Source: Massilia atriviolacea (GTDB lineage Bacteria > Pseudomonadota > Gammaproteobacteria > Burkholderiales > Burkholderiaceae_D). Taken from it: a DNA stretch of 64,000 nucleotides. The notes under the pieces were generated by a model that made no database searches, had not been told where the DNA came from, and worked only from the letters and a program-made list of their open reading frames with translations. How positions within the stretch are numbered: position 1 is the stretch's first letter; the number at the start of each line of letters is the position of its first letter. The translations under genes were made by a program, and so were the position numbers. The DNA lies in the NCBI RefSeq assembly GCF_003953935.1, contig NZ_RXLQ01000007.1:186001-250000 (forward strand), read 5' to 3'. This document shows, piece by piece, positions 1 through 64,000 of this stretch.

Positions 1-636
1 GCCGTGCTCGATGTGTCGGTGCGGCCCGAGACCGGGCCGCGCGCGGTGCTCTACCTGGGCGGGAACGCCGAGGATGTCTCGGCCAGCCTGCCCTCGCTCG
101 GCACGACCTTTCCGGGACAGGCGCTGTATCTGCTGCATTACCGCGGTTACGGCGGCAGCAGCGGCACGCCGAGCGAGGCGGCGCTGTTCGCCGACGCGCT
201 GGCCCTGTTCGACATGGTGCGGGCGCGCCATCCGCAGGTGACCGTGATCGGGCGCAGCCTCGGCAGCGGCGTGGCGGTGCATGTGGCGAGCGTGCGGCCG
301 GTGGCGCGGCTGGTGCTGGTCACGCCCTACGACAGCATCGCCGGCATCGCGGGAATGCAGTTCCCGTGGTTTCCTGTGACGCTGCTCCTGCGCGACAAGT
401 TCGAATCGGGCACGTATGCCGCCAGGGTGAATGCGCCGACCACGATCATCGCCGCCGGCAACGACGAGCTGATCCCGCGCGCGAGTTCGGAACTGCTGAT
501 GACGCGCTTCAAGCCCGGCGTGGCGCGCTATATCAATGTGCCGGAAGCGGGGCACAACACGATTTCGGACAGCCCCTTGTACGGGCCGGGACTGGCGGGC
601 GAGATGGCGCCGCAGCCTGCCTTGAAGGCGAACTAG
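1..636 (+). CDS. Alpha/beta hydrolase, 5' end outside the window
   Basis: The reading frame is already open at base 1, so the true start is probably outside the window; a GTG at 4 is in frame. The visible 210 residues (numbered from that GTG) form the core of a serine hydrolase. There is a nucleophile elbow GRSLGSG with Ser85, an acid candidate Asp154 in GNDELIP, and His184 in EAGHNT, in the order expected for the fold. The LHYRGYGGSSG segment before the elbow resembles the Bem46/YfhR group of esterases and peptidases. Family membership is clear, but the substrate is unknown. No signal peptide can be judged because the N-terminus is missing. Confidence 0.8.
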   Translation, partial: AVLDVSVRPETGPRAVLYLGGNAEDVSASLPSLGTTFPGQALYLLHYRGYGGSSGTPSEAALFADALALFDMVRARHPQVTVIGRSLGSGVAVHVASVRPVARLVLVTPYDSIAGIAGMQFPWFPVTLLLRDKFESGTYAARVNAPTTIIAAGNDELIPRASSELLMTRFKPGVARYINVPEAGHNTISDSPLYGPGLAGEMAPQPALKAN

Positions 637-703
637 GGTCTGTCCCGGACTCGGCCCGATACGTTCATCCGGTCTGTGGTATTTTCGGCGAGCTCCGATG
701 ATG

Positions 704-733
704 TTGACTATAGGCAAGTTACTTGCCTTAATG
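704..733 (+). promoter_or_regulatory. Candidate sigma-70 promoter with an operator-like palindrome in the spacer
   Basis: TTGACT (704-709) is followed after 18 bases by TTAATG (728-733), about 50 bases before the lipoprotein start at 785. The spacer holds an inverted repeat, AGGCAAGT (712-719) and ACTTGCCT (721-728), perfect over 8 bases with one central base. A palindrome between -35 and -10 is a classic repressor site position. The -10 match is weak, so the promoter call is tentative; the palindrome itself is exact. Confidence 0.45.
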
Positions 734-784
734 CATCGTTAGAATGTGTGAAGTTTCTTTTCAACTCCACACAAAGGACACGCC

Positions 785-1384
785 ATGACGCCAGGCCCAA
801 ACCCCGCCCTGCTCATCGCCCTGGCAGCCATGGCCCTGGCCGGCTGCGCCGGCAAGCCGCCGCCGGCCGCCGCGCCGCCCGCCGGCATCAAGGCCCCCAA
901 CAGCCAGCTGGAACATTGTCCGCGCGTCCTGGGAACGCTGAGCTTCGGCAAGGACGCCGAACTGTCCGGCACCCTGCCGCTGCTGCGCCTGATGGTGCGC
1001 GCGTCGAACTGCTTTACGCTCTCCGCTGCCGATTCCAGGCACAGTAAGCGCCCACTCGCGCTGGCCGACTACACCGCCACGCCCTCGCTCAGTTTCCGCA
1101 GCGAGCCCGCGATCGGGCGCATCGCTTCCCTGCACGATGGCGCCCTGCATCCCTCGACCCAGCTGACGCTGACCGACAACCGCTCGGGCGCCGAACTGGC
1201 CGTGGTCCAGGGCAGCGCCAGCCACTGGCGTTTCGGCGCGGCGGGCGGCTTCTTCAACGGCGGCTTCGCGGGCGCCGACGGCTATACCCGCACGCCGCAG
1301 GGCAAGCTGCTGGCGGCCGCGCTGCTGGACTCGTACAACCAGATGGTGCGCTCGCTCAAGCGCCAGGCGGCACGGGGCGCTTGA
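785..1384 (+). CDS. Hypothetical lipoprotein
   Basis: A 199-residue protein with a lipoprotein signal peptide: a hydrophobic stretch (LLIALAAMALAGC) ending in a lipobox, LAGC at about residues 18-21, followed by a Pro/Ala-rich linker. The rest is soluble, with no motif that I recognise. An AAAGGACA ribosome-binding site precedes the ATG. It probably sits in the outer membrane facing the periplasm. It converges with the DinB-family gene, with only 7 bases between the two stop codons. The upstream region holds a promoter-like element with an exact palindrome. Confidence 0.7.
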   Translation: MTPGPNPALLIALAAMALAGCAGKPPPAAAPPAGIKAPNSQLEHCPRVLGTLSFGKDAELSGTLPLLRLMVRASNCFTLSAADSRHSKRPLALADYTATPSLSFRSEPAIGRIASLHDGALHPSTQLTLTDNRSGAELAVVQGSASHWRFGAAGGFFNGGFAGADGYTRTPQGKLLAAALLDSYNQMVRSLKRQAARGA

Positions 1385-1391
1385 GCCGAAC

Positions 1392-1955
1392 TCAGGCAGG
1401 CGCTGCCGGCGCGCCATGATCGGCCACGTTCTCGATCAGCATCAGCAGGTCGGTCACGCCGAGGTCCACGCCCGCCTGCGACAGCAAGGTACTGGCTTGC
1501 CCGCGATGGTGGGTCTGGTGATTGAAAAAATGCAGCAGCAGGTCGCCGAAACGCTTGTGCGAGCGGATCCCTGTGGTGCTGGCGTAATCCAGTACATGGT
1601 CGAGATCGGCGTCAAGCAGCTGCGCGGTCCATGCGCCGATCAGCTGGTCCAGCATGCGCCGGTGCGCGCCCAGCAGCGCCAGGTCGGCGCTGTGGATGGC
1701 GCCCAGCCCGGCCGGGGCGGGCAGCGCCAGCACCGGCTCGAGCGCGGAAAAATGCGTGGGATGGGCGGCAAAGCGCCGCAGCCAAATGGTGTCTGCCGCC
1801 ACCAGGTGATTCAGGGTGCCGAGCAGCGAGCCGAAGAAGGCGCCGCGCTCGGCCGCCAGGTCGTGCGCGGGCAGCGTGGCGGCGGCGTCATACACTGCCT
1901 GGTTCATCCAGGCGTTGTAGCGGGCCATCAGGCGCAGGTGGGCCAGTTCAGACAC
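1392..1955 (-). CDS. DinB family protein
   Basis: A 187-residue four-helix-bundle protein of the DinB/YfiT-like superfamily. His50 (TLNHLV), His146 and His150 (FFNHQTHHRGQ) match the family's three-histidine metal site. The family includes metal-dependent thiol S-transferases and many members of unknown role; nothing here fixes the substrate. The C-terminal motif NHQTHHRGQ followed by a Leu-rich helix is typical. Its start overlaps the end of the upstream membrane-protein gene by 8 bases, so the two are probably cotranscribed and translationally coupled. Confidence 0.85.
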   Translation of the reverse strand: MSELAHLRLMARYNAWMNQAVYDAAATLPAHDLAAERGAFFGSLLGTLNHLVAADTIWLRRFAAHPTHFSALEPVLALPAPAGLGAIHSADLALLGAHRRMLDQLIGAWTAQLLDADLDHVLDYASTTGIRSHKRFGDLLLHFFNHQTHHRGQASTLLSQAGVDLGVTDLLMLIENVADHGAPAAPA

Positions 1956-2478
1956 GCTGGCCCCGCGCGCGCAGTTGCCGCAGCACGGCGCCGTGCCCGC
2001 TGAGCAGCACCGACACCCGAATCACGCTGCCGCTGCGAAACCGGAGCACGTACATGCCGCACCAGGAACGGTAGTGCACGCTGCGCAGGTCGCGCCAGGC
2101 CTCGTCGCGCCTGCCGCCCCACGGCGTGATGAACAGAATGCCGGTCTCGTCCACCTTGCCTCGCGTCATGATGCCTTCGCACAGGCAGTAGACGCCGCCG
2201 ATCGCCAGCGCCACGGCCAGCGCGATCAGGGCCGGATAATTGTCGTGCTCGCGCGACAGGCCCACCCAGGCCAGCACTGCCACCCCGAGCAATTGCAGGA
2301 TGCCGAGCCGTTCCAGGAAGGGCGCGAACACCAGGCTGCCGTCGCCGGCGCCGATGCGCAGGCGCGCGCCGATCCAGCGCACGGCGAACCAGGCGGCAAA
2401 GGCACCCAACAGACCTGCGGCAAGCACCGACACATTCACTCCCCAAGTAAGGCGGCGAAGCGCCGCGCGGCTTGCCAT
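1948..2478 (-). CDS. Predicted membrane protein with a C-terminal PH-like region
   Basis: A 176-residue protein with an N-terminal membrane segment (about residues 14-34) and two further hydrophobic stretches near residues 58-72 and 81-98. A polar C-terminal half follows, of the kind ILFITPWGGRRDEAWRDLRSV. That half resembles the small bacterial PH-like domains found after transmembrane helices, but I am not certain of this. No catalytic motif is visible. It is the first gene of a two-gene unit with the DinB-family gene, overlapping it by 8 bases. Confidence 0.6.
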   Translation of the reverse strand: MASRAALRRLTWGVNVSVLAAGLLGAFAAWFAVRWIGARLRIGAGDGSLVFAPFLERLGILQLLGVAVLAWVGLSREHDNYPALIALAVALAIGGVYCLCEGIMTRGKVDETGILFITPWGGRRDEAWRDLRSVHYRSWCGMYVLRFRSGSVIRVSVLLSGHGAVLRQLRARGQRV

Positions 2479-2727
2479 TGTGCCTCACATCGCGCGCCTC
2501 CGCTGCGGCCACTGTGCAATTTCGCACAGGCAGGGTGCTAGTACGCTCCGGTCCGCTTGACGATTTGGCGGGGCTTCTCCGGTAGACTTATTTCCGGCTG
2601 TTACTTCCCGTGAACCGTCCCGAAGGCTGGCCGCCCAGCGCGGCATCCCCTCTACGCCCCCACCGAGCTCTTCCCTGCAAGCACCCGCAGCCTTCCCGTA
2701 TTTTCAATATAGAAAAATGGAGACATC

Positions 2728-4461
2728 ATGGCAATCAACAAGGTGTTCGGCCGCTGCGCGGCTTCTTTAGTGCTGTGCCTGCCTGTAAGCGCGCTGGCCC
2801 AGGTCCAGGCCGGTCCCGGCGCCTGGAGCGGCAACCAGACCTGGGGCGCGGACAGCGTCAACGGCGGCAACCTGAGCGGTTACTTTTACTGGCCCGCGAG
2901 CCAGCCGGTATTGGGCGGCAAGCGCGCCCTGGTGATGGTGCTGCACGGCTGCCAGCAAACGGCGGCCGGCGACGTCATCGATTCGGGATCGGACAAGGGC
3001 TTCAACTGGAAAGCCGTGGCCGACCAGTACGGCGCGCTGATCCTGGCGCCGAATGCCACCGGCAATGTCGCAGGCAGCCATTGCTGGGACTACAGCATCA
3101 GCAAGCACAACCGCGCCAGCGGGCACGATGGGGTGCTGCTGGACCTGGTCGGCCGTTTCCTGGCCGATGCGCGCTACGCCATCGATCCGAACCAGGTGTA
3201 CGTGACCGGGCTGTCGTCGGGCGGCGGCCAGACCATGGCCCTGGGCTGCCTGGCGCCCGATGTGTTCGCCGGCATCGGCATCAATGCGGGACCACCGCCG
3301 GGAACCACGATCCTGCAGATCGGCAGCGTGCCGTCCGGCTTCAGCGCCAGCACGGCGGCCGGCAAGTGCAGCACGATGGCCGGCGCCCAGCAAGGCAAGT
3401 TCGCCACCCAGATCGCCAGCGTCATCTGGGGCAGCAACGATTACACGGTGGCGCCCGCCTACGGGCCGATCGATGCGGCGGCCATGCGCATCGCCTACGG
3501 CGGCGTGTTCACCAAGGGCGCGCAGGTCCCCGTGCCTGGCGGCGGCAGCAACACGCCGTATACCGACAGCACGGGCAAACTGCGCACCTCGGAAATCGTG
3601 GTGACCGGCATGGGGCACGCATGGCCGGCCGGGCCGGGCGGCCAGAACGGCCACTTCGTCGATGCCACCAAGGTCAATTACCCGGCCTTTGTGATGGATT
3701 TCTGGTTCAAGAACAACTTGCGCGCGCATGTCATCGCGGCGCCGGTGATGACGGCCTGCAAGGCCAGCGTGTCGGGCAATGCCGCCACCATCAGCGGCGC
3801 GGCCGCCGATGCGGGCGGCGCCATCGCCAGCTACCGCGTGGTGCTGGACGGCGCCACCCCCGTCAATGACGCGCAAGCAGGCAGCGGCGCCAGTTTCAGC
3901 ATCGGCTACGCGCTGGCCAACGGCTACTACAGCGGGACCGTCACGGCCACCAGCGCCGCCACCGGACAGAGCTCGGCACCCTGCATGCTGCCGCAATTTT
4001 TGGTGGGACCGGTACCACCCGTGCAGCCGCCCACCGGCCTCCAAGCCGGGAGCGCCGGCGCCAGCAGCATCGCCCTGTCGTGGAGCGCGGCCAAGGGCGC
4101 GAGCGGCTACAATCTCTACCGCAACGGCAGCAGGCTCACGCCGACGCCGCTGACAGGCACCGCGTACACCGATACCGGGCTGGCGCCGTCCACCAGCTAC
4201 ACCTATCAGGCTTCCTCGGTCGCGGACGGGGTGGAAAGCGGCTTGTCGGCCGGCGTGGCCGCCAGCACGACCAGCGGATTTACGTGCAGCACGGTCACGG
4301 CCAGTAACTTTGCCCACGTGCAGGCCGGCCGCGCGCACGACAGCGGCGGCTATGCCTTCGCCAAGGGCTCGAACCAGAACATGGGCCTGGACAACCTGTT
4401 CTACATCCAGACCCTGGCCCAGACCTCGGCCGGCTACCATGTGATCGGCAGCTGTCCGTAA
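2728..4461 (+). CDS. Secreted PHB-depolymerase-family esterase with FN3 domain
   Basis: A 577-residue exported protein. A signal peptide ends near residue 24 (SALAQ). The catalytic domain spans about residues 40-335. It has the oxyanion region VLHGCQQ (His73), a lipase box GLSSG with nucleophile Ser163, probable acid Asp238 (GSNDYTV) and His297 (GMGHAWP). These match the extracellular PHB depolymerase/feruloyl-esterase-like family (Esterase_PHB). A small beta region and a fibronectin type III-like domain (about 432-520, starting PPTGLQAGSAG) follow. A Cys-containing tail of about 55 residues (FTCSTVTASNF...VIGSCP) then probably forms a substrate-binding or anchoring module. GGAGAC lies upstream of the ATG. 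Whether the substrate is a polyester or a plant ester cannot be decided. Confidence 0.85.
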   Translation: MAINKVFGRCAASLVLCLPVSALAQVQAGPGAWSGNQTWGADSVNGGNLSGYFYWPASQPVLGGKRALVMVLHGCQQTAAGDVIDSGSDKGFNWKAVADQYGALILAPNATGNVAGSHCWDYSISKHNRASGHDGVLLDLVGRFLADARYAIDPNQVYVTGLSSGGGQTMALGCLAPDVFAGIGINAGPPPGTTILQIGSVPSGFSASTAAGKCSTMAGAQQGKFATQIASVIWGSNDYTVAPAYGPIDAAAMRIAYGGVFTKGAQVPVPGGGSNTPYTDSTGKLRTSEIVVTGMGHAWPAGPGGQNGHFVDATKVNYPAFVMDFWFKNNLRAHVIAAPVMTACKASVSGNAATISGAAADAGGAIASYRVVLDGATPVNDAQAGSGASFSIGYALANGYYSGTVTATSAATGQSSAPCMLPQFLVGPVPPVQPPTGLQAGSAGASSIALSWSAAKGASGYNLYRNGSRLTPTPLTGTAYTDTGLAPSTSYTYQASSVADGVESGLSAGVAASTTSGFTCSTVTASNFAHVQAGRAHDSGGYAFAKGSNQNMGLDNLFYIQTLAQTSAGYHVIGSCP

Positions 4462-4662
4462 AGTAAGCCTGGGTGCCGCTTGCCGCCGACGCCATCGCGA
4501 CATGCTCGAAGCGGCAAGGGACAGCGCCCGGGCCCGATTAACGCACCGCGACGATTGATACACCTCAGGTGCGCGATCGCTGCGGCTCCTAGTCTGGAAG
4601 TGCCGGCGTGCGTCGTTCGATTGCGACGCGCGCCGCGCACGACACCACTACAAGGAGCCGCC

Positions 4663-5220
4663 ATGTCTACTCGCCTTCCCCCGTCCCGCGCCGCGCGCCA
4701 AGTGCGCCTGGGCGCCGCTCTCATGCTCGCCGCGCTGGCCGTTCCCGGCCTGGCGCTGGCAAGCAGCAACTGGTCCTCCGTGGGATCGACCGGCACGCCC
4801 GACGAGACCTGCAGCGGCCGGGTATCCTTCAACAACAACGACGCCGGCCTGGTCGGCGGCGCCACGGCCCTGACCTGCACCATCCGCTACCAGGTGCACG
4901 ACACCTGGGACGGCAACGGCATCCTGGGCGTGTATTCGGGCGCGCGTTTCACCGACAACGGCATCTATTCCGAAGTGCGCACGCGGCTGCGCTCGCACAA
5001 TACCGCCACCGGCGCCCTGAGCACGCTGGCGACCCTGTCGAGCAACAGCTATGCGCCGGCGGCCACCCCGCAAACGCGCTACCTGAGCAACTGCGTGCCG
5101 CTCAATTTCAATGCCAACAGCTATTTCATCGAGGTCGACCTGGTGCGCACGGCGTCGCCGAGCGGGGCCATTCCCGGCCTGCCGGTGCTGGGACAACTGC
5201 GCCTGCTGCGCTGCCAGTAA
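4663..5220 (+). CDS. Exported protein of unknown function
   Basis: A 185-residue protein starting at the ATG preceded by a strong AAGGAGCC site; an upstream in-frame start at 4480 has no such site. The signal peptide (LGAALMLAALAVPGLALA) is cleaved near residue 33. The mature part is rich in Asn, Thr and Ser, with Cys pairs (ETCSG, LTCTI, SNCVP, LLRCQ) that could form disulfides. I recognise no family. It sits about 200 bases downstream of the esterase and 33 bases before a lipoprotein, so the last two may be cotranscribed. Confidence 0.65.
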   Translation: MSTRLPPSRAARQVRLGAALMLAALAVPGLALASSNWSSVGSTGTPDETCSGRVSFNNNDAGLVGGATALTCTIRYQVHDTWDGNGILGVYSGARFTDNGIYSEVRTRLRSHNTATGALSTLATLSSNSYAPAATPQTRYLSNCVPLNFNANSYFIEVDLVRTASPSGAIPGLPVLGQLRLLRCQ

Positions 5221-5253
5221 GCCGGTGCGGCCAAGGCCCAAGGGAGATTGACA

Positions 5254-5907
5254 ATGCGACAGATTCCCGCAACGGCGCTGCTGGCCGTGATGCTCGTGCT
5301 GGGCGCCTGCGGCGGCGACGACGACCCGCCGGCCGCACCATCGAGGGCGCCGGCCCTGGCCGCCGCCGCCCCGGCGCCCGGGCCGGCACGGAGCGTGCCG
5401 GCGCCGTCCCCGCCCCCACCGCCACCGCTGCGCACCGCGCCGCCGCCAGGCACGCCGGCGCCGACCGACCTGGCGCAGCTGCGCCAGGAAGTGGCCAGCC
5501 TGCGCCGCGAGGTGGCCGAGCTGCGCATGATCCTGACGCGCGCGCCGCTGCCCGCCCAGCCTGCGGGCGCGCTGGCGGTGCCGCTGACGACCGACACGCC
5601 GGCGGTGGCGCCGGCCGAAACCATGTTCCGCGCCGAGCCGGTGGACCATGCGTGGAGCAACCAGGCCTCGGCGGCCGTGCGCGCGGCGCTGGCGCGCACC
5701 AATGGCGAGCTGGAAACGCAGGTCAGGCGGCTCGAATGCCGCACCAGGACCTGCCGCATCGAGGTCAATCCGGCCAGCGCCGACCAGCTGGAAAGCGCGA
5801 TGCCGGCCGTGCTGGCCAATCTGGGAGCGACCTTGCCGAACATGACGGCAACCCAGGTGGGGAGCGACGATGGCAGCGCGGCGACGGTGCTGTACCTGAC
5901 GCGCTAA
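5254..5907 (+). CDS. Hypothetical lipoprotein with short coiled coil
   Basis: A 217-residue protein. The ATG at 5254 is preferred over an in-frame TTG at 5248 because AGGGAGA (5241-5247) is properly spaced only for the ATG. The signal peptide ends in the lipobox LGAC. A Pro/Ala-rich linker follows, then a heptad-like segment DLAQLRQEVASLRREVAELR (about residues 70-90) that should form a coiled coil. The compact C-terminal domain contains two Cys (RRLECRTRTCRIEV). The function is unknown. It is 33 bases downstream of the exported protein, so it is likely in the same transcript. Confidence 0.65.
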   Translation: MRQIPATALLAVMLVLGACGGDDDPPAAPSRAPALAAAAPAPGPARSVPAPSPPPPPPLRTAPPPGTPAPTDLAQLRQEVASLRREVAELRMILTRAPLPAQPAGALAVPLTTDTPAVAPAETMFRAEPVDHAWSNQASAAVRAALARTNGELETQVRRLECRTRTCRIEVNPASADQLESAMPAVLANLGATLPNMTATQVGSDDGSAATVLYLTR

Positions 5908-5990
5908 GTACTTGACCGGAAATAAAGGTGAGTTCCGGCAGCCAAAAACACATGGATTGATGGGCGAGTACTTGGCGCAATGCGCGGGCA

Positions 5991-6013
5991 CGCCGCCGCA
6001 GGGCGCGGCGGCG
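5991..6013 (-). terminator. GC-rich hairpin after tatC, no T-tract
   Basis: CGCCGCCGC (5991-5999) pairs with GCGGCGGCG (6005-6013) around a 5-base loop, just past the tatC stop. Neither strand has a following run of T, so it is a possible 3'-end stabilising hairpin rather than a clear intrinsic terminator. Confidence 0.4.
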
Positions 6014-6020
6014 CAGGCCC

Positions 6021-6776
6021 TTACGCCGGTTCTTCCGGCGCCTGGGTGGCGCGCACGAAGGCGGGCGCGATCAGCAGGCCGAGTTCGAACAGGACCCACA
6101 TCGGCACGGCCAGCGCAAACTGGCTGACCACGTCCGGCGGCGTGACGATGGCGGCGATCACGAACGCGCCGACGATCACGTAAGGACGGATTTCCTTGAG
6201 CTTGGCCACGCTGACGATGCCCATGCGCACCAGGATCACCACCACCACCGGCACCTCGAAGGTGGCGCCGAAGGCCAGGCACATGGACATGACGAAATCG
6301 AGATAGTTTTCGATGTCCGGCGTGACCGCGATCGAGGTCGGCGAAAAGTCCGAGATGAACTTGAACACGCGCCCGAACACGAAGAAATAGCAGAACGCCA
6401 CGCCGCTCATGAACAGCAGCGAAGACGAGATGACCAGGGGCAGCACCAGGCGTTTTTCGTGCTGGTACAGGCCGGGCGCGATGAAGGCCCACATCTGGTA
6501 GAACACCCACGGCAGCGCCATGATAATCGACAGCACCAGGGTCACTTTCATCGGCACCAGGAACGGTGCGATGACGCCGGTGGCGATCATCTTCGAGCCG
6601 ACCGGCAGCGCCGCGATCATCGGCTGGGCGATGATGTCGTAAATATGGGCCGGTCCGGGCCACATCATCAGCGCGGCGCACACGATGGCGATCCCGATGC
6701 AGGCCTTGACCAGGCGGTCGCGCAATTCGACCAGATGAGAGATAAAGGTCTCTTCGCCCGCTGCTTTATCTGTCAT
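6021..6776 (-). CDS. tatC: Sec-independent protein translocase TatC
   Basis: A 251-residue polytopic inner-membrane protein with six hydrophobic helices. It is the receptor of the twin-arginine translocase, which recognises RR signal peptides together with TatB. Diagnostic features are the N-terminal cytoplasmic motif HLVELRDRL (residues 14-22), Glu107 in APGLYQHEKR and Glu174 in GATFEVPV; the last two correspond to conserved family glutamates. It lies 6 bases after tatB at the end of the long minus-strand block. The length is normal for the family. Confidence 0.97.
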   Translation of the reverse strand: MTDKAAGEETFISHLVELRDRLVKACIGIAIVCAALMMWPGPAHIYDIIAQPMIAALPVGSKMIATGVIAPFLVPMKVTLVLSIIMALPWVFYQMWAFIAPGLYQHEKRLVLPLVISSSLLFMSGVAFCYFFVFGRVFKFISDFSPTSIAVTPDIENYLDFVMSMCLAFGATFEVPVVVVILVRMGIVSVAKLKEIRPYVIVGAFVIAAIVTPPDVVSQFALAVPMWVLFELGLLIAPAFVRATQAPEEPA

Positions 6777-6782
6777 GTAGAA

Positions 6783-7268
6783 TTAAAAGAAAGACGAGGT
6801 GGAAGAGGAGCGCGGGCGGAATTTTTTGACCCGCGCGGCGCCCGACATGATGTGGGCCTTGCCGCCGTGGCGCTGCTTGTACCAGCCCGGCACGGCCGAA
6901 TTGCGTACCAGCTTCTTGCGGCGGAAGTCGCGCGCCTTGCGCTCCAGGTCGCTCATGGTGGCGCTGGGCGCCGTCGACGAGGGCAGGTCGCGCCAGGCGG
7001 CCTCGACATCGTCAATGTTCTGGGCGATGGTGTTTTCGACGCTGTCCTTGAACGACTGGGCCGTTTCCTGGACTTCCTTTTGCAGGTTGCGCAGTTCGTC
7101 GAGCTCGATCTCGCGGCTCACCTCGGACTTGACGTCATGCAGGTAGCGCTGGGCGCGTCCATACAGGGTGCCCGCCATGCGCGCCACCTTGGGCAGCTTT
7201 TCAGGGCCGATGACAATAAGTGCAACCACGCCGATGATGGCGAGTTTAGAGAGTCCAAGATCGATCAT
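6783..7268 (-). CDS. tatB: Sec-independent protein translocase subunit TatB
   Basis: 161 residues from the ATG at 7268. A longer frame reaches 7307, but the family starts MIDLGLSKL as here. One N-terminal transmembrane helix (LAIIGVVALIVIGPEKLPK) is followed by an amphipathic helix and a charged, coiled-coil-like tail. TatB forms the substrate receptor with TatC. The gene order tatA-tatB-tatC and tight spacing (48 and 6 bases) support the call. Confidence 0.95.
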   Translation of the reverse strand: MIDLGLSKLAIIGVVALIVIGPEKLPKVARMAGTLYGRAQRYLHDVKSEVSREIELDELRNLQKEVQETAQSFKDSVENTIAQNIDDVEAAWRDLPSSTAPSATMSDLERKARDFRRKKLVRNSAVPGWYKQRHGGKAHIMSGAARVKKFRPRSSSTSSFF

Positions 7269-7316
7269 GGCGTCTGGAAGTATCGGACAACACGCGTGCC
7301 GGGGCACGCACGCTCA

Positions 7317-7535
7317 TCAGAACTTCGTTTTCTCTTTCGATTCGCCGTCGATGGTCGTCTTGTCCGCCACCTGGGAAGGAACCGGCGGCTTGTCGTCGTC
7401 GCCGCGTACGCCATCCTTGAAGCCTTTGACGGCCTTGCCAATATCGCCACCCATATTGCCGAGTTTCTTGGTGCCGAACACCACGACAACGACCAGCAGC
7501 ACGATCAGCCAATGCCAAATACTCATGGAACCCAT
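7317..7535 (-). CDS. tatA: Twin-arginine translocase pore subunit TatA
   Basis: 72 residues: short N-tail, transmembrane helix ([20 protein letters not shown]) and an amphipathic helix ([18 protein letters not shown]), followed by an acidic/basic tail. TatA multimers form the transport path. Two adjacent ATG codons end at 7538 and 7535. The AAGGAG site is too close to the first, so the second (MGSMSIWHW) is chosen. It heads the tatABC set, 88 bases after the HIT gene. Confidence 0.95.
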
Positions 7536-7623
7536 CATTTTCTCCTTGCGAGGCGCAAACGCCCGAATTCGTGAAAGCGTACGCCGCGTATTCTACGCGA
7601 TGCCGGGCATTCCTGCCGCATTG

Positions 7624-7995
7624 TCAGCGTTGGCCGGTCCAGGGACGGGCGCCGCCGATCACGTGCAGGTGCAGGTGGTAGATTTCCTGGCCGCCATCCG
7701 GACCGCTGTTGATAAGCGTCTTGTAGCCGCCGGCCGGGCTGCCGTCAGTGTTGTAGCTGACGTCGCAACCGTGCTCTTTGGCAAGTTTTGGCGCCAGCGC
7801 CAGCAGCTTGCCGAGCAGCGCGCCATGCGATTCGTTGCAATCGGACAAGGTCGCGACGTGGACCTTGGGAATGAGCAACAGGTGCACCGGCGCGGCCGGA
7901 TGGATATCCTTGAATGCCAGTAATTCTTCATCCTCGTAAACTATGCTCGATGGAATTTGCTTGGCGGCGATTTTGCAAAACAGGCAGTCGGTCAT
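7624..7995 (-). CDS. HIT family nucleotide-binding protein (HinT-like)
   Basis: 123 residues with the histidine triad HLHLH (His107, His109, His111) near the C-terminus and an N-terminal CLFCKI pair (Cys4, Cys7). HinT-type proteins hydrolyse purine nucleoside phosphoramidates such as AMP-lysine. The gene sits between hisE and tatA, a place where Burkholderiales commonly carry a HIT gene. It starts 24 bases after the hisE stop and is probably part of the same transcript. Confidence 0.92.
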   Translation of the reverse strand: MTDCLFCKIAAKQIPSSIVYEDEELLAFKDIHPAAPVHLLLIPKVHVATLSDCNESHGALLGKLLALAPKLAKEHGCDVSYNTDGSPAGGYKTLINSGPDGGQEIYHLHLHVIGGARPWTGQR

Positions 7996-8019
7996 GGACG
8001 GTTTCCCCAGGGTTGAATG

Positions 8020-8358
8020 TCAGGTCGGACGGGCGGCTTTTTCGGCCAGGCCGGAGAGGCCTTCGCGCCGTGCCAGCTCGTCGAGCACCTGCTGCGGCGA
8101 CAGGTTGAACTGGGCCAGCAGCACCAGCGAATGGAACCACAGGTCGGCGCATTCGTACAGCACCTTGGCGGAGTCGCCATCGGCGCGCGCATCCTTGGCG
8201 GCCATCACCAGCTCGGTCGCTTCTTCGCCGATTTTTTTCAGGATCGCGTCGTCGCCCTTGGAAAACAGGCGCGAGACGTAGGAGGTGGCGGGGTCGCCGC
8301 CGTTTTCCAGCTTGCGCGATTCGATCGTTTGCGCCACGCGGGCGAGGGTCTGGCTCAT
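8020..8358 (-). CDS. hisE: Phosphoribosyl-ATP pyrophosphatase
   Basis: 112-residue all-alpha MazG-like enzyme for the second step of histidine synthesis, PRATP to PRAMP plus PPi. The metal-binding pattern [16 protein letters not shown] and the later ECADLWFH give the four acidic residues of the family. It is a stand-alone HisE, not fused with HisI as in enterobacteria. It begins 10 bases after the hisI stop. Confidence 0.96.
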
Positions 8359-8368
8359 GGGGTGCCCT

Positions 8369-8800
8369 TCATGGGGTGCTCTTCTTGGAATTGGCGTACA
8401 TCGTTTCCGGATCCTGCAGCACCGGCTCGACCACCTGCCAGTCGCCGGACCTGGCGTCGCCCTCGAACTTCTGGTAGAAGCAGGAATGGCGCCCGGTATG
8501 GCAGGCGATGGAACCGGCCTGCTCGATCTTGAGCAGGATCACGTCCTCATCGCAGTCGAGGCGGATTTCCAGCACCTTCTGGGTGTGGCCCGACTCTTCG
8601 CCCTTGTGCCACAGCTTCTTGCGCGAGCGGCTCCAGTACACCGCTTCGCCCAGTTCCACCGTGCGCGCCAGCGCGTCGCGGTTCATCCAGGCGAACATCA
8701 GCACATCGTTCGAACCGGCTTCCTGGGCGATCACCGGCACCAGGCCGTTCTCGTCCCACCGGACCTTTTTCAGCCAGCTGAAATTGGCCGCACTACTCAT
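8369..8800 (-). CDS. hisI: Phosphoribosyl-AMP cyclohydrolase
   Basis: 143 residues from the ATG at 8800; an in-frame ATG at 8815, 2 bases after the hisF stop, is an alternative giving 5 more residues. It opens the adenine ring of PRAMP (third step). The zinc/magnesium site is visible: [11 protein letters not shown], the LDCDED segment with Cys83, and Cys100/Cys107 in [11 protein letters not shown]. It is monofunctional, with HisE encoded separately just downstream. Confidence 0.95.
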
Positions 8801-8817
8801 CGTGGTCGCTATCATGT

Positions 8818-9579
8818 TCAATCCAGACGCATGGGAATGCCCTGCGCGGCCATGAAGCGCTTGGCTTCGCCGACCGTGTGCTGGCCGTAGTGGAAAATGC
8901 TCGCCGCCAGCACCGCGTCGGCCTTGCCGATCTTGATGCCGTCGGCCAGGTCCTGCAGGCCGCCCACGCCGCCCGAGGCGATCACGGGAATGCCGATCGC
9001 GTTCGACACGGCGCTGGTCAATCCCAGGTCGAAGCCGACCCTGGTGCCGTCGCGGTCCATGCTGGTCAGGAGGATCTCGCCGGCGCCCAGGCGCTCCATG
9101 TTCATCGCCCATGCGACCGCATCGAGGCCGGTGGCATTGCGCCCGCCGTGGGTGAAGACTTCCCACTTGCCGGGCGCGGTCTGCTTGGCGTCGATGGCCA
9201 CCACGATGCACTGCGAACCGTGCTTTTGCGAGGCCTCGAACACCAGGTCCGGATTGGTGACGGCCGAGGTGTTCATGCTGACCTTGTCGGCGCCGGCGTT
9301 GAGCAGGCGCCGCACGTCTTCCACCTTGCGCACGCCGCCGCCGACGGTGAGCGGGATGAACACGGTGGAGGCCACCGCTTCGATGATGTGCAGGATCAGG
9401 TCGCGCCCGTCCGAGGACGCGGTGATGTCGAGGAAGGTGATTTCGTCGGCGCCCTGCTGATCGTAGCGGCGCGCGATTTCGACCGGGTCGCCGGCGTCGC
9501 GCAGCTCGGTGAAATTGACGCCCTTGACGACGCGGCCATCGGTCACGTCGAGGCAGGGAATGATGCGTTTTGCGAGCAT
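8818..9579 (-). CDS. hisF: Imidazole glycerol phosphate synthase cyclase subunit
   Basis: 253-residue (beta/alpha)8 barrel that uses ammonia from HisH to convert PRFAR into IGP and AICAR. Catalytic Asp11 ([12 protein letters not shown]) and Asp130 (VVAIDAK) are both present, and the phosphate-binding loops VGGGVR and ASGGVGG are intact. It starts 16 bases after hisA and works with HisH encoded two genes upstream. Confidence 0.97.
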
Positions 9580-9595
9580 GGTGTGTTCTTCCGGC

Positions 9596-10372
9596 TTAGG
9601 CCAGGTCGCCTTCGGTGAGTTCGTCGGCGCGCGCCTGGGCCTGGCCCAGGTCGATCGTGCCCTCGTAGATCGAACGGCCGCAGATCACGCCCTCGATGCC
9701 CTCTTCCTGCACCGCGCACAGCGCTTCGACGTCGCCCAGGTTGTGCAGGCCGCCGGAAGCGATGATCGGAATGCGCACGGCCTGGGCCAGCTTGACGGTC
9801 GCTTCGATATTGATCCCGCCCATCATGCCGTCGCGGCCGATGTCGGTGTAGATGATCGATTCGACGCCGTAGGCTTCGAACTTGGTGGCCAGGTCGATCA
9901 CTTCGTGGCCGCTCATCTTGCTCCAGCCGTCGGTGGCGACCTTGCCGTCCTTGGCGTCCAGGCCGACGATGATGTGGCCCGGGAAGGCGCCGCAGGCGTC
10001 GTGCAGGAAGCCGGGATTCTTGACGGCGGCGGTGCCGACGATGATGTAGCTGATGCCGTCGTCGAGATAGCGCTCGATGGTGTCGAGGTCGCGGATGCCG
10101 CCGCCCAGCTGGACCGGGATTTCGTCGATATCGTTATCGACGGCGAACTCCTGCACCACCTGCAGGATGGATTTGACGGCGGCTTCGTTCTTCGGCTTGC
10201 CGGCGAAGGCGCCGTTCAGGTCCACCAGGTGCAGGCGGCGCGCGCCCTGCTTGAGCCAGTGCAGCGCCATTTCGGCGGGGTCTTCGGAAAAGACGGTGGC
10301 AAGTTCCATATCGCCCTGTTTGAGGCGCACGCAGTGACCGTCTTTGAGGTCGATGGCAGGAATGAGCAGCAT
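9596..10372 (-). CDS. hisA: ProFAR isomerase
   Basis: 258-residue (beta/alpha)8 barrel for the Amadori isomerisation of ProFAR to PRFAR. Asp8 (PAIDLKDG) and Asp139 (IVGLDAKDG) fit the catalytic pair, and LGGGIR and ASGGLHN are the phosphate loops. At 258 residues it is slightly longer than the usual 245. It lies between hisH and hisF, as expected in proteobacterial his operons. Confidence 0.97.
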
Positions 10373-10437
10373 GATCGGTTATCGCTTAGTTGGGTTGGGT
10401 GATTGGAACATCGGATGACGGGATAATCGGAGGACCA

Positions 10438-11076
10438 TCAGGGATTCCAGTGGACGAAGTTCTTGTACAGCTGCAGGCCCGCGCCGGCGCTTTTCTCCGG
10501 GTGGAACTGGGTCGCGAAGATATTATCGCGGGCGACGGCGCAACAGAAAGGCGCGCCGTAATCGGTTTCGCCGGCGGTGAGGCTGGCATCGTCGGGCTGG
10601 ACATAGTAGCTGTGCACGAAATAGAAGTAGCTATCGTCGAGGATACCCTGCCACAGCGGATGCTGGCGCACTTGTTTCACGCGGTTCCAGCCCATCTGCG
10701 GCACCTTGAAGCGCGAACCGTCCGGCTGCAGGCGGCCGTCGAGCCGGAAGCGCACGACTTTGCCGGGCAACAGGGCCAGGCCGGGGGTGTCGCCTTCCTC
10801 GCTGACGTCGAACAGCATCTGTTCGCCGACGCACACCCCCATCACGGGACGGGTCCGGGCGGCGCGCAGCAGGGCTTCCTCGACGCCGGACTGGCGCAGG
10901 CTGGCCATGCAGTCGCGCATGGCGCCCTGGCCGGGCAGGACGATCCGGTCGGCCGAATCGATATCGGCGACGTCGCCGGAGATGCGTACATCGGCTTCAG
11001 GAGCGACGGCGCGCAGGGCTTGCGCCACCGAGCGCAGGTTGCCCATGCCGTAGTCGACCACAACAATTTTATTCAT
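10438..11076 (-). CDS. hisH: Imidazole glycerol phosphate synthase glutaminase subunit
   Basis: 212-residue class I glutamine amidotransferase that supplies ammonia to HisF. The triad is Cys82 (GVCVGEQ, the nucleophile elbow) with His192 and Glu194 (QFHPEKS). The oxyanion segment LPGQGA is also visible. It lies 77 bases after hisB; that gap contains a REP-like palindrome at 11093. Confidence 0.97.
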
Positions 11077-11092
11077 AGCAATTCAAATGTAC

Positions 11093-11119
11093 CGTCGTTC
11101 CGCCTGCGCGGGAACGACG
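11093..11119. repeat. REP-like palindrome between hisB and hisH
   Basis: CGTCGTTCCGC, loop, GCGGGAACGACG. This is the same element as at 49344 but with one C missing from the left arm. It lies in the 77-base gap between hisB and hisH, so it would be transcribed as a hairpin inside the his mRNA. Confidence 0.75.
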
Positions 11120-11153
11120 GGGATAGAGGGGACCGCATGATGACCGGATGACC

Positions 11154-11756
11154 TTACAGACTACCCTTGGTCGACGGGATGGTGCCGGCCGAACGCGCGT
11201 CGAGTTCCGCGGCCATGCGCAGCGCGCGGCCGAAGGCCTTGAACACGGTTTCGCACTGGTGGTGGGCGTTCTCGCCGCGCAGGTTATCGATATGCAGCGA
11301 CACCAGCGCGTGGTTGACGAAACCCTGGAAAAACTCGTGCGCCAGGTCGACGTCGAAGTTGCCGATCATCGAACGCTTCCAGGGCACGTGCATTTCCAGG
11401 CCCGGACGGCCGGAGAAATCGAGCACCACGCGCGACAGCGCTTCGTCCAGCGGCACGTAGGCGTGGCCGTAGCGGCGGATGCCCTTCTTGTCGCCGATCG
11501 CCTTGGCCACCGCCATGCCGAGCGTGATGCCGGTATCTTCCACCGTGTGGTGGGCGTCGATGTGCAGGTCGCCCACGCATTCGATATCGAGGTCGATCAG
11601 GCCGTGGCGCGCGATCTGGTCGAGCATGTGGTCCAGAAAAGGAACGCCCGTGTTCAGCTTTTGCTGGCCGGTGCCATCGAGGTTGATGGCGACGCGGATC
11701 TGCGTCTCGTTGGTGTTGCGCGTGATACTTGCGGTGCGGTCTGCGGTGAGGGTCAT
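11154..11756 (-). CDS. hisB: Imidazoleglycerol-phosphate dehydratase
   Basis: 200-residue monofunctional dehydratase; the phosphatase half seen in enterobacterial HisB is absent, as is usual in betaproteobacteria. The duplicated Mn-binding patterns are present: [14 protein letters not shown] and, in the second half, [16 protein letters not shown]. The gene starts 11 bases after hisC. Histidinol-phosphatase activity must be encoded elsewhere. Confidence 0.97.
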
Positions 11757-11767
11757 GGGAGGCTCGG

Positions 11768-12862
11768 TTAGTGCGAAGTCAGCGATGCCTTGATGGCATC
11801 CAGGAAAACAGCATTTTCTTCAGGTGTGCTCACGGTCACGCGGATGCATCCGCCCAATCCGTTCATTTTACTCACATTTTTGATCAACACCTTTTGCGCA
11901 TCGAGGCGTGCGACGGCGGCGTCGGCGTCCGGCAGGCGCACCAGCAGGAAGTTGGCGGCCGAGGGAAACACGGTCACCCCGGGCAGCGCGCCCAGGTCGG
12001 CCGCCAGCTGCTCGCGTGCGCCGATCAGCAGGGTGGCCTGGTCGTTCAACACCTCGATGTGATCGAGTGCGAATTCGGCGGCGGTCTGGGTCAGCACGTT
12101 GATGTTGTAGGGCGGGCGTACCTTCTCGAACTGCGCCAGCAGCTTGGGCGCGGCGCTCATGTAGCCGAGGCGGATGCCGGCCAGGCCCAGTTTCGAGACG
12201 GTGCGCATGACCACCATGTTTTCGAACTCGGGCAGGCGCTGCATGAAGGAGGTGCGCGCGAACGGGCCGTAGGCTTCGTCGACGACGACGATGCCGGTGT
12301 CGCCGGCGGCGCGGATGATCTCGACCATCTCATCCGGGTCGAACAGGTTGCCGGTCGGGTTGTTGGGGTAGGCCAGGAACACCAGCGCCGGCTTGTGCTC
12401 GGCGATCCTGGCGAGCATGGCGGATTTGTCGAGCGTCATGTCGGCGCGCAGCGGCACGCCGACGAAATCGGCGCCGGCCAGCATGGCCGAGCGCGAAAAC
12501 ATCACGAAGCCGGGCGTGGGCGCCAGGATCACCGGGCGGCGCGCGCCGCCCGCAACGGCGGTGGCCATGATCGAGATCAGTTCATCGGAACCGTTGCCGA
12601 GGATGACGTCGTAGCCGCCCGGGACGCCGAGGCGGGTGCAGATCTTGTGCTTGAGCGTGGCGTTGCTGGGCAGCGGGTAGCGGTTCAGGACAGCGGCGGC
12701 CAGGCGCTGGCCCAGTTCTTCGCGCAGGTGGGCAGGCAGCGAATACGGGTTTTCCATCGCATCGAGCTTGATGTAGCCGTCGGCGTCGGCGACGACGTAG
12801 GCATGGTCGGCCTGGACCTCGGGACGGATCGTGTTGGCGATCAGCGTGTCGATGAAACTCAT
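11768..12862 (-). CDS. hisC: Histidinol-phosphate aminotransferase
   Basis: 364-residue fold-type I PLP enzyme that transaminates imidazole acetol phosphate. The PLP lysine is Lys224 ([11 protein letters not shown]). ENPY near residue 37, AYPNNPTG (about 164-171) and VVDEAYG complete the family signature. Upstream lies an 89-base gap holding a REP-like element, then the methyltransferase gene. Confidence 0.96.
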
Positions 12863-12884
12863 GCTGCTTTGCTCCTTAATTTAC

Positions 12885-12912
12885 CGTCGTTCCCGCGCAG
12901 GCGGGAATGACG
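12885..12912. repeat. REP-like palindrome between the methyltransferase gene and hisC
   Basis: CGTCGTTCCCGC, loop GCAG, GCGGGAATGACG, an 11-of-12-base stem allowing one mismatch. A short (GGTGGC)-type tract and a further GGGAATGAC half-copy (to about 12947) follow. It sits in the transcribed gap within the his block and is in the opposite orientation to the copy at 11093. Confidence 0.75.
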
Positions 12913-12951
12913 GCGCTGGTGGCGGTGGTGGCGGTGGTGGGAATGACAGTA

Positions 12952-13767
12952 CTATGCATTTTGAGCCTGCGCAGTCTTCTTGGCCGGCTTGCGCTTCTTG
13001 ACCATCTCCTGCTCCGGCGGCGCGGCCAGGCGCGCGGCGATGATGTCGCAGTAGGCGGCATTGAGCTCGAAGCCGACAAAATTGCGTCCGCAGCGCTTGG
13101 CCGCCATGGCCGTGGTGCCGCTGCCCATGAACAGGTCCATCACCACGCCGTCCGGCGGGCAGGAAGCCTTGACCATGCGCTCGATGATCTCCAGCGGTTT
13201 CTGGGTCGGGTGGTCGGCGCGCTCCGGGTGTTCCTTGTGCAGGCGCGAGACGCTCCACAGATCCTTGGGGTTGTAGCCCACTTCCAGCCACTTGGCGCCG
13301 ACGAAAATCGAGCGCGAACGGGCCTTCTTGGTGGCCGCGTCGTAGGGAATGCGCACCGCGTCCAGGTCGAAGTAGTAATCCTTGCGGTTGACGAAGAACC
13401 CGATCGTGTCGTGCACCGAACTGAAACTGCGCACGCTGCCGCCCATCGACGGCACCCGGCGGTCCCAGATAATCTCGTTCATCATCGTCATGCGCTGCTT
13501 GAGCATGACGAAAATCTCGGGCGAAAAGCGCCACGTCAGGAAGATGTACAGGCTGCCGTTGGGCTTGAGCTTGGGCAGCGCCTTCGCAATCCATTGCTCG
13601 GTCCAGGCCAGGTAGTCGGCCACGCTTTGCTGGTCGGAGTCGTTGCCGTAGTCCTTGCCGAGGTTATACGGCGGGTCGGTCAGAATCAGGTCGATGGCGC
13701 CGTCCGGAATGCGCGCCAGTCCGGCCAGCGCATCCTCGCAAAATACCCGATTGAGCCAGTCGCTCAT
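12952..13767 (-). CDS. Site-specific DNA methyltransferase (beta-class, N6-adenine or N4-cytosine)
   Basis: 271 residues from the ATG at 13767, which overlaps the hisD stop (ATGA). The amino-methyltransferase catalytic motif DPPY is at residues 31-34 and the SAM-binding motif [10 protein letters not shown] at 211-220. A HPTQKP segment (186-191) lies just before the SAM motif. The order DPPY then SAM motif marks the beta class, which includes CcrM- and YhdJ-like orphan enzymes. No restriction endonuclease is adjacent. The C-terminus is a Lys-rich tail. The 4-base overlap with hisD implies translational coupling within the his operon. DPPY enzymes methylate adenine or cytosine N4; adenine is the more likely guess. 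The target site is unknown. Confidence 0.9.
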
Positions 13768-15086
13768 GCCGCCGGTCGCAATCGGAGCTCGGCGCTGCGG
13801 GCGTGCGCCTGCAAGCCTTCGCCGTAGGCCAGTTCCGCCGCGACCTTGCCCAGCGTCTGGGCGCCGGCTTCGCTCACGAAAATGACGGACGAGCGCTTCT
13901 GGAAATCGTACACGCCCAGCGGCGACGAAAAACGCGCGGTGCGCGAGGTCGGCAGCACGTGGTTCGGGCCGCAGCAGTAGTCGCCCAGCGATTCGGACGA
14001 AAAGCGCCCGAGGAACATGGCGCCGGCGTGGCGGATCTTGTCGGCCCACTGCTGCGGGTCCTCGGCCGAAATTTCCAGGTGCTCGGCGGCGATGGCGTTG
14101 GCGATGTCGCACGCTTCCTGCATGTCGCGCACCTTGACCAGGGCGCCGCGCTCGCTCATGGAGGTGCGGATGGTGTCCGCGCGCGGCATGCTCGGCAGCA
14201 GCTTGTGGATGCTCGCTTCGACCCTGGCGATGTAAGCGGCGTCCGGACACAGCATGATGGCCTGCGCCAGTTCGTCGTGCTCGGCCTGGGAGAACAGGTC
14301 CATCGCGACCCAGTCCGGGTCGGTGCTGCCGTCGCACAGCACCAGGATTTCGGACGGGCCGGCGATCATGTCGATGCCGACGGTGCCGAACACGCGGCGC
14401 TTGGCGGCGGCCACGTAGGCGTTGCCGGGGCCGACGATCTTGTCGACCGGGGCGATGCTGGCGGTGCCGTAGGCCAGCGCGCCGACAGCCTGGGCGCCGC
14501 CGATGGTGATCACGCGCGTCACGCCGGCAATCGCGGCGGCGGCCAGCACCATCTGGTTCTTCACCCCGTCCGGGGTCGGCACCACCATGATGATCTCAGC
14601 CACCCCGGCCACCTTGGCCGGCAGCGCGTTCATCAGCACCGACGACGGGTAGGCCGCCTTGCCGCCCGGGACGTAGATGCCGACCCGGTCGAGCGGCGTG
14701 ATTCTCTGGCCCAGCAGCGTGCCATCGGGCTCGATGTAGGTGAAGCCGCGCAGTTCTTCCTTCTGGCGTTCGTGGAAGACGCGGATCCGTGCGGCGGCCG
14801 TTTCCAGCGCCGCGCGCTGGGCCGCCGGCAGCGCAGCGAGCGCCGCCTGCAATTCGGCTTGCGGCACGTCGAAGGCGGCCATGCTGGCGGCGCCGCCGGG
14901 AATGCGATCGAACCTGTTGGTGTAGTCGAGGACCGCGGCGTCGCCCCGCTGTCTGACGTCATGCAGGATCGCCGCCACCGATTGTTCAATCGCTTCATCG
15001 GTGGACGCTTCGAAGGCCAGCAGGGTATCGAGGCGTTGCTTGAAGTCCGGCTGGGCCGAATCGAGGTGGCGGATCTGGATGGTCAT
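13764..15086 (-). CDS. hisD: Histidinol dehydrogenase
   Basis: 440 residues from the ATG at 15086 ([15 protein letters not shown]). It performs the last two oxidations, histidinol to histidine, with NAD. The zinc-enzyme signature is clear: [20 protein letters not shown] with [10 protein letters not shown] just after it, and AAEHLEI. The gene starts 26 bases after hisG. Its stop overlaps the start of the methyltransferase gene. Confidence 0.97.
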
Positions 15087-15112
15087 GATAGTGTCGTTGT
15101 TCAGCTTGGTTG

Positions 15113-15790
15113 TTAAGCTTGGTTGTCTAGTCGCGACGCGCGTTCGAAGGCGTCCAGGATCGGTTGCAGGCGCTCGCGCTTGAGTTTGAGCGCGGCCTGG
15201 TTCACCACCAGGCGCGAGGAGATGTCCATGATCTCTTCGACTTCGACCAGGTTGTTGGCGCGCAGGGTGCTGCCGGTGGAGACCACGTCGACGATCGCAT
15301 CCGACAGGCCGACCAGGGGCGCCAGCTCCATCGAGCCGTACAGCTTGATCAGGTCGACGTGCACGCCCTTGGCGGCGAAGTGCTCGCGCGCGGTCTGGAC
15401 GAACTTGGTGGCCACGCGCAGGCGCGCGCCCTGGCGCACCGCCTTGTCGTAGTCGAAGCCGGCGTTGACGGCCACCGACATGCGGCATTTGGCGATGTTC
15501 AGGTCGATCGGCTGGTACAGGCCTTCGCCGCCATGCTCGAGCAGCACGTCCTTGCCGGCCACGCCGAAATCGGCCGCGCCGTACTGCACGTAGGTCGGCA
15601 CGTCGGAGGCGCGCACGATGATGACGCGCACGTGCGGATCGTTGGTCGCCAAAATCAGCTTGCGCGAGGTCTCCGGGTTTTCGGTGACGGTGATGCCGGC
15701 CGCTTCCAACAGGGGCAGGGTGTCGTCGAAGATGCGGCCTTTCGACAGCGCCAGGATCAGGGAATTGGCCGGCTTGCTGAATGTACTCAT
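15113..15790 (-). CDS. hisG: ATP phosphoribosyltransferase, short form
   Basis: 225 residues from the ATG at 15790 ([20 protein letters not shown]). It is the first, feedback-controlled step of histidine synthesis, joining ATP and PRPP. The PRPP-binding loop [14 protein letters not shown] is present. The length matches the short HisG form, which lacks the C-terminal regulatory domain and needs the HisZ subunit. No hisZ is in this window, so it should be elsewhere. Near the stop, AGCTTGGTTGT occurs twice in tandem (about 15102-15124). Confidence 0.96.
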
Positions 15791-15801
15791 CGATGTAGTC
15801 T

Positions 15802-17052
15802 TTACTTGATGCGGACGATATCGGCGCCCACCGCCGACAGCTTCACTTCCATGCGGTCGTAGCCGCGGTCGAGGTGATAGATGCGGTCGATGATGGTGGT
15901 GCCCTGCGCGGCCATGGCGGCGATCACCAGCGAGGCCGAGGCGCGCAGGTCGGTCGCCATCACGGGCGCGCCCACCAGCCTGTCGACGCCCTTGACGTGG
16001 GCGGTGTTGCCCTCGGTCTGGATCGACGCGCCCAGGCGGTTCATCTCCTGCACGTGCATGAAGCGGTTTTCGAAAATCGTCTCCGTAATGCGGCTGCTGC
16101 CCGAGGCGATGGTGTCGACCGCCATGAACTGGGCCTGCATATCGGTCGGAAAACCCGGATATTCGGTGGTGCGGAACGACACCGGCTTCGGACGCCCGCC
16201 CATCTGCGCGCGGATCGACTCCGGTCCCATGGTCATCACCACGCCGATCTCGCGCAGCTTGTCGAGCGCCACGTCGAAGTAGTCGGTGCGGGTGTTCCTG
16301 AGCAGGATGTCGCCGCCGGTGGCCGCCACCGCGCAGAGAAAAGTGGCCGCTTCGATGCGGTCGGAAATCACCGCGTGCCTGGCGCCGTGCAGTTCGGCCA
16401 CGCCCTGGATCACCAGGCGGTCGGTGCCGATGCCCTCGATCTTCGCGCCCATGGCCACCAGCAGGTTGGCCAGGTCGGTCACTTCCGGCTCGCGCGCGGC
16501 GTTCTCCAGGATGGTTTCGCCTTCGGCCAGGGTGGCCGCCATCAGCAGGTTCTCGGTGCCGGTGACGGTGATCATGTCGGTGCGGATGCGCGCGCCCTTG
16601 AGCTTCTTGCACTTGGCGTAGATGTAGCCGCCTTCGATGGTGATGTCGGCGCCGAGCGCCTGCAGGCCCTTGATGTGCTGGTCGACCGGACGCGAGCCGA
16701 TGGCGCAGCCGCCCGGCAGCGAGACCTTCGCTTCGCCGAAGCGCGCCAGCAGGGGACCGAGCACCAGGATCGAGGCGCGCATGGTCTTGACCAGTTCATA
16801 CGGCGCTTCCAGCGTGGTGATGGCGCTGCCGTTGAGGGTGACCTTCTCGTCGTCCTGCGTCACCGTCAGGCCGGTCTGGGCCAGCAGCTTGAGGATGGTC
16901 TTGACGTCGTGCAGGCGCGGCACGTTCGACAGTTCGAGGTCGCCCGAGGTGAGCAGACCGGCGCACAGGATCGGCAGGGCCGCGTTCTTGGCGCCCGAGA
17001 TGACGATGTCCCCTTCGAGGCGTTTGCCTCCGACCACTTGGAGCTTGTCCAT
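15802..17052 (-). CDS. murA: UDP-N-acetylglucosamine 1-carboxyvinyltransferase
   Basis: 416-residue enzyme for the first committed step of peptidoglycan synthesis, adding enolpyruvate from PEP to UDP-GlcNAc. Lys22-Asn23 (SGAKNAAL) and the PEP-binding Cys116 in [14 protein letters not shown] are present, so it should be fosfomycin-sensitive in principle. It starts 13 bases after the bolA-like gene and ends 11 bases before hisG. Confidence 0.97.
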
Positions 17053-17065
17053 GCTGATTATCCTT

Positions 17066-17302
17066 TTATCCTTGGTATTCTTCTGGGGTGAGCGTTTTCA
17101 TCGACAGCGCGTGGATTTCTTCGCGCATGCGGTCGCCCAGCGCCGCGTAGACGATCTGGTGGCGCTGGATCGGGCGCTTGCCGGCAAACGCCGGCGAGAC
17201 GATGACGGCGGAGAAGTGCTGGCCGTCGCCCTCCACTTCGAGGTGGGTGCATTCGAGACCGGCGCTGATGTAGCCGTGGATGAGTTCTGGTGTGGTAGCC
17301 AC
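17066..17302 (-). CDS. BolA family protein (IbaG-like)
   Basis: 78-residue BolA-fold protein with a GTG start preceded by AGAGGAA. It has the helix-turn segment [15 protein letters not shown] and a terminal [13 protein letters not shown]. BolA/IbaG proteins pair with monothiol glutaredoxins in Fe-S handling; a CGFS glutaredoxin is encoded at 41110. The position directly before murA matches ibaG-murA in many proteobacteria. Confidence 0.92.
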
Positions 17303-17317
17303 GATAGGTTCCTCTGA

Positions 17318-18078
17318 TTAGTGGCGCAGGTTGTAGCCGCGCTTGAGCAGGTTGATGGCGATACCCGCGAGTACCGCGAAGAAGGCCGACACGATCGCCA
17401 GGCTGGTCCACGGCGACACATCGGACTGGCCGAAGAAGCCGTGGCGGAAGCCGTCGATCATGTAGAAAAACGGATTGAAGTGCGACACGGTGAGCCAGAA
17501 CGGCGGCAGCGAGTGGATCGAGTAGAACACGCCGGACAGGAAAGTGGCAGGCATGATCAGGAAATTCTGGAACGCGGCCAGCTGGTCGAATTTTTCGGCC
17601 CAGATGCCGGCAATCACCCCCATGGTGCCGAGGATGGCGGCGCCCAGCACGGCGAAAGCCAGGATCCACAGCGGCGCCGCGAACGACAGCTTGGCGAACC
17701 ACACGGTGGCGATGAAGACGCCGAAGCCGACCGTCAGGCCGCGCACCACGGAAGCGAGCACGTAGGCCGACAGGATCTCCCAGTGCGACAGCGGCGGCAG
17801 CAGGATGAACACCAGGTTGCCGGTGATCTTGGACTGGATCAGCGAGGACGAGGAGTTGGCGAAGGAATTCTGCAACACGCTCATCATCACCAGGCCGGGA
17901 ATCAGGAAGGCGGTGTAGTTCACGCCGCGCACGTTGACGTGCCCTTCGAGCACGTGGCCGAAGATCAGCAGGTACAGCATGGCCGTGAGCACCGGCGCGG
18001 CCACGGTCTGGGTGGCCACCTTCCAGAAGCGCAGCATTTCCTTGTAAAGCAGGGTCTGGAAGCCCACCGAGAACATAT

Positions 18079-18082
<4 letters not shown>
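17318..18082 (-). CDS. ABC-2 type exporter permease
   Basis: 254 residues with about six transmembrane helices. It is the inner-membrane half of an ABC-2 exporter, with the family motif around GLVMMSVLQNSFANSSSSL and IDGFRHGFFG near the C-terminus. Its start overlaps the ATPase stop by 4 bases (ATGA). This pair lies between mlaB and the bolA-like gene in many Burkholderiales. The substrate is unknown; YadG/YadH is the nearest E. coli analogue. Confidence 0.92.
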
Positions 18083-19008
<926 letters not shown>

Positions 19009-19126
19009 GCGTCTTTTTTGGGTGAGCAAATGTCTATACAGCATGCACAGACATTGCGGGGTGAGCCGTCAATTATAGGGGAAATCGGGAGAAACAGAGT
19101 TGCCTGGGGTTACAGGCAGAGGGAGT

Positions 19127-19148
19127 GGAGAGGCGGACACGCCTCTCC
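19127..19148 (-). other. Hairpin after mlaB
   Basis: GGAGAGGC (19127-19134) and GCCTCTCC (19141-19148) form a perfect 8-bp stem with a 6-base loop, 10 bases past the mlaB stop. No T-run follows on the minus strand. It is in the largest gap (149 bases) between mlaB and the ABC genes and may stabilise or attenuate the upstream message. Confidence 0.45.
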
Positions 19149-19157
19149 GAGGCAGGA

Positions 19158-19466
19158 TCAATGGTGGTGCAGGTTGGCGGGAGTGTCCACCAGGAAGGCA
19201 TCGACGCCGTACAGCGCGGCCAGGCTTTTCAGGCTGTCCGGAAGATTGACATAGGACAGCACCACGCCGGCCGTGCGCGCGGCGCGCTGCCAGGCCAGCA
19301 GGACCGCGACGGCGGACGAATCGGCCACCTTGACGGAGCCGAAATCGAACACGGTCTGGCCCGCCTTGATGGCATCGTAACCCTGGACCAGCGCCGCCTT
19401 GGCGTTGTGCACGGTCAGGGTATCGATGTTCTCGAGCTTGTTGGTTTGAGGCACGGCTTGAACCAT
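19158..19466 (-). CDS. mlaB: STAS-domain protein MlaB
   Basis: 102-residue single STAS domain, with the KVADSSAVAVLLAWQRAA segment at the conserved loop and helix. MlaB binds the MlaF ATPase and is needed for MlaFEDB complex activity in lipid transport at the inner membrane. It starts 1 base before the mlaC stop region and follows mlaC directly. Confidence 0.9.
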   Translation of the reverse strand: MVQAVPQTNKLENIDTLTVHNAKAALVQGYDAIKAGQTVFDFGSVKVADSSAVAVLLAWQRAARTAGVVLSYVNLPDSLKSLAALYGVDAFLVDTPANLHHH

Positions 19467-19467
19467 C

Positions 19468-20106
19468 TTATTTGAGTGGCTTGGCCAGCGGCTTGCTTGC
19501 CAGCTTCTTGTTGCGCTCGGCCAGGGTCTTGATCAGGCCATCGATGCCGGACTTGTTGATTTCCGACGCGAAAGTGCCTTTATAGGTTTCCACCAGCCAC
19601 GCGCCCAGCACGTTGATGTCGAAAATCTTCCAGCCGGCCGGGGTTTGCGCCAGGCGGTAGTTCAGGGTGACCGGCTCGCCGCGCGCCACGTTCACCTGCG
19701 AACGGACTTCGACTTCCTTGTCTTCCGGCGCGGCGCGCAGCGGCTTGAACTCCACGGTCTCATTCTTGATCTGCGACAGCGCGCCCGAGTAGGTGAAGAT
19801 CAGCAGGGTGCGGAACTCGTTCGAGAGCTGCTTTTGCTGTTCCGGGGTGGCATCGCGCCAGAAACGGCCGGCGGCCAGCTGGGTCATGCGCATGAAGTCG
19901 ACGTGCGGCAAGATCTTGCTTTCAACCAGGTCCATGACCTTTTTCTGGTTGCCGGCCTGGATATCCTTGTCGGTCTTGGCGGTGTCGATGACGTCGGCGC
20001 TGATGCGCTTGACCAGCGCGTCCGGCGCTTCGGCAGGGGCGGCAGCGGTGGCGCTGGTGGCGATGGCGACGGTCGCGAGGGCGATAAGTTGTTTGATCAG
20101 TTTCAT
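19468..20106 (-). CDS. mlaC: Periplasmic phospholipid-binding protein MlaC
   Basis: 212 residues with a signal peptide (QLIALATVAIATSATAAA). It is the soluble lipid shuttle between the MlaA complex in the outer membrane and MlaFEDB in the inner membrane. The segment HVDFMRMTQLAAGRFWRDATPEQQKQL is characteristic of the family. It lies 71 bases after mlaA and 1 base before mlaB. Confidence 0.95.
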   Translation of the reverse strand: MKLIKQLIALATVAIATSATAAAPAEAPDALVKRISADVIDTAKTDKDIQAGNQKKVMDLVESKILPHVDFMRMTQLAAGRFWRDATPEQQKQLSNEFRTLLIFTYSGALSQIKNETVEFKPLRAAPEDKEVEVRSQVNVARGEPVTLNYRLAQTPAGWKIFDINVLGAWLVETYKGTFASEINKSGIDGLIKTLAERNKKLASKPLAKPLK

Positions 20107-20177
20107 AAGCTCTTTTCGAAAAGGTGGCGTGTTGACCGGTACTGGACTGTGCTGTGACAGCCCAGTTTAACGGTTAA

Positions 20178-21044
20178 CTACTTCGAGGGCGTTTCGGATG
20201 ACACAGCCGGTGCGGCAGGCGTCGGGGCCGGGGCGGTCGGGGCGGCCGGGGCGGCATCGGTAGCCGGCGCGTCGTCGGCGTAGGCGGCGCGGATGCTCCT
20301 GGCGTCGGCCGGGCCTTCGTTGGCTTCCTTCAGCGCCTTGCGCGAACTTTCGCCGTCGAACACCTGGCTCTGGCGGCGCTGCAGGTAGCCGTCGCGGATG
20401 AATTCATAACGGTCGAGCGCGGCTTCTTCCATCAGGTTCGAGGCATCGAGCAGGTTGGCGCGCACATCGATCACGCGGATCGCGGTCCCGATGTTGCGGG
20501 TCGACGAGGGATCGACGTAAGACCAGCCGTTGGCGGCCATGTCGACCGGCAGGCCGCCGGTATCGCGCACGGTCGACGGGCCCAGCAGCGGCAGCATCAG
20601 GTAGGGGCCGCTCGGCACGCCCCAGTAGCCGAGGGTCTGGCCGAAGTCTTCATTGTGCTTTTTCAGGCCCGCTTCGGAAGCGATGTCGAACAGGCCGCCG
20701 ATGCCGAAGGTCGAGTTGAGGGCAACCCGGGTCCAGTCGGACATGCCTTGCTCGCCCTTGCCTTGCATCAAGTTGTTAGCGCCGGTCCAGACATCGGACA
20801 GGTTGCCGAAGAAATTGTTCACGCCGGTCTGCACGAAGCTCGGCAACACCTTCTTGTAGGCGGTGGCGGCCGGTTTCAGCGCGACCTGGTCGATCGTGTC
20901 GTTCACCTTGAACATGGTGCGGTTGAACGGTTCGAGCGGATCGCGCGGATTGTTGGTGGCGCAGCCGCTGAGGGTGGCGATGGCCGCCAGGGCGGCGGCG
21001 CTGGCGCGCCAGGTGGAGGCGCGGTTCGGCGTAGCGAAGGTCAT
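20178..21044 (-). CDS. mlaA: Outer-membrane lipoprotein MlaA (VacJ)
   Basis: 288-residue lipoprotein with lipobox LSGC at about residue 28. It removes misplaced phospholipids from the outer leaflet of the outer membrane. NPRDPLEPFNRTMFKVNDTID and SGPYLMLPLLGPSTVRDTGG are hallmark MlaA/VacJ segments. The C-terminal 40 residues are an Ala/Pro-rich tail longer than in E. coli. Unlike in E. coli, mlaA lies inside the mla operon, 5 bases after mlaD. Confidence 0.96.
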   Translation of the reverse strand: MTFATPNRASTWRASAAALAAIATLSGCATNNPRDPLEPFNRTMFKVNDTIDQVALKPAATAYKKVLPSFVQTGVNNFFGNLSDVWTGANNLMQGKGEQGMSDWTRVALNSTFGIGGLFDIASEAGLKKHNEDFGQTLGYWGVPSGPYLMLPLLGPSTVRDTGGLPVDMAANGWSYVDPSSTRNIGTAIRVIDVRANLLDASNLMEEAALDRYEFIRDGYLQRRQSQVFDGESSRKALKEANEGPADARSIRAAYADDAPATDAAPAAPTAPAPTPAAPAVSSETPSK

Positions 21045-21049
21045 TGCTC

Positions 21050-21514
21050 TTATTCCTTTCCGTCAGCGGCCTTGCTGTAGATGAACTGATTGATCAGGTC
21101 TTCCAGCACGGCGGCAGATTGAGTACTGTTGATCCGGTCGCCATTGACCAGATTGTTGGTGTCGCCACCCGCCTGGATTCCGATGTACTGTTCACCCAGC
21201 AAGCCGGCGGTGAGGATTTTGAGAGAGCTATCTTTTGGAAAGTGATAGCCCGTCTCCAGTTCCAAGGTTACCAGTGCCTGATAAGTTTTGTCATCAAACT
21301 TGATATCGCCGACGCGCCCGACCACCACACCGGCGCTTTTCACCGGCGCCTGCGGCTTGAGCCCGCCGATATTGTCGAACTTGCCCGTCACCAGGTAGGT
21401 CTTGCCGAAGGACAAAGTGCTCATATTCCCGGCCTTGAGGGCCAGGAACAGCAGCGCTGCCAGACCCAGCAGAACAAACAGGCCGACCCAGACGTCGATG
21501 GATTTACGTTGCAT
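21050..21514 (-). CDS. mlaD: MCE-domain protein MlaD
   Basis: 154 residues: one N-terminal transmembrane helix (WVGLFVLLGLAALLFLALKAG) and a single MCE domain (YLVTGKFDNIGGLKPQAPVKSAGVVVG). MlaD hexamers form the periplasmic ring of the MlaFEDB transporter. The gene lies between mlaE (52-base gap) and mlaA (5 bases). Confidence 0.96.
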   Translation of the reverse strand: MQRKSIDVWVGLFVLLGLAALLFLALKAGNMSTLSFGKTYLVTGKFDNIGGLKPQAPVKSAGVVVGRVGDIKFDDKTYQALVTLELETGYHFPKDSSLKILTAGLLGEQYIGIQAGGDTNNLVNGDRINSTQSAAVLEDLINQFIYSKAADGKE

Positions 21515-21566
21515 GTGATTTCCTCACTCTTGTTATGCGGCCTTGTGCGCCGCCAGATTCATGTAT

Positions 21567-22346
21567 TTAGTTGAACATCATCGCGGTCATCACGAAGTCC
21601 AGACCCCAGACGGTCAGCGACGCGATTACGACGGTACGGGTGGTGGCGCGCGACACGTCTTCCGGCGTCGGCTGGGCCTGGTAGCCCTGGAACAGCGCGG
21701 TAAAGGTAACGGCGATGCCGAACACAAAGCTCTTGATGATGCCGTTGACCACATCGTGCTGCACATCCACATTGGCCTGCATCTGCGACCAGAAGGCGCC
21801 TTCGTCGACCCCGATCAGCTGCACGCCGACCAGGTAGCCGCCGACCACCCCGACCGCGCTGAAGATGGTGCCGAGGATCGGCATCGCAATGACGCCGGCC
21901 CAGAAACGCGGCGCCAGCACGCGCTGCACCGGGTTAATCGCCATCATTTCCATGGCCGAAAGTTGCTCGCCGGCTTTCATCAAGCCGATCTGGGCGGTGA
22001 GCGAGGTACCGGCGCGGCCGGCGAACAGCAGCGCGGTCACGACCGGCCCGAGTTCGCGCACCAGCGCCAGCGCGACCACCTGGCCGAGTTTCTGTTCGGC
22101 GCCGTAGGGGGTCAGGGTGATATAACCCTGCAAGCCGAGCACCATGCCGACGAACAGGCCGGAGACGATGATGATCACCAGCGAGTAATTGCCGATGAAA
22201 TGAATCTGTTCGGCGATCAGGCCGGGACGGCGCAGTGCGCCGCCGGTCACGCCCAGCAGGGTGAAGAAGGAGCGCGTGGCGAAGCCGACGCTGGCGATAT
22301 TTTCGCGCACGGACTGGCCGATGGCGCCGAGGAAGTTAGCGATCAC
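21567..22346 (-). CDS. mlaE: Phospholipid ABC transporter permease MlaE
   Basis: 259-residue permease with a GTG start overlapping the mlaF stop by 4 bases. It has five to six hydrophobic helices and the MlaE/YrbE motif ELGPVVTALLFAGRAGTSLTAQIG. It forms the inner-membrane channel with the MlaF ATPase and the MlaD ring. Confidence 0.96.
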   Translation of the reverse strand: MIANFLGAIGQSVRENIASVGFATRSFFTLLGVTGGALRRPGLIAEQIHFIGNYSLVIIIVSGLFVGMVLGLQGYITLTPYGAEQKLGQVVALALVRELGPVVTALLFAGRAGTSLTAQIGLMKAGEQLSAMEMMAINPVQRVLAPRFWAGVIAMPILGTIFSAVGVVGGYLVGVQLIGVDEGAFWSQMQANVDVQHDVVNGIIKSFVFGIAVTFTALFQGYQAQPTPEDVSRATTRTVVIASLTVWGLDFVMTAMMFN

Positions 22347-23146
22347 TTGCGCTCTCCCAGGCCCAGGTCCTCGGCCAGCGACTTGCCGGGGTAATGGAAA
22401 GGCACGGGGCCGTCGGGTGCGGCGTTGACGAACTGCTTGACGTAAGGGTCTTCGGACACGCGCATGTCGGCCGGCGTACCCTGGGCAACAATCTTCCCAG
22501 CGGACATAAAGTACACATAATCAGCGATCGCAAAGCACTCGTGCACATCGTGCGACACCAGGATCGAGGTGGAGCCGAGTGCATCGTTGAGCCTGCGGAT
22601 CAGGTTGGCGGTAACGCCCATCGAAATCGGGTCGAGGCCGGCGAAGGGTTCGTCGTACATGATCAGTTCCGGATCGAGCGCGACGGCGCGGGCCACGGCC
22701 ACGCGGCGCGCCATGCCGCCGGAGATTTCGGCCGGTTTCAGGCGGGCGGCATTGCGCAGGCCAACCGCGTTGAGCTTGAGGAGCACCAGGTCGCGGATCA
22801 GTTCGTCGGGCAGGTCGGTGTGTTCGCGCAGCGGGAAGGCGACGTTTTCGAACACGGTCAGGTCGGTAAACAGGGCGCCGAACTGGAACAGCATGCCCAT
22901 CTTGCGGCGCAGGCGGTACAGGTTATCGGTGTCGAGTTCGTGGACGGTTTCGCCGGCCACGGTGACAGCCCCTTTCTGCGGACGGATCTGGCCGCCGATC
23001 AGGCGCAGCACCGTGGTCTTGCCGCAGCCGGAGCCGCCCATGACGGCCACGACCTTACCGCGTGGGAAGTCCATCCGGAGGTTCGACAAGATCGAACGGT
23101 CGCCGTAAGAAAAATGTAGATCGCGGATTTCGACAAGATTAGACAC
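22343..23146 (-). CDS. mlaF: Phospholipid ABC transporter ATPase MlaF
   Basis: 267 residues if it starts at the GTG at 23146 (MSNLVEIRDLHFSYGDR), which gives the family's usual length. An in-frame TTG at 23194 would add 16 residues and cannot be excluded; neither has a strong ribosome-binding site. Walker A is GGSGCGKTT (37-45), signature ISGGM (141-145), and Walker B LIMYDEP with Asp165-Glu166. It is the first gene of the long mla-his-tat block. Confidence 0.94.
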   Translation of the reverse strand: MSNLVEIRDLHFSYGDRSILSNLRMDFPRGKVVAVMGGSGCGKTTVLRLIGGQIRPQKGAVTVAGETVHELDTDNLYRLRRKMGMLFQFGALFTDLTVFENVAFPLREHTDLPDELIRDLVLLKLNAVGLRNAARLKPAEISGGMARRVAVARAVALDPELIMYDEPFAGLDPISMGVTANLIRRLNDALGSTSILVSHDVHECFAIADYVYFMSAGKIVAQGTPADMRVSEDPYVKQFVNAAPDGPVPFHYPGKSLAEDLGLGERK

Positions 23147-23237
23147 GGCGCTGTTCGTATTTGGGAATGGCGTATTGTAGTGCAGAAAGGGCAATCTCTG
23201 CTGAGGGGCCCCCGATCCACGGTGGGTACGCGAGGCC

Positions 23238-23267
23238 AGAATACAACACTACTGAACGGCGGGTCAG
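23238..23267 (-). promoter_or_regulatory. Candidate promoter of the mla-his block
   Basis: On the minus strand, CTGACC (23262-23267) and TATTCT (23238-23243) are separated by 18 bases and lie about 90 bases before the mlaF GTG. Matches to the sigma-70 consensus are moderate only. Position is the main support: nothing else between the repeat array and mlaF could drive the block. Confidence 0.35.
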
Positions 23268-23447
23268 ATATTTTCGCGGCTAAGTGCTTGTTTTTGTTGG
23301 GATAGAAGCCCAAAGAAAATTGGTTCGGAAGTGAACTTATTTCTCTTATCCAACAATGCGTTTATGTAACTTTACATTACTTCATGCATACAAGGACGGT
23401 GAAATCCGTCAAAAAAGAGACACTTTCACTGCACCTCCAGATGGAAA

Positions 23448-24186
23448 TGTCCACCCCGGTGCCAGGTCTGACAATCGGACACGGGCTCAGCCTCAGAAAA
23501 TCATTTTTTGGGTTAAAGCCGAGCTTGTGTCCGAAAGTCAGACCTGGCACCGAAGTGGACATGTTCGCTTTAAAAGCTGAGCTTGTGTCCACCCCGGTGT
23601 CAGGTCTGACAATCGGACACGGGCTCAGCTTCGAAAAACCATGTTTAGCTTTAAAGCTGAGCTTGTGTCTGAAAGTCAGACCTGGCACCGAAGTGGACAT
23701 TTTTAGCTTTAAAGCTGAGCTTGTGTCCGAAAGTCAGACCTGGCACCGAAGTGGACATGTTTACTTTAAAAGCTGAGCTTGTGTCCACCCCGGTGTCAGG
23801 TCTGACAATCGGACACGGGCTCAGCTTCGAAAAACCATGTTTAGCTTTAAAGCTGAGCTTGTGTCTGAAAGTCAGACCTGGCACCGAAGTGGACATTTTT
23901 AGCTTTAAAGCTGAGCTTGTGTCTGAAAGTCAGACCTGGCACCGAAGTGGACATGTTTAGCTTTAAAGCTGAGCTTGTGTCTGAAAGTCAGACCTGGCAC
24001 CGAAGTGGACATGTTTAGCTTTAAAGCTGAGCTTGTGTCTGAAAGTCAGACCTGGCACCGAAGTGGACATGTTTAGCTTTAAAGCTGAGCTTGTGTCTGA
24101 AAGTCAGACCTGGCACCGAAGTGGACATGTTTAGCTTTAAAGCTGAGCTTGTGTCTGAAAGTCAGACCTGGCACCGAAGTGGACAC
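23448..24186. repeat. Complex array of 58-bp and 80-bp repeats, 12 cores in two orientations
   Basis: Units begin GAGCTTGTGTC at 23521, 23579, 23659, 23717, 23775, 23855, 23913, 23971, 24029, 24087 and 24145; the steps are 58 bases except two of 80. In the 58-bp units the core reads AAAGTCAGACCTGGCACC and then GAAGTGGACAT. In the two 80-bp units, and in a divergent copy at 23448, the core is inverted (GGTGTCAGGTCTGACAATC). Most units carry the 12-bp palindrome AGCTTTAAAGCT in the linker. Block 23579-23774 (80+58+58) is repeated as 23775-23970. Since 58 is not a multiple of 3, it is not coding. It lies between the gltD stop and the mlaF promoter region. Confidence 0.95.
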
Positions 24187-24196
24187 GGGCTGTTCG

Positions 24197-25660
24197 TTAG
24201 CGCGGCAGGACCGATTCGCCCATCAGGAACTCGTCGACGGCGCGCGCGCACTGGCGGCCTTCGCGGATCGCCCACACCACCAGCGACTGGCCGCGCCGCA
24301 TGTCGCCCGCCACGAACACTTTCGGCACCGACGTCGCGTAGCAGCCGTCGCCCTCGGTTGTGGCCTTGGCGTTGCCGCGCGCATCTTTTTCCACGCCGAA
24401 GGCATCGAGCACCTGTTGTACCGGCGACACAAACCCCATGGCCAGCAGCACCAGGTCGGCCTTCATCTCGAATTCGGAATCCGGCACTTCGATCATCTTG
24501 CCGTCTTTCCACTCGACGCGGCAGGCGACCAGCTTCTCGACCTTGCCGCCCTTGCCTTCGAAACGCTTGGTGGCGACCGCCCAGTCACGCTCGCAGCCTT
24601 CTTCGTGCGAGGAGGAGGTGCGCAGCTTGGTCGGCCAGTACGGCCACACCAGCGGCTTGTTTTCCTGCTCGGGCGGCTGCGGCATCAGTTCGAACTGGGC
24701 CACCGACAGCGCGCCATGACGGTTCGAGGTGCCGACGCAGTCGGAACCGGTATCGCCGCCACCGATCACGACCACGTTCTTGCCGCTGGCCTTGATCTGG
24801 TCCTTGAGCTTGTCGCCGGCATTGACCTTGTTTTGCAGCGGCAGGAAATCCATGGCGAAGTGCACGCCCTTGAGCTCGCGCCCCGGCACCGGCAAGTCGC
24901 GCGGCTGCTCGGCGCCGCCCGCCATGACGATGGCGTCGAAGTCTTTTTCCAGGTCTTCCGGGAAAATCGTTTCCTTGGCCCAGTTATTGACCGAGGCGGG
25001 GAAGTCTTTGCCGACCAGCACGCTGGTGCGGAAGGTCACGCCTTCGGCTTCCATCTGCTTGACGCGCAAATCGATGTGGGACTTTTCCATCTTGAAATCG
25101 GGAATGCCGTAGCGCAGCAGGCCGCCGACGCGGTCGCTCTTTTCGAACACGGTGACAGCGTGGCCGACGCGCGCCAGTTGCTGCGCCGCCGCCAGGCCGG
25201 CCGGGCCGGAGCCGATGATCGCGACTTTTTTTCCGGTCACTTTTTCCGGCGGCTGCGGCACTACCCAGCCGTGTTCCCAGCCGGTATCGATGATCTTGTG
25301 CTCGATCGATTTGATGCCGACCGGGTCGTTGATGATGCCCAGGGTACAGGCCGACTCGCAGGGCGCGGGACAGACGCGGCCGGTGAATTCGGGGAAGTTA
25401 TTGGTCGAGTGCAGGTTTTCCAGCGCGGCGCGGTAATTGCCGTGAAAGACCAGGTCGTTCCAGTCGGGGATGATGTTGTTGACGGGACAGCCGCTATTGC
25501 AGAAAGGGATGCCGCAATCCATGCAGCGCGCCGCCTGCACCTTCGCTTGCGGGTCGCTCAGGTGCAGAACGAATTCCCTGTAGTTCTTGACCCGTGCCGC
25601 AGGCTCGAGATAGCCCTCGTCCTGACGCTTGAATTCCATGAAGCCGGTGATTTTACCCAC
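24197..25660 (-). CDS. gltD: Glutamate synthase small subunit
   Basis: 487 residues with a GTG start preceded by AAGGAAA. The FAD/NADPH-binding subunit passes electrons to GltB. N-terminal Fe-S cysteines are Cys46, Cys49, Cys54 and Cys58 ([14 protein letters not shown]) and Cys97, Cys101 and Cys105. The dinucleotide fold [13 protein letters not shown] is near residue 150. A second NADPH fold [13 protein letters not shown] follows. It lies 66 bases after gltB, and its 3' end abuts the repeat array. Confidence 0.97.
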
Positions 25661-25684
25661 GATGTTTTTCCTTGTGTTCTATGC

Positions 25685-25705
25685 GGCGGGCGCCTGGCGC
25701 CCGCC
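25685..25705. other. Intergenic hairpin between gltB and gltD
   Basis: GGCGGGCGCC (25685-25694) and GGCGCCCGCC (25696-25705) are exact reverse complements and can form an 8-bp stem with a 5-base loop. No T-tract follows on the minus strand. It could stabilise the gltB message or tune the gltB:gltD ratio. Confidence 0.6.
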
Positions 25706-25726
25706 CGGACTGTCTTGAGCGCGCTC

Positions 25727-30481
<4,755 letters not shown>

Positions 30482-30682
30482 GCGCATTCTCCACAGCTTT
30501 TTAAAATCGAACACCAACATTAGTGCAATGCAGCAGAATGGGCAAGCGGATTAATTAGGGTCGGAGTCGAATTAATTCAGCTCGCGTCGCTCGGAAAATT
30601 AAATAGGGACATAGTCGATGGATTTGGCGTTGCAGGCATGCCGGCTTGGGGAAATGGGCTGTTTTGCCCATTTCCGCAGGCC
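30482..30682. other. Intergenic region upstream of gltB with two flanking motifs of the RAYT element
   Basis: A region without a gene between gltB and the transposase terminator. Two related motifs occur in the same orientation: ATTAATTAGGGTCGGAGTC (30550-30568) and ATTAAATAGGGACATAGTC (30598-30616). Both match inverted copies on the far side of the transposase. The gltB promoter must also be here, but I cannot place it confidently. Confidence 0.5.
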
Positions 30683-30706
30683 AAAAAAAACGCCCCGAAG
30701 GGCGTT
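30683..30706 (-). terminator. Strong intrinsic terminator of the transposase gene
   Basis: On the minus strand, AACGCCC and GGGCGTT pair around a stable TTCG tetraloop (stem 30689-30695 with 30700-30706), followed by eight T residues (30683-30690 on the plus strand as A). It starts 1 base after the stop codon. Confidence 0.9.
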
Positions 30707-30707
30707 G

Positions 30708-31409
30708 TCAAAGGGCCGGAGCCTTGATTTTGAACGGTCTGCCGCGCTTGGCGGGGAGCACCTGCCGTTTGGCGCGGTGTTGCAATTCTGTCTTAAAAGC
30801 ATCGGAGCCCAGGGGCCAGCCCTTGAGTACGGCGCCGTCGATCCGGTCGAGCTGCTCGCGGGTCAGGGCTGGACGGCTCAGTTCGATGTAAGCGGCTTCG
30901 CGCTGGAAGGGCGTGTTGCCCAGGGCCCAGTACAGGGCGTGGTCGGTGATCAGCCTGTCGGGCTGGGCGCCGGCGTGGTGGGGGTAGCTCGACCAGGGGT
31001 AGTTCAGGGGATCGGACACCAGCTCGCTGCGCACCGGATTGTGTTCTATATAGCGGCTGCAAAGCAGGAAGTAGGCGGCGGCGTCGATCGGCGAGGTTTT
31101 GAAGCGCCCCTGGAACAGGCCGCCGCTGCGGCCGTACTTGGCGTTGAACCAGGGAACGTAATAGCGGCCGACCCGCTGCATGGTCTGGGCCAGGCCTTCC
31201 ACGGTCGAGGGCGAGGCCAGCAGGTGCAGGTGGTTGGGCATCAGCACATAGGCGTGGATGGCGACCTTGAATTCCCTGGCGCTGTCGTTCAGCCAGCCGA
31301 GAAAGCGCTGGTAGTCCTCGGCCTCGCGGAAAATCGGCTGGCGGTCGTTGCCATGCTGGATGATGTGGTGCGGCTGATTGGGAATGACGAGACGGGGAAG
31401 ACGGGCCAT
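30708..31409 (-). CDS. REP-associated tyrosine transposase (RAYT), IS200-like
   Basis: 233 residues from the ATG at 31409 (MARLPRLVIPNQPHHIIQHGNDRQPIF); a longer frame to 31439 is less likely. Y1 HUH single-strand endonuclease: the metal-binding HLH is at residues 60-62 (MPNHLHLL), and a catalytic Tyr is probable at 83 or 84 in GRYYVPWFNAKYGRSGGLFQGRF. RAYTs process REP-type palindromes rather than whole insertion sequences. The frame looks intact. It is flanked by paired motifs and has its own terminator, so it is an independent unit. Confidence 0.88.
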   Translation of the reverse strand: MARLPRLVIPNQPHHIIQHGNDRQPIFREAEDYQRFLGWLNDSAREFKVAIHAYVLMPNHLHLLASPSTVEGLAQTMQRVGRYYVPWFNAKYGRSGGLFQGRFKTSPIDAAAYFLLCSRYIEHNPVRSELVSDPLNYPWSSYPHHAGAQPDRLITDHALYWALGNTPFQREAAYIELSRPALTREQLDRIDGAVLKGWPLGSDAFKTELQHRAKRQVLPAKRGRPFKIKAPAL

Positions 31410-31543
31410 GGCGGTACGCAATTGAACGGATCGCGCCATGTTACCGCATCGGCGCGACTCTGTCCCTGATTAAAAAGGGATGCATCGCCAACCGTCCCGG
31501 CTCTGTCCCTGTTTAATCGACAATGTAACCGTTTACGTCGCGC

Positions 31544-32227
31544 TTACGCGAGTGTGAAGCCGGCGGACAGGCTGTAGCCTTCCCCGTAGGCGCTGCGCAG
31601 GGGCAGGTCCTGGCCGAGGCCGGAACGGGCTTTCTTGCGCAGGCGGTAGACCAGCATGTCGACCCGGCGGCTGGCATCGGGATCGTCGCCGCCCATGCCG
31701 GCCACGATCACCTGGCGCGGCACGGGACGGGTGTTGAGCGTGAGCAGGTGCAGGAAGTTGCATTCCTTTTCGGTCAGGTCGATCACCGCCCCCATCAGTT
31801 CGAGCTGGCGCGCGCTGACGCGCAAGGTCCACTTGCTCGGCAGCTGGGCCGCCGGCTCGGGCGGACGCACGCGCCGGTCCAGCGCCTCGATGTGCGCTGC
31901 CAGTTCCGGAAACTTGATCGGCTTGGTCAGGTAATGGTCGGCGCCCAGGCGCAGACCGAGGATGCGGTTGTCGAAGGCGACCCTGCCGGTCAGCACCAGC
32001 AGGCCGATTTCGGGATACAGCTGGCGCATGCGCGGGATCACGTTGAAACCGTCTTCGTCGGGCAAGCCGAGGTCGAGCACGACCACGGCGGTCGGCGTCT
32101 TGGTCAGCGCCGCCCACATCTCGGCGGCGGTGGTCGCGATCATGACTTCATGGTTGAGTTCCGTCAGAAACTCCGCCATATCGCCGGCGTAGTCGCCGTT
32201 GTCCTCAACAATCAATATCTGCGTCAT
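31544..32227 (-). CDS. OmpR-type response regulator
   Basis: 227 residues: a receiver domain with phosphoacceptor Asp52 (VVVLDLGLPDEDG) and conserved Lys102 (YLTKPIK). A winged-helix DNA-binding domain follows from about residue 130, with a recognisable EKECNFLHLL segment and C-terminal hairpin AYGEGYSL. It starts 44 bases after the histidine kinase gene and is surely its partner. Target genes are unknown. Confidence 0.92.
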   Translation of the reverse strand: MTQILIVEDNGDYAGDMAEFLTELNHEVMIATTAAEMWAALTKTPTAVVVLDLGLPDEDGFNVIPRMRQLYPEIGLLVLTGRVAFDNRILGLRLGADHYLTKPIKFPELAAHIEALDRRVRPPEPAAQLPSKWTLRVSARQLELMGAVIDLTEKECNFLHLLTLNTRPVPRQVIVAGMGGDDPDASRRVDMLVYRLRKKARSGLGQDLPLRSAYGEGYSLSAGFTLA

Positions 32228-32271
32228 GGGTTGGCCATTTTCTTCATTTCATTACCCCGTGCGTAGAATCC

Positions 32272-33459
32272 CTACTTGCGCGCGGTGCCTTCCCTAGTAT
32301 GTTGATTACCGGAATTATCACTGTTGCTACCAACTGGCGCAACTGTTTTCCCCGCCGCCCGTTGCGCGGGGAGCCAGATTTTGAACACGGCGCCCGACGA
32401 TGGCCCGTTTTGGACGTCGATCGTACCGCCGTGCACCTCGATCACCGAACGCGCCATATACAGGCCCAGTCCGGAACCCTGGCCGACGGCGTTGCTCCCA
32501 CGATACCCCTTGTCGAAAATCGTGGCAATCTCCGCTGCCGGCACACCGTTGCCCCGATCGCGTACCGACAGTGCGATGCCGTCCGCCGTGGCGTGCCCGG
32601 CCAGGAGAATCGGCTGTCCGGGCGGCGAATATTGCAGTGCGTTATCGACCAACACCTTCAAGGCCAAGCGTAGCGCGGACGGCTGGGCCCGGATCAAGGG
32701 GGGCAAGCCGCTACGCTCGACAAGCGCCTGGCCGCCGGCCGCGCCGACCTGGGCCGCCGCTTCCTCCAGCAACAGCGCGGGAGAGACGCTGTCCGGCTGG
32801 CGCTTGCTGCCGATCTCGTCCATACGGTCGGGCGACAGGTACTGGTCGAGCATGCCGATCAGCCGGTCCACCGCCGCCTGGATCTTGCGGTAGCGCTGGC
32901 GGGTCGGCTCGTCGGCCTGCGTCGCGGTCGCTTCCAGGCGCTGGACGGCGCCGTCGATGGTCGACAGGGGCGTGCGGAATTCATGGTTCAGCATGCTGGC
33001 GAAGCGGCGTTTTTCATCGGCACGTGCGCGCTCGGCCGTGGCATCGCGCAGCACGCCGACCAGGGCGCCGGGCTTGCCGCCGGCATCGCTCAGCAGGGTC
33101 GAACGGACCTCGACCGGCACCATGCCCCCATCCGGACGCACGAGCTCGAAGTGGCGCAGCAGCTCGCGCCGGCTCAGGTCGCCCGCCGCAAACCGGGCCA
33201 GCCGTTCGGGCAGCCCGGCGCACAGGGCGCTCAGCGGCGCATCGGCGTCCTGGCTGGCCAGTTGCCTTGCGACATAGGCAGCGTCGTAGCCGAGCAGCTC
33301 GCGGACCGAGGGGCTGATGTAGCACAAGGCACCGGAGGCGGCGTCGACGATCCAGGCCACATCGCCGCGCAGCTCGGCGATGGCGCGAAATTGTTCCACG
33401 AGCGCATTGTCGCTCGGCCGCACCGACCCTTGGCTTGCCTCGCCGACACTGTTATCCAT
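32272..33459 (-). CDS. Soluble PAS-domain sensor histidine kinase
   Basis: 395 residues with no transmembrane segment, so a cytoplasmic sensor. A PAS domain (about 25-145) is followed by HisKA with His159 (MLNHEFRTPLS). The HATPase domain has an N box (LVDNALQYSPPGQ) and glycine boxes DRGNGVP and GQGSGLGL. The signal is likely internal, for example a small molecule, redox state or a protein partner. It lies 88 bases after the SNF2 helicase gene on the same strand. Confidence 0.92.
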   Translation of the reverse strand: MDNSVGEASQGSVRPSDNALVEQFRAIAELRGDVAWIVDAASGALCYISPSVRELLGYDAAYVARQLASQDADAPLSALCAGLPERLARFAAGDLSRRELLRHFELVRPDGGMVPVEVRSTLLSDAGGKPGALVGVLRDATAERARADEKRRFASMLNHEFRTPLSTIDGAVQRLEATATQADEPTRQRYRKIQAAVDRLIGMLDQYLSPDRMDEIGSKRQPDSVSPALLLEEAAAQVGAAGGQALVERSGLPPLIRAQPSALRLALKVLVDNALQYSPPGQPILLAGHATADGIALSVRDRGNGVPAAEIATIFDKGYRGSNAVGQGSGLGLYMARSVIEVHGGTIDVQNGPSSGAVFKIWLPAQRAAGKTVAPVGSNSDNSGNQHTREGTARK

Positions 33460-33547
33460 GGAACGCTTTCGCTAATTGTTCAAAATGAGACTCCGCTAGT
33501 ATATCGCCAACGTTGCAGTAAAGTATATGAACACCAATCTGACACGG

Positions 33548-36500
33548 CTACTCGTCGAGCGGGGCGAAAATGGCTTGCAGGTCTTCTTGCGTCAAGCTCA
33601 TTTTCTGCGATTCGCCCTCGGCCAGGATCGACTGCGCCAGGTCGGATTTCTTTTGCTGCAAGAGCTGGATCTTTTCTTCCAGCGTGCCCTTGGCGATCAG
33701 CTTGTAGACGAACACCGGCTTGTCCTGCCCGATGCGCCAGGCGCGGTCGGTGGCCTGGTTCTCGGCGGCGGGGTTCCACCACGGATCGTAATGGATCACG
33801 GTGTCGGCCGCGGTCAGGTTCAGGCCGACGCCGCCCGCTTTCAGGCTGATCAGGAAAATCGGCACCGCGCCCTGCTGGAAGGCGGCCACCTGGGCCGCGC
33901 GGTCCTTGGTGTCGCCGGTAAGCAGGGCGTAGGGGATGCGGCGCGCGTTCAGTTCTTCCTCGATCAGCGCCAGCATGCTGGTAAATTGCGAGAACACCAG
34001 GATCTTGCGCCCTTCTTCCAGCAAATCGTCGACCATCTGCATCAGGTCGATCAGCTTGGCGGAGCCGCTGTCTTTCTTCTTCGCCGGCAGCGCTTTCACC
34101 AGGCGCGGGTCGCAGCAGACCTGGCGCAGCTTGAGCAAGGCTTCGAGGATGACGATCTGGCTGCGCGCCACGCCTTTTTTGTCGATCTCGTCGCGCACTT
34201 TCTTGTCCATCGCCAGGCGCACGGTTTCGTACAGGTCGCGCTGGGCGCCCGACAATTCCACCTTGCGCACCATTTCCGTCTTGGGCGGCAATTCCTTGGC
34301 GACATTGTCCTTGGTCCGGCGCAGCAGGAAAGGCCGGATGCGGCGGTTCAGCAGCGCGCGCCGCAGCGGGTCGTCCTGGCGCTCGATCGGATGGCGGAAC
34401 TGGCTGTTGAAGGTTTTCTCGTCGCCCAGCAGCCCCGGCAGCAGAAAGTGGAACTGCGACCACAGCTCGCCCAGGTGATTTTCGAGCGGCGTGCCGGTCA
34501 GGCACAGGCGGTGGCGCGACTTGAGCAGGCCGGCGCTCTGGGCCGCCTTGGAGCGGTTGTTCTTGATGTAGTGCGACTCGTCGAGGATGACGAGGTGGAA
34601 CTCGTGCTCGCGCAGCTTTTCTTCGTCGCGCGGCAACAGGGCGTAGGTGGTCAGGACCAGGTCGACTTCTTCGATCTTGTCGAACTGTTCCAGGCGCTCC
34701 TTGCCTTGCAGCAGCAGCACGCGCAGGCCTGGGGCGAAACGGGCCGCTTCGTCCTGCCAGTTGGTCATCAGGCTGGTGGGCGCGATGACCAGGGCCGGAT
34801 GGGTCAGGCGGCCGGCTTCTTTTTCGATCAGGATGTGGGCCAGGGTTTGCACCGTCTTGCCCAGGCCCATGTCGTCGGCCAGGATGCCGGCCAGGTCGTA
34901 TTCGCGCAGGAATTGCATCCAGGCCAGGCCATCGGCCTGGTAATCGCGCAAGGTCGCCTGCAGCCCGGCCGGGGCCGGCACCTTTTGCACGGAACCGAAC
35001 AGGCTCAGCTTGCGACCGGTTTCGCGCAACTGCTCGCCGCCGAACCAGCGCAAAGCGGTTCCGCGCGCCAGTTCTTCGAGCCGGCCCGCATCCAGGGTCG
35101 AGAGCCTGACTCTGGCTTTGATCTTGTCGCTGAAATAAAGTTCACCGAGCGTGTTGAGAATCGGCTTGAGGCGGCCCCAGGGCAGCGCCACGCGCAAGCC
35201 GTCGGGCAGGGTGGCCAGCATCTGGTCGGCGTCGGCGTGGGCCGCCAGCACCTCGGGATCGAAGTCGCTCGGGGCGCTGCGGATCAGCTGCACCAGCACC
35301 GGCAGCAAGGGCACGCGTTTCTGGTTGACCACGATGCCCAGTTCCAGCTCGAACCAGGCGTTGCCGGCGTCGGCCGGTTCGTCGATCTCGGCGTACCAGT
35401 CTTCGACCGCGACCACGTCGTAGCGGTATTTGTTGGATTTCTGCACATGCCAGCCCGCTTCGACCAGGCCGGCCAGGTCGCCTTCGGCAAAGCGCAGCCA
35501 GTGCGCCTGGCTTTCCAGCTGTTGCGCGCCGGCCAGGGCGTTGAGCGGCGGCGTGCCGGGCTTGCGGAAACCGAGGGCGGCCAGTTCTTCCAGCGCGGCC
35601 CCTTCGGCCGCGCTGTCGCGGGCGATGACTTCGGTCACGTCGCCGACCTGGCGCACCACGCGCTGGGCCGGGTCGAAGGAGACGCGCTCGCCATCGTAAT
35701 CGAAGGACAGCACGGCGTAATCGTGCCAGCGCTGGTGCGAGCCGTCGGCCAGCGGCACGCTGTCGAGCAGCAGGTGCGGACGCGGCTTGACGTCGTCGCG
35801 CAGGCGCTGGATCAGCGGTTGCGGCAGCGGCATGAGTTGCTGCAAGCCATGGGCCAGCAACAGTTGCGACACGCGCTTCTTATCGTTGCCGCTCAGCGCA
35901 GGGGCTTGCGCCACCAGCGCCTGCAGGTCGGCCAGGGAAATCTCGACCCCGCCACGGTTGAGCGAGAGCGCGCCGCAGGACAGGTTGTCGATGTACCACG
36001 GCGGATCGGTCGGCAGCATGTAATCGATCTGGTCGGCGGCGGTGTGGGTCGCGCCGCCGGCGGGCTGGACTTGCCAGCCGAGGCGGGCGGTGCGGCCTTC
36101 TTCGCGCCAGACCAGGTTGGCCTCGCGCACGGGACCGGCCTGCAGCGGGTAGATCAGGCCGTTGGCCATGTCGGCCCAGGAATTCGCCCACAGCAGCTTG
36201 TCTTGCTCCAGCAACATTTGCAGCAGGATGGCGCCGACCTTGCCTTTCGGTTCGGTCGCGCTGCCGCCCTGGGAGGCGGCGCCGCTGCGCATGGCGATGA
36301 AGAAACGCACCAGGTCTTCATCGTCGCCTTCGAGATAGGCGGGCGGGGCCGACAGGAGGGAAAATACTTCGCTGACCGGGCTGGCGGCGGCGACTTCGCC
36401 GTTCGGGCGCAGGCGTGCCTTGCACAGGCACAAGGCCACGTGGCGGCCGCCGCTGGTCGGCGCCAGCACATAGACGAACTTGTACTGGGCGACTTTGGGA

Positions 36501-36658
36501 TCCTTGACCTCCAGGTCGAGCTTGGGCTGCGGGTGGGCGGCGGCCTCGACCCGTTGCAGCCAGCTGGCGATCGGCGCGGGCAAGGCCGACGCCGGGGTGG
36601 CGTGCGGCGCAGCGGTGGCTGGGCGTCCTTCGCGGGGTTCGTCGCGCGTTAAATCCAT
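33548..36658 (-). CDS. SNF2-family DEAD/DEAH-box helicase
   Basis: 1036 residues from the ATG at 36658; another in-frame ATG at 36667 is possible, and neither has a clear ribosome-binding site. The C-terminal half is a Swi2/Snf2 ATPase: motif I DDMGLGKT at 595-602, DESH at 693-696, motif III LTGTPLEN, and the late motif TDRAWRIGQ. The N-terminal 560 residues match nothing that I can name and may bind DNA or RNA. Bacterial relatives (HepA/RapA, and SNF2 proteins of defence systems) act in transcription recycling or DNA processing. No nuclease or methylase is adjacent, so a defence role is not supported. Confidence 0.9.
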   Translation of the reverse strand: MDLTRDEPREGRPATAAPHATPASALPAPIASWLQRVEAAAHPQPKLDLEVKDPKVAQYKFVYVLAPTSGGRHVALCLCKARLRPNGEVAAASPVSEVFSLLSAPPAYLEGDDEDLVRFFIAMRSGAASQGGSATEPKGKVGAILLQMLLEQDKLLWANSWADMANGLIYPLQAGPVREANLVWREEGRTARLGWQVQPAGGATHTAADQIDYMLPTDPPWYIDNLSCGALSLNRGGVEISLADLQALVAQAPALSGNDKKRVSQLLLAHGLQQLMPLPQPLIQRLRDDVKPRPHLLLDSVPLADGSHQRWHDYAVLSFDYDGERVSFDPAQRVVRQVGDVTEVIARDSAAEGAALEELAALGFRKPGTPPLNALAGAQQLESQAHWLRFAEGDLAGLVEAGWHVQKSNKYRYDVVAVEDWYAEIDEPADAGNAWFELELGIVVNQKRVPLLPVLVQLIRSAPSDFDPEVLAAHADADQMLATLPDGLRVALPWGRLKPILNTLGELYFSDKIKARVRLSTLDAGRLEELARGTALRWFGGEQLRETGRKLSLFGSVQKVPAPAGLQATLRDYQADGLAWMQFLREYDLAGILADDMGLGKTVQTLAHILIEKEAGRLTHPALVIAPTSLMTNWQDEAARFAPGLRVLLLQGKERLEQFDKIEEVDLVLTTYALLPRDEEKLREHEFHLVILDESHYIKNNRSKAAQSAGLLKSRHRLCLTGTPLENHLGELWSQFHFLLPGLLGDEKTFNSQFRHPIERQDDPLRRALLNRRIRPFLLRRTKDNVAKELPPKTEMVRKVELSGAQRDLYETVRLAMDKKVRDEIDKKGVARSQIVILEALLKLRQVCCDPRLVKALPAKKKDSGSAKLIDLMQMVDDLLEEGRKILVFSQFTSMLALIEEELNARRIPYALLTGDTKDRAAQVAAFQQGAVPIFLISLKAGGVGLNLTAADTVIHYDPWWNPAAENQATDRAWRIGQDKPVFVYKLIAKGTLEEKIQLLQQKKSDLAQSILAEGESQKMSLTQEDLQAIFAPLDE

Positions 36659-37024
36659 CGTGTGCATGTGTTCTGTAAGGGCAATATCGGAGACGATAAC
36701 ACCCGATATTATCCGACATAAAGACGCTTGTGTTCTGTTCTCTTTCGCACGAAGGGACGCTTGTTTGCGCTGTTGGCGCAGGGCGGCACGGCATTCATGC
36801 CGCAAGGGTAAGCGCCGCTCCCGCCGCCGCCAGAAAAGCGATCGCGCCGGCAGGAAGGTCATCGCCCGCTTCATACGCGGCAGGAAAAGGGGCGCCAAGG
36901 GGCGCCAAGGGGCGCGCTGTCAATTCCAAGCAACAATATTGCTATTTATCTATTATGTGCATAAAATAACAACTCCCCGCGGCGGTATCTATTCGTTGCG
37001 CTTTCTCCTCTCCATTGGAACATC
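36659..37024. other. Intergenic region between divergent SNF2 and DUF2314-type genes
   Basis: No gene is supported here. It holds a short tandem repeat of GGCGCCAAGG (36891-36900, 36901-36910, then a partial third copy), followed by an AT-rich stretch with a good promoter for the rightward gene. Confidence 0.55.
36939..36967 (+). promoter_or_regulatory. Sigma-70-like promoter of the DUF2314-type gene
   Basis: TTGCTA (36939-36944) and TAAAAT (36962-36967) are separated by 17 bases in an AT-rich stretch about 57 bases before the start codon at 37025. Confidence 0.6.
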
Positions 37025-37495
37025 ATGAAACTGTCCGCCGTTCTCGCACTGCTGCTGTTGACCGCCACCGCCAATGCCCAAATCGGAGACCGCGTGGTCA
37101 TGGCCAAGGATGAAAGCCCGGTGATGGCCGCGGCGATCGCCAAGGCCCAAGGCTCGCTCGATACCTTCCTGGCGACCTACGCCAAACCGCCCGCCGGCGC
37201 CGATATGTTCCGCCTCAAGGTCAAAATCACCGACGAGAATGGCAGCGAACATATGTGGGTCATGCCGTTCAAGCAGACCAAGACCGGCTTTACCGGCACC
37301 ATTTCGAACGACCCGCAGATCGTCGAAAGCGTCGAGAACGGCGAAGAAATCACGTTCAAGCGCGCCGACATTTCGGATTGGGGTTATGTGCAGAACGGCA
37401 AGCAGAAAGGCAGTTATACCGTCTGCGCCCTGTTCACCACCATGCCCGCGAATGTGGTCAAGCAGTATCGCGAACAGCACGGTTTCGAATGCTGA
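37025..37495 (+). CDS. Exported DUF2314-type protein
   Basis: 156 residues with a signal peptide ending TANAQ near residue 19. The mature part resembles the DUF2314 family (KDESPVMAAAIAKAQGSLDTFLATYAKPPAGADMFRLKVKI, then EHMWVMPFK and WGYVQNGKQKGSYTVCAL). The family's function is unknown; members are often periplasmic and linked to immunity or stress. It stands alone with its own promoter; its 3' end overlaps the open frame of a decayed gene on the other strand. Confidence 0.8.
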   Translation: MKLSAVLALLLLTATANAQIGDRVVMAKDESPVMAAAIAKAQGSLDTFLATYAKPPAGADMFRLKVKITDENGSEHMWVMPFKQTKTGFTGTISNDPQIVESVENGEEITFKRADISDWGYVQNGKQKGSYTVCALFTTMPANVVKQYREQHGFEC

Positions 37496-37950
37496 TGTGA
37501 GGTCCTGCCAGTGCGGCGATGCGCAGCGCTTGGCCGCCGCGCCGGCAGCCGCATCGGCAGGGTATTGAATCCCCATAAGCCACCGCTGTGAAACACCACG
37601 TCGGCGCCGTTGCGCTCGATCATCTCCAAGCCGAAACGGTAGGCCGGCAGCGTGCCATCGGCCAGCGGCGATGGCTGCAGCATCGCATGCAGCAAACTGT
37701 CGCGATCGGCCCACTGGCGATGCCATGCGCGCACCAGCGCCAGCACGCAGGCCGCCGTGAACTGCTTCGATTCCGAGGCCAGGTACCAGGCCGATTTTCC
37801 CGACAGCGGCACCTGCCATTCCAGCGAGGCCATGCCATGATGCAGCTCGCATGCCACCGCACCGTGGTCCAGCACCAGCGCACTGAAACCCGGCCCGTCG
37901 GGCGGTAATGTCGATTGAAGTTCGAGAAAATACCGGCGCAATTTTTCCAT
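37414..37950 (-). pseudogene. Remnant of a serine beta-lactamase-family hydrolase
   Basis: Reading from the ATG at 37950 ([12 protein letters not shown]), the N-terminus and the active-site SESKQFTAACVL (an SxxK motif) look like a class C beta-lactamase/PBP-type esterase. The sequence then jumps to what should be the far C-terminal part (YRFGLEMIERNGADVVFHSGGLWGFNT), missing the central YxN region. Homology fades after about 37560, and the open frame runs into the DUF2314-type gene. About 60% of a normal protein is missing, so it is a pseudogene with an internal deletion. Confidence 0.65.
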
Positions 37951-38111
37951 CGTTTTTTTATGCGAATCGAGAGGACGGAGGCAAGGTACACTGTCCGCTT
38001 TTAAACAGCCAGGACGGCGGTCGCCGTGCACACCGTTCCGGCACTGTCAAGACTGGCGCATTCGCCGCGATTGCGTATCATTCCGTGCTTGACTCATCAG
38101 GATGTTCTCCC

Positions 38112-40463
38112 ATGCTCCCAACTATCGAACAACGTCTCGCCATCGAACTTGCCGCCAAGCCTGTCCAGGTTGCCGCCGCCATTGCCCTGCTGGACGAGGG
38201 CGCCACCGTCCCCTTCATCGCGCGCTACCGCAAGGAAGCGACCGGCGGACTGGACGATATCCAGTTGCGCCTGCTGGAAGAACGCCTGCGCTACCTGCGC
38301 GAACTGGAAGACCGGCGCGCCGCGATCATTTCCTCGATCACCGAACAGAACAAGATGACGCCGGCCCTGCTCGACGCCGTCACCCACGCCGAAGACAAGA
38401 CGCGCCTGGAAGACCTGTACCTGCCGTACAAGCAGAAACGCCGCACCAAGGCGCAGATCGCGATCGAAGCGGGCCTGGCGCCGCTGGCCGACGGCTTGCT
38501 GGCCGACCCCGGCATCGCGCCCGAAGAAGAAGCGGCCAAGTACCTGCGCGACGCCTTCACCAGCGACGACGGCAACAATCCCGGCGTGGCCGACACCAAG
38601 GCCGCGCTGGACGGCGCGCGCCAGATCCTGATGGAGCGCTTCGCCGAAGACGCGACCCTGCTGCAGTCGCTGCGCGAATACGTGCAGGAGCACGGCATCG
38701 TCGAATCGAAAGTGGTCGAGGGCAAGCAGGACGAAGGCGAAAAATTCGCCGACTACTTCGACTATTCCGAAACCATCTCGACCGTGCCCTCGCACCGCGC
38801 GCTGGCCCTCCTGCGCGGGCGCCGCGAAGGCATCCTCGACGTGGTCCTGCGGCTCGACACCGAAGCCGAAAAACCGAAGTGGGACGCGCCGCACAACCCC
38901 TGCGAAGGGCGCATCGCCGCGCGCTTCGGCATTAAGAACCTGGGCCGCCCGGCCGACAAATGGCTGGCCGACACGGCGCGCTGGACCTGGCGCGTGAAGA
39001 GCTTCATGCACCTCGAAACGGAGTTGATGGGCGCCCTGCGCGAACGCGCCGAACTCGATGCCATCAACGTCTTCGCCCTGAACCTGAAAGCGCTGCTGCT
39101 GGCAGCGCCCGCCGGCCCGCGCGCCACCATGGGCCTGGACCCGGGCCTGCGCACCGGCGTCAAGGTGGCCGTGGTCGACGCCACCGGCAAGGTGGTCGAC
39201 ACCGCCGTCATCTACCCGCACCAGCCGAAGAACGACTGGGACGGTTCGCTGCGCGTGCTGGGCGAGCTGGCCGCGAAGCACAATGTGTCCCTGATCTCGA
39301 TCGGCAACGGCACCGCCTCGCGCGAAACCGACAAGCTGGCGCAGGACCTGATCAAGCAGCGCGCGGAACTGAAGCTGACCAAGATCGTGGTGTCGGAAGC
39401 CGGCGCCTCGGTCTACTCGGCCTCGGAATTCGCCTCGCGCGAACTGCCCGACATGGACGTGTCGCTGCGCGGCGCGGTCTCGATCGCGCGCCGCCTGCAG
39501 GACCCGCTGGCCGAACTGGTGAAGATCGATCCCAAGTCGATCGGCGTGGGCCAGTACCAGCACGACGTGAGCCAGACCCAGTTGGCGCGCTCGCTCGACG
39601 CCGTCGTCGAGGATTGCGTGAACGCGGTCGGGGTGGACGTCAACACCGCCTCGGCGCCGCTGCTGGCGCGCGTGTCGGGCTTGTCGTCCAGCGTGGCGCA
39701 GGCCATCGTCACCTACCGCGACCTGAAAGGCGCATTTACCTCGCGCGCCGACCTCAAGGCCGTGCCGCGCCTGGGCGAAAAAACCTTCGAACAGGCGGCC
39801 GGTTTCCTGCGCGTGATGGGCGGCGCCAATCCGCTCGACGCCTCGGCGGTGCACCCGGAATCGTACCCGCTGGTCGAGAAGATCCTGGCCGATATCAAGA
39901 AGGAGATGAAGGCCGTCATCGGCGACGCCTCGCTGCTCAAGACGCTCAACCCGGCCAAGTACGCGGACGACAAGTTCGGCGTGCCGACCATTACCGACAT
40001 CCTGAAAGAGCTGGAAAAGCCGGGCCGCGATCCGCGCCCGGAATTTACCACCGCCACCTTCAAGGAAGGCGTGGAAGAGATCCGCGACCTGCGTCCGGAC
40101 ATGATCCTGGAAGGCGTGGTCACCAACGTGGCGGCCTTCGGCGCGTTCGTCGACATCGGCGTGCACCAGGATGGACTGGTGCATATTTCGGCGCTGTCGA
40201 ACACCTTCGTCAAGGACCCGCACACGGTGGTCAAGGCCGGCCAGGTGGTGCGCGTGAAGGTGCTGGAGGTGGACGAGAAGCGCAAGCGCATCGCCCTGAC
40301 CATGCGCCTGACCGACAGCGCGCCGCAGGCCGGGTCCCGGCCCGAGCAGCGCGGCGACCGCACCGACGGCAAGCGCCTGGCGCAGCACCAGCAGAAGCAG
40401 GAGCGCGCGCCGGCGCCGGTGGGCGGCACCATGGCGGCGGCCTTCGCCAAGCTGCGCGGATAA
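38112..40463 (+). CDS. tex: Transcription accessory protein Tex
   Basis: 783 residues from the ATG at 38112 ([19 protein letters not shown]). It has the Tex architecture: an N-terminal helical region, a YqgF-like RNase H fold around [17 protein letters not shown], and helix-hairpin-helix segments ([41 protein letters not shown]). A C-terminal S1 RNA-binding domain follows ([26 protein letters not shown]). It is a nucleic-acid-binding protein implicated in transcription and stress. The GNAT gene follows after 3 bases. Confidence 0.96.
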
Positions 40464-40466
40464 GCC

Positions 40467-40949
40467 ATGATCGCGATAACCGCCTGCGATCCGGATAGCC
40501 CGGATGCGCGCGCGCTGGTCGACGAACTGTCGGCCGCGCTGGCGGCGATCACGGGCGACAGCGGCAAGGCCTCGTTTGCGGCGGACGATGCGCGGGTGGC
40601 GCGGTCGCTGTTCGTCGTGGCCCGGGGCGCGGCCGGGCAACTGCTCGGCTGCGCGGCGCTACGCCCGCTGGAGGGCGACGTGGGCGAGGTCAAGCGCATG
40701 TTCGCCCGGCCCGGTTCCGGCGGCGCCGGCGCGGCCCTGCTGGCGCACGTGGAGCAGGCCGCGCACACGTCTGGCTACACGCAACTGTGGCTGGAAACGC
40801 GCAAGGTCAATACGCGCGCGGTGGCGTTCTATGAAAAACACGGCTACCGCACGATTCCCAATTACGGCAAATACGTGGGGCGGGACGATGCGGTTTGCCT
40901 TGGCAAATCGCTCGATGGGATGAGTGGCCGAGGCGGCCGAGGGGTCTGA
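40467..40949 (+). CDS. GNAT family N-acetyltransferase
   Basis: 160 residues with the acetyl-CoA fold: a central strand (LLGCAALRPL), VKRMFARPGSGGAGAALLAHVEQAA as the pyrophosphate-binding loop and helix, and the C-terminal TRAVAFYEKHGYR. The substrate is unknown. It begins 3 bases after tex and is probably cotranscribed. The final residues (GRGGRGV) are low complexity. Confidence 0.88.
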   Translation: MIAITACDPDSPDARALVDELSAALAAITGDSGKASFAADDARVARSLFVVARGAAGQLLGCAALRPLEGDVGEVKRMFARPGSGGAGAALLAHVEQAAHTSGYTQLWLETRKVNTRAVAFYEKHGYRTIPNYGKYVGRDDAVCLGKSLDGMSGRGGRGV

Positions 40950-41109
40950 CCCCGGTGTTTCCGGGCGAAGCGACGGAAGCGGCCGCTGCCCCCTACCTCG
41001 AAGTACCTATTTCCCCCTACTCCCAACGCCGCCGGCCCCCAAACGTCCGCCCCCCGCCGTTTTCTTATAAAATGTCGGCATCTACCCAATTTTCCCACCG
41101 AGGCAAGCC

Positions 41110-41421
41110 ATGAGCGACGTACAAACCTGGATCAAAGACACCGTAACCTCCACGCCCGTGGTGCTGTTCATGAAAGGAACCGCCCAGTTCCCGCAATGCG
41201 GCTTTTCCGGCCGCGCCATCCAGATCCTGAAAGCCTGCGGCGTCGAGAATATCGCCACCGTCAACGTGCTGGAAGATCCGGAAGTGCGCCAGGGGATCAA
41301 GGACTATTCGAACTGGCCGACCATTCCCCAGCTCTACGTCAAGGGCGAATTCATCGGCGGCTCGGACATCATGAACGAGATGTTCGAATCGGGCGAACTC
41401 AAAGCCCTGCTCGATGCCTGA
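41110..41421 (+). CDS. grxD: Monothiol CGFS glutaredoxin
   Basis: 103 residues with active site CGFS (Cys30, in [14 protein letters not shown]), the [17 protein letters not shown] glutathione-binding segment, and no resolving cysteine. Such proteins carry Fe-S clusters and partner with BolA proteins; one BolA-like gene is at 17066. It overlaps ubiX by 8 bases. Confidence 0.96.
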
Positions 41422-42019
41422 TCTGCGCCCGCGGCGCCTGGTTGTCGCCATCACCGGCGCCACCGGCGCCATCTATGGCGTGCGCCTGGTCCGGCAACTG
41501 GCCGCCACGCCCGGCATCGAAACCCACCTGGTGGTCTCGGACGCCGCCGTCCTGACCCTGCACCAGGAACTGGGCATGCAGCGCCGCGAGGTCGAGGCGC
41601 TGGCCCATGTCGTGCACAAGAACCGCGATGTGGGCGCCTCGATCGCCAGCGGCTCGTTCCAGTCCGACGGCATGATCATCGCCCCCTGCTCCATGAAAAC
41701 CCTGGCCTCCGTGGCCCTGGGCCTGTCCGACAACCTGATCGCGCGCGCGGCCGACGTGGTGCTCAAGGAGCGCCGCCGGCTGGTGCTGATGGTGCGCGAA
41801 ACCCCGTTCAACCTGGCGCACCTGCGCAATATGACGGCGGTGACGGAAATGGGGGGGGTGATCTTTCCACCGCTGCCGAGCTTTTATCACAAGCCGGACA
41901 GCATCGACGCCATGGTCGATCATACGGTGGCACGGGTCATGGACCTGTTCGGCGTGGTGCACACGCTGGCGCCGCGCTGGGCCGGCATAAAGCCGGGTGC
42001 GGACGGCGCGGACGCTTGA
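41414..42019 (+). CDS. ubiX: Flavin prenyltransferase UbiX
   Basis: 201 residues. It makes prenylated FMN, the cofactor of UbiD decarboxylases in ubiquinone synthesis. [15 protein letters not shown] (N-terminal FMN loop), the [21 protein letters not shown] segment and [13 protein letters not shown] are diagnostic. Its start overlaps grxD by 8 bases, implying coupled translation. Confidence 0.96.
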
Positions 42020-42136
42020 CCGGCCCGGAACGGGCCGCAGCCGGCGGCCATGCGGGTGGAAACCGGCCGGCCGCTGCGCGGGCAAACGGGCGACCGCGCC
42101 AGCCTTGGCGGCGCCGCCCTGCCGCGCTTGCCGCGA

Positions 42137-42307
42137 TCAGCGCTTGTCGTACTGCCAGCTGTCGGCCTTTTTCATTTCTTTTGCTTCCTCGACCATCCGG
42201 CGATGCGCGATCCGCTTGCGCATCACTTCCGCGTGCTGCGCGGCGGTCATCGGAGGAACAGTCATCAGGTCCTTGAGTTGCGCGGTGTTGCTGTAGTTAC
42301 TTTTCAT
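42137..42307 (-). CDS. Small hypothetical protein
   Basis: 56 residues from the ATG at 42307 (MKSNYSNTAQLKDLMTVPPMTAAQHAEVMRKRIAHRRMVEEAKEM...). It is highly charged and probably helical. The frame extends upstream to 42565, but the first part of that is AT-rich and not coding-like. An AGGA lies upstream of the ATG at a long distance. I recognise no family; similarity searching in related genomes would decide whether it is real. Confidence 0.5.
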   Translation of the reverse strand: MKSNYSNTAQLKDLMTVPPMTAAQHAEVMRKRIAHRRMVEEAKEMKKADSWQYDKR

Positions 42308-42640
42308 AAGACGGCTGGATCCTCGGCTTGTTGCGTAACGGGATGACAAGACTGCAAGTGCTGTTGTGATTATGATCCACAATGCCGTTTTTGTGCGGCA
42401 CAATATAAATTCATTGCGTCCGAGAAACCCGAAGCGCTCTGACCATTGTGCATGAATTTGATGGCATCGCCATGACAAATCATAAACGGCGGTCGATTTT
42501 GTCGAGGCTGGCAGCGTGAATTGGTATTGATGTGACGCAGAAAGCGTCAATGAACAGTGCGCCACCGGAATCGGGGCGCCTGGCGTCGGAATTACTTAAT
42601 TTTTATCAACATCGAGAATGTCAATACAGCCACTAAATAT
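42308..42640. other. AT-rich intergenic region
   Basis: No gene is supported. It contains the palindrome TTGTGC-G-GCACAA at 42391-42403, in the likely promoter region of the small ORF. The AT content is higher than in the rest of the window, as it is across the XRE-like gene. Confidence 0.5.
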
Positions 42641-43048
42641 CTACTTTTGGTAATTAATTCGTACCAGCATGCGAATGAATTCGCGCGCAATTTGACGATG
42701 ATGTTCGTCAAGTCGCTGCAAATCGGCAATTAATTTAACGTCGGCCGATTCGAAACGCGACAGGCCGGCACCGCCCTCGTTGTTCGCCGCCGCATTTTCG
42801 TCCCCGCCAAAGCGTAACCATTCCGCGGGTACGCCCAGCCATTGCGCGATCATGCGCAGCTTCTCCTGGGTGGGTATAGCCTCTCCGACGAGCCATTTCC
42901 GGGCAGCATGCACCGTGATTGGCCGTCCATCGAAGCGAATGTTAAATTCCCGCGCCAGGCGCGTCGGGCTGTCGGGTGAGTAGTGAGCGTTCTTCAGTGC
43001 CTGCTGCAGGCGCTCACTAAAGCTTTCGCGTTCGTTGGATGAATTCAT
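42641..43048 (-). CDS. XRE-like helix-turn-helix regulator
   Basis: 135 residues from the ATG at 43048 (MNSSNERESFSERLQQALKN); the in-frame ATG at 43075 (MPLHEIVPP...) is an alternative with a slightly better AAGAGA site. The N-terminal half is a lambda-repressor-like HTH (VHAARKWLVGEAIPTQEKLRMIAQWLGVPAEWLRFG). The C-terminal helix (DEHHRQIAREFIRMLV) may mediate dimerisation. Such proteins are common in Burkholderiales and prophages. The gene stands alone in an AT-rich stretch. Confidence 0.8.
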   Translation of the reverse strand: MNSSNERESFSERLQQALKNAHYSPDSPTRLAREFNIRFDGRPITVHAARKWLVGEAIPTQEKLRMIAQWLGVPAEWLRFGGDENAAANNEGGAGLSRFESADVKLIADLQRLDEHHRQIAREFIRMLVRINYQK

Positions 43049-43301
43049 GGGTGGCACTATTTCATGCAACGGCATGAAAGTCAGTCTCTTGAGGGTTGAG
43101 ACCAATTGTGACAAGCAACTTTTGCAATGTAACAATCTAGTGAGAATTGTACATGCATGCACAGGGCGCGAAAACACCTGAGAATATTAATTCTTAAGCA
43201 ATTTTTCACACACCAGGCACGTGATTGAATGTCATCGGTCGGGAAAACCAGTGTAGGCGCGCGACTCGCGTGCCATCCCACGCACGATACGCTGGTTTGG
43301 C

Positions 43302-44354
43302 CTAGATCAGATGGAAGCGCAGGATGCCGTCGCTATCCTGGCTGCGGCGCAAGATACCGTCGTACCAGAGCTTGTGCAGGTGCGCCAGCGCCTCGCCCAG
43401 CGCAAAGGTGAGCTGGTGGGCGTCGAGCGGGCGGCGGAACATCAGCGGGACGATGTCGGCGGCCGAGGCCGGCTGGCGGCAGGCCTCCACCACCTCGGCC
43501 AGGCGCGCGTCGTGGTGGGCGCGCAATTGCGCAATGCGCGTATGCAAGCCGGTGAAGGGCCGCCCGTGCGAGGGCAGCACCAGCGTATCGGCCGGCAAGG
43601 CGTCGAAGCGGGCGAGCGAATCGAGATACAGCTGCAGGGGATTGCCTTCCGGCTCGACCGCGAACACCGACACGTTCGTCGAAATGCGCGGCAGCACCAT
43701 ATCGCCCGACACCAGCACGTTCAGGGCCTCGCAGTACAAGGCGGCATGCTCGGGCGAGTGCCCGAAGCCGGCGATCACGCGCCAGTCGCGCCCGCCGATG
43801 GCGATACGCTGCCCGTCCTGGATGCGCGTGTAGGCCGCCGGCACGGCCGGCACCAGGGTCGGATAGTAACTGCGGCGCTCGCCCAGTTGCGCGCGCAGCG
43901 CCGGGTCGGCCAGGCCGTGCCGCTCGAAGTGGGGAAGCGCCGCCGTGCCGTCGACGCCGGGCAGGGCCGCCGACATCATGCGCGCGAAGGCGTATTCGCC
44001 GGTGCTCATCCACAAGGGTGCGCCGAAGCGCGCGCACAGCCAGTCGGACAGTCCCACATGGTCCGGATGGCAATGGGTGGCCAGCACGCGCAGCAGCGGC
44101 GCGCCGTCCATGCCCTGCGCAAACACCTGCTCCCAGGCGGCGCGCGTGGCATCCGTGGCCGCGCCGCAATCGATAACGGTGTATCCCGTGCGCCCGTCGC
44201 GCCGGTCGGCCAGCAGCCACAGGTTGATATGGTCGAGCGCGAACGGCAGCGGCATGCGCAGCCACTGGACGCCGTCGGCCAGGGCCAGCAGGCCGCCTGT
44301 GGCGGGCAAGGTCTCGCCCAGGGGATAGGCCAGCGCGGATTCGAGAGCATTCAT
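43302..44354 (-). CDS. MBL-fold metallohydrolase
   Basis: 350 residues from the ATG at 44354 (MNALESALAYPLGETL). Metallo-beta-lactamase fold with the HxHxDH motif: His94, His96, Asp98, His99 (ATHCHPDHVG), later GFGHSPEHAALY and SGDMVLPRIS. A C-terminal helical domain of about 100 residues is typical of the glyoxalase-II/LACTB2-like subgroup found near branched-chain acyl-CoA genes. It is divergent from the LiuR-like gene and shares its intergenic operator, so it may be under LiuR control. Confidence 0.88.
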   Translation of the reverse strand: MNALESALAYPLGETLPATGGLLALADGVQWLRMPLPFALDHINLWLLADRRDGRTGYTVIDCGAATDATRAAWEQVFAQGMDGAPLLRVLATHCHPDHVGLSDWLCARFGAPLWMSTGEYAFARMMSAALPGVDGTAALPHFERHGLADPALRAQLGERRSYYPTLVPAVPAAYTRIQDGQRIAIGGRDWRVIAGFGHSPEHAALYCEALNVLVSGDMVLPRISTNVSVFAVEPEGNPLQLYLDSLARFDALPADTLVLPSHGRPFTGLHTRIAQLRAHHDARLAEVVEACRQPASAADIVPLMFRRPLDAHQLTFALGEALAHLHKLWYDGILRRSQDSDGILRFHLI

Positions 44355-44401
44355 GCGGCATTCTTTCGTGTTCAGGATAGCGGCAGGCACGCTACAATAG
44401 G

Positions 44402-44418
44402 TTGACGTTGACGTAAAC
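44402..44418. promoter_or_regulatory. LiuR-type operator in the divergent region
   Basis: TTGACGTTGACGTAAAC matches the direct/inverted ACGT pattern expected for MerR-family LiuR boxes. It lies just downstream of a TACAAT -10-like element (44393-44398) that could serve the regulator gene, and between that gene and the MBL gene, so it could control both. Confidence 0.6.
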
Positions 44419-44474
44419 GGCAAGCTGCGCCCCAATTCTAAGCGATTGCGGCAAGCCCCTTCCAACCGCCGCCC

Positions 44475-44894
44475 ATGAATAGTGCCGAGCCACAGATGTC
44501 CCTACGTACCTACACCATCGCCGAACTGGCGCGCGAATTCGACATTACCGCGCGCGCCATCCGCTTCTACGAAGACCAGGGCCTGCTGCACCCCAGCCGC
44601 GAAGGCGTGGGCGGACGCAACCGGGTCTACACGGCGCGCGACCGCACCCATCTCAAGCTGACCCTGCGCGGCAAGCGCCTCGGCCTGACTTTGTCGGAAA
44701 TCAAGAGCATCGTCGACATGTACGAGTCGCCCAAGGATACCGCCGCGCAAATGAACCGCTTCCTCGGCGTGCTGGCCCACCAGCGCGAAACCCTGGAGCG
44801 CCAGCGCGAGGATATCGACATGGCGCTGGCCGAAATCGCCGCCCATGAAGAAGAATGCCGCCGCATGCTGGCCGAAACGACGGCCAATGCCTGA
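44475..44894 (+). CDS. liuR: MerR-family regulator, LiuR-like
   Basis: 139 residues (139 from the first ATG; the ATG at residue 8, MSLRTYTIAELAREF, is another candidate). N-terminal MerR winged helix (YTIAELAREFDITARAIRFYEDQGLL) followed by a long coiled-coil dimer helix; no metal-binding cysteines are seen. Genes for branched-chain acyl-CoA oxidation are usually repressed by LiuR. Here it is followed by isovaleryl-CoA dehydrogenase, with a box on each side of it, which supports the name. Confidence 0.85.
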   Translation: MNSAEPQMSLRTYTIAELAREFDITARAIRFYEDQGLLHPSREGVGGRNRVYTARDRTHLKLTLRGKRLGLTLSEIKSIVDMYESPKDTAAQMNRFLGVLAHQRETLERQREDIDMALAEIAAHEEECRRMLAETTANA

Positions 44895-44906
44895 CCGCCC
44901 GCCTGC

Positions 44907-44928
44907 TTGACGTTTACGTTAACGTCAA
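44907..44928 (+). promoter_or_regulatory. LiuR-type operator of isovaleryl-CoA dehydrogenase
   Basis: A run of ACGT-containing repeats (TTGACGTTTACG, then TTAACGTCAA); its right half TTTACGTT/AACGTCAA is an inverted repeat with one mismatch. It overlaps the -35 region (TTTACG, 44913-44918) of a promoter whose -10 is TATGAT (44936-44941), so binding would block transcription. Confidence 0.65.
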
Positions 44929-44976
44929 ACATGCGTATGATGAACGCTTCCCTTTCCGACCCCGCGAGGACGACAC

Positions 44977-46161
44977 ATGCTGCATCTTCCAGGCTTGACC
45001 TTTGACCATGGCGAAGACATCGCCGCGCTGCGCGAAGCAGTTCAACAATTCGCCGCGGTAGAGATCGCTCCCCGCGCGGCGGAGATCGACCGCAGCGACC
45101 AGTTCCCGATGGACTTGTGGCGCAAGATGGGCGACCTGGGCGTGCTGGGCATCACTGTCGACGAGCAATACGGCGGCGCCCAGATGGGTTACCTGGCGCA
45201 CATCGTGGCGATGGAAGAAATCTCGCGCGCGTCGGCCTCGGTCGGCCTGTCGTACGGCGCCCACTCGAATCTGTGCGTCAACCAGATCAAGCGCAACGGC
45301 ACCGAAGAACAGAAGAAGAAGTACCTGCCGAAGCTCATTTCCGGCGAGTACATCGGCGCCCTCGCCATGTCCGAGCCGAACGCCGGTTCCGACGTGGTCA
45401 GCATGAAGCTGCGCGCCGACTTCAAGGGCGACCGCTGGGTGCTCAACGGCACCAAGATGTGGATCACCAACGGCCCCGACGCCGACGTGCTGGTGGTGTA
45501 CGCCAAGAACGACCTGGAAGCCGGCCCGCGCGGCATGACGGCCTTCATCATCGAAAAAGGCTACAAGGGTTTCTCGATCGCGCAAAAGCTCGACAAGCTC
45601 GGCATGCGCGGCTCGCACACGGGCGAACTGGTGTTCCAGGATTGCGAAGTGCCGGCCGAAAACGTGCTCGGCGGCCTGGGCAAGGGCGTCAACGTGCTGA
45701 TGTCGGGCCTCGACTTCGAGCGCACCGTGCTGTCGGGCGGTCCGCTGGGCATCATGGCGGCCTGCATGGATGCGGTGGTGCCGTACGTGCACGACCGCAA
45801 GCAGTTCGGCCAGCCGATCGGCGAATTCCAGCTGATGCAGGGGAAACTGGCCGATATGTATTCGACCATGATGGCCTGCAAGGCGTATGTGTATGCCGTG
45901 GGCCAGGCCTGCGACCGCGCAACAACGCCGGAAGCGATCCGCAACCTGCGCAAGGATGCCGCCGGCGCGATCCTGTACAGCGCCGAAAAGGCCACCTGGA
46001 TGGCGGGCGAAGCGATCCAGACCCTGGGCGGCAACGGTTATATCAACGAGTATCCGGTCGGACGTCTCTGGCGCGATGCGAAGCTCTACGAAATCGGCGC
46101 AGGCACCAGCGAAATCCGGCGCATGCTGATCGGGCGCGAATTGTTTGCGGAGACGAAGTAA
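44977..46161 (+). CDS. Isovaleryl-CoA dehydrogenase
   Basis: 394-residue FAD acyl-CoA dehydrogenase (liuA/ivd type). Its catalytic base is Glu248 in [12 protein letters not shown], the position used by isovaleryl-CoA dehydrogenases, rather than the later C-terminal glutamate of most family members. It oxidises isovaleryl-CoA to 3-methylcrotonyl-CoA in leucine breakdown. A GAGGA site precedes the ATG. The gene follows liuR and a LiuR box. The next gene is aceK, not liuB, so the rest of the liu pathway must lie elsewhere. Confidence 0.93.
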
Positions 46162-46314
46162 AGGCAGTTAGTGCGTTACATGCATAGCCGTCGTACCCGC
46201 GCCGAGGCGGCACCCGGCGCGAACGACGGGGTGGCGGCTGATCGGCGCGTACCCAACCGTGCCGGCGCGACCATATAGAATAGTCTTCCCACAAAAGACT
46301 GATCGAGAAGCCAG

Positions 46315-48141
46315 ATGACACAAGTTGCGTTTCCCAAGCTGCTGTCTTCGCAGATTGCTTTCGACATCGCCCGCACCATTCTCGACGGTTTCGACAAGCA
46401 CTATCGCCTGTTCCGCCAGACCAGCCAGACCGCCAAGCGCCATTTCGAAACCGGTTCCTGGGCCACCGCCCAGCAGGCGGCGCGCGAGCGCATCGGCTTC
46501 TACGACCAGCGCGTGCAGGAATGCGTGCAAGTGCTCGAAGACGAATACGATAACAGCGAACTGAGCGACGAAGTCTGGCGCGAACTCAAGCTGCACTACA
46601 TCGGCATGCTGTCCGGCCACAAGCAGCCGGAACTGGCCGAAACCTTCTTCAACTCGGTCTGCTGCAACATCCTGCACCGCACCTATTTCCACAACGATTT
46701 CATCTTCGTGCGCCCGGTGGTCTCCACCGAGTACATCGAAACCGACGAACTGCTGCCGACCTACCGCGTCTACTACCCGGCCAAGGACGGCCTGCGCTTC
46801 GCGCTCAAGCGCATCGTCACGAATTTCCAGCTGAACTGCAAGTTCGCCGACCTGGACCGCGACATCGCCCTGGTCGAAGGCCGCCTGAAGCTGATCTTCG
46901 GCGGCGAGGCGCTGGAGCCGAACCACCAGATCCAGGTGCTGTCGAGCCTATTCTTCCGCAACAAGGGCGCCTACATCGTCGGCAAGGGCATCAACGGCAA
47001 CCGCGAATACCCTTTCATCGTGCCGGTCCTGCACAACCGCCACGGCGAGCTGATCCTCGATACGGTGCTGTTCGACCACGAACAGATCACCATCCTGTTC
47101 TCGTTCACGCGCGCCTACTTCCTGGTCGACATGGAAGTGCCCTCGGCCTACGTGCAGTTCCTGCGCAGCCTGCTGCCGCGCAAGCCGCGCAGCGAGATCT
47201 ACACCATCCTCGGCCTGCAAAAGCAGGGCAAGACGCTGTTCTACCGCGATTACCTGCAGCACCTGAAGCACACCGCCGACCGCTTCGAAATCGCCCCCGG
47301 CATCAAGGGCCTGGTGATGCTGGTGTTCGCCCTGCCCTCCTTCCCCTACGTGTTCAAGGTAATCAAGGATTTCTTCCCGCCGCCGAAGGAAACCACGCGC
47401 GCCCAGATCAAGGAAAAATACCTGCTGGTCAAGAACCACGACCGCGTGGGGCGCATGGCCGATACGCTCGAATACTCGAACGTGGCTTTTCCGCTGGAAC
47501 GCTTTTCGGAAGAACTGATCGCCGAGCTGATGCACCACGCACCGTCGCTGGTCGAGTACGAAGGCGACCGCATCATCATCCGCCACCTGTATATCGAACG
47601 GCGCATGGTGCCGCTGAATATCTTCCTGAACAAGGCGGAAACGGCCGGCAACGACGCCCTGATCGAGCATGGCGTGATCGAATACGGCAACGCCATCAAG
47701 GAACTGGTGGCGGCGAATATCTTCCCCGGCGATATGCTGTATAAAAACTTCGGCGTCACGCGCCACGGCCGCGTGGTGTTCTACGATTACGACGAAATCG
47801 AATACATCACCGACTGCCATTTCCGGGATATCCCGCAGGCGCGCAACGAAGAAGACGAAATGTCGGCCGAGCCGTGGTATTCGATCGGCAAGCACGATGT
47901 ATTTCCCGAGCAGTTCGGCGCATTTTTGCTGGGTAACGCGAAAATCCGCCTGTATTTCATGAAGCACCATGCCGATTTGCTGACCAGGGATTTCTGGCAG
48001 TCGCGCAAGCAGCGCATCATGGACGGCCATATCGAGGATGTATTCCCGTATCCGCAGCAAATCCGTTTTTGCAACCAGACATCCGCCGATCATCCGGCGG
48101 CTTATACCCCGTCCTATTTGGAGAACTTACACAATGAATGA
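46315..48141 (+). CDS. aceK: Isocitrate dehydrogenase kinase/phosphatase
   Basis: 608-residue bifunctional enzyme that controls isocitrate dehydrogenase by reversible phosphorylation, sending carbon into the glyoxylate shunt during growth on acetate or fatty acids. The AceK family hallmarks are visible, including the kinase-like C-terminal half ([26 protein letters not shown]). The length is usual. Its last codons overlap the thiolase start by 8 bases. No aceA or aceB is in the window. Confidence 0.95.
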
Positions 48142-49333
48142 TCCAGTCGTTATCGTCGGCGCGGCCCGCACACCCATGGGCGCGTTCCAGGGCGATTTTT
48201 CCTCCAAGTCCGCCAGCGACCTCGGCGCCGTGGCGATTGCCGCCGCCGTCGAGCGTGCCGGCGTCGACGCCAAGCTGGTCGAACACGTCTACTTCGGCAA
48301 CTGCCTGATGGCCGGCCAGGGCCAGGCCCCGGCGCGCCAGGCCGCCATCAAGGGCGGCTTGCCGTTATCAAGCGGCGCGGTGACCCTGTCCAAGATGTGC
48401 GGCTCGGCGATGCAGTCGACCATCTTCGCGCATGACACCCTGCTCGCGGGCAGCGCCGACATCGTCGTCGCCGGCGGCATGGAATCGATGACCAACGCGC
48501 CCTACCTGATTCCGAAGGCGCGCGGCGGCTACCGCATCGGCCACGGACAGATGTTCGACCACATGATGTACGACGGCCTGGAAGACGCCTACTCGCGCAA
48601 CGAGAAGACCGGCGAAGGCCGTTCCATGGGCACCTTTGCCGAAGAATGCGTGGCCAAGTATGCCTTCACGCGCGAGGCGCAGGATGCGTTCGCGATCGCC
48701 TCGGTCAAGCGCGCGCAGCAAGCCGGCAGCGAAGGCTGGTTCAAGTGGGAAATCGCGCCGGTCACGGTGAGCACGCGCGCCGGCGATGCGGTCATCGACA
48801 AGGACGAAGGCCCGGCCAAGGCAAAGCTGGACAAGATCCCGGCGCTCAAGCCCGCCTTCAAGAAGGATGGCACCATCACCGCCGCCTCGTCGTCGTCGAT
48901 CAACGACGGCGCCGCCGCGCTGGTGCTGATGCGCGAATCGAAGGCGCGCGAACTGGGCCTGGCCCCGATCGCCCGCATCGTCGGCCACAGCACCTTTGCG
49001 CAGGAACCGAACCTGTTCACCACCGCCCCGATCGGCGCGCTGCAAAAGCTGTTCGCCAAGACCGGCTGGAAGCCGTCCGACGTCGACCTGTACGAGATCA
49101 ACGAAGCGTTTGCCGCGGTGCCGATGGCGGCGATGCACGAACTCGACATCCCGCACGAGAAGGTCAACATCCACGGCGGCGCCTGCGCGCTGGGCCACCC
49201 GATCGGCGCCTCCGGCGCGCGCATCATCGTCACCCTGCTCGGCGCCCTGAAGAAAACCGGCGGCAAGCGCGGCGTGGCCTCGCTGTGCATCGGCGGCGGC
49301 GAAGCGACCGCGATGGCCTTCGAGATGATGTAA
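48134..49333 (+). CDS. Acetyl-CoA C-acetyltransferase (thiolase)
   Basis: 399 residues from the ATG at 48134 ([16 protein letters not shown]), inside the end of aceK, with GGAG well placed. Degradative or PHB-type thiolase: Cys89 (KMCGSAMQ), His355 ([10 protein letters not shown]) and Cys385 (LCIGGGEAT). It joins or cleaves acetoacetyl-CoA. Its overlap with aceK suggests coupled translation. The 3' gap before the next gene carries a REP-like palindrome. Confidence 0.94.
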
Positions 49334-49343
49334 TCCGACGCAG

Positions 49344-49371
49344 CGTCGTTCCCGCCTGCGCGGGAACGACG
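49344..49371. repeat. REP-like palindrome after the thiolase gene
   Basis: CGTCGTTCCCGC (49344-49355), loop CTGC, GCGGGAACGACG (49360-49371): a perfect 12-bp stem. This is the cleanest copy of the palindrome also found at 11093, 12885 and 52439-52527. Confidence 0.85.
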
Positions 49372-49416
49372 GACATGGCGCAAGCCTGCCTACCCGAATC
49401 CCAACCAAGAAACTCA

Positions 49417-50085
49417 ATGCCAACAGCACTCATCATCGGCGCCTCGCGCGGCATCGGCCGCGAACTGGTGCGCCAGTACCTGGCCGACGGCTGGCGCGTG
49501 CTCGCCACCGCCCGCAAGAGCGAAGACTGCGCCGCCCTCGGCGCCATGGGCGCACACCCGTACCAGCTCGATGTCGCCAGCGCCGATTCCATCGCCGCGC
49601 TGGGCTGGAACCTGGACGGCGAACTGCCCGACGCGGCCTTCCTCAACGCCGGCGTATACGGCCCGCGCCACGACGGCTTTCCCACCCAGGACGACTTCGA
49701 CACGGTCATGCACACCAACGTGCTGGCGGCGCTGCGCCTGCTGCCCGTGATCGCGCCGATGGTGGCCGAGGCGCGCGGCAAGCTGGCCGTGATCTCCTCG
49801 CGCATGGCGTCGATGGGCGCGCGCAGCAGCGCTTCCGGCACCCTGTACCGCGCCAGCAAGGCGGCCCTGAACTCGGTGCTGGTCGACACCGCCATCCGCT
49901 TCGGCCCCAAGGGCGCGACCTGCGTGGCCTTCCATCCGGGCTGGGTCCAGACCGACATGGGCGGCGTCGATGCCGACATCACCCCCGCACAAAGCGCGGC
50001 CGGCCTGCGCGCCACCCTGGCCGGCCTGGACCCCGCCGCCAACGGCGCCTTCCTCAATTACGACGGCACGCCACTTCCCTGGTAA
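49417..50085 (+). CDS. SDR family oxidoreductase
   Basis: 222-residue short-chain dehydrogenase/reductase from the ATG at 49417. NAD(P)-binding GASRGIGRE (residues 8-16), NAG (77-79), active-site Tyr144-x3-Lys148 (LYRASKAALN) with serines at 127-128. The lack of an Asp after strand 2 and the Arg (TARKSED) favour NADPH. The substrate is unknown; the neighbours suggest an acyl or keto compound. Confidence 0.88.
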   Translation: MPTALIIGASRGIGRELVRQYLADGWRVLATARKSEDCAALGAMGAHPYQLDVASADSIAALGWNLDGELPDAAFLNAGVYGPRHDGFPTQDDFDTVMHTNVLAALRLLPVIAPMVAEARGKLAVISSRMASMGARSSASGTLYRASKAALNSVLVDTAIRFGPKGATCVAFHPGWVQTDMGGVDADITPAQSAAGLRATLAGLDPAANGAFLNYDGTPLPW

Positions 50086-50104
50086 GCCCAACCTGACGAG
50101 ACCT

Positions 50105-51232
50105 ATGATACTGACCGAAGAACACCAGATGATCCGCGACGCCCTGCGCACCTTTTCGCAGGAGCGCCTTGCCCCCAACGCCGCGCGCTGGGACAAGGAG
50201 CACTACTTTCCCAAGGAAGAACTGAAGGAACTGGCCGCGCTGGGCGCGTTCGGGGTGGCGGTGCCCGAGGAACTGGGCGGCGCCGGCCTCGATTACGTGT
50301 CGCTGGCGCTGGTGCTGGAAGAAATCGCGGCCGGCGACGGCGGCACCTCGACCATCATTTCGGTCAACAACTGCCCGGTATGCAGCATCGCCATGATGTA
50401 TGCCAACGACGCGCAGAAAGAACAGTGGCTGCGGCCCCTGGCGCAAGGCGCCATGCTGGGCGCGTTCGCGCTGACCGAGCCGCACACCGGCAGCGATGCC
50501 TCGGCGCTGCACACCACCGCCACGCGCGACGGCGAGCACTACGTCATCAACGGCACCAAGCAGTTCATCACCAGCGGCAAGTACGCCGACGTGGCGATCG
50601 TCATGGCGGTCACCGACAAGGCGGCCGGCAAGAAGGGCATCAGCGCGTTCTGGGTGCCCACTTCCACCCCCGGCTACATCGTGGCCGGCCTGGAACAGAA
50701 GATGGGCCAGCACTCGTCGGACACGGCGCAGATCCTGTTCGAGAACTGCCGCATCCCGGCCGCCAACCTGATCGGCGAAGAAGGCCAGGGCTACAAGATC
50801 GCCCTGTCGGGCCTCGAGGGCGGGCGCATCGGCATCGCCTCGCAGGCGGTCGGCATGGCGCGCGCCGCATTCGAGGCCGCGCTGGTGTACGCGCGCGAGC
50901 GCGAAAGCTTCGGCAAGCCGATTTTCGAGCATCAGGCGGTGCAGTTCAGGCTGTCCGGGATGGCCACGCAAATCGAAGCGGCGCGCCAGTTGATCCGCCA
51001 CGCCGCGTCGATGAAGGACGCTGGCCTGCCCTGCCTGAAAGAAGCCGCGATGGCCAAGCTGTTCGCTTCCGAAATGGCCGAACGGGTCTGCTCCGACGCG
51101 ATCCAGGTGCACGGCGGCTACGGCTACGTGAGCGACTTCCCGGTCGAACGCATCTACCGCGACGTGCGCGTGTGCCAGATCTACGAAGGCACCAGCGACA
51201 TCCAGAAAATCCTGATCGCGCGGGCCTTGTAG
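50105..51232 (+). CDS. Acyl-CoA dehydrogenase
   Basis: 375 residues from the ATG at 50105 (MILTEEHQMIRDALRTFSQ). FAD acyl-CoA dehydrogenase with GAFALTEPHTGSDASAL and GTKQFITSGKYAD for flavin binding, and the catalytic Glu361 in CQIYEGTSDIQ, as in short- and medium-chain enzymes. The chain-length preference is not certain. It is 19 bases after the SDR gene and 2 bases before the GNAT gene. Confidence 0.92.
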   Translation: MILTEEHQMIRDALRTFSQERLAPNAARWDKEHYFPKEELKELAALGAFGVAVPEELGGAGLDYVSLALVLEEIAAGDGGTSTIISVNNCPVCSIAMMYANDAQKEQWLRPLAQGAMLGAFALTEPHTGSDASALHTTATRDGEHYVINGTKQFITSGKYADVAIVMAVTDKAAGKKGISAFWVPTSTPGYIVAGLEQKMGQHSSDTAQILFENCRIPAANLIGEEGQGYKIALSGLEGGRIGIASQAVGMARAAFEAALVYARERESFGKPIFEHQAVQFRLSGMATQIEAARQLIRHAASMKDAGLPCLKEAAMAKLFASEMAERVCSDAIQVHGGYGYVSDFPVERIYRDVRVCQIYEGTSDIQKILIARAL

Positions 51233-51234
51233 GC

Positions 51235-51783
51235 ATGGCGCGGGAAGCGCTCATCCGGCAGGCTGGCGGCGAGGACCTGGAACGGTTCTTCGCCTACCTG
51301 GACGACCATCTGCGCGACAACGGCAGCGGCGCCACGGCGCTGTTCATGCCGATGCCGCGCGCCGCCTCGCGCTTCGGTCCCGAGCGCGAAAACGCCTTCC
51401 GCAGCGCGTGCGCGAACGCCCTCGGGCAGCCCGGGTGGCGCCGCCTGTGGCTGGCCGTCGACGCGCACGGCGCCATCGCCGGCCACATCGACCTGCGCGC
51501 GCGTCCCGAAGGCGCCTGCGCGCACCGCTGCCTGCTCGGCATGGGCGTGCATCGCGACGCCCGCAAGCAGGGGCTGGGCGCGCGCCTGATCGCCGTGGCG
51601 GCCGCATGGGCCGCCACGGAAGCGTCGCTCGACTGGATCGACCTTGAGGTGCTGTCGGTGAACCAGCCGGCGCGCCAGCTGTACGCGCGCTGCGGCTTCG
51701 TGCAGACCGGCGAGACGGCCGACATGTTCCGCATCGACGGCGAGGCGCTGGCCTATACCTTCATGAGCCGCAGGCTGCCGTGA
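51235..51783 (+). CDS. GNAT family N-acetyltransferase
   Basis: 182 residues from the ATG at 51235, just after the acyl-CoA dehydrogenase stop. GNAT fold with LLGMGVHRDARKQGLGARLIAVAAAWA as the acetyl-CoA loop and the C-terminal VNQPARQLYARCGFVQTG. The substrate is unknown. It converges with the pilin-like genes. Confidence 0.88.
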   Translation: MAREALIRQAGGEDLERFFAYLDDHLRDNGSGATALFMPMPRAASRFGPERENAFRSACANALGQPGWRRLWLAVDAHGAIAGHIDLRARPEGACAHRCLLGMGVHRDARKQGLGARLIAVAAAWAATEASLDWIDLEVLSVNQPARQLYARCGFVQTGETADMFRIDGEALAYTFMSRRLP

Positions 51784-51854
51784 CGGCGCCGCCGTCCTGA
51801 CAAGCAGCGCGGGCTTTCCTCAGGCGATGGCGTTCACCCACCTCGAATCGGGAC

Positions 51855-52394
51855 TCAGCGCGGCATAGCGGGTCTGGGCAGCACGCCAATATTCAGCGCA
51901 CCTGCGGGCTTGCCGTCCGCGCCATCCTGCGGCGGGACGAACATATCGTGCGGGTGGACGAAGGTCCAGTCGGCGTAACGGCCCTTGTGGCGAAAGCCGC
52001 TGTCGTGCTCGTCGAAGTGATCGATCTTCATCGGCGCGCCCTGCGAGAGCGAATGCACGCCCACGATGCGTCCTTCCACCCGGATCAGGCCCCACTCGGC
52101 CTTGCCCGTGATCGGATCCGCGTACAGGCGCCGCAGGTGCCGTTTGGCGTTCGGGAAGCGCGGGTCCTTGAGCAGCTCCTGCAAGGTCAGCGGATACATC
52201 TGCGGCCCGGCGGCGGCGCTGCCGTGATAGCGCGCGATGGCGGCGCGAAATTCGTGGCCGATGAACAGCAGCTCGCGTTCCTTGTCGCGCCGTACCGAGG
52301 TCGCATACAGCTCGCCGGCGATGCTGCTGCCGATGCCCATGAAGGCCACCAGCAGCAGGGTCCAGATGTACGCGAACCCGGCCTGCCTCCGCAA
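51855..52394 (-). CDS. Atypical pilin-like protein, third of the filament operon
   Basis: 179 residues if started at a TTG (52394) giving MRRQAGFAYIWTLLLVAFMG. A longer frame to 52577 would translate through a REP pair and is rejected. The N-terminus has the prepilin layout (short positive leader, G|F, then a hydrophobic helix), but position +5 is Trp rather than Glu. The C-terminal domain (YPLTLQELLKDPRFPNAKRHLRRLYADPITGK) resembles GspG/minor pseudopilins. It follows two typical pseudopilin genes. The start codon is uncertain. Confidence 0.65.
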   Translation of the reverse strand: MRRQAGFAYIWTLLLVAFMGIGSSIAGELYATSVRRDKERELLFIGHEFRAAIARYHGSAAAGPQMYPLTLQELLKDPRFPNAKRHLRRLYADPITGKAEWGLIRVEGRIVGVHSLSQGAPMKIDHFDEHDSGFRHKGRYADWTFVHPHDMFVPPQDGADGKPAGALNIGVLPRPAMPR

Positions 52395-52438
52395 TGCCTT
52401 CGATCCGGCCCTTCCCAAATCATCGACACGCTCAGCAC

Positions 52439-52527
52439 CGTCATTCCCGCGAAGGCGGGAATCGAATGCCGTCGCGCCGCCATGGGCGGCAGCATGGACC
52501 TGGAGTCCCGCCTGCGCGGAAATGACG
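52439..52527. repeat. Pair of inverted REP-like palindromes (BIME-like)
   Basis: Copy one, CGTCATTCCCGC-GAAG-GCGGGAAT (52439-52462), and copy two, TCCCGC-CTGC-GCGGAAATGACG (52506-52527), are in opposite orientations about 45 bases apart. They lie in the gap between two pilin-like genes. Confidence 0.7.
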
Positions 52528-52563
52528 GATCGCCGGCCGGCGGCATCGGCCGCGCGCGTCCGG

Positions 52564-52941
52564 TTACAGCTGTTCATACGGCACGCCGTCGCGCGTCTTG
52601 CCGCGCGCGCCGCTGCGGATATCGGCCACGCCGGGTTTGTCCGGATCGATCGACGCCACCGGCTGCCACGTCACGCTCGATTCGGTGATCGGATCGACCG
52701 GCACCGAGCGAAAATACTTGTGCGTCACCAGGTCGCCCAGCGAGGACGGATACACGCCCCTGTCGCCGTAGAATTTGTCGATCCCCACGCGCAGCACCTG
52801 CAGGTTTTCCTTGAGCGCGACTTCCTTCGACTTGTCGACCGAGCTGAAATAGCGCGGCACGGCGATCGTCAGCAGCGTCGCGATAATCGCCATCACCACC
52901 AGCAGTTCGACCAGCGTGAATCCCGCGTATAGTCTTTTCAT
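52564..52941 (-). CDS. GspG-like pseudopilin
   Basis: 125 residues from the ATG at 52941 (MKRLYAGFTLVELLVVMAIIATLLTIAVPRY); an ATG at 52953 overlaps the previous stop and is less likely. Type IV prepilin signal G|FTLVE with Glu at +5 and a long hydrophobic helix. The C-terminal domain (GDLVTHKYFRSVPVDPITESSVTWQPV) resembles major pseudopilins GspG. It is probably processed by a prepilin peptidase not encoded here. Confidence 0.88.
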   Translation of the reverse strand: MKRLYAGFTLVELLVVMAIIATLLTIAVPRYFSSVDKSKEVALKENLQVLRVGIDKFYGDRGVYPSSLGDLVTHKYFRSVPVDPITESSVTWQPVASIDPDKPGVADIRSGARGKTRDGVPYEQL

Positions 52942-52946
52942 CTCGC

Positions 52947-53417
52947 TCACCATTGTTTGTGCGGCACGCCGTTCAATCCCATCGCCGCCGAACGCGAGCT
53001 GACGTCGAACACGTCCTCGCCCTCGCTCGGGTTATCCGGCGGCGAGGAATACGAGCGCTTGGCCCAGGTATCGGCGGCGCGCCCCTGGTCCTGGGGCGCG
53101 AAGGGATCGCGCGGCAGGCGCCGCAGGAAATACATGTTCTTCTTGGCGGGACTGAGCTGGTCGGGCACGCCCTCGAACAGCTCTTCCAGCTTTTTCGGAT
53201 AGCCCGAGTCGCCCGCCGCGATCTTGATGCGCCCCAGGTCGGCCGCCTTCTTGTACGCTTCCAGGCCTTCGCGGATCTCGATCAGGGCGCTGCGCAGGCT
53301 GCGCTCCTTCTCGCGCTGCACCGCCACCTGCGCCATCGGCACCGCCACCACCGCCAGCGTACCCATGATCGCCAGCGTGATCATCAGCTCGATGAAGGTG
53401 AAACCGCGCGCCTTCAC
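52947..53417 (-). CDS. Pseudopilin with prepilin signal
   Basis: 156 residues with leader MKARG|FTFIELMITLAIMGTLAVVAVP, Glu at +5. The C-terminal domain includes KKNMYFLRRLPRDPFAP, the segment that resembles the calcium-binding loop of GspG-type pseudopilins. Its start overlaps the secretin stop by 4 bases. Two adjacent pseudopilins of this kind are more like a T2SS or MSHA-type minor set than a standard pilus. Confidence 0.87.
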   Translation of the reverse strand: MKARGFTFIELMITLAIMGTLAVVAVPMAQVAVQREKERSLRSALIEIREGLEAYKKAADLGRIKIAAGDSGYPKKLEELFEGVPDQLSPAKKNMYFLRRLPRDPFAPQDQGRAADTWAKRSYSSPPDNPSEGEDVFDVSSRSAAMGLNGVPHKQW

Positions 53418-55381
53418 TGGATCACCTTGCGCGGCGCATCGGCGCCGGGCGGCTTGCCGGCGGCATTGCCGGTGGCGCTGTCGCCCGCTTCCGGCAGCGG
53501 CTGCGGATTGTCGCCACCGGTCATGGGCGATGGCGCCGGCGGCGGCGGCGCCTCCACCGGCTGCGGCTGCGCTGCCTGCTGCGGCGCCGCGCCCGCCCCG
53601 CCGCTACCCGCACCGGGGCCGGGACCGGTGCCGCCCACGTTCGACTCGGTGCCGGAATCGAATTGCGCGGTCGTCAGGTCGGGCCGGCGCAGGCCGCGCA
53701 GCACGCGCGGCGTGATCGACAGCACGATCTCGCTGCGCGAGGTATCGTCCTTCTGGCTGCCGAACAGGCGCTTGAGCACCGGCAGTTCGCCCAGGCCGGG
53801 CAGCTTGTCGGCGCTGCGCCGGTCTTCGTCGCTGATCAGGCCCGCCAGCACCTGGGTCTCGCCGTCGCGCAGGCGCAGCACCGTGCCCGCGCTGCGCGTG
53901 CCGATCTGGTACGCCTGCGTGCCCGATTTGCTGATCACTTCCTTGACCACGTTGCTCACTTCCAGGTTGATCTTGATCGCCACCTCGTCGTCGAGGTGCA
54001 CATTCGGTTCGACGTCGAGCTTGAGGCCGACGTCGACGTAGTTCACGCTGTCGGAACTGACGCCGTTGTTGGTGGTGACGGTGATCACCGGCACGCGGTC
54101 GCCGATCAGCACCTTGGCTTTTTCCTTGTTGCGCACGCGGATGCGCGGATTGGCCAGGATGTTGCTGTCGCTGTCGACCTGGTTGGCGTTGATGCTGGCG
54201 CTGCCGATGGCGACGTTGATGCGCCCGCGGTTGATGCCGCCCAGGTCCTTCAGGGTCAGGGGTTTGAGGCTGTCGCCGACGCTGGCCAGGCTCAGGGTCG
54301 CCTTTTCGGGCCAGCGCACGCCCAGCTCCATCAGGCGCGTGCGTTTGACTTCCAGCACCTCGACTTCGAGCATGACTTCCGGGTCGGCCATGTCCTGCAT
54401 GGCGATGATGCGTTCGGCCATGCGGATCATGTCGGGCGTATCGCGCATCATGATGATGCCGAGGCGGTCGTCGGTGATGATGTCCTTGGCCTTGAGCAGG
54501 GTCTTGATCGAAAACGAGACCGTCTTGGCGTCGGCATTGGTCAGGTAAAAACTGCGCACCACCAGCTGCTGGTAATCCTTTACCTTTTGCGCGGTGTTCG
54601 GGTAGATGGTGATGGCGCGCTCGCCCGTCACCGTCTGTTCCAGCTGGCTGGCCGCGAGCAGCATGCGGATCGCTTCTTCCAGGCTGGTATTGCGCACCGA
54701 GATGGTGGTGCGGATGGCCGGGTCGACATCGCGGTCGAACACGAAGTTCAGGCCCGAGACCTTGCCCAGGAAGTCGAACACGGAGCGCACCGGCGCGTCG
54801 CGAAATTCCAGCGTCACCGGCTTTTTGTAGGCGGCGGCCAGCTTGCCGCCGCCGGCGTTCTTTTTGGCCTGCTCCTCGGCGATGCGGCTTTTGAGCGCCA
54901 GCGCGTCGCGCTGGTTGGGGCGCTCCTGCAGCACCACGCGCAGCGCTTCGAGCGCCTGCGCCAGGTCGGCCTCGCCGGCGCGCCGCCACGACGCTTCGGC
55001 GCCGGCCACCATCTCCTTGTGGCGCTGTTCCAGCGCGATCGCCTGCAGGCCCTGCTGCGCCACCGCGTTGGCCGGATCGATGGCCAGCACCTGGGCCGAC
55101 AGCTTTTCGGATTCGGCGAAGTTGCCTTGCTGGCGCAGCTGTTCGGCGCGCCCGTTCAGGGCGTTGACGATGCTGGCCCTGCGGCTTAACAGGCCAATCC
55201 GGTATTCGGCGTTGCCGGGGTCCTGGCGCACGGCTTCTTCGAGCTTGGCCAGGCCCTGTTCGATCTGTCCCTGCTCGATCAGGGCCTTGCCTTCCTTGAA
55301 GGTTTGGGGGCCGGCGCAGGCGCTCAGGGCCGCCGCCAGGGCCAGCATGCGCAAGGTGTTACGGGTCAGTGTGCGATTCAA
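53414..55381 (-). CDS. Lipoprotein secretin with N-terminal TPR repeats
   Basis: 655 residues. The lipobox LSAC (Cys22) makes it a lipoprotein, so it may not need a separate pilotin. TPR-like repeats (about 30-170) precede an N0/STN-like domain and N-domains, then a secretin core (about 430-590) ending in TPRVLRGLRRP. A Pro/Gly/Ala-rich tail (600-655) follows. The combination TPR plus secretin is closest to MshL/GspD-like forms. It should form the outer-membrane channel. Overlaps of 4 bases lie on both sides. Confidence 0.88.
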   Translation of the reverse strand: MNRTLTRNTLRMLALAAALSACAGPQTFKEGKALIEQGQIEQGLAKLEEAVRQDPGNAEYRIGLLSRRASIVNALNGRAEQLRQQGNFAESEKLSAQVLAIDPANAVAQQGLQAIALEQRHKEMVAGAEASWRRAGEADLAQALEALRVVLQERPNQRDALALKSRIAEEQAKKNAGGGKLAAAYKKPVTLEFRDAPVRSVFDFLGKVSGLNFVFDRDVDPAIRTTISVRNTSLEEAIRMLLAASQLEQTVTGERAITIYPNTAQKVKDYQQLVVRSFYLTNADAKTVSFSIKTLLKAKDIITDDRLGIIMMRDTPDMIRMAERIIAMQDMADPEVMLEVEVLEVKRTRLMELGVRWPEKATLSLASVGDSLKPLTLKDLGGINRGRINVAIGSASINANQVDSDSNILANPRIRVRNKEKAKVLIGDRVPVITVTTNNGVSSDSVNYVDVGLKLDVEPNVHLDDEVAIKINLEVSNVVKEVISKSGTQAYQIGTRSAGTVLRLRDGETQVLAGLISDEDRRSADKLPGLGELPVLKRLFGSQKDDTSRSEIVLSITPRVLRGLRRPDLTTAQFDSGTESNVGGTGPGPGAGSGGAGAAPQQAAQPQPVEAPPPPAPSPMTGGDNPQPLPEAGDSATGNAAGKPPGADAPRKVIQ

Positions 55382-55920
55382 TTCATCTCCCCTACTGCGA
55401 GTGTCTGTTTCTTCCGGAGCGGCAGATACGTGAAGGTCAGCGAGTCCGCGCCGGCGCTGTCGAAGGTGTAGCTGTCGTCGATCTTGTCGCCCACGTAGGC
55501 GACCACGTTGCGCTCGTCGACCTGTAAAAAATAGGCCTGCCTGCCGTCGTCGAGGAAGCGCCCCAGCAGGCGGATCGGCAGTTCGGGCGCGCCGTCGGCG
55601 GTGTCGGGCGCCCTGGCCTGGGCTGGCTTGGTGACGGCGCTGTCGGCCGGCTTGAGCGGCGCCGTGTCGGCCCCGGCGACAAGCTGCGCCTGCCAGCTCT
55701 GGCGCGCAAAGGCGTTGCCCAGTTCCTCGTCCTGGCCGCGCGGGCGGATTTCCAGCAGCGGGGCTTCGGGCTCCTGCAGCGCCGCCTGCACCGGCGCCGC
55801 TGGCGCGGGCGCGATGCCGCGCGCCTGGGCCGGGGCGATCAGGTCGGTCTCGTCGTCCGGTGCGAAATAGCCGGCCAGCAGCGTCACGCCCAACGCCACC
55901 GCCATCGTCATCTTTTTCAT
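55378..55920 (-). CDS. PilP/MshK-like periplasmic protein
   Basis: 180 residues from the ATG at 55920 (MKKMTMAVALGVTLLAGYF), with an N-terminal hydrophobic segment and no Cys lipobox. The conserved ending ELPIRLLGRFLDDGRQAYFLQVDERNVVAYVGDKI resembles GspC/PilP homology-region domains that touch the secretin. It overlaps PilO by 4 bases and the secretin gene by 4. Position and topology carry much of the call. Confidence 0.75.
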   Translation of the reverse strand: MKKMTMAVALGVTLLAGYFAPDDETDLIAPAQARGIAPAPAAPVQAALQEPEAPLLEIRPRGQDEELGNAFARQSWQAQLVAGADTAPLKPADSAVTKPAQARAPDTADGAPELPIRLLGRFLDDGRQAYFLQVDERNVVAYVGDKIDDSYTFDSAGADSLTFTYLPLRKKQTLAVGEMN

Positions 55921-56531
55921 CGGCGTCCTCCTTTTGCTGCGGCCTTCCTGACCAGCAGGTTGAAATGCACGCGCGCTTCGACCTCGCCGGTGTCGATCTG
56001 CTCGCGCTTGAATGTGACGGAATCGAGCGTCAGGGCCGGCATGTCGCGCAGCGCGCCGACGATAAAGGCCTGCACGTTTGCGTAGTCGGCCTTGATCGGC
56101 AGCGTGATCTGGTAGCGCATGAAGGCCGCGCCGTCCTCGGCCTGCGCCTTGTAGTCGGCCTTGGCCAGCACCACGCCGTTGCTGGTGGCGACATCGACCA
56201 GTTGCTTGAGCAGGTCGGGAATGGTGTCGTGGGCCGGCAGGTAGGCGTAGAAGGCGGCCACGCGGCGCGCGCCGTCCGGCAGCGCCACCCTGTGCTGCGC
56301 CGGCTTGGCCGAACGCGCGGCGGCGATCTGCCGCGCCAGTTCCTGCTGGCGCGCTTCCAGGCGCTGCGATTGCCACGCGCACAGGGCGGCCAGTGCCAGC
56401 GCGCAGGCGCCGACGGCGGCGCCCCAGCCCAGGCGCGCCCCATGGAGGCGCGCTTCCCAGGCGACTCGCGCGGCCAGCATCGACGGCGCCGCCGCCTGCC
56501 GCCCCGCGCTGGCGATTTTCAATCCTGCCAT
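55917..56531 (-). CDS. PilO/GspM-like inner-membrane protein
   Basis: 204 residues: a cytoplasmic tail, one transmembrane helix (LGWGAAVGACALALAALCAW), a short coiled coil (RLEARQQELARQIAAARS) and a ferredoxin-like domain (LPIKADYANVQAFIVGALRDMPALTLDSVTF), the layout of PilO. It is thought to dimerise with PilN in the alignment complex. Its start overlaps PilN by 13 bases. Confidence 0.82.
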   Translation of the reverse strand: MAGLKIASAGRQAAAPSMLAARVAWEARLHGARLGWGAAVGACALALAALCAWQSQRLEARQQELARQIAAARSAKPAQHRVALPDGARRVAAFYAYLPAHDTIPDLLKQLVDVATSNGVVLAKADYKAQAEDGAAFMRYQITLPIKADYANVQAFIVGALRDMPALTLDSVTFKREQIDTGEVEARVHFNLLVRKAAAKGGRR

Positions 56532-57070
56532 TGCGCCTCCAGTTGAAAACGGTAGGGCCGGTTGGCCGCCGCGCCGTTCAATTCATGCTTGACCAGGTAC
56601 ACGGAGGTGAACAGGGCCTGCTCGTTGAGGTAGGCGACGTACTTCATCATGTCGCCCGCGGTTTCGGCTTCGGCCGCGATCTTCAGGCCGCCGGCGGCGG
56701 CGCCGCCTTGCGCGCCGTTGTCGGGCTTGCCGTTCAGGTCCATGCCGAGCAGTGCGACGTGGATGTCGGCCGGGGCCTGCACCGTTTTCACCAGGCGCCC
56801 GACCGGCAGATTCAACTGGCGCACGGCGTCGCCGATGATGGCCAGCTGGCGGTCCTGGGCGCGCTGCTCGGCTTCCGACAGGCGCGCCTGCGGCGCCTCG
56901 CGCGGCGCCACCTGCGCCAGCTGCGCTTCCAGCGCGCCGGCCTGGCGCGCCTGCAGCACCCAGTCGACGCCGGCCACGCCCAGCGCCAGCAGGCCGCCGG
57001 CCAGCAGGGCCAGGCGCCAGCCCCTGGGCGCCGCCGCGCCCTGTACGAAATTGAGTTGGGTCAGCGCCAT
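56519..57070 (-). CDS. PilN/GspL-like inner-membrane protein
   Basis: 183 residues from the ATG at 57070 (MALTQLNFVQGAAAPRGWR). Short N-terminal INF-like tail (LTQLNFV), transmembrane helix (LALLAGGLLALGVAGVDWVL), coiled coil (QAGALEAQLAQV...), then a periplasmic domain. The N-terminal NF motif is what PilM binds in type IV pilus systems, and a PilM-like protein is encoded just upstream. The gap is 2 bases. Confidence 0.82.
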   Translation of the reverse strand: MALTQLNFVQGAAAPRGWRLALLAGGLLALGVAGVDWVLQARQAGALEAQLAQVAPREAPQARLSEAEQRAQDRQLAIIGDAVRQLNLPVGRLVKTVQAPADIHVALLGMDLNGKPDNGAQGGAAAGGLKIAAEAETAGDMMKYVAYLNEQALFTSVYLVKHELNGAAANRPYRFQLEAQWQD

Positions 57071-57072
57071 GC

Positions 57073-57879
57073 TCAACACCTCATCATGGCAACGGCGGCG
57101 TAGCCGGGCGCCGGGGCCGGCGGCAGCTTGACCATGTCGAAGTGCTCGGGCAGCACCGGCGCCACCGGCCGTTCGTCGAGGCTGACCAGGGCCACCTGCG
57201 CGATTTCGCCCAGCTCCGGCGCGCGCAGGGTCCAACGCTGCCACGCTTGCGGCAGTTCGCTTTCCCACGGGCCGCGCAGGGCTTGCGCCTGCACCGCGTG
57301 AATGCGGCCGTTGGCGGCGGCGGCCAGCACCAGGCGGCCCGGTTCGACCAGGGCAAAGGCCTGCGGCTGGCTCGATGCGATGGCGCGCCAGGTGATCGAC
57401 AGGACCGATTCGATCGCCATGCACGGATGGCCGCATTCGCGCGCCACGTCCTGCAAGCCTTGCAGGAAATCGCGTTCGATGGCGCAGGCCAGGCGCGGCT
57501 GGCCGTACGGCGCGTCGTCGCACACGATGGCCCAGGTGCGGGCGGCGTCGCCGTAGATGCCGATGAACTGGGCCAGCTGGAAGCGCTGCGCCGATCCCTG
57601 GTGCAGCAGGGCGTCGCTCCACGGGATCATGGCCAGCTGGCACCAGCGCGTGGTCAGCGCCACCGAGACCGGCACGCCTTTCAGGGTCACGCCGGCGGTG
57701 CGCAGGTAGGCGCCGAAGGCGGCCAGCGCGCCATCCCATTTGCCGTCGCTCTGGTCGAGGGGAATCCGTACTTCGCTGTGGGCGACGATGCGCTTGCCGC
57801 TGCGGACCACGGCGGTGAGCAGGTCCGGCGCGAGGGACACGCACACGGTGCGGCTGGAGAAGAGTTCAGTAAGTGACAC
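57073..57879 (-). CDS. PilM/MshI-like actin-fold protein
   Basis: 268 residues with a GTG start inside the end of the ATPase gene (14-base overlap). It is a soluble protein with an actin-like look (SLAPDLLTAVVRSG..., PVSVALTTRW, AFALVEPGRLVLAA), like MshI and PilM. It probably links the cytoplasmic ATPase to the PilN N-terminus. Similarity is low, so the call leans on its place between the ATPase and PilN-like genes. Confidence 0.72.
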   Translation of the reverse strand: MSLTELFSSRTVCVSLAPDLLTAVVRSGKRIVAHSEVRIPLDQSDGKWDGALAAFGAYLRTAGVTLKGVPVSVALTTRWCQLAMIPWSDALLHQGSAQRFQLAQFIGIYGDAARTWAIVCDDAPYGQPRLACAIERDFLQGLQDVARECGHPCMAIESVLSITWRAIASSQPQAFALVEPGRLVLAAAANGRIHAVQAQALRGPWESELPQAWQRWTLRAPELGEIAQVALVSLDERPVAPVLPEHFDMVKLPPAPAPGYAAVAMMRC

Positions 57880-59560
57880 GGTTAAGCTCCATCAGTGTTG
57901 TTTCGCCCTGGCGCACCAGGTCCAGCGCCGCTTCGCGCACCAGGCGGATGCCGGCGCGCGCCGCTTCTTCCTTCATGCGGCTGACCGGCGCACGGGTGGT
58001 GATCATTTCGCGCATGGCGTCGTTGAGGATCAGGACTTCGGCCACCGCCTTGCGGCCCTTGTAGCCGGTGCCGCGGCAATGGCCGCAGCCGGCGCCGGCC
58101 TTGAAGCGCCAGCCGGCCACCTGGGCAGGCGTCAGGCCGCTGTCGCGCAGTTCGTCCGGGTCGGGCGGCACCGCCACCGCGCAGTGTTCGCAATTGAGGC
58201 GCAGCAGGCGCTGGGCCACGATGCCGTTCAGGGCGGCGGCGAAGCTGTAGGCGTCCACGCCCATGTGCAGGAAGCGGCCGACCACGTCGAACACATTGTT
58301 CGCGTGCAGGGTGGTAAACACCAGGTGGCCGGTCAGCGCGGCCTGCACCGCGATCTGCGCGGTTTCGTCGTCGCGGATTTCGCCGATCATGATCTTGTCG
58401 GGATCGTGCCGCAAAATCGAGCGCAGGCCGCGCGCGAAGGTCAGTCCCTTCTTTTCGTTGACGGGAATCTGCAGCACGCGCGGCAGCCGGTATTCGACCG
58501 GGTCTTCGATGGTGACGATCTTGTCGCGCCCGGTGTTGATCTCGGTGATGGCCGCGTACAGGGTGGTGGTCTTGCCCGAGCCGGTCGGCCCGGTCACCAG
58601 CAGCATGCCGTGCGGCTTGGCGGCCAGGCGGCGGATCAGGACGATCGCGTCGGCGTTCAGGCCCAGGCTTTCCAGGCGCAGCGACTGAGCCGCCTCGGTC
58701 AGGGCGCGCCGGTCCAGCAGGCGCAGGACCGCGTCTTCGCCAAAGATATTCGGCATGATCGAGACGCGGAAGTCGATTTCGGCGCCCTTCACGCGCACCT
58801 TGAAGCGGCCGTCCTGCGGAATGCGGCGCTCGGCGATGTCCAGGTCGGCCATGACCTTGATGCGCGAGATGATCTGTTCGGCCATCTGCAAGCCCTGCAC
58901 CTGGCCGGCCTGCACCAGCACCCCGTCGACCCGGTACTTGATAATGAGCTTGTCGCCGTCGCATTCGAGGTGGATGTCGCTGGCCTGGAACTTGAGCGCG
59001 TCGTAGATGGTGGAGTTGACCAGCTTGACCACCGGGCTGCTGTCTTCGCTGATGCGCACCAGCGAGATGTCTTCGATGCTCTGGTCCAGGCTGTCGACCT
59101 GGTCGGCGTCGCCGGCCATGCCGGCCATGGCTTGCTGCGCGTTCTCCTGCTGCGCCAGATACGCGCTCAGTTCGTCCGGGTGCGTCAGCGCCACCGAGAA
59201 ACCGCCCGCGAGCGCGGCGTCGGCCCATTGCAGGGTGTCGTCGGCGAAGGGGTCGCCCAGCACCAGCACCGGCAGGCCGGGGCCCTCCATCAGCACGCAC
59301 TCGCGCTGGGCGCAGTCGGTATAGGGCATCAGCCCGAAAGCCGGGGTGCCGGCCTGCAGCGCGCCGATGGTCCACAGCGGATAGGCAAACAGCGCGGCCA
59401 GTTCGGCGACGAAGGTTTCCGGTTCCAGGCCCGTCATCTCTTCCAGCACCACCAGCAGCGGGCGGCCCTGGCCTGGGGCGGCCAGGCGCGCCTGCCGCAC
59501 CAGCGCGGCGCAGAGCGGCGCGGCCGCCGGCGCAGTGTGGGGAAAACCGGGCGCGTTCAT
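57866..59560 (-). CDS. gspE: GspE/MshE-type secretion ATPase
   Basis: 564 residues. N-terminal GspE-N-like region, Walker A GPTGSGKTT (324-332), Asp box IEDPVEYR, Walker B region IMIGEIRD (390-397) and the tetracysteine zinc site Cys457, Cys460, Cys492, Cys495. It powers filament assembly or secretion. It overlaps the GspF-type gene by 4 bases. No PilT-type retraction ATPase is in the window. Confidence 0.94.
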   Translation of the reverse strand: MNAPGFPHTAPAAAPLCAALVRQARLAAPGQGRPLLVVLEEMTGLEPETFVAELAALFAYPLWTIGALQAGTPAFGLMPYTDCAQRECVLMEGPGLPVLVLGDPFADDTLQWADAALAGGFSVALTHPDELSAYLAQQENAQQAMAGMAGDADQVDSLDQSIEDISLVRISEDSSPVVKLVNSTIYDALKFQASDIHLECDGDKLIIKYRVDGVLVQAGQVQGLQMAEQIISRIKVMADLDIAERRIPQDGRFKVRVKGAEIDFRVSIMPNIFGEDAVLRLLDRRALTEAAQSLRLESLGLNADAIVLIRRLAAKPHGMLLVTGPTGSGKTTTLYAAITEINTGRDKIVTIEDPVEYRLPRVLQIPVNEKKGLTFARGLRSILRHDPDKIMIGEIRDDETAQIAVQAALTGHLVFTTLHANNVFDVVGRFLHMGVDAYSFAAALNGIVAQRLLRLNCEHCAVAVPPDPDELRDSGLTPAQVAGWRFKAGAGCGHCRGTGYKGRKAVAEVLILNDAMREMITTRAPVSRMKEEAARAGIRLVREAALDLVRQGETTLMELNRVTY

Positions 59561-60747
59561 GACAGGCTCCCGGCCAGTTCGAAAATCGGCATGTACATCA
59601 GCACCACCACGCCGCCGATCACCACGCCGATGAAGGTCATGAGCAGCGGTTCGAGCAGGCGCGAGGCCCAGTCGACCCAGCGCGCGAATTGTTCGTCGTG
59701 AAAACGGGCCGAGCGCTCCAGCATGTCGCCCAGGCGGCCGGTGTTTTCGCCGACCTTGAGCAGCGATTGCGCGACCGGCGTGGCCAGCTGGTTCTGTTCC
59801 AGCGCGCAGGAAAACGGCATGCCCTCCTGCACCGCGCGGCGGGCGGCGTCGAGCTGCTGCTGCTGGCCGGGCAGCAGCATGGCCGAGACCATGGCCAGCC
59901 CCTTGGAGAGGGGAATGCCGGCGTGCAGCAGCAGGCTCAGGGCGCGGTAAAAGCGCGCCAGGCGGAACTCGGCCGCGCGCGCGTTCAGCAGCGGCAGGCG
60001 CAAGAGGGCCAGGATCAGGCGCTGGCGGATCGCAGGATGGCCGAGCGCGAACACGATGCCCCCGACCAGGGCCGCCAGCGCGCCGAGCAGCACGAAGGGA
60101 TGGGCCGCCATGAGCTGGCCGAAGCCGAGCATCATTGCCGAGGCCCAGGGAATGTCGCGCCCCGAGGTTTCGTACACCACGCTGAACTTGGGCACCACGT
60201 AGCCGAGCAGGAACAGGGTGACCAGGCTGCCGACCACCAGCAGCATGAGCGGATAGATGGCGGCCGAGACCAGCTTCTTGCGGATCGCTTCGAACTGCAG
60301 CTGGTAGGCGACAAAACGGCCGAGGGCTTCGGGCAGGTTGCCGGAGCGCTCGGCCGCGTGGACGGTGGCGACGTAGATTTCGGGGAAGATGGCGGGAAAG
60401 TCGTTCAAGGTATCCGACAGGCTCTTGCCCTGCTGTAGGGTCTGCAGGATGGCGCCGATGGTGGCGCGCGTGGCGGGCTGGGTTTCCTTGTTGTGCAAGG
60501 TGGCGATGGCTTCGGTGAGGTTGAGCCCCGCTTCGAGCAGGGCCAGCAACTCCTGGCTGAACTGCATCAGGGGAAACGCGTGTTTGCGGCGCGGCTCGGC
60601 CGGCGCCTGCGGGCGCTCGATGGCGAGGACGCGCCAGCCCTTGCGCGCGGCGATGCGGATGGCATCGGCTTCGCTGGGGGCATCGATGGCGATATGCTGG
60701 CGGCTGCCTGCGGCGGCAGCGGCCTGGACCTGGAGTTGAAACTGCAT
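59557..60747 (-). CDS. gspF: GspF/MshG-type platform protein
   Basis: 396 residues with two GspF domains and three membrane helices: LFLLGYVVPKFSVVYE and IGVVIGGVVVLMYMPIFEL near the ends. QGKSLSDTLNDFPAIFPEIYVATVHAAERSGNLPEAL is the family's conserved loop. It is the inner-membrane platform for the ATPase, and the first gene of the operon, with AAGGG 6 bases before the ATG. Confidence 0.94.
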   Translation of the reverse strand: MQFQLQVQAAAAAGSRQHIAIDAPSEADAIRIAARKGWRVLAIERPQAPAEPRRKHAFPLMQFSQELLALLEAGLNLTEAIATLHNKETQPATRATIGAILQTLQQGKSLSDTLNDFPAIFPEIYVATVHAAERSGNLPEALGRFVAYQLQFEAIRKKLVSAAIYPLMLLVVGSLVTLFLLGYVVPKFSVVYETSGRDIPWASAMMLGFGQLMAAHPFVLLGALAALVGGIVFALGHPAIRQRLILALLRLPLLNARAAEFRLARFYRALSLLLHAGIPLSKGLAMVSAMLLPGQQQQLDAARRAVQEGMPFSCALEQNQLATPVAQSLLKVGENTGRLGDMLERSARFHDEQFARWVDWASRLLEPLLMTFIGVVIGGVVVLMYMPIFELAGSLS

Positions 60748-60789
60748 GCTTGACCCTTCGTACTAATTGACTCCCTGCATCAGAAAAGG

Positions 60790-60805
60790 ACCTGGTTATC
60801 CAGGT
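60790..60805. other. Small hairpin upstream of the filament operon
   Basis: ACCTGG-TTAT-CCAGGT is a perfect 6-bp stem with a 4-base loop in the 155-base gap between the protease stop and the first gene of the operon. It could mark the 5' untranslated region; no T-tract follows. Confidence 0.4.
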
Positions 60806-60822
60806 GACATCACGGCCTCCTT

Positions 60823-60854
60823 AAAGAAAAATAGCCCCGGCCGAAGCCGGAGCT
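60823..60854 (-). terminator. Intrinsic terminator of the M4 protease gene
   Basis: On the minus strand, AGCTCCGGC and GCCGGGGCT pair (one mismatch) around a TTCG loop (60833-60841 with 60846-60854), followed by ATTTTTCTTTAA. It separates the protease transcript from the filament operon. Confidence 0.85.
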
Positions 60855-60902
60855 GAAAAAAGAGGACAGACAGCCAGCCATCCTCTTGTGGGGTCACCCG
60901 GT

Positions 60903-63434
60903 TTATTGCGTCAGCAGACTCACTTTGTCGACCACGAACGAGGTTTGCAGCGACGAGTCTTCACGCGCCGAGAACGACAGGGTCACGGTCTGGCCCTTGT
61001 ACGGCAGCAGGTTGAAGGTGCGGACCTGGTAACCGGCAGCCTTGTTCAGGTTGGTGTAGGTTGCCAGGGTGCCGAGCACGGTGCCGGCCGCGTTCTTGAC
61101 CGTGACGGTCAGGCGGTCGTAGGCCACGTTTTCGGTTTCCGCGGTATCGATGTGCAGCGCGAAGCTCAGTGCCGCCGAGGTGGCCGCTGCCGGAATCGCG
61201 ACCGCCTGGGTGATCGTTTCGGTGCGGGTCACGCCGTTGCCGCCCAGCCATGCGTAACGCGTGCCTTCGTACGCGGTCTGGCCGCTGAAGTTGCCGATGG
61301 CGGAGGTGGTGCCGGCCCAGCCGGTGGTGCTCGACTCGAAGCCGCCGTTGACCACGCGCTCGGTGGTGCCGCCGCCGCCGCCGCCGACCGTCAGGGTGGC
61401 GTTGGCGCTGGTGGCGGTGGTCGGGCTGGCGGCCGAATCGGTGACTTTCACGCTGAACACGGCGCCGCTGTCGGCGGTTTGCGCGGTCAGGCTGTAGCTG
61501 GCCGAGGTGGCGCCGGCGATCGCCGCGCCGTTACGCAGCCACTGGTAGGTGTACGGCGCGGTGCCGCCGGTGGCGGTGACGGAGAAGGTGGCGGTGGCGC
61601 CAGCCTGGACGGTCACGCTCGCTGGCTGCGAACTGATCGACACGCCGCCGCCCGGGGTGCCGCCTTCGTCGATGTCGGCGCCGACGTTAATTGCCGCGTA
61701 GGCACGGGTGACGGCGATGGCTTCCTTGCTGCCCACGCCATACAGTTCCTGTGCGGCCAGCAGCACCTTGTTACGCGCGTCGGCGTAGTTGGTCGAGGCG
61801 GTGAACTTGGTGGTGGCGGCCTTGAACCAGATGCGGAAGGCCTTGTCGGTGCCGATACCGGTCATCGCGGCCGGGCTCTTGACCAGGTACTGGCTGTAGT
61901 AGTTGGACGAGGAGCTGGCGTTCGAGCCTTGCGACAGGAAGTAGAACATGCGGTTGTTCGGGCCGCTGCTGTAGTGGACGTCCAGGTTCTTGATGGTGCT
62001 GCTCCAGGCGTTCGGGCTGGAACCGTCCAGGCTCGGCTTGTACATATAGCGCAGCGGATTGCCCGACTTGGCGATTTCCTTGCCCATGGCCCAGTCGTTG
62101 CCGGTGTTCGGGATCACCGTGCCGGTGCCGCCGGCGCGCGCATAGGCTTCCACCACTTCGCCGGTGATGTCCGAGCTCGACTCGTTCAGGCCGCCCGATT
62201 CGCCGCTGTAGGTCAGGTCGGAGGTGGCGTTGGTCACGCCGTGGCCCATTTCGTGGCCGATCACGTCGATCGAACCGAGGCTGGTGAACATCGAGCCGCC
62301 GTCGCCGATGAACATGCACTTGCAGCCATCGCTGTAGTAGGCGTTGTCGTAGTTGCTGTTGACGTGGGCGGCGATGTAGGTGGCGGTGTTGTTGCCGTCC
62401 AGCGATTGCCAGCCGAGCACGTTTTTCAGGGTGTCGTAGGTGTTCATCAAGCCCCACATCGCGTTCACGGCCGCGGTCTGGCCGTTGGCGTTGGTGGTGC
62501 TGCCGCCGTTGTACTGCAGGCCGTCGCCCCAGTCGTTGGTGGTGTTGGTGTAGACCTGGCCGGCGCTGGTGGTCTTGTTGGCGTTGGTGATGGCCATCAT
62601 GCCGTAGGTGCCGCCGGTGCCGCGCGAGGGATCCTTCATCGAGTAGGTGCTGCCGGACAGGCTGGTGTTCAGGGGCACGGTGCCGTTGTACTGGCTTTTG
62701 CCGGTGCCGGCCACGGTCTGCAGCGCTTTCCACTGCTTGATCACGCTGCCGTCGCGGGCGTTGACGATGGTGTCGTAGAAGACGGGATTGATGCCTTCCA
62801 TCATGCGCGTCTTGACCAGGTAGGCCAGCGCGTAATCGGTCACTTCCTCGACCAGGTCGAGCGCGTTGAGCTGGGCTTCCGACTTGTTCAGGGCGCCCGG
62901 TGCGCGCTTGGTGGCGACGATCGGGTAGATGATCAGTTCGGCGGTTGGCGGCACATGGTGCACGGCGTTGGGCGACACTTTCTTGATGACCATGTCGATC
63001 ACGGCGGGCGCCTGCACTTGCGGCACCACGTTGAAGTCGGCGGTGCGCGCGCGCAGGGCGGCATTGCCGCCGCTACCCTGGCCCAGGCCCGAGCGGCGGT
63101 CGGAAATCGACTCGCTGACGATATCGCCGGCATCGTTGGTCACCACCACCGATTCCGACTGGAACACGCGCACGCCTTTGTAGGTGTGGGCGGCGCGGCT
63201 GATGCGAGTGCCGATCACGCCCGGATGCTGGACCGTGATGGAGAAACCATGGTCGGCGTCGAGACCGTGGGTGGCGCGCGTGGCGGCCAGTTTGGCAACC
63301 AGGGCCTGGCCCTGTTGCGGCGAATGGAGGGCGGTCGGACCGGCCATGATCGGCGCGTTGGCGAGCGCCTGGCCAACCATCATCAAGGGCAGTGCAGCAA
63401 TCGACGCAGCGAGCAATGTTTTGCGGAAGTTCAT
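60903..63434 (-). CDS. Secreted M4-family metallopeptidase (thermolysin-like)
   Basis: 843 residues. Signal peptide (residues 1-26, GQALA|N), then a propeptide with FTP-like fold, then the catalytic domain. Zinc site HEMGH at 394-398 with Glu418 (GGLNESSSD) as third ligand, and catalytic His488 (NLDVHYSSG). An Ig-like/PKD-type domain (about 600-686) precedes a Gly-rich linker and a C-terminal beta domain (694-843, ERVVNGGFESSTTGW...), probably for binding substrate. GGAGAAAT precedes the ATG. It lies beside the filament operon on the same strand, which suggests but does not prove that it is a secreted cargo. Confidence 0.95.
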   Translation of the reverse strand: MNFRKTLLAASIAALPLMMVGQALANAPIMAGPTALHSPQQGQALVAKLAATRATHGLDADHGFSITVQHPGVIGTRISRAAHTYKGVRVFQSESVVVTNDAGDIVSESISDRRSGLGQGSGGNAALRARTADFNVVPQVQAPAVIDMVIKKVSPNAVHHVPPTAELIIYPIVATKRAPGALNKSEAQLNALDLVEEVTDYALAYLVKTRMMEGINPVFYDTIVNARDGSVIKQWKALQTVAGTGKSQYNGTVPLNTSLSGSTYSMKDPSRGTGGTYGMMAITNANKTTSAGQVYTNTTNDWGDGLQYNGGSTTNANGQTAAVNAMWGLMNTYDTLKNVLGWQSLDGNNTATYIAAHVNSNYDNAYYSDGCKCMFIGDGGSMFTSLGSIDVIGHEMGHGVTNATSDLTYSGESGGLNESSSDITGEVVEAYARAGGTGTVIPNTGNDWAMGKEIAKSGNPLRYMYKPSLDGSSPNAWSSTIKNLDVHYSSGPNNRMFYFLSQGSNASSSSNYYSQYLVKSPAAMTGIGTDKAFRIWFKAATTKFTASTNYADARNKVLLAAQELYGVGSKEAIAVTRAYAAINVGADIDEGGTPGGGVSISSQPASVTVQAGATATFSVTATGGTAPYTYQWLRNGAAIAGATSASYSLTAQTADSGAVFSVKVTDSAASPTTATSANATLTVGGGGGGTTERVVNGGFESSTTGWAGTTSAIGNFSGQTAYEGTRYAWLGGNGVTRTETITQAVAIPAAATSAALSFALHIDTAETENVAYDRLTVTVKNAAGTVLGTLATYTNLNKAAGYQVRTFNLLPYKGQTVTLSFSAREDSSLQTSFVVDKVSLLTQ

Positions 63435-64000
63435 TATTTCTCCATTGATAGTTCAGTGATTGAATGAGATGAAACTGCTGGCCACGATGCTGTGGCGGCC
63501 ACCCGAGCGCGCCGATCAGTTGGTCCGGTGAACGCGAGAGAATGCACACTATTCCTGTTTCTTAAGCCAAGTCAAAAAAATGGGTGATTTGGTCGTATGC
63601 ACACCAAATGTTCAGTTTTAGACATTCTTTTCTAGAAACTGAACGGTATACAAGGCAAATTGCCTGAAGAATGTTTTGTTGACGTGGGTAAATATGAGGC
63701 ATTTTTCCCACATGGCGGGCAATTAGATGCCGCACTCTAAGACGTGCGGAAATGTAACAATTCATCTAGAAAACGAACTCAATTCGATTGCGTTGGAGCG
63801 GGGATGCGGTCTACACTCGTTCTCAGTTGCCGGGAAAAACTCTCAGGCAACATGGATTAAAGCGCACGGGGCACACTCCGGATATAGCGCAATCAGTTAA
63901 CGGGAAAATCATGACGTCACACCTCACCTATGCATGGGCATGTTTGTCTCCTCCTCCGGTGCTGTTGCCCAAGCCCGATCCCCAGGGAACCCAGCCGACC
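63435..64000. other. Regulatory-looking region upstream of the M4 protease
   Basis: No gene is confirmed. It is AT-rich and holds three inverted repeats: ATTTGGT/ACCAAAT (63587-63609), GTTCAGTTT/AAACTGAAC (63610-63644, immediately adjacent) and AGGCAA-A-TTGCCT (63653-63665). GTTGCC/GGCAAC (63826-63851) brackets a CTCTCA run. An open frame starting ATGACG at 63911 runs off the end of the window and could be the 5' end of a rightward gene, with only a weak GGGAAA site. Confidence 0.5.

Follow-up and report, generated by a model that had tools for sequence, protein, structure and literature searches.

What is the large array of two-orientation repeats that separates the ORF called gltD from the block of genes called mla, and how did it come to be there? 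The array lies in a stretch of 64,000 nucleotides of the Massilia atriviolacea genome (contig NZ_RXLQ01000007.1, positions 186,001 to 250,000), which we call the window and to which all coordinates refer.

Organization of the array in the window

The array extends from position 23448 to position 24185 and consists, according to repeat and core searches and to an alignment of units, of 12 copies of a 47-bp TIR unit in the order - + - + + - + + + + + +. When the window was searched with the 15-bp core described below, allowing up to three mismatches, 13 matches were found, a stray one at 17733 and the 12 of the array, of which 9 are forward and 3 inverted, as originally predicted. Shuffling the window gave a mean of 2.09 matches (maximum 7 in 100 shuffles). 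Core search and unit alignment placed an inverted unit 1 at 23448–23494, with TGTCC at its left outer end, a forward unit 2 at 23515–23561, an inverted unit 3 at 23586–23632, forward units 4 and 5 at 23653–23699 and 23711–23757, and an inverted unit 6 at 23782–23828, units 3 and 6 both having the core GTCAGACCTGACACC. They are followed by units 7 to 12 (23849–24185, plus strand), six tandem forward copies with a period of 58 bp, the last of which (24139–24185) ends in GTGGACA.

The 58-bp units of the original prediction were found again (99% matches over 23836–24185), as was the duplicated 196-bp super-unit (23502–23893, plus strand), whose two copies, at 23502–23697 and 23698–23893, are 97% alike. 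An "80-bp unit" had also been proposed. It corresponds to the distance between the two cores of each inverted/forward pair, which is 79 bp. The 12-bp palindrome that had been noticed in the linkers (AGCTTTAAAGCT) is present 8 times; in the alignment of units it falls outside the shared 47 bp and belongs to the local linker. Since linkers vary between sites, this palindrome, the 58-bp period and the 79-bp spacing are specific to this site.

The ORF called gltD (24197–25660, minus strand in the ORF list) has its stop codon 11 bp away from one end of the array, and the array precedes the block called mla, whose head ORF (22343–23194, same list) is on the minus strand as well. The array is very probably non-coding, in agreement with the earlier view, and a coding array was ruled out: none of the frames is open throughout, and a period of 58 bp changes the frame from one unit to the next. 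A CRISPR-like array was also ruled out, because the linkers are near-identical within the array and match its inner flank. No gene that would make it an IS or a MITE with its own gene was seen inside it.

The array belongs to a genome-wide repeat family

The 15-bp core, GTCAGACCTGGCACC, occurred 292 times in the 7,355,158-bp genome, in both orientations and with at most one mismatch, and the same search with the core pattern read backwards returned 0 copies. Dispersed copies, the existence of which had been raised by the original prediction, are thus present, with further copies in relatives, and the earlier view of the array as specific to an operon boundary was not supported. Places are known for at least 100 of the 224 exact core copies (contigs C1–C23). 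We read 25 sites, of which 23 came from placed copies, the other two being the window array and the RAYT locus described below. Four of the 25 were single copies, and the dispersed copies include dimers and clusters.

Alignment of 156 copies, with equal weight for each site (site L079, at a contig end, made no contribution), revealed the 47-bp unit that is common to the sites. Its outer edge is sharp, the information dropping from 1.41 to 0.21 bits after GTGGACA, and on its inner side the information fades over about 12 bp. Beyond the outer edge there is only a weak CGG.C.GG-like extension, with at most 0.48 bits. The ends read GGTGCC or GGTGTC in the window genome (GGTGCCAG or GGTGTCAG), as against a published GGGG start. 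Inspection of the unit consensus showed no GTAG, and a GTGG at the outer end without a hairpin after it; the stable single-unit hairpin with a GT[AG]G foot, which characterizes canonical REPs and REPINs, is not found in this unit.

The bases just outside the core are GAAG in 9/9 forward units and GGGG in 3/3 inverted units of the window array, and two subfamilies, one per orientation, had been proposed. This distinction is correct within the window array but did not extend to the 25 sites (152 units, both orientations), where we counted 22 GAAG, 15 GGGG and 41 other sequences among forward units, and 18, 25 and 31, respectively, among inverted units (p 0.18 for GAAG versus GGGG by orientation). 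Orientation-specific subfamilies were therefore rejected, GAAG and GGGG being present in both orientations.

One RAYT gene is flanked by the same units

The genome contains four matches to Y1 transposases, and only one of these genes has the core within about 1.5 kb on either side. At this locus (L031/L088), which is on the same contig as the array and about 90 kb away from it, 8 inverted units are found on one side of the gene and 3 forward units on the other. A Y1 HuH transposase gene between inverted copies of a repeat is what characterizes a TIRYT or TIRtron. The encoded protein (P0001, 289 residues), which has an HuH-tyrosine core, reached 88.5 bits with the NCBIfam REP-associated tyrosine transposase model (cut-off 80), and its C-terminal part resembles helix-turn-helix domains HTH_23 (E 3.9e-5) and HTH_28 (E 7.2e-5), each 1–2 bits below the Pfam cut-off. 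Its motifs NHFH, FQGRY and YIVLNP fit the key motifs NH[YF]H, FQ and Y[IV]xLNP that the accessible part of PMC6006769 gives for subclass 2.1. A search of solved structures with the RAYT alignment yielded only three weak matches to the ribosomal protein L27e (E about 0.003), which we took as chance.

A second RAYT-like ORF (30708–31439, minus strand, 243 aa), upstream of a gltB-like gene, scored above the Pfam Y1_Tnp cut-off and below the NCBIfam one. It was ruled out as the cognate gene, as no array core was found beside it and the genome holds a single copy of a 13-mer taken from its flank. A similar ORF is present about 6 kb from gltD in six genomes (G125, G148, G170, G192, G138, and G181), and the 13-mer was found once each in G000, G148, and G170 and was absent from the other four genomes. 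These data suggest vertical inheritance of the ORF, with no dispersed repeat that has the exact flank sequence.

RAYT genes of relatives carry related inverted repeats

Sampling 294 genomes from the family to which the host belongs yielded 30 RAYT loci, including that of the window genome. For 27 of the 29 others, the best inverted repeat across the gene was a variant of CGGGGTCAGGTCTGACATTCGGACACG, with scores of at least 14, and no TIR was found across the gene in L050 and L051. These scores were obtained without a shuffled control, and the lowest were those of L054 (14, i.e., the largest null score in the test of named loci) and of L059 and L039 (15). The named loci made up a second set of 80 RAYT loci, mostly from Proteobacteria with a few other MAGs, 74 of which had enough flanking sequence. 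An inverted repeat scoring at least 16 was present in 51 of these 74 loci, versus 0/370 shuffles (largest score 14), and 47 of these 51 TIRs contained a string resembling GGGGWSAS, the motif published for TIRYT ends (PMC3733652), as detected with a looser pattern that also admits GGTG. The two sets overlap, and some genomes supply several loci.

In relatives, the TIR ends read GGGGTCAGG. TIR matches were observed in 24 of the 26 genomes with a close RAYT, in 1 to 257 copies each; four of these genomes had only 1 or 2 matches, which are perhaps the gene's own ends. No match was found in two of the 26 RAYT-bearing genomes, nor in any of four hand-picked genomes without a close RAYT. In one relative (G045, loci L296–L305), TIR arrays, mostly with a 31-bp period, are found on either side of unique segments, one of which is a RAYT gene, and the linkers vary within some of its clusters.

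Clusters start with an inverted and end with a forward unit

At the sites examined in the window genome, the first unit was inverted and the last one forward in all 17 mixed clusters, 13 of which were fully sorted. The corresponding probability is about 1e-10 if units are assumed to be independent and about 8e-6 with one choice per cluster, which allows for tandem copies retaining their sign. The same rule was obeyed in two other genomes by 28/28 mixed clusters (among 100 of 217 places listed) and 9/9 mixed clusters (39 of 39), and by 13 of the 14 mixed clusters viewed in G170, where L291 showed the opposite order and where the orientation of units is less certain because the core is nearly palindromic. 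This polarity is that of an element with outward-turned ends, one or both of which have been multiplied.

Duplication junctions

A mismatch-tolerant search for junctions identified 59 unique breaks; relative to the end of the unit, 34 of these were in the range from -7 to +1, and 11 coincided with it exactly. This search was superseded by a flush test, in which the break is assumed to follow GGACA and the next bases are compared with the inner flank. Among 91 eligible tandem pairs, we found 41 unique flush junctions and 31 pairs that were not flush, 13 of which start, as the outer extension does, with CG; the remaining 19 pairs were repeat cases or had too short a linker. Eighteen flush rows were left out because a unit end also forms their inner side (17 GACA, 1 GGAAA), and 23 rows from 14 sites were kept.

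A C was present two bases before the inner break in 19 of these 23 rows, for a C frequency of 0.277 in the local sequence (p 7e-8). Its frequency was 16/19 (p 5e-7) without the four rows that are ambiguous through shared bases, including that of the window, and 13/16 (p 1e-5) without three further rows in which the neighbouring sequence is similar or shifted, all three p values being post hoc. In the accessible text of PMC8266576, characterized TnpAREPs cut C|T, and one of them also cuts at CA. A C-based rule thus suits this class of enzymes, with the break one base further 3' in the present case. The junctions look more like the products of enzymatic cut-and-join than of slippage, and a transposase may have made them.

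Comparison of sites with relatives

Cores with either A or G at position 10 number 270 in the window genome and 146, 72, 20, 0, 0, and 0 in six relatives. No close RAYT was found in the relatives with 72 and 20 copies, indicating that core copies persist without a RAYT. At the cognate locus, the RAYT gene is absent in five relatives and partial in G170, where its first 113 residues (84% identical) are found, apparently at a contig end.

Fourteen sites were compared with 60 stretches from five relatives, 11 of which gave no right-flank match. The 16 two-flank comparisons with G192 and G138, which are free of the family, showed no core in 14 instances and a single weak match in the 2 others, not all of these gaps being clean joins. 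In G125, G148, and G170, 21 of 33 comparisons showed 1 to 5 cores and 12 showed none, some having short remnants. At the compared sites, the arrays of the window genome were longer than those of the relatives. The gap between gltD and mla contains 4 cores in G170, in the order - - + +, and hairpins of the CCGTC..GACGG type, identified by eye, in five other close relatives. It is therefore a recurrent repeat site, since relatives (L090–L095) hold different palindromic repeats there.

Short tandem runs restricted to the outer 10–17 bp of the unit (for example, CCCCCGGTGTC repeated) were also observed in relatives beside TIR units (L228, L234, L095, and L218), and represent a second kind of small duplication.

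The units themselves differ between genomes. Genome-wide, position 10 of the core is G in 224/270 copies here versus 9/146, 10/72, and 5/20 in relatives. At the sites read, the GGACA extension is present in 144/156 units here versus 1/54 in G170, 0/17 in G125, and 1/8 in G148. This second contrast is partly the result of selection, because the sites were chosen by core variant (they were found via the G form here and mostly via the A form in G170), which does not affect the genome-wide count at position 10. Because the arrays of the window genome consist mostly of a unit variant that is rare in relatives, the unit population seems to have turned over in concert. Several sites being common to relatives, the units at shared sites appear to have undergone replacement or conversion, and not simple inheritance; new insertions into the old sites may be an alternative.

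Folding and gene context

For a pair of facing units, the folding energies as DNA were -43.4 and -44 kcal/mol, with z scores of -10.9 and -12.0. The last unit in its native form, taken together with its flank, folded no better than shuffled sequences (z -0.57 and -0.97), and two idealized, hand-made units with completed arms gave z -3.7 and -3.5. An Rfam search with E up to 1 returned 17 matches, none above the gathering score. Six terminator-like matches were found inside the array, all of them plus-strand and so facing against gltD and mla, and one on the minus strand just outside it (23438–23416). Neither search gave positive support to the terminator, insulator or small-RNA functions that the original prediction had suggested. 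By a rough ORF heuristic, 7 of the 25 sites are flanked by convergent genes, 9 by codirectional genes and 4 by divergent genes. Of the others, 2 are single copies within an apparent ORF, and 3 were left unclassed. An effect of the array on the expression of gltBD or mla is possible.

Discussion

Several features can be read directly in the genomes, namely the repeat family, the gene that it flanks, its dispersed copies, the short clusters or coreless sites of relatives, the polarity rule and the many flush junctions. Because the same units flank a RAYT gene and the RAYT genes of relatives carry related TIRs, we consider it likely that the array is a cluster of the TIRs of a TIRYT/subclass 2.1 RAYT, amplified in this genome, most likely through cut-and-join by the RAYT. 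A short cluster of facing units, such as is found in one relative, was probably once present between gltD and the mla block, and would then have been amplified in the window genome. The RAYT would cut one strand precisely 3' of the outer end of the unit (GTGGACA^) and also at a looser site (CN^) further in, and the free 3' end would then be joined, in another copy, to the 5' end on the inner side. Each arm could in this way gain head-to-tail units, with linkers specific to the locus, and such growth would preserve the order in which clusters begin with an inverted and finish with a forward unit. The role of the RAYT as the cutter, the strand that it cuts and its activity at the present day are inferred. 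Several observations speak against this reading: the GGTGCC or GGTGTC ends, the 31 pairs that are not flush, the inner break one base 3' of the known C|T cut, the copies that persist in two relatives with no close RAYT found, the RAYT-bearing genomes with no TIR match (two) or with only 1 or 2 (four), the loci L050, L051 and L054, and the reversed cluster of G170.

Another way to obtain the same arrays would be that the RAYT spread the TIRs in the past, and that the tandem copies then multiplied by slippage or unequal recombination, with no enzyme involved. The units of the 58-bp part are indeed 99% alike, several junctions, including that of the window, share 1–5 bp across the break, and the 31 pairs that are not flush also fit this mechanism, as do the super-units duplicated whole (196 bp here and about 150 bp in L083), which recombination explains well. 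It accounts less readily for the fact that first-duplication junctions coincide, after GGACA, at sites with unrelated linkers, and that the C at -2 is kept at 13/16 unambiguous inner breaks where no longer match is obvious (post hoc p 1e-5). We regard growth without the enzyme as possible, though rather doubtful. An assembly artefact, or an array inflated by assembly, is most improbable. Some array sites are at contig ends (L079 and, in relatives, L199 and L227) and one linker contains an N, but the window array lies inside a 364-kb contig, between unique flanks, and the family and the order rule recur in other assemblies.

Selection could also keep the array as an expression element, the hairpins of which would end or protect the gltBD transcript and insulate mla, as in a BIME. 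The strong DNA fold of a facing pair (z -10.9 and -12.0) agrees with this, as do the palindromic repeats seen by eye in the same gap of 6/6 close relatives (five of the CCGTC..GACGG type and one TIR cluster) and the position of 16 of the 20 sites with genes on both sides downstream of at least one gene, by a rough call. However, there is no U-tract terminator in the direction of gltD inside the array, the copy number is far in excess of what a terminator needs, and, among the 4 distant gaps that were readable (six were unreadable), L098, L099, and L103 had no such repeat by eye, L099 having an ordinary terminator-like hairpin instead. This explanation seems unlikely to us.

If the array is indeed a TIR cluster amplified by its RAYT, one may tentatively extend the idea: RAYTs of subclass 2.1 could be active single-strand cut-and-join enzymes, which would amplify TIRs by cutting at GTGGACA^ and CN^, build two-arm arrays, and replace old variants, with concerted turnover as a result; we put this forward as a conjecture that may well prove wrong. 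The duplication scars suggest how TIR clusters grow. The genome offers dozens of readable junctions together with an apparently intact cognate gene, relatives supply short clusters and coreless sites for comparison, and the question can be reduced to one oligonucleotide assay: does the RAYT cut after GTGGACA?

Comparison with known systems

The original prediction knew of no described family for this array. The TIR repeats of TIRYTs, or subclass 2.1 RAYTs, do fit. A literature search with strings of the repeat sequence gave nothing on topic among the matches listed, as judged by title, and a search on REPs and transposases in Oxalobacteraceae found nothing.

The hairpins that fill the gltD–mla gap in five close relatives (CCGTC..GACGG) correspond, by eye, to the CGTC-tagged repeats of PMC3733652. 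These differ in sequence from the array and, in the portion of that paper available, seemingly lack a dedicated transposase. With the REPs, REPINs, and BIMEs of groups 2 and 3, as presented in the accessible part of PMC8266576, the family shares facing pairs, tandem mosaics, one single-copy cognate RAYT, and a mostly extragenic location, but a single unit has no GTAG-footed stable hairpin. Furthermore, enzymes of groups 2 and 3 cut C|T, and one also CA, whereas the scar found here follows the A of CA.

The closest relationship of the enzyme is with TnpAREPs of subclass 2.1, which is group 1 of Bertels (Quentin et al. 2018, PMC6006769), through NH[YF]H, FQ, Y[IV]xLNP, and a C-terminal domain resembling HTH_23/HTH_28. 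The accessible text of that study reports that no REP-like sequences were found beside subclass 2.1 genes and mentions the link with TIRYTs; the repeats described here are, by contrast, abundant and structured. TIRtrons (Di Nocera et al. 2013, PMC3733652) are similar in having a RAYT gene between inverted repeats unrelated to GTAG REPs, dispersed TIR copies with dimers and clusters, and a consensus, GGGGWSAS, that fits GGGGTCAG in relatives. In the available part of the same paper, TIR families are moderately abundant, and TIRtrons and TIRs are found together in few genomes. The present family differs from the published TIRtrons by its hundreds of copies, its long tandem arms, and its GGTGCC variant with the GTGGACA extension, and also by the scars at its junctions and a turnover that seems to have been concerted. 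We thus place the array, as a large and lineage-specific member, in the TIRYT kind of repeats, which has already been described. The novelty lies less in the kind than in the abundance of the repeats, the growth of their arrays, the scars left at junctions, and the seemingly concerted turnover.
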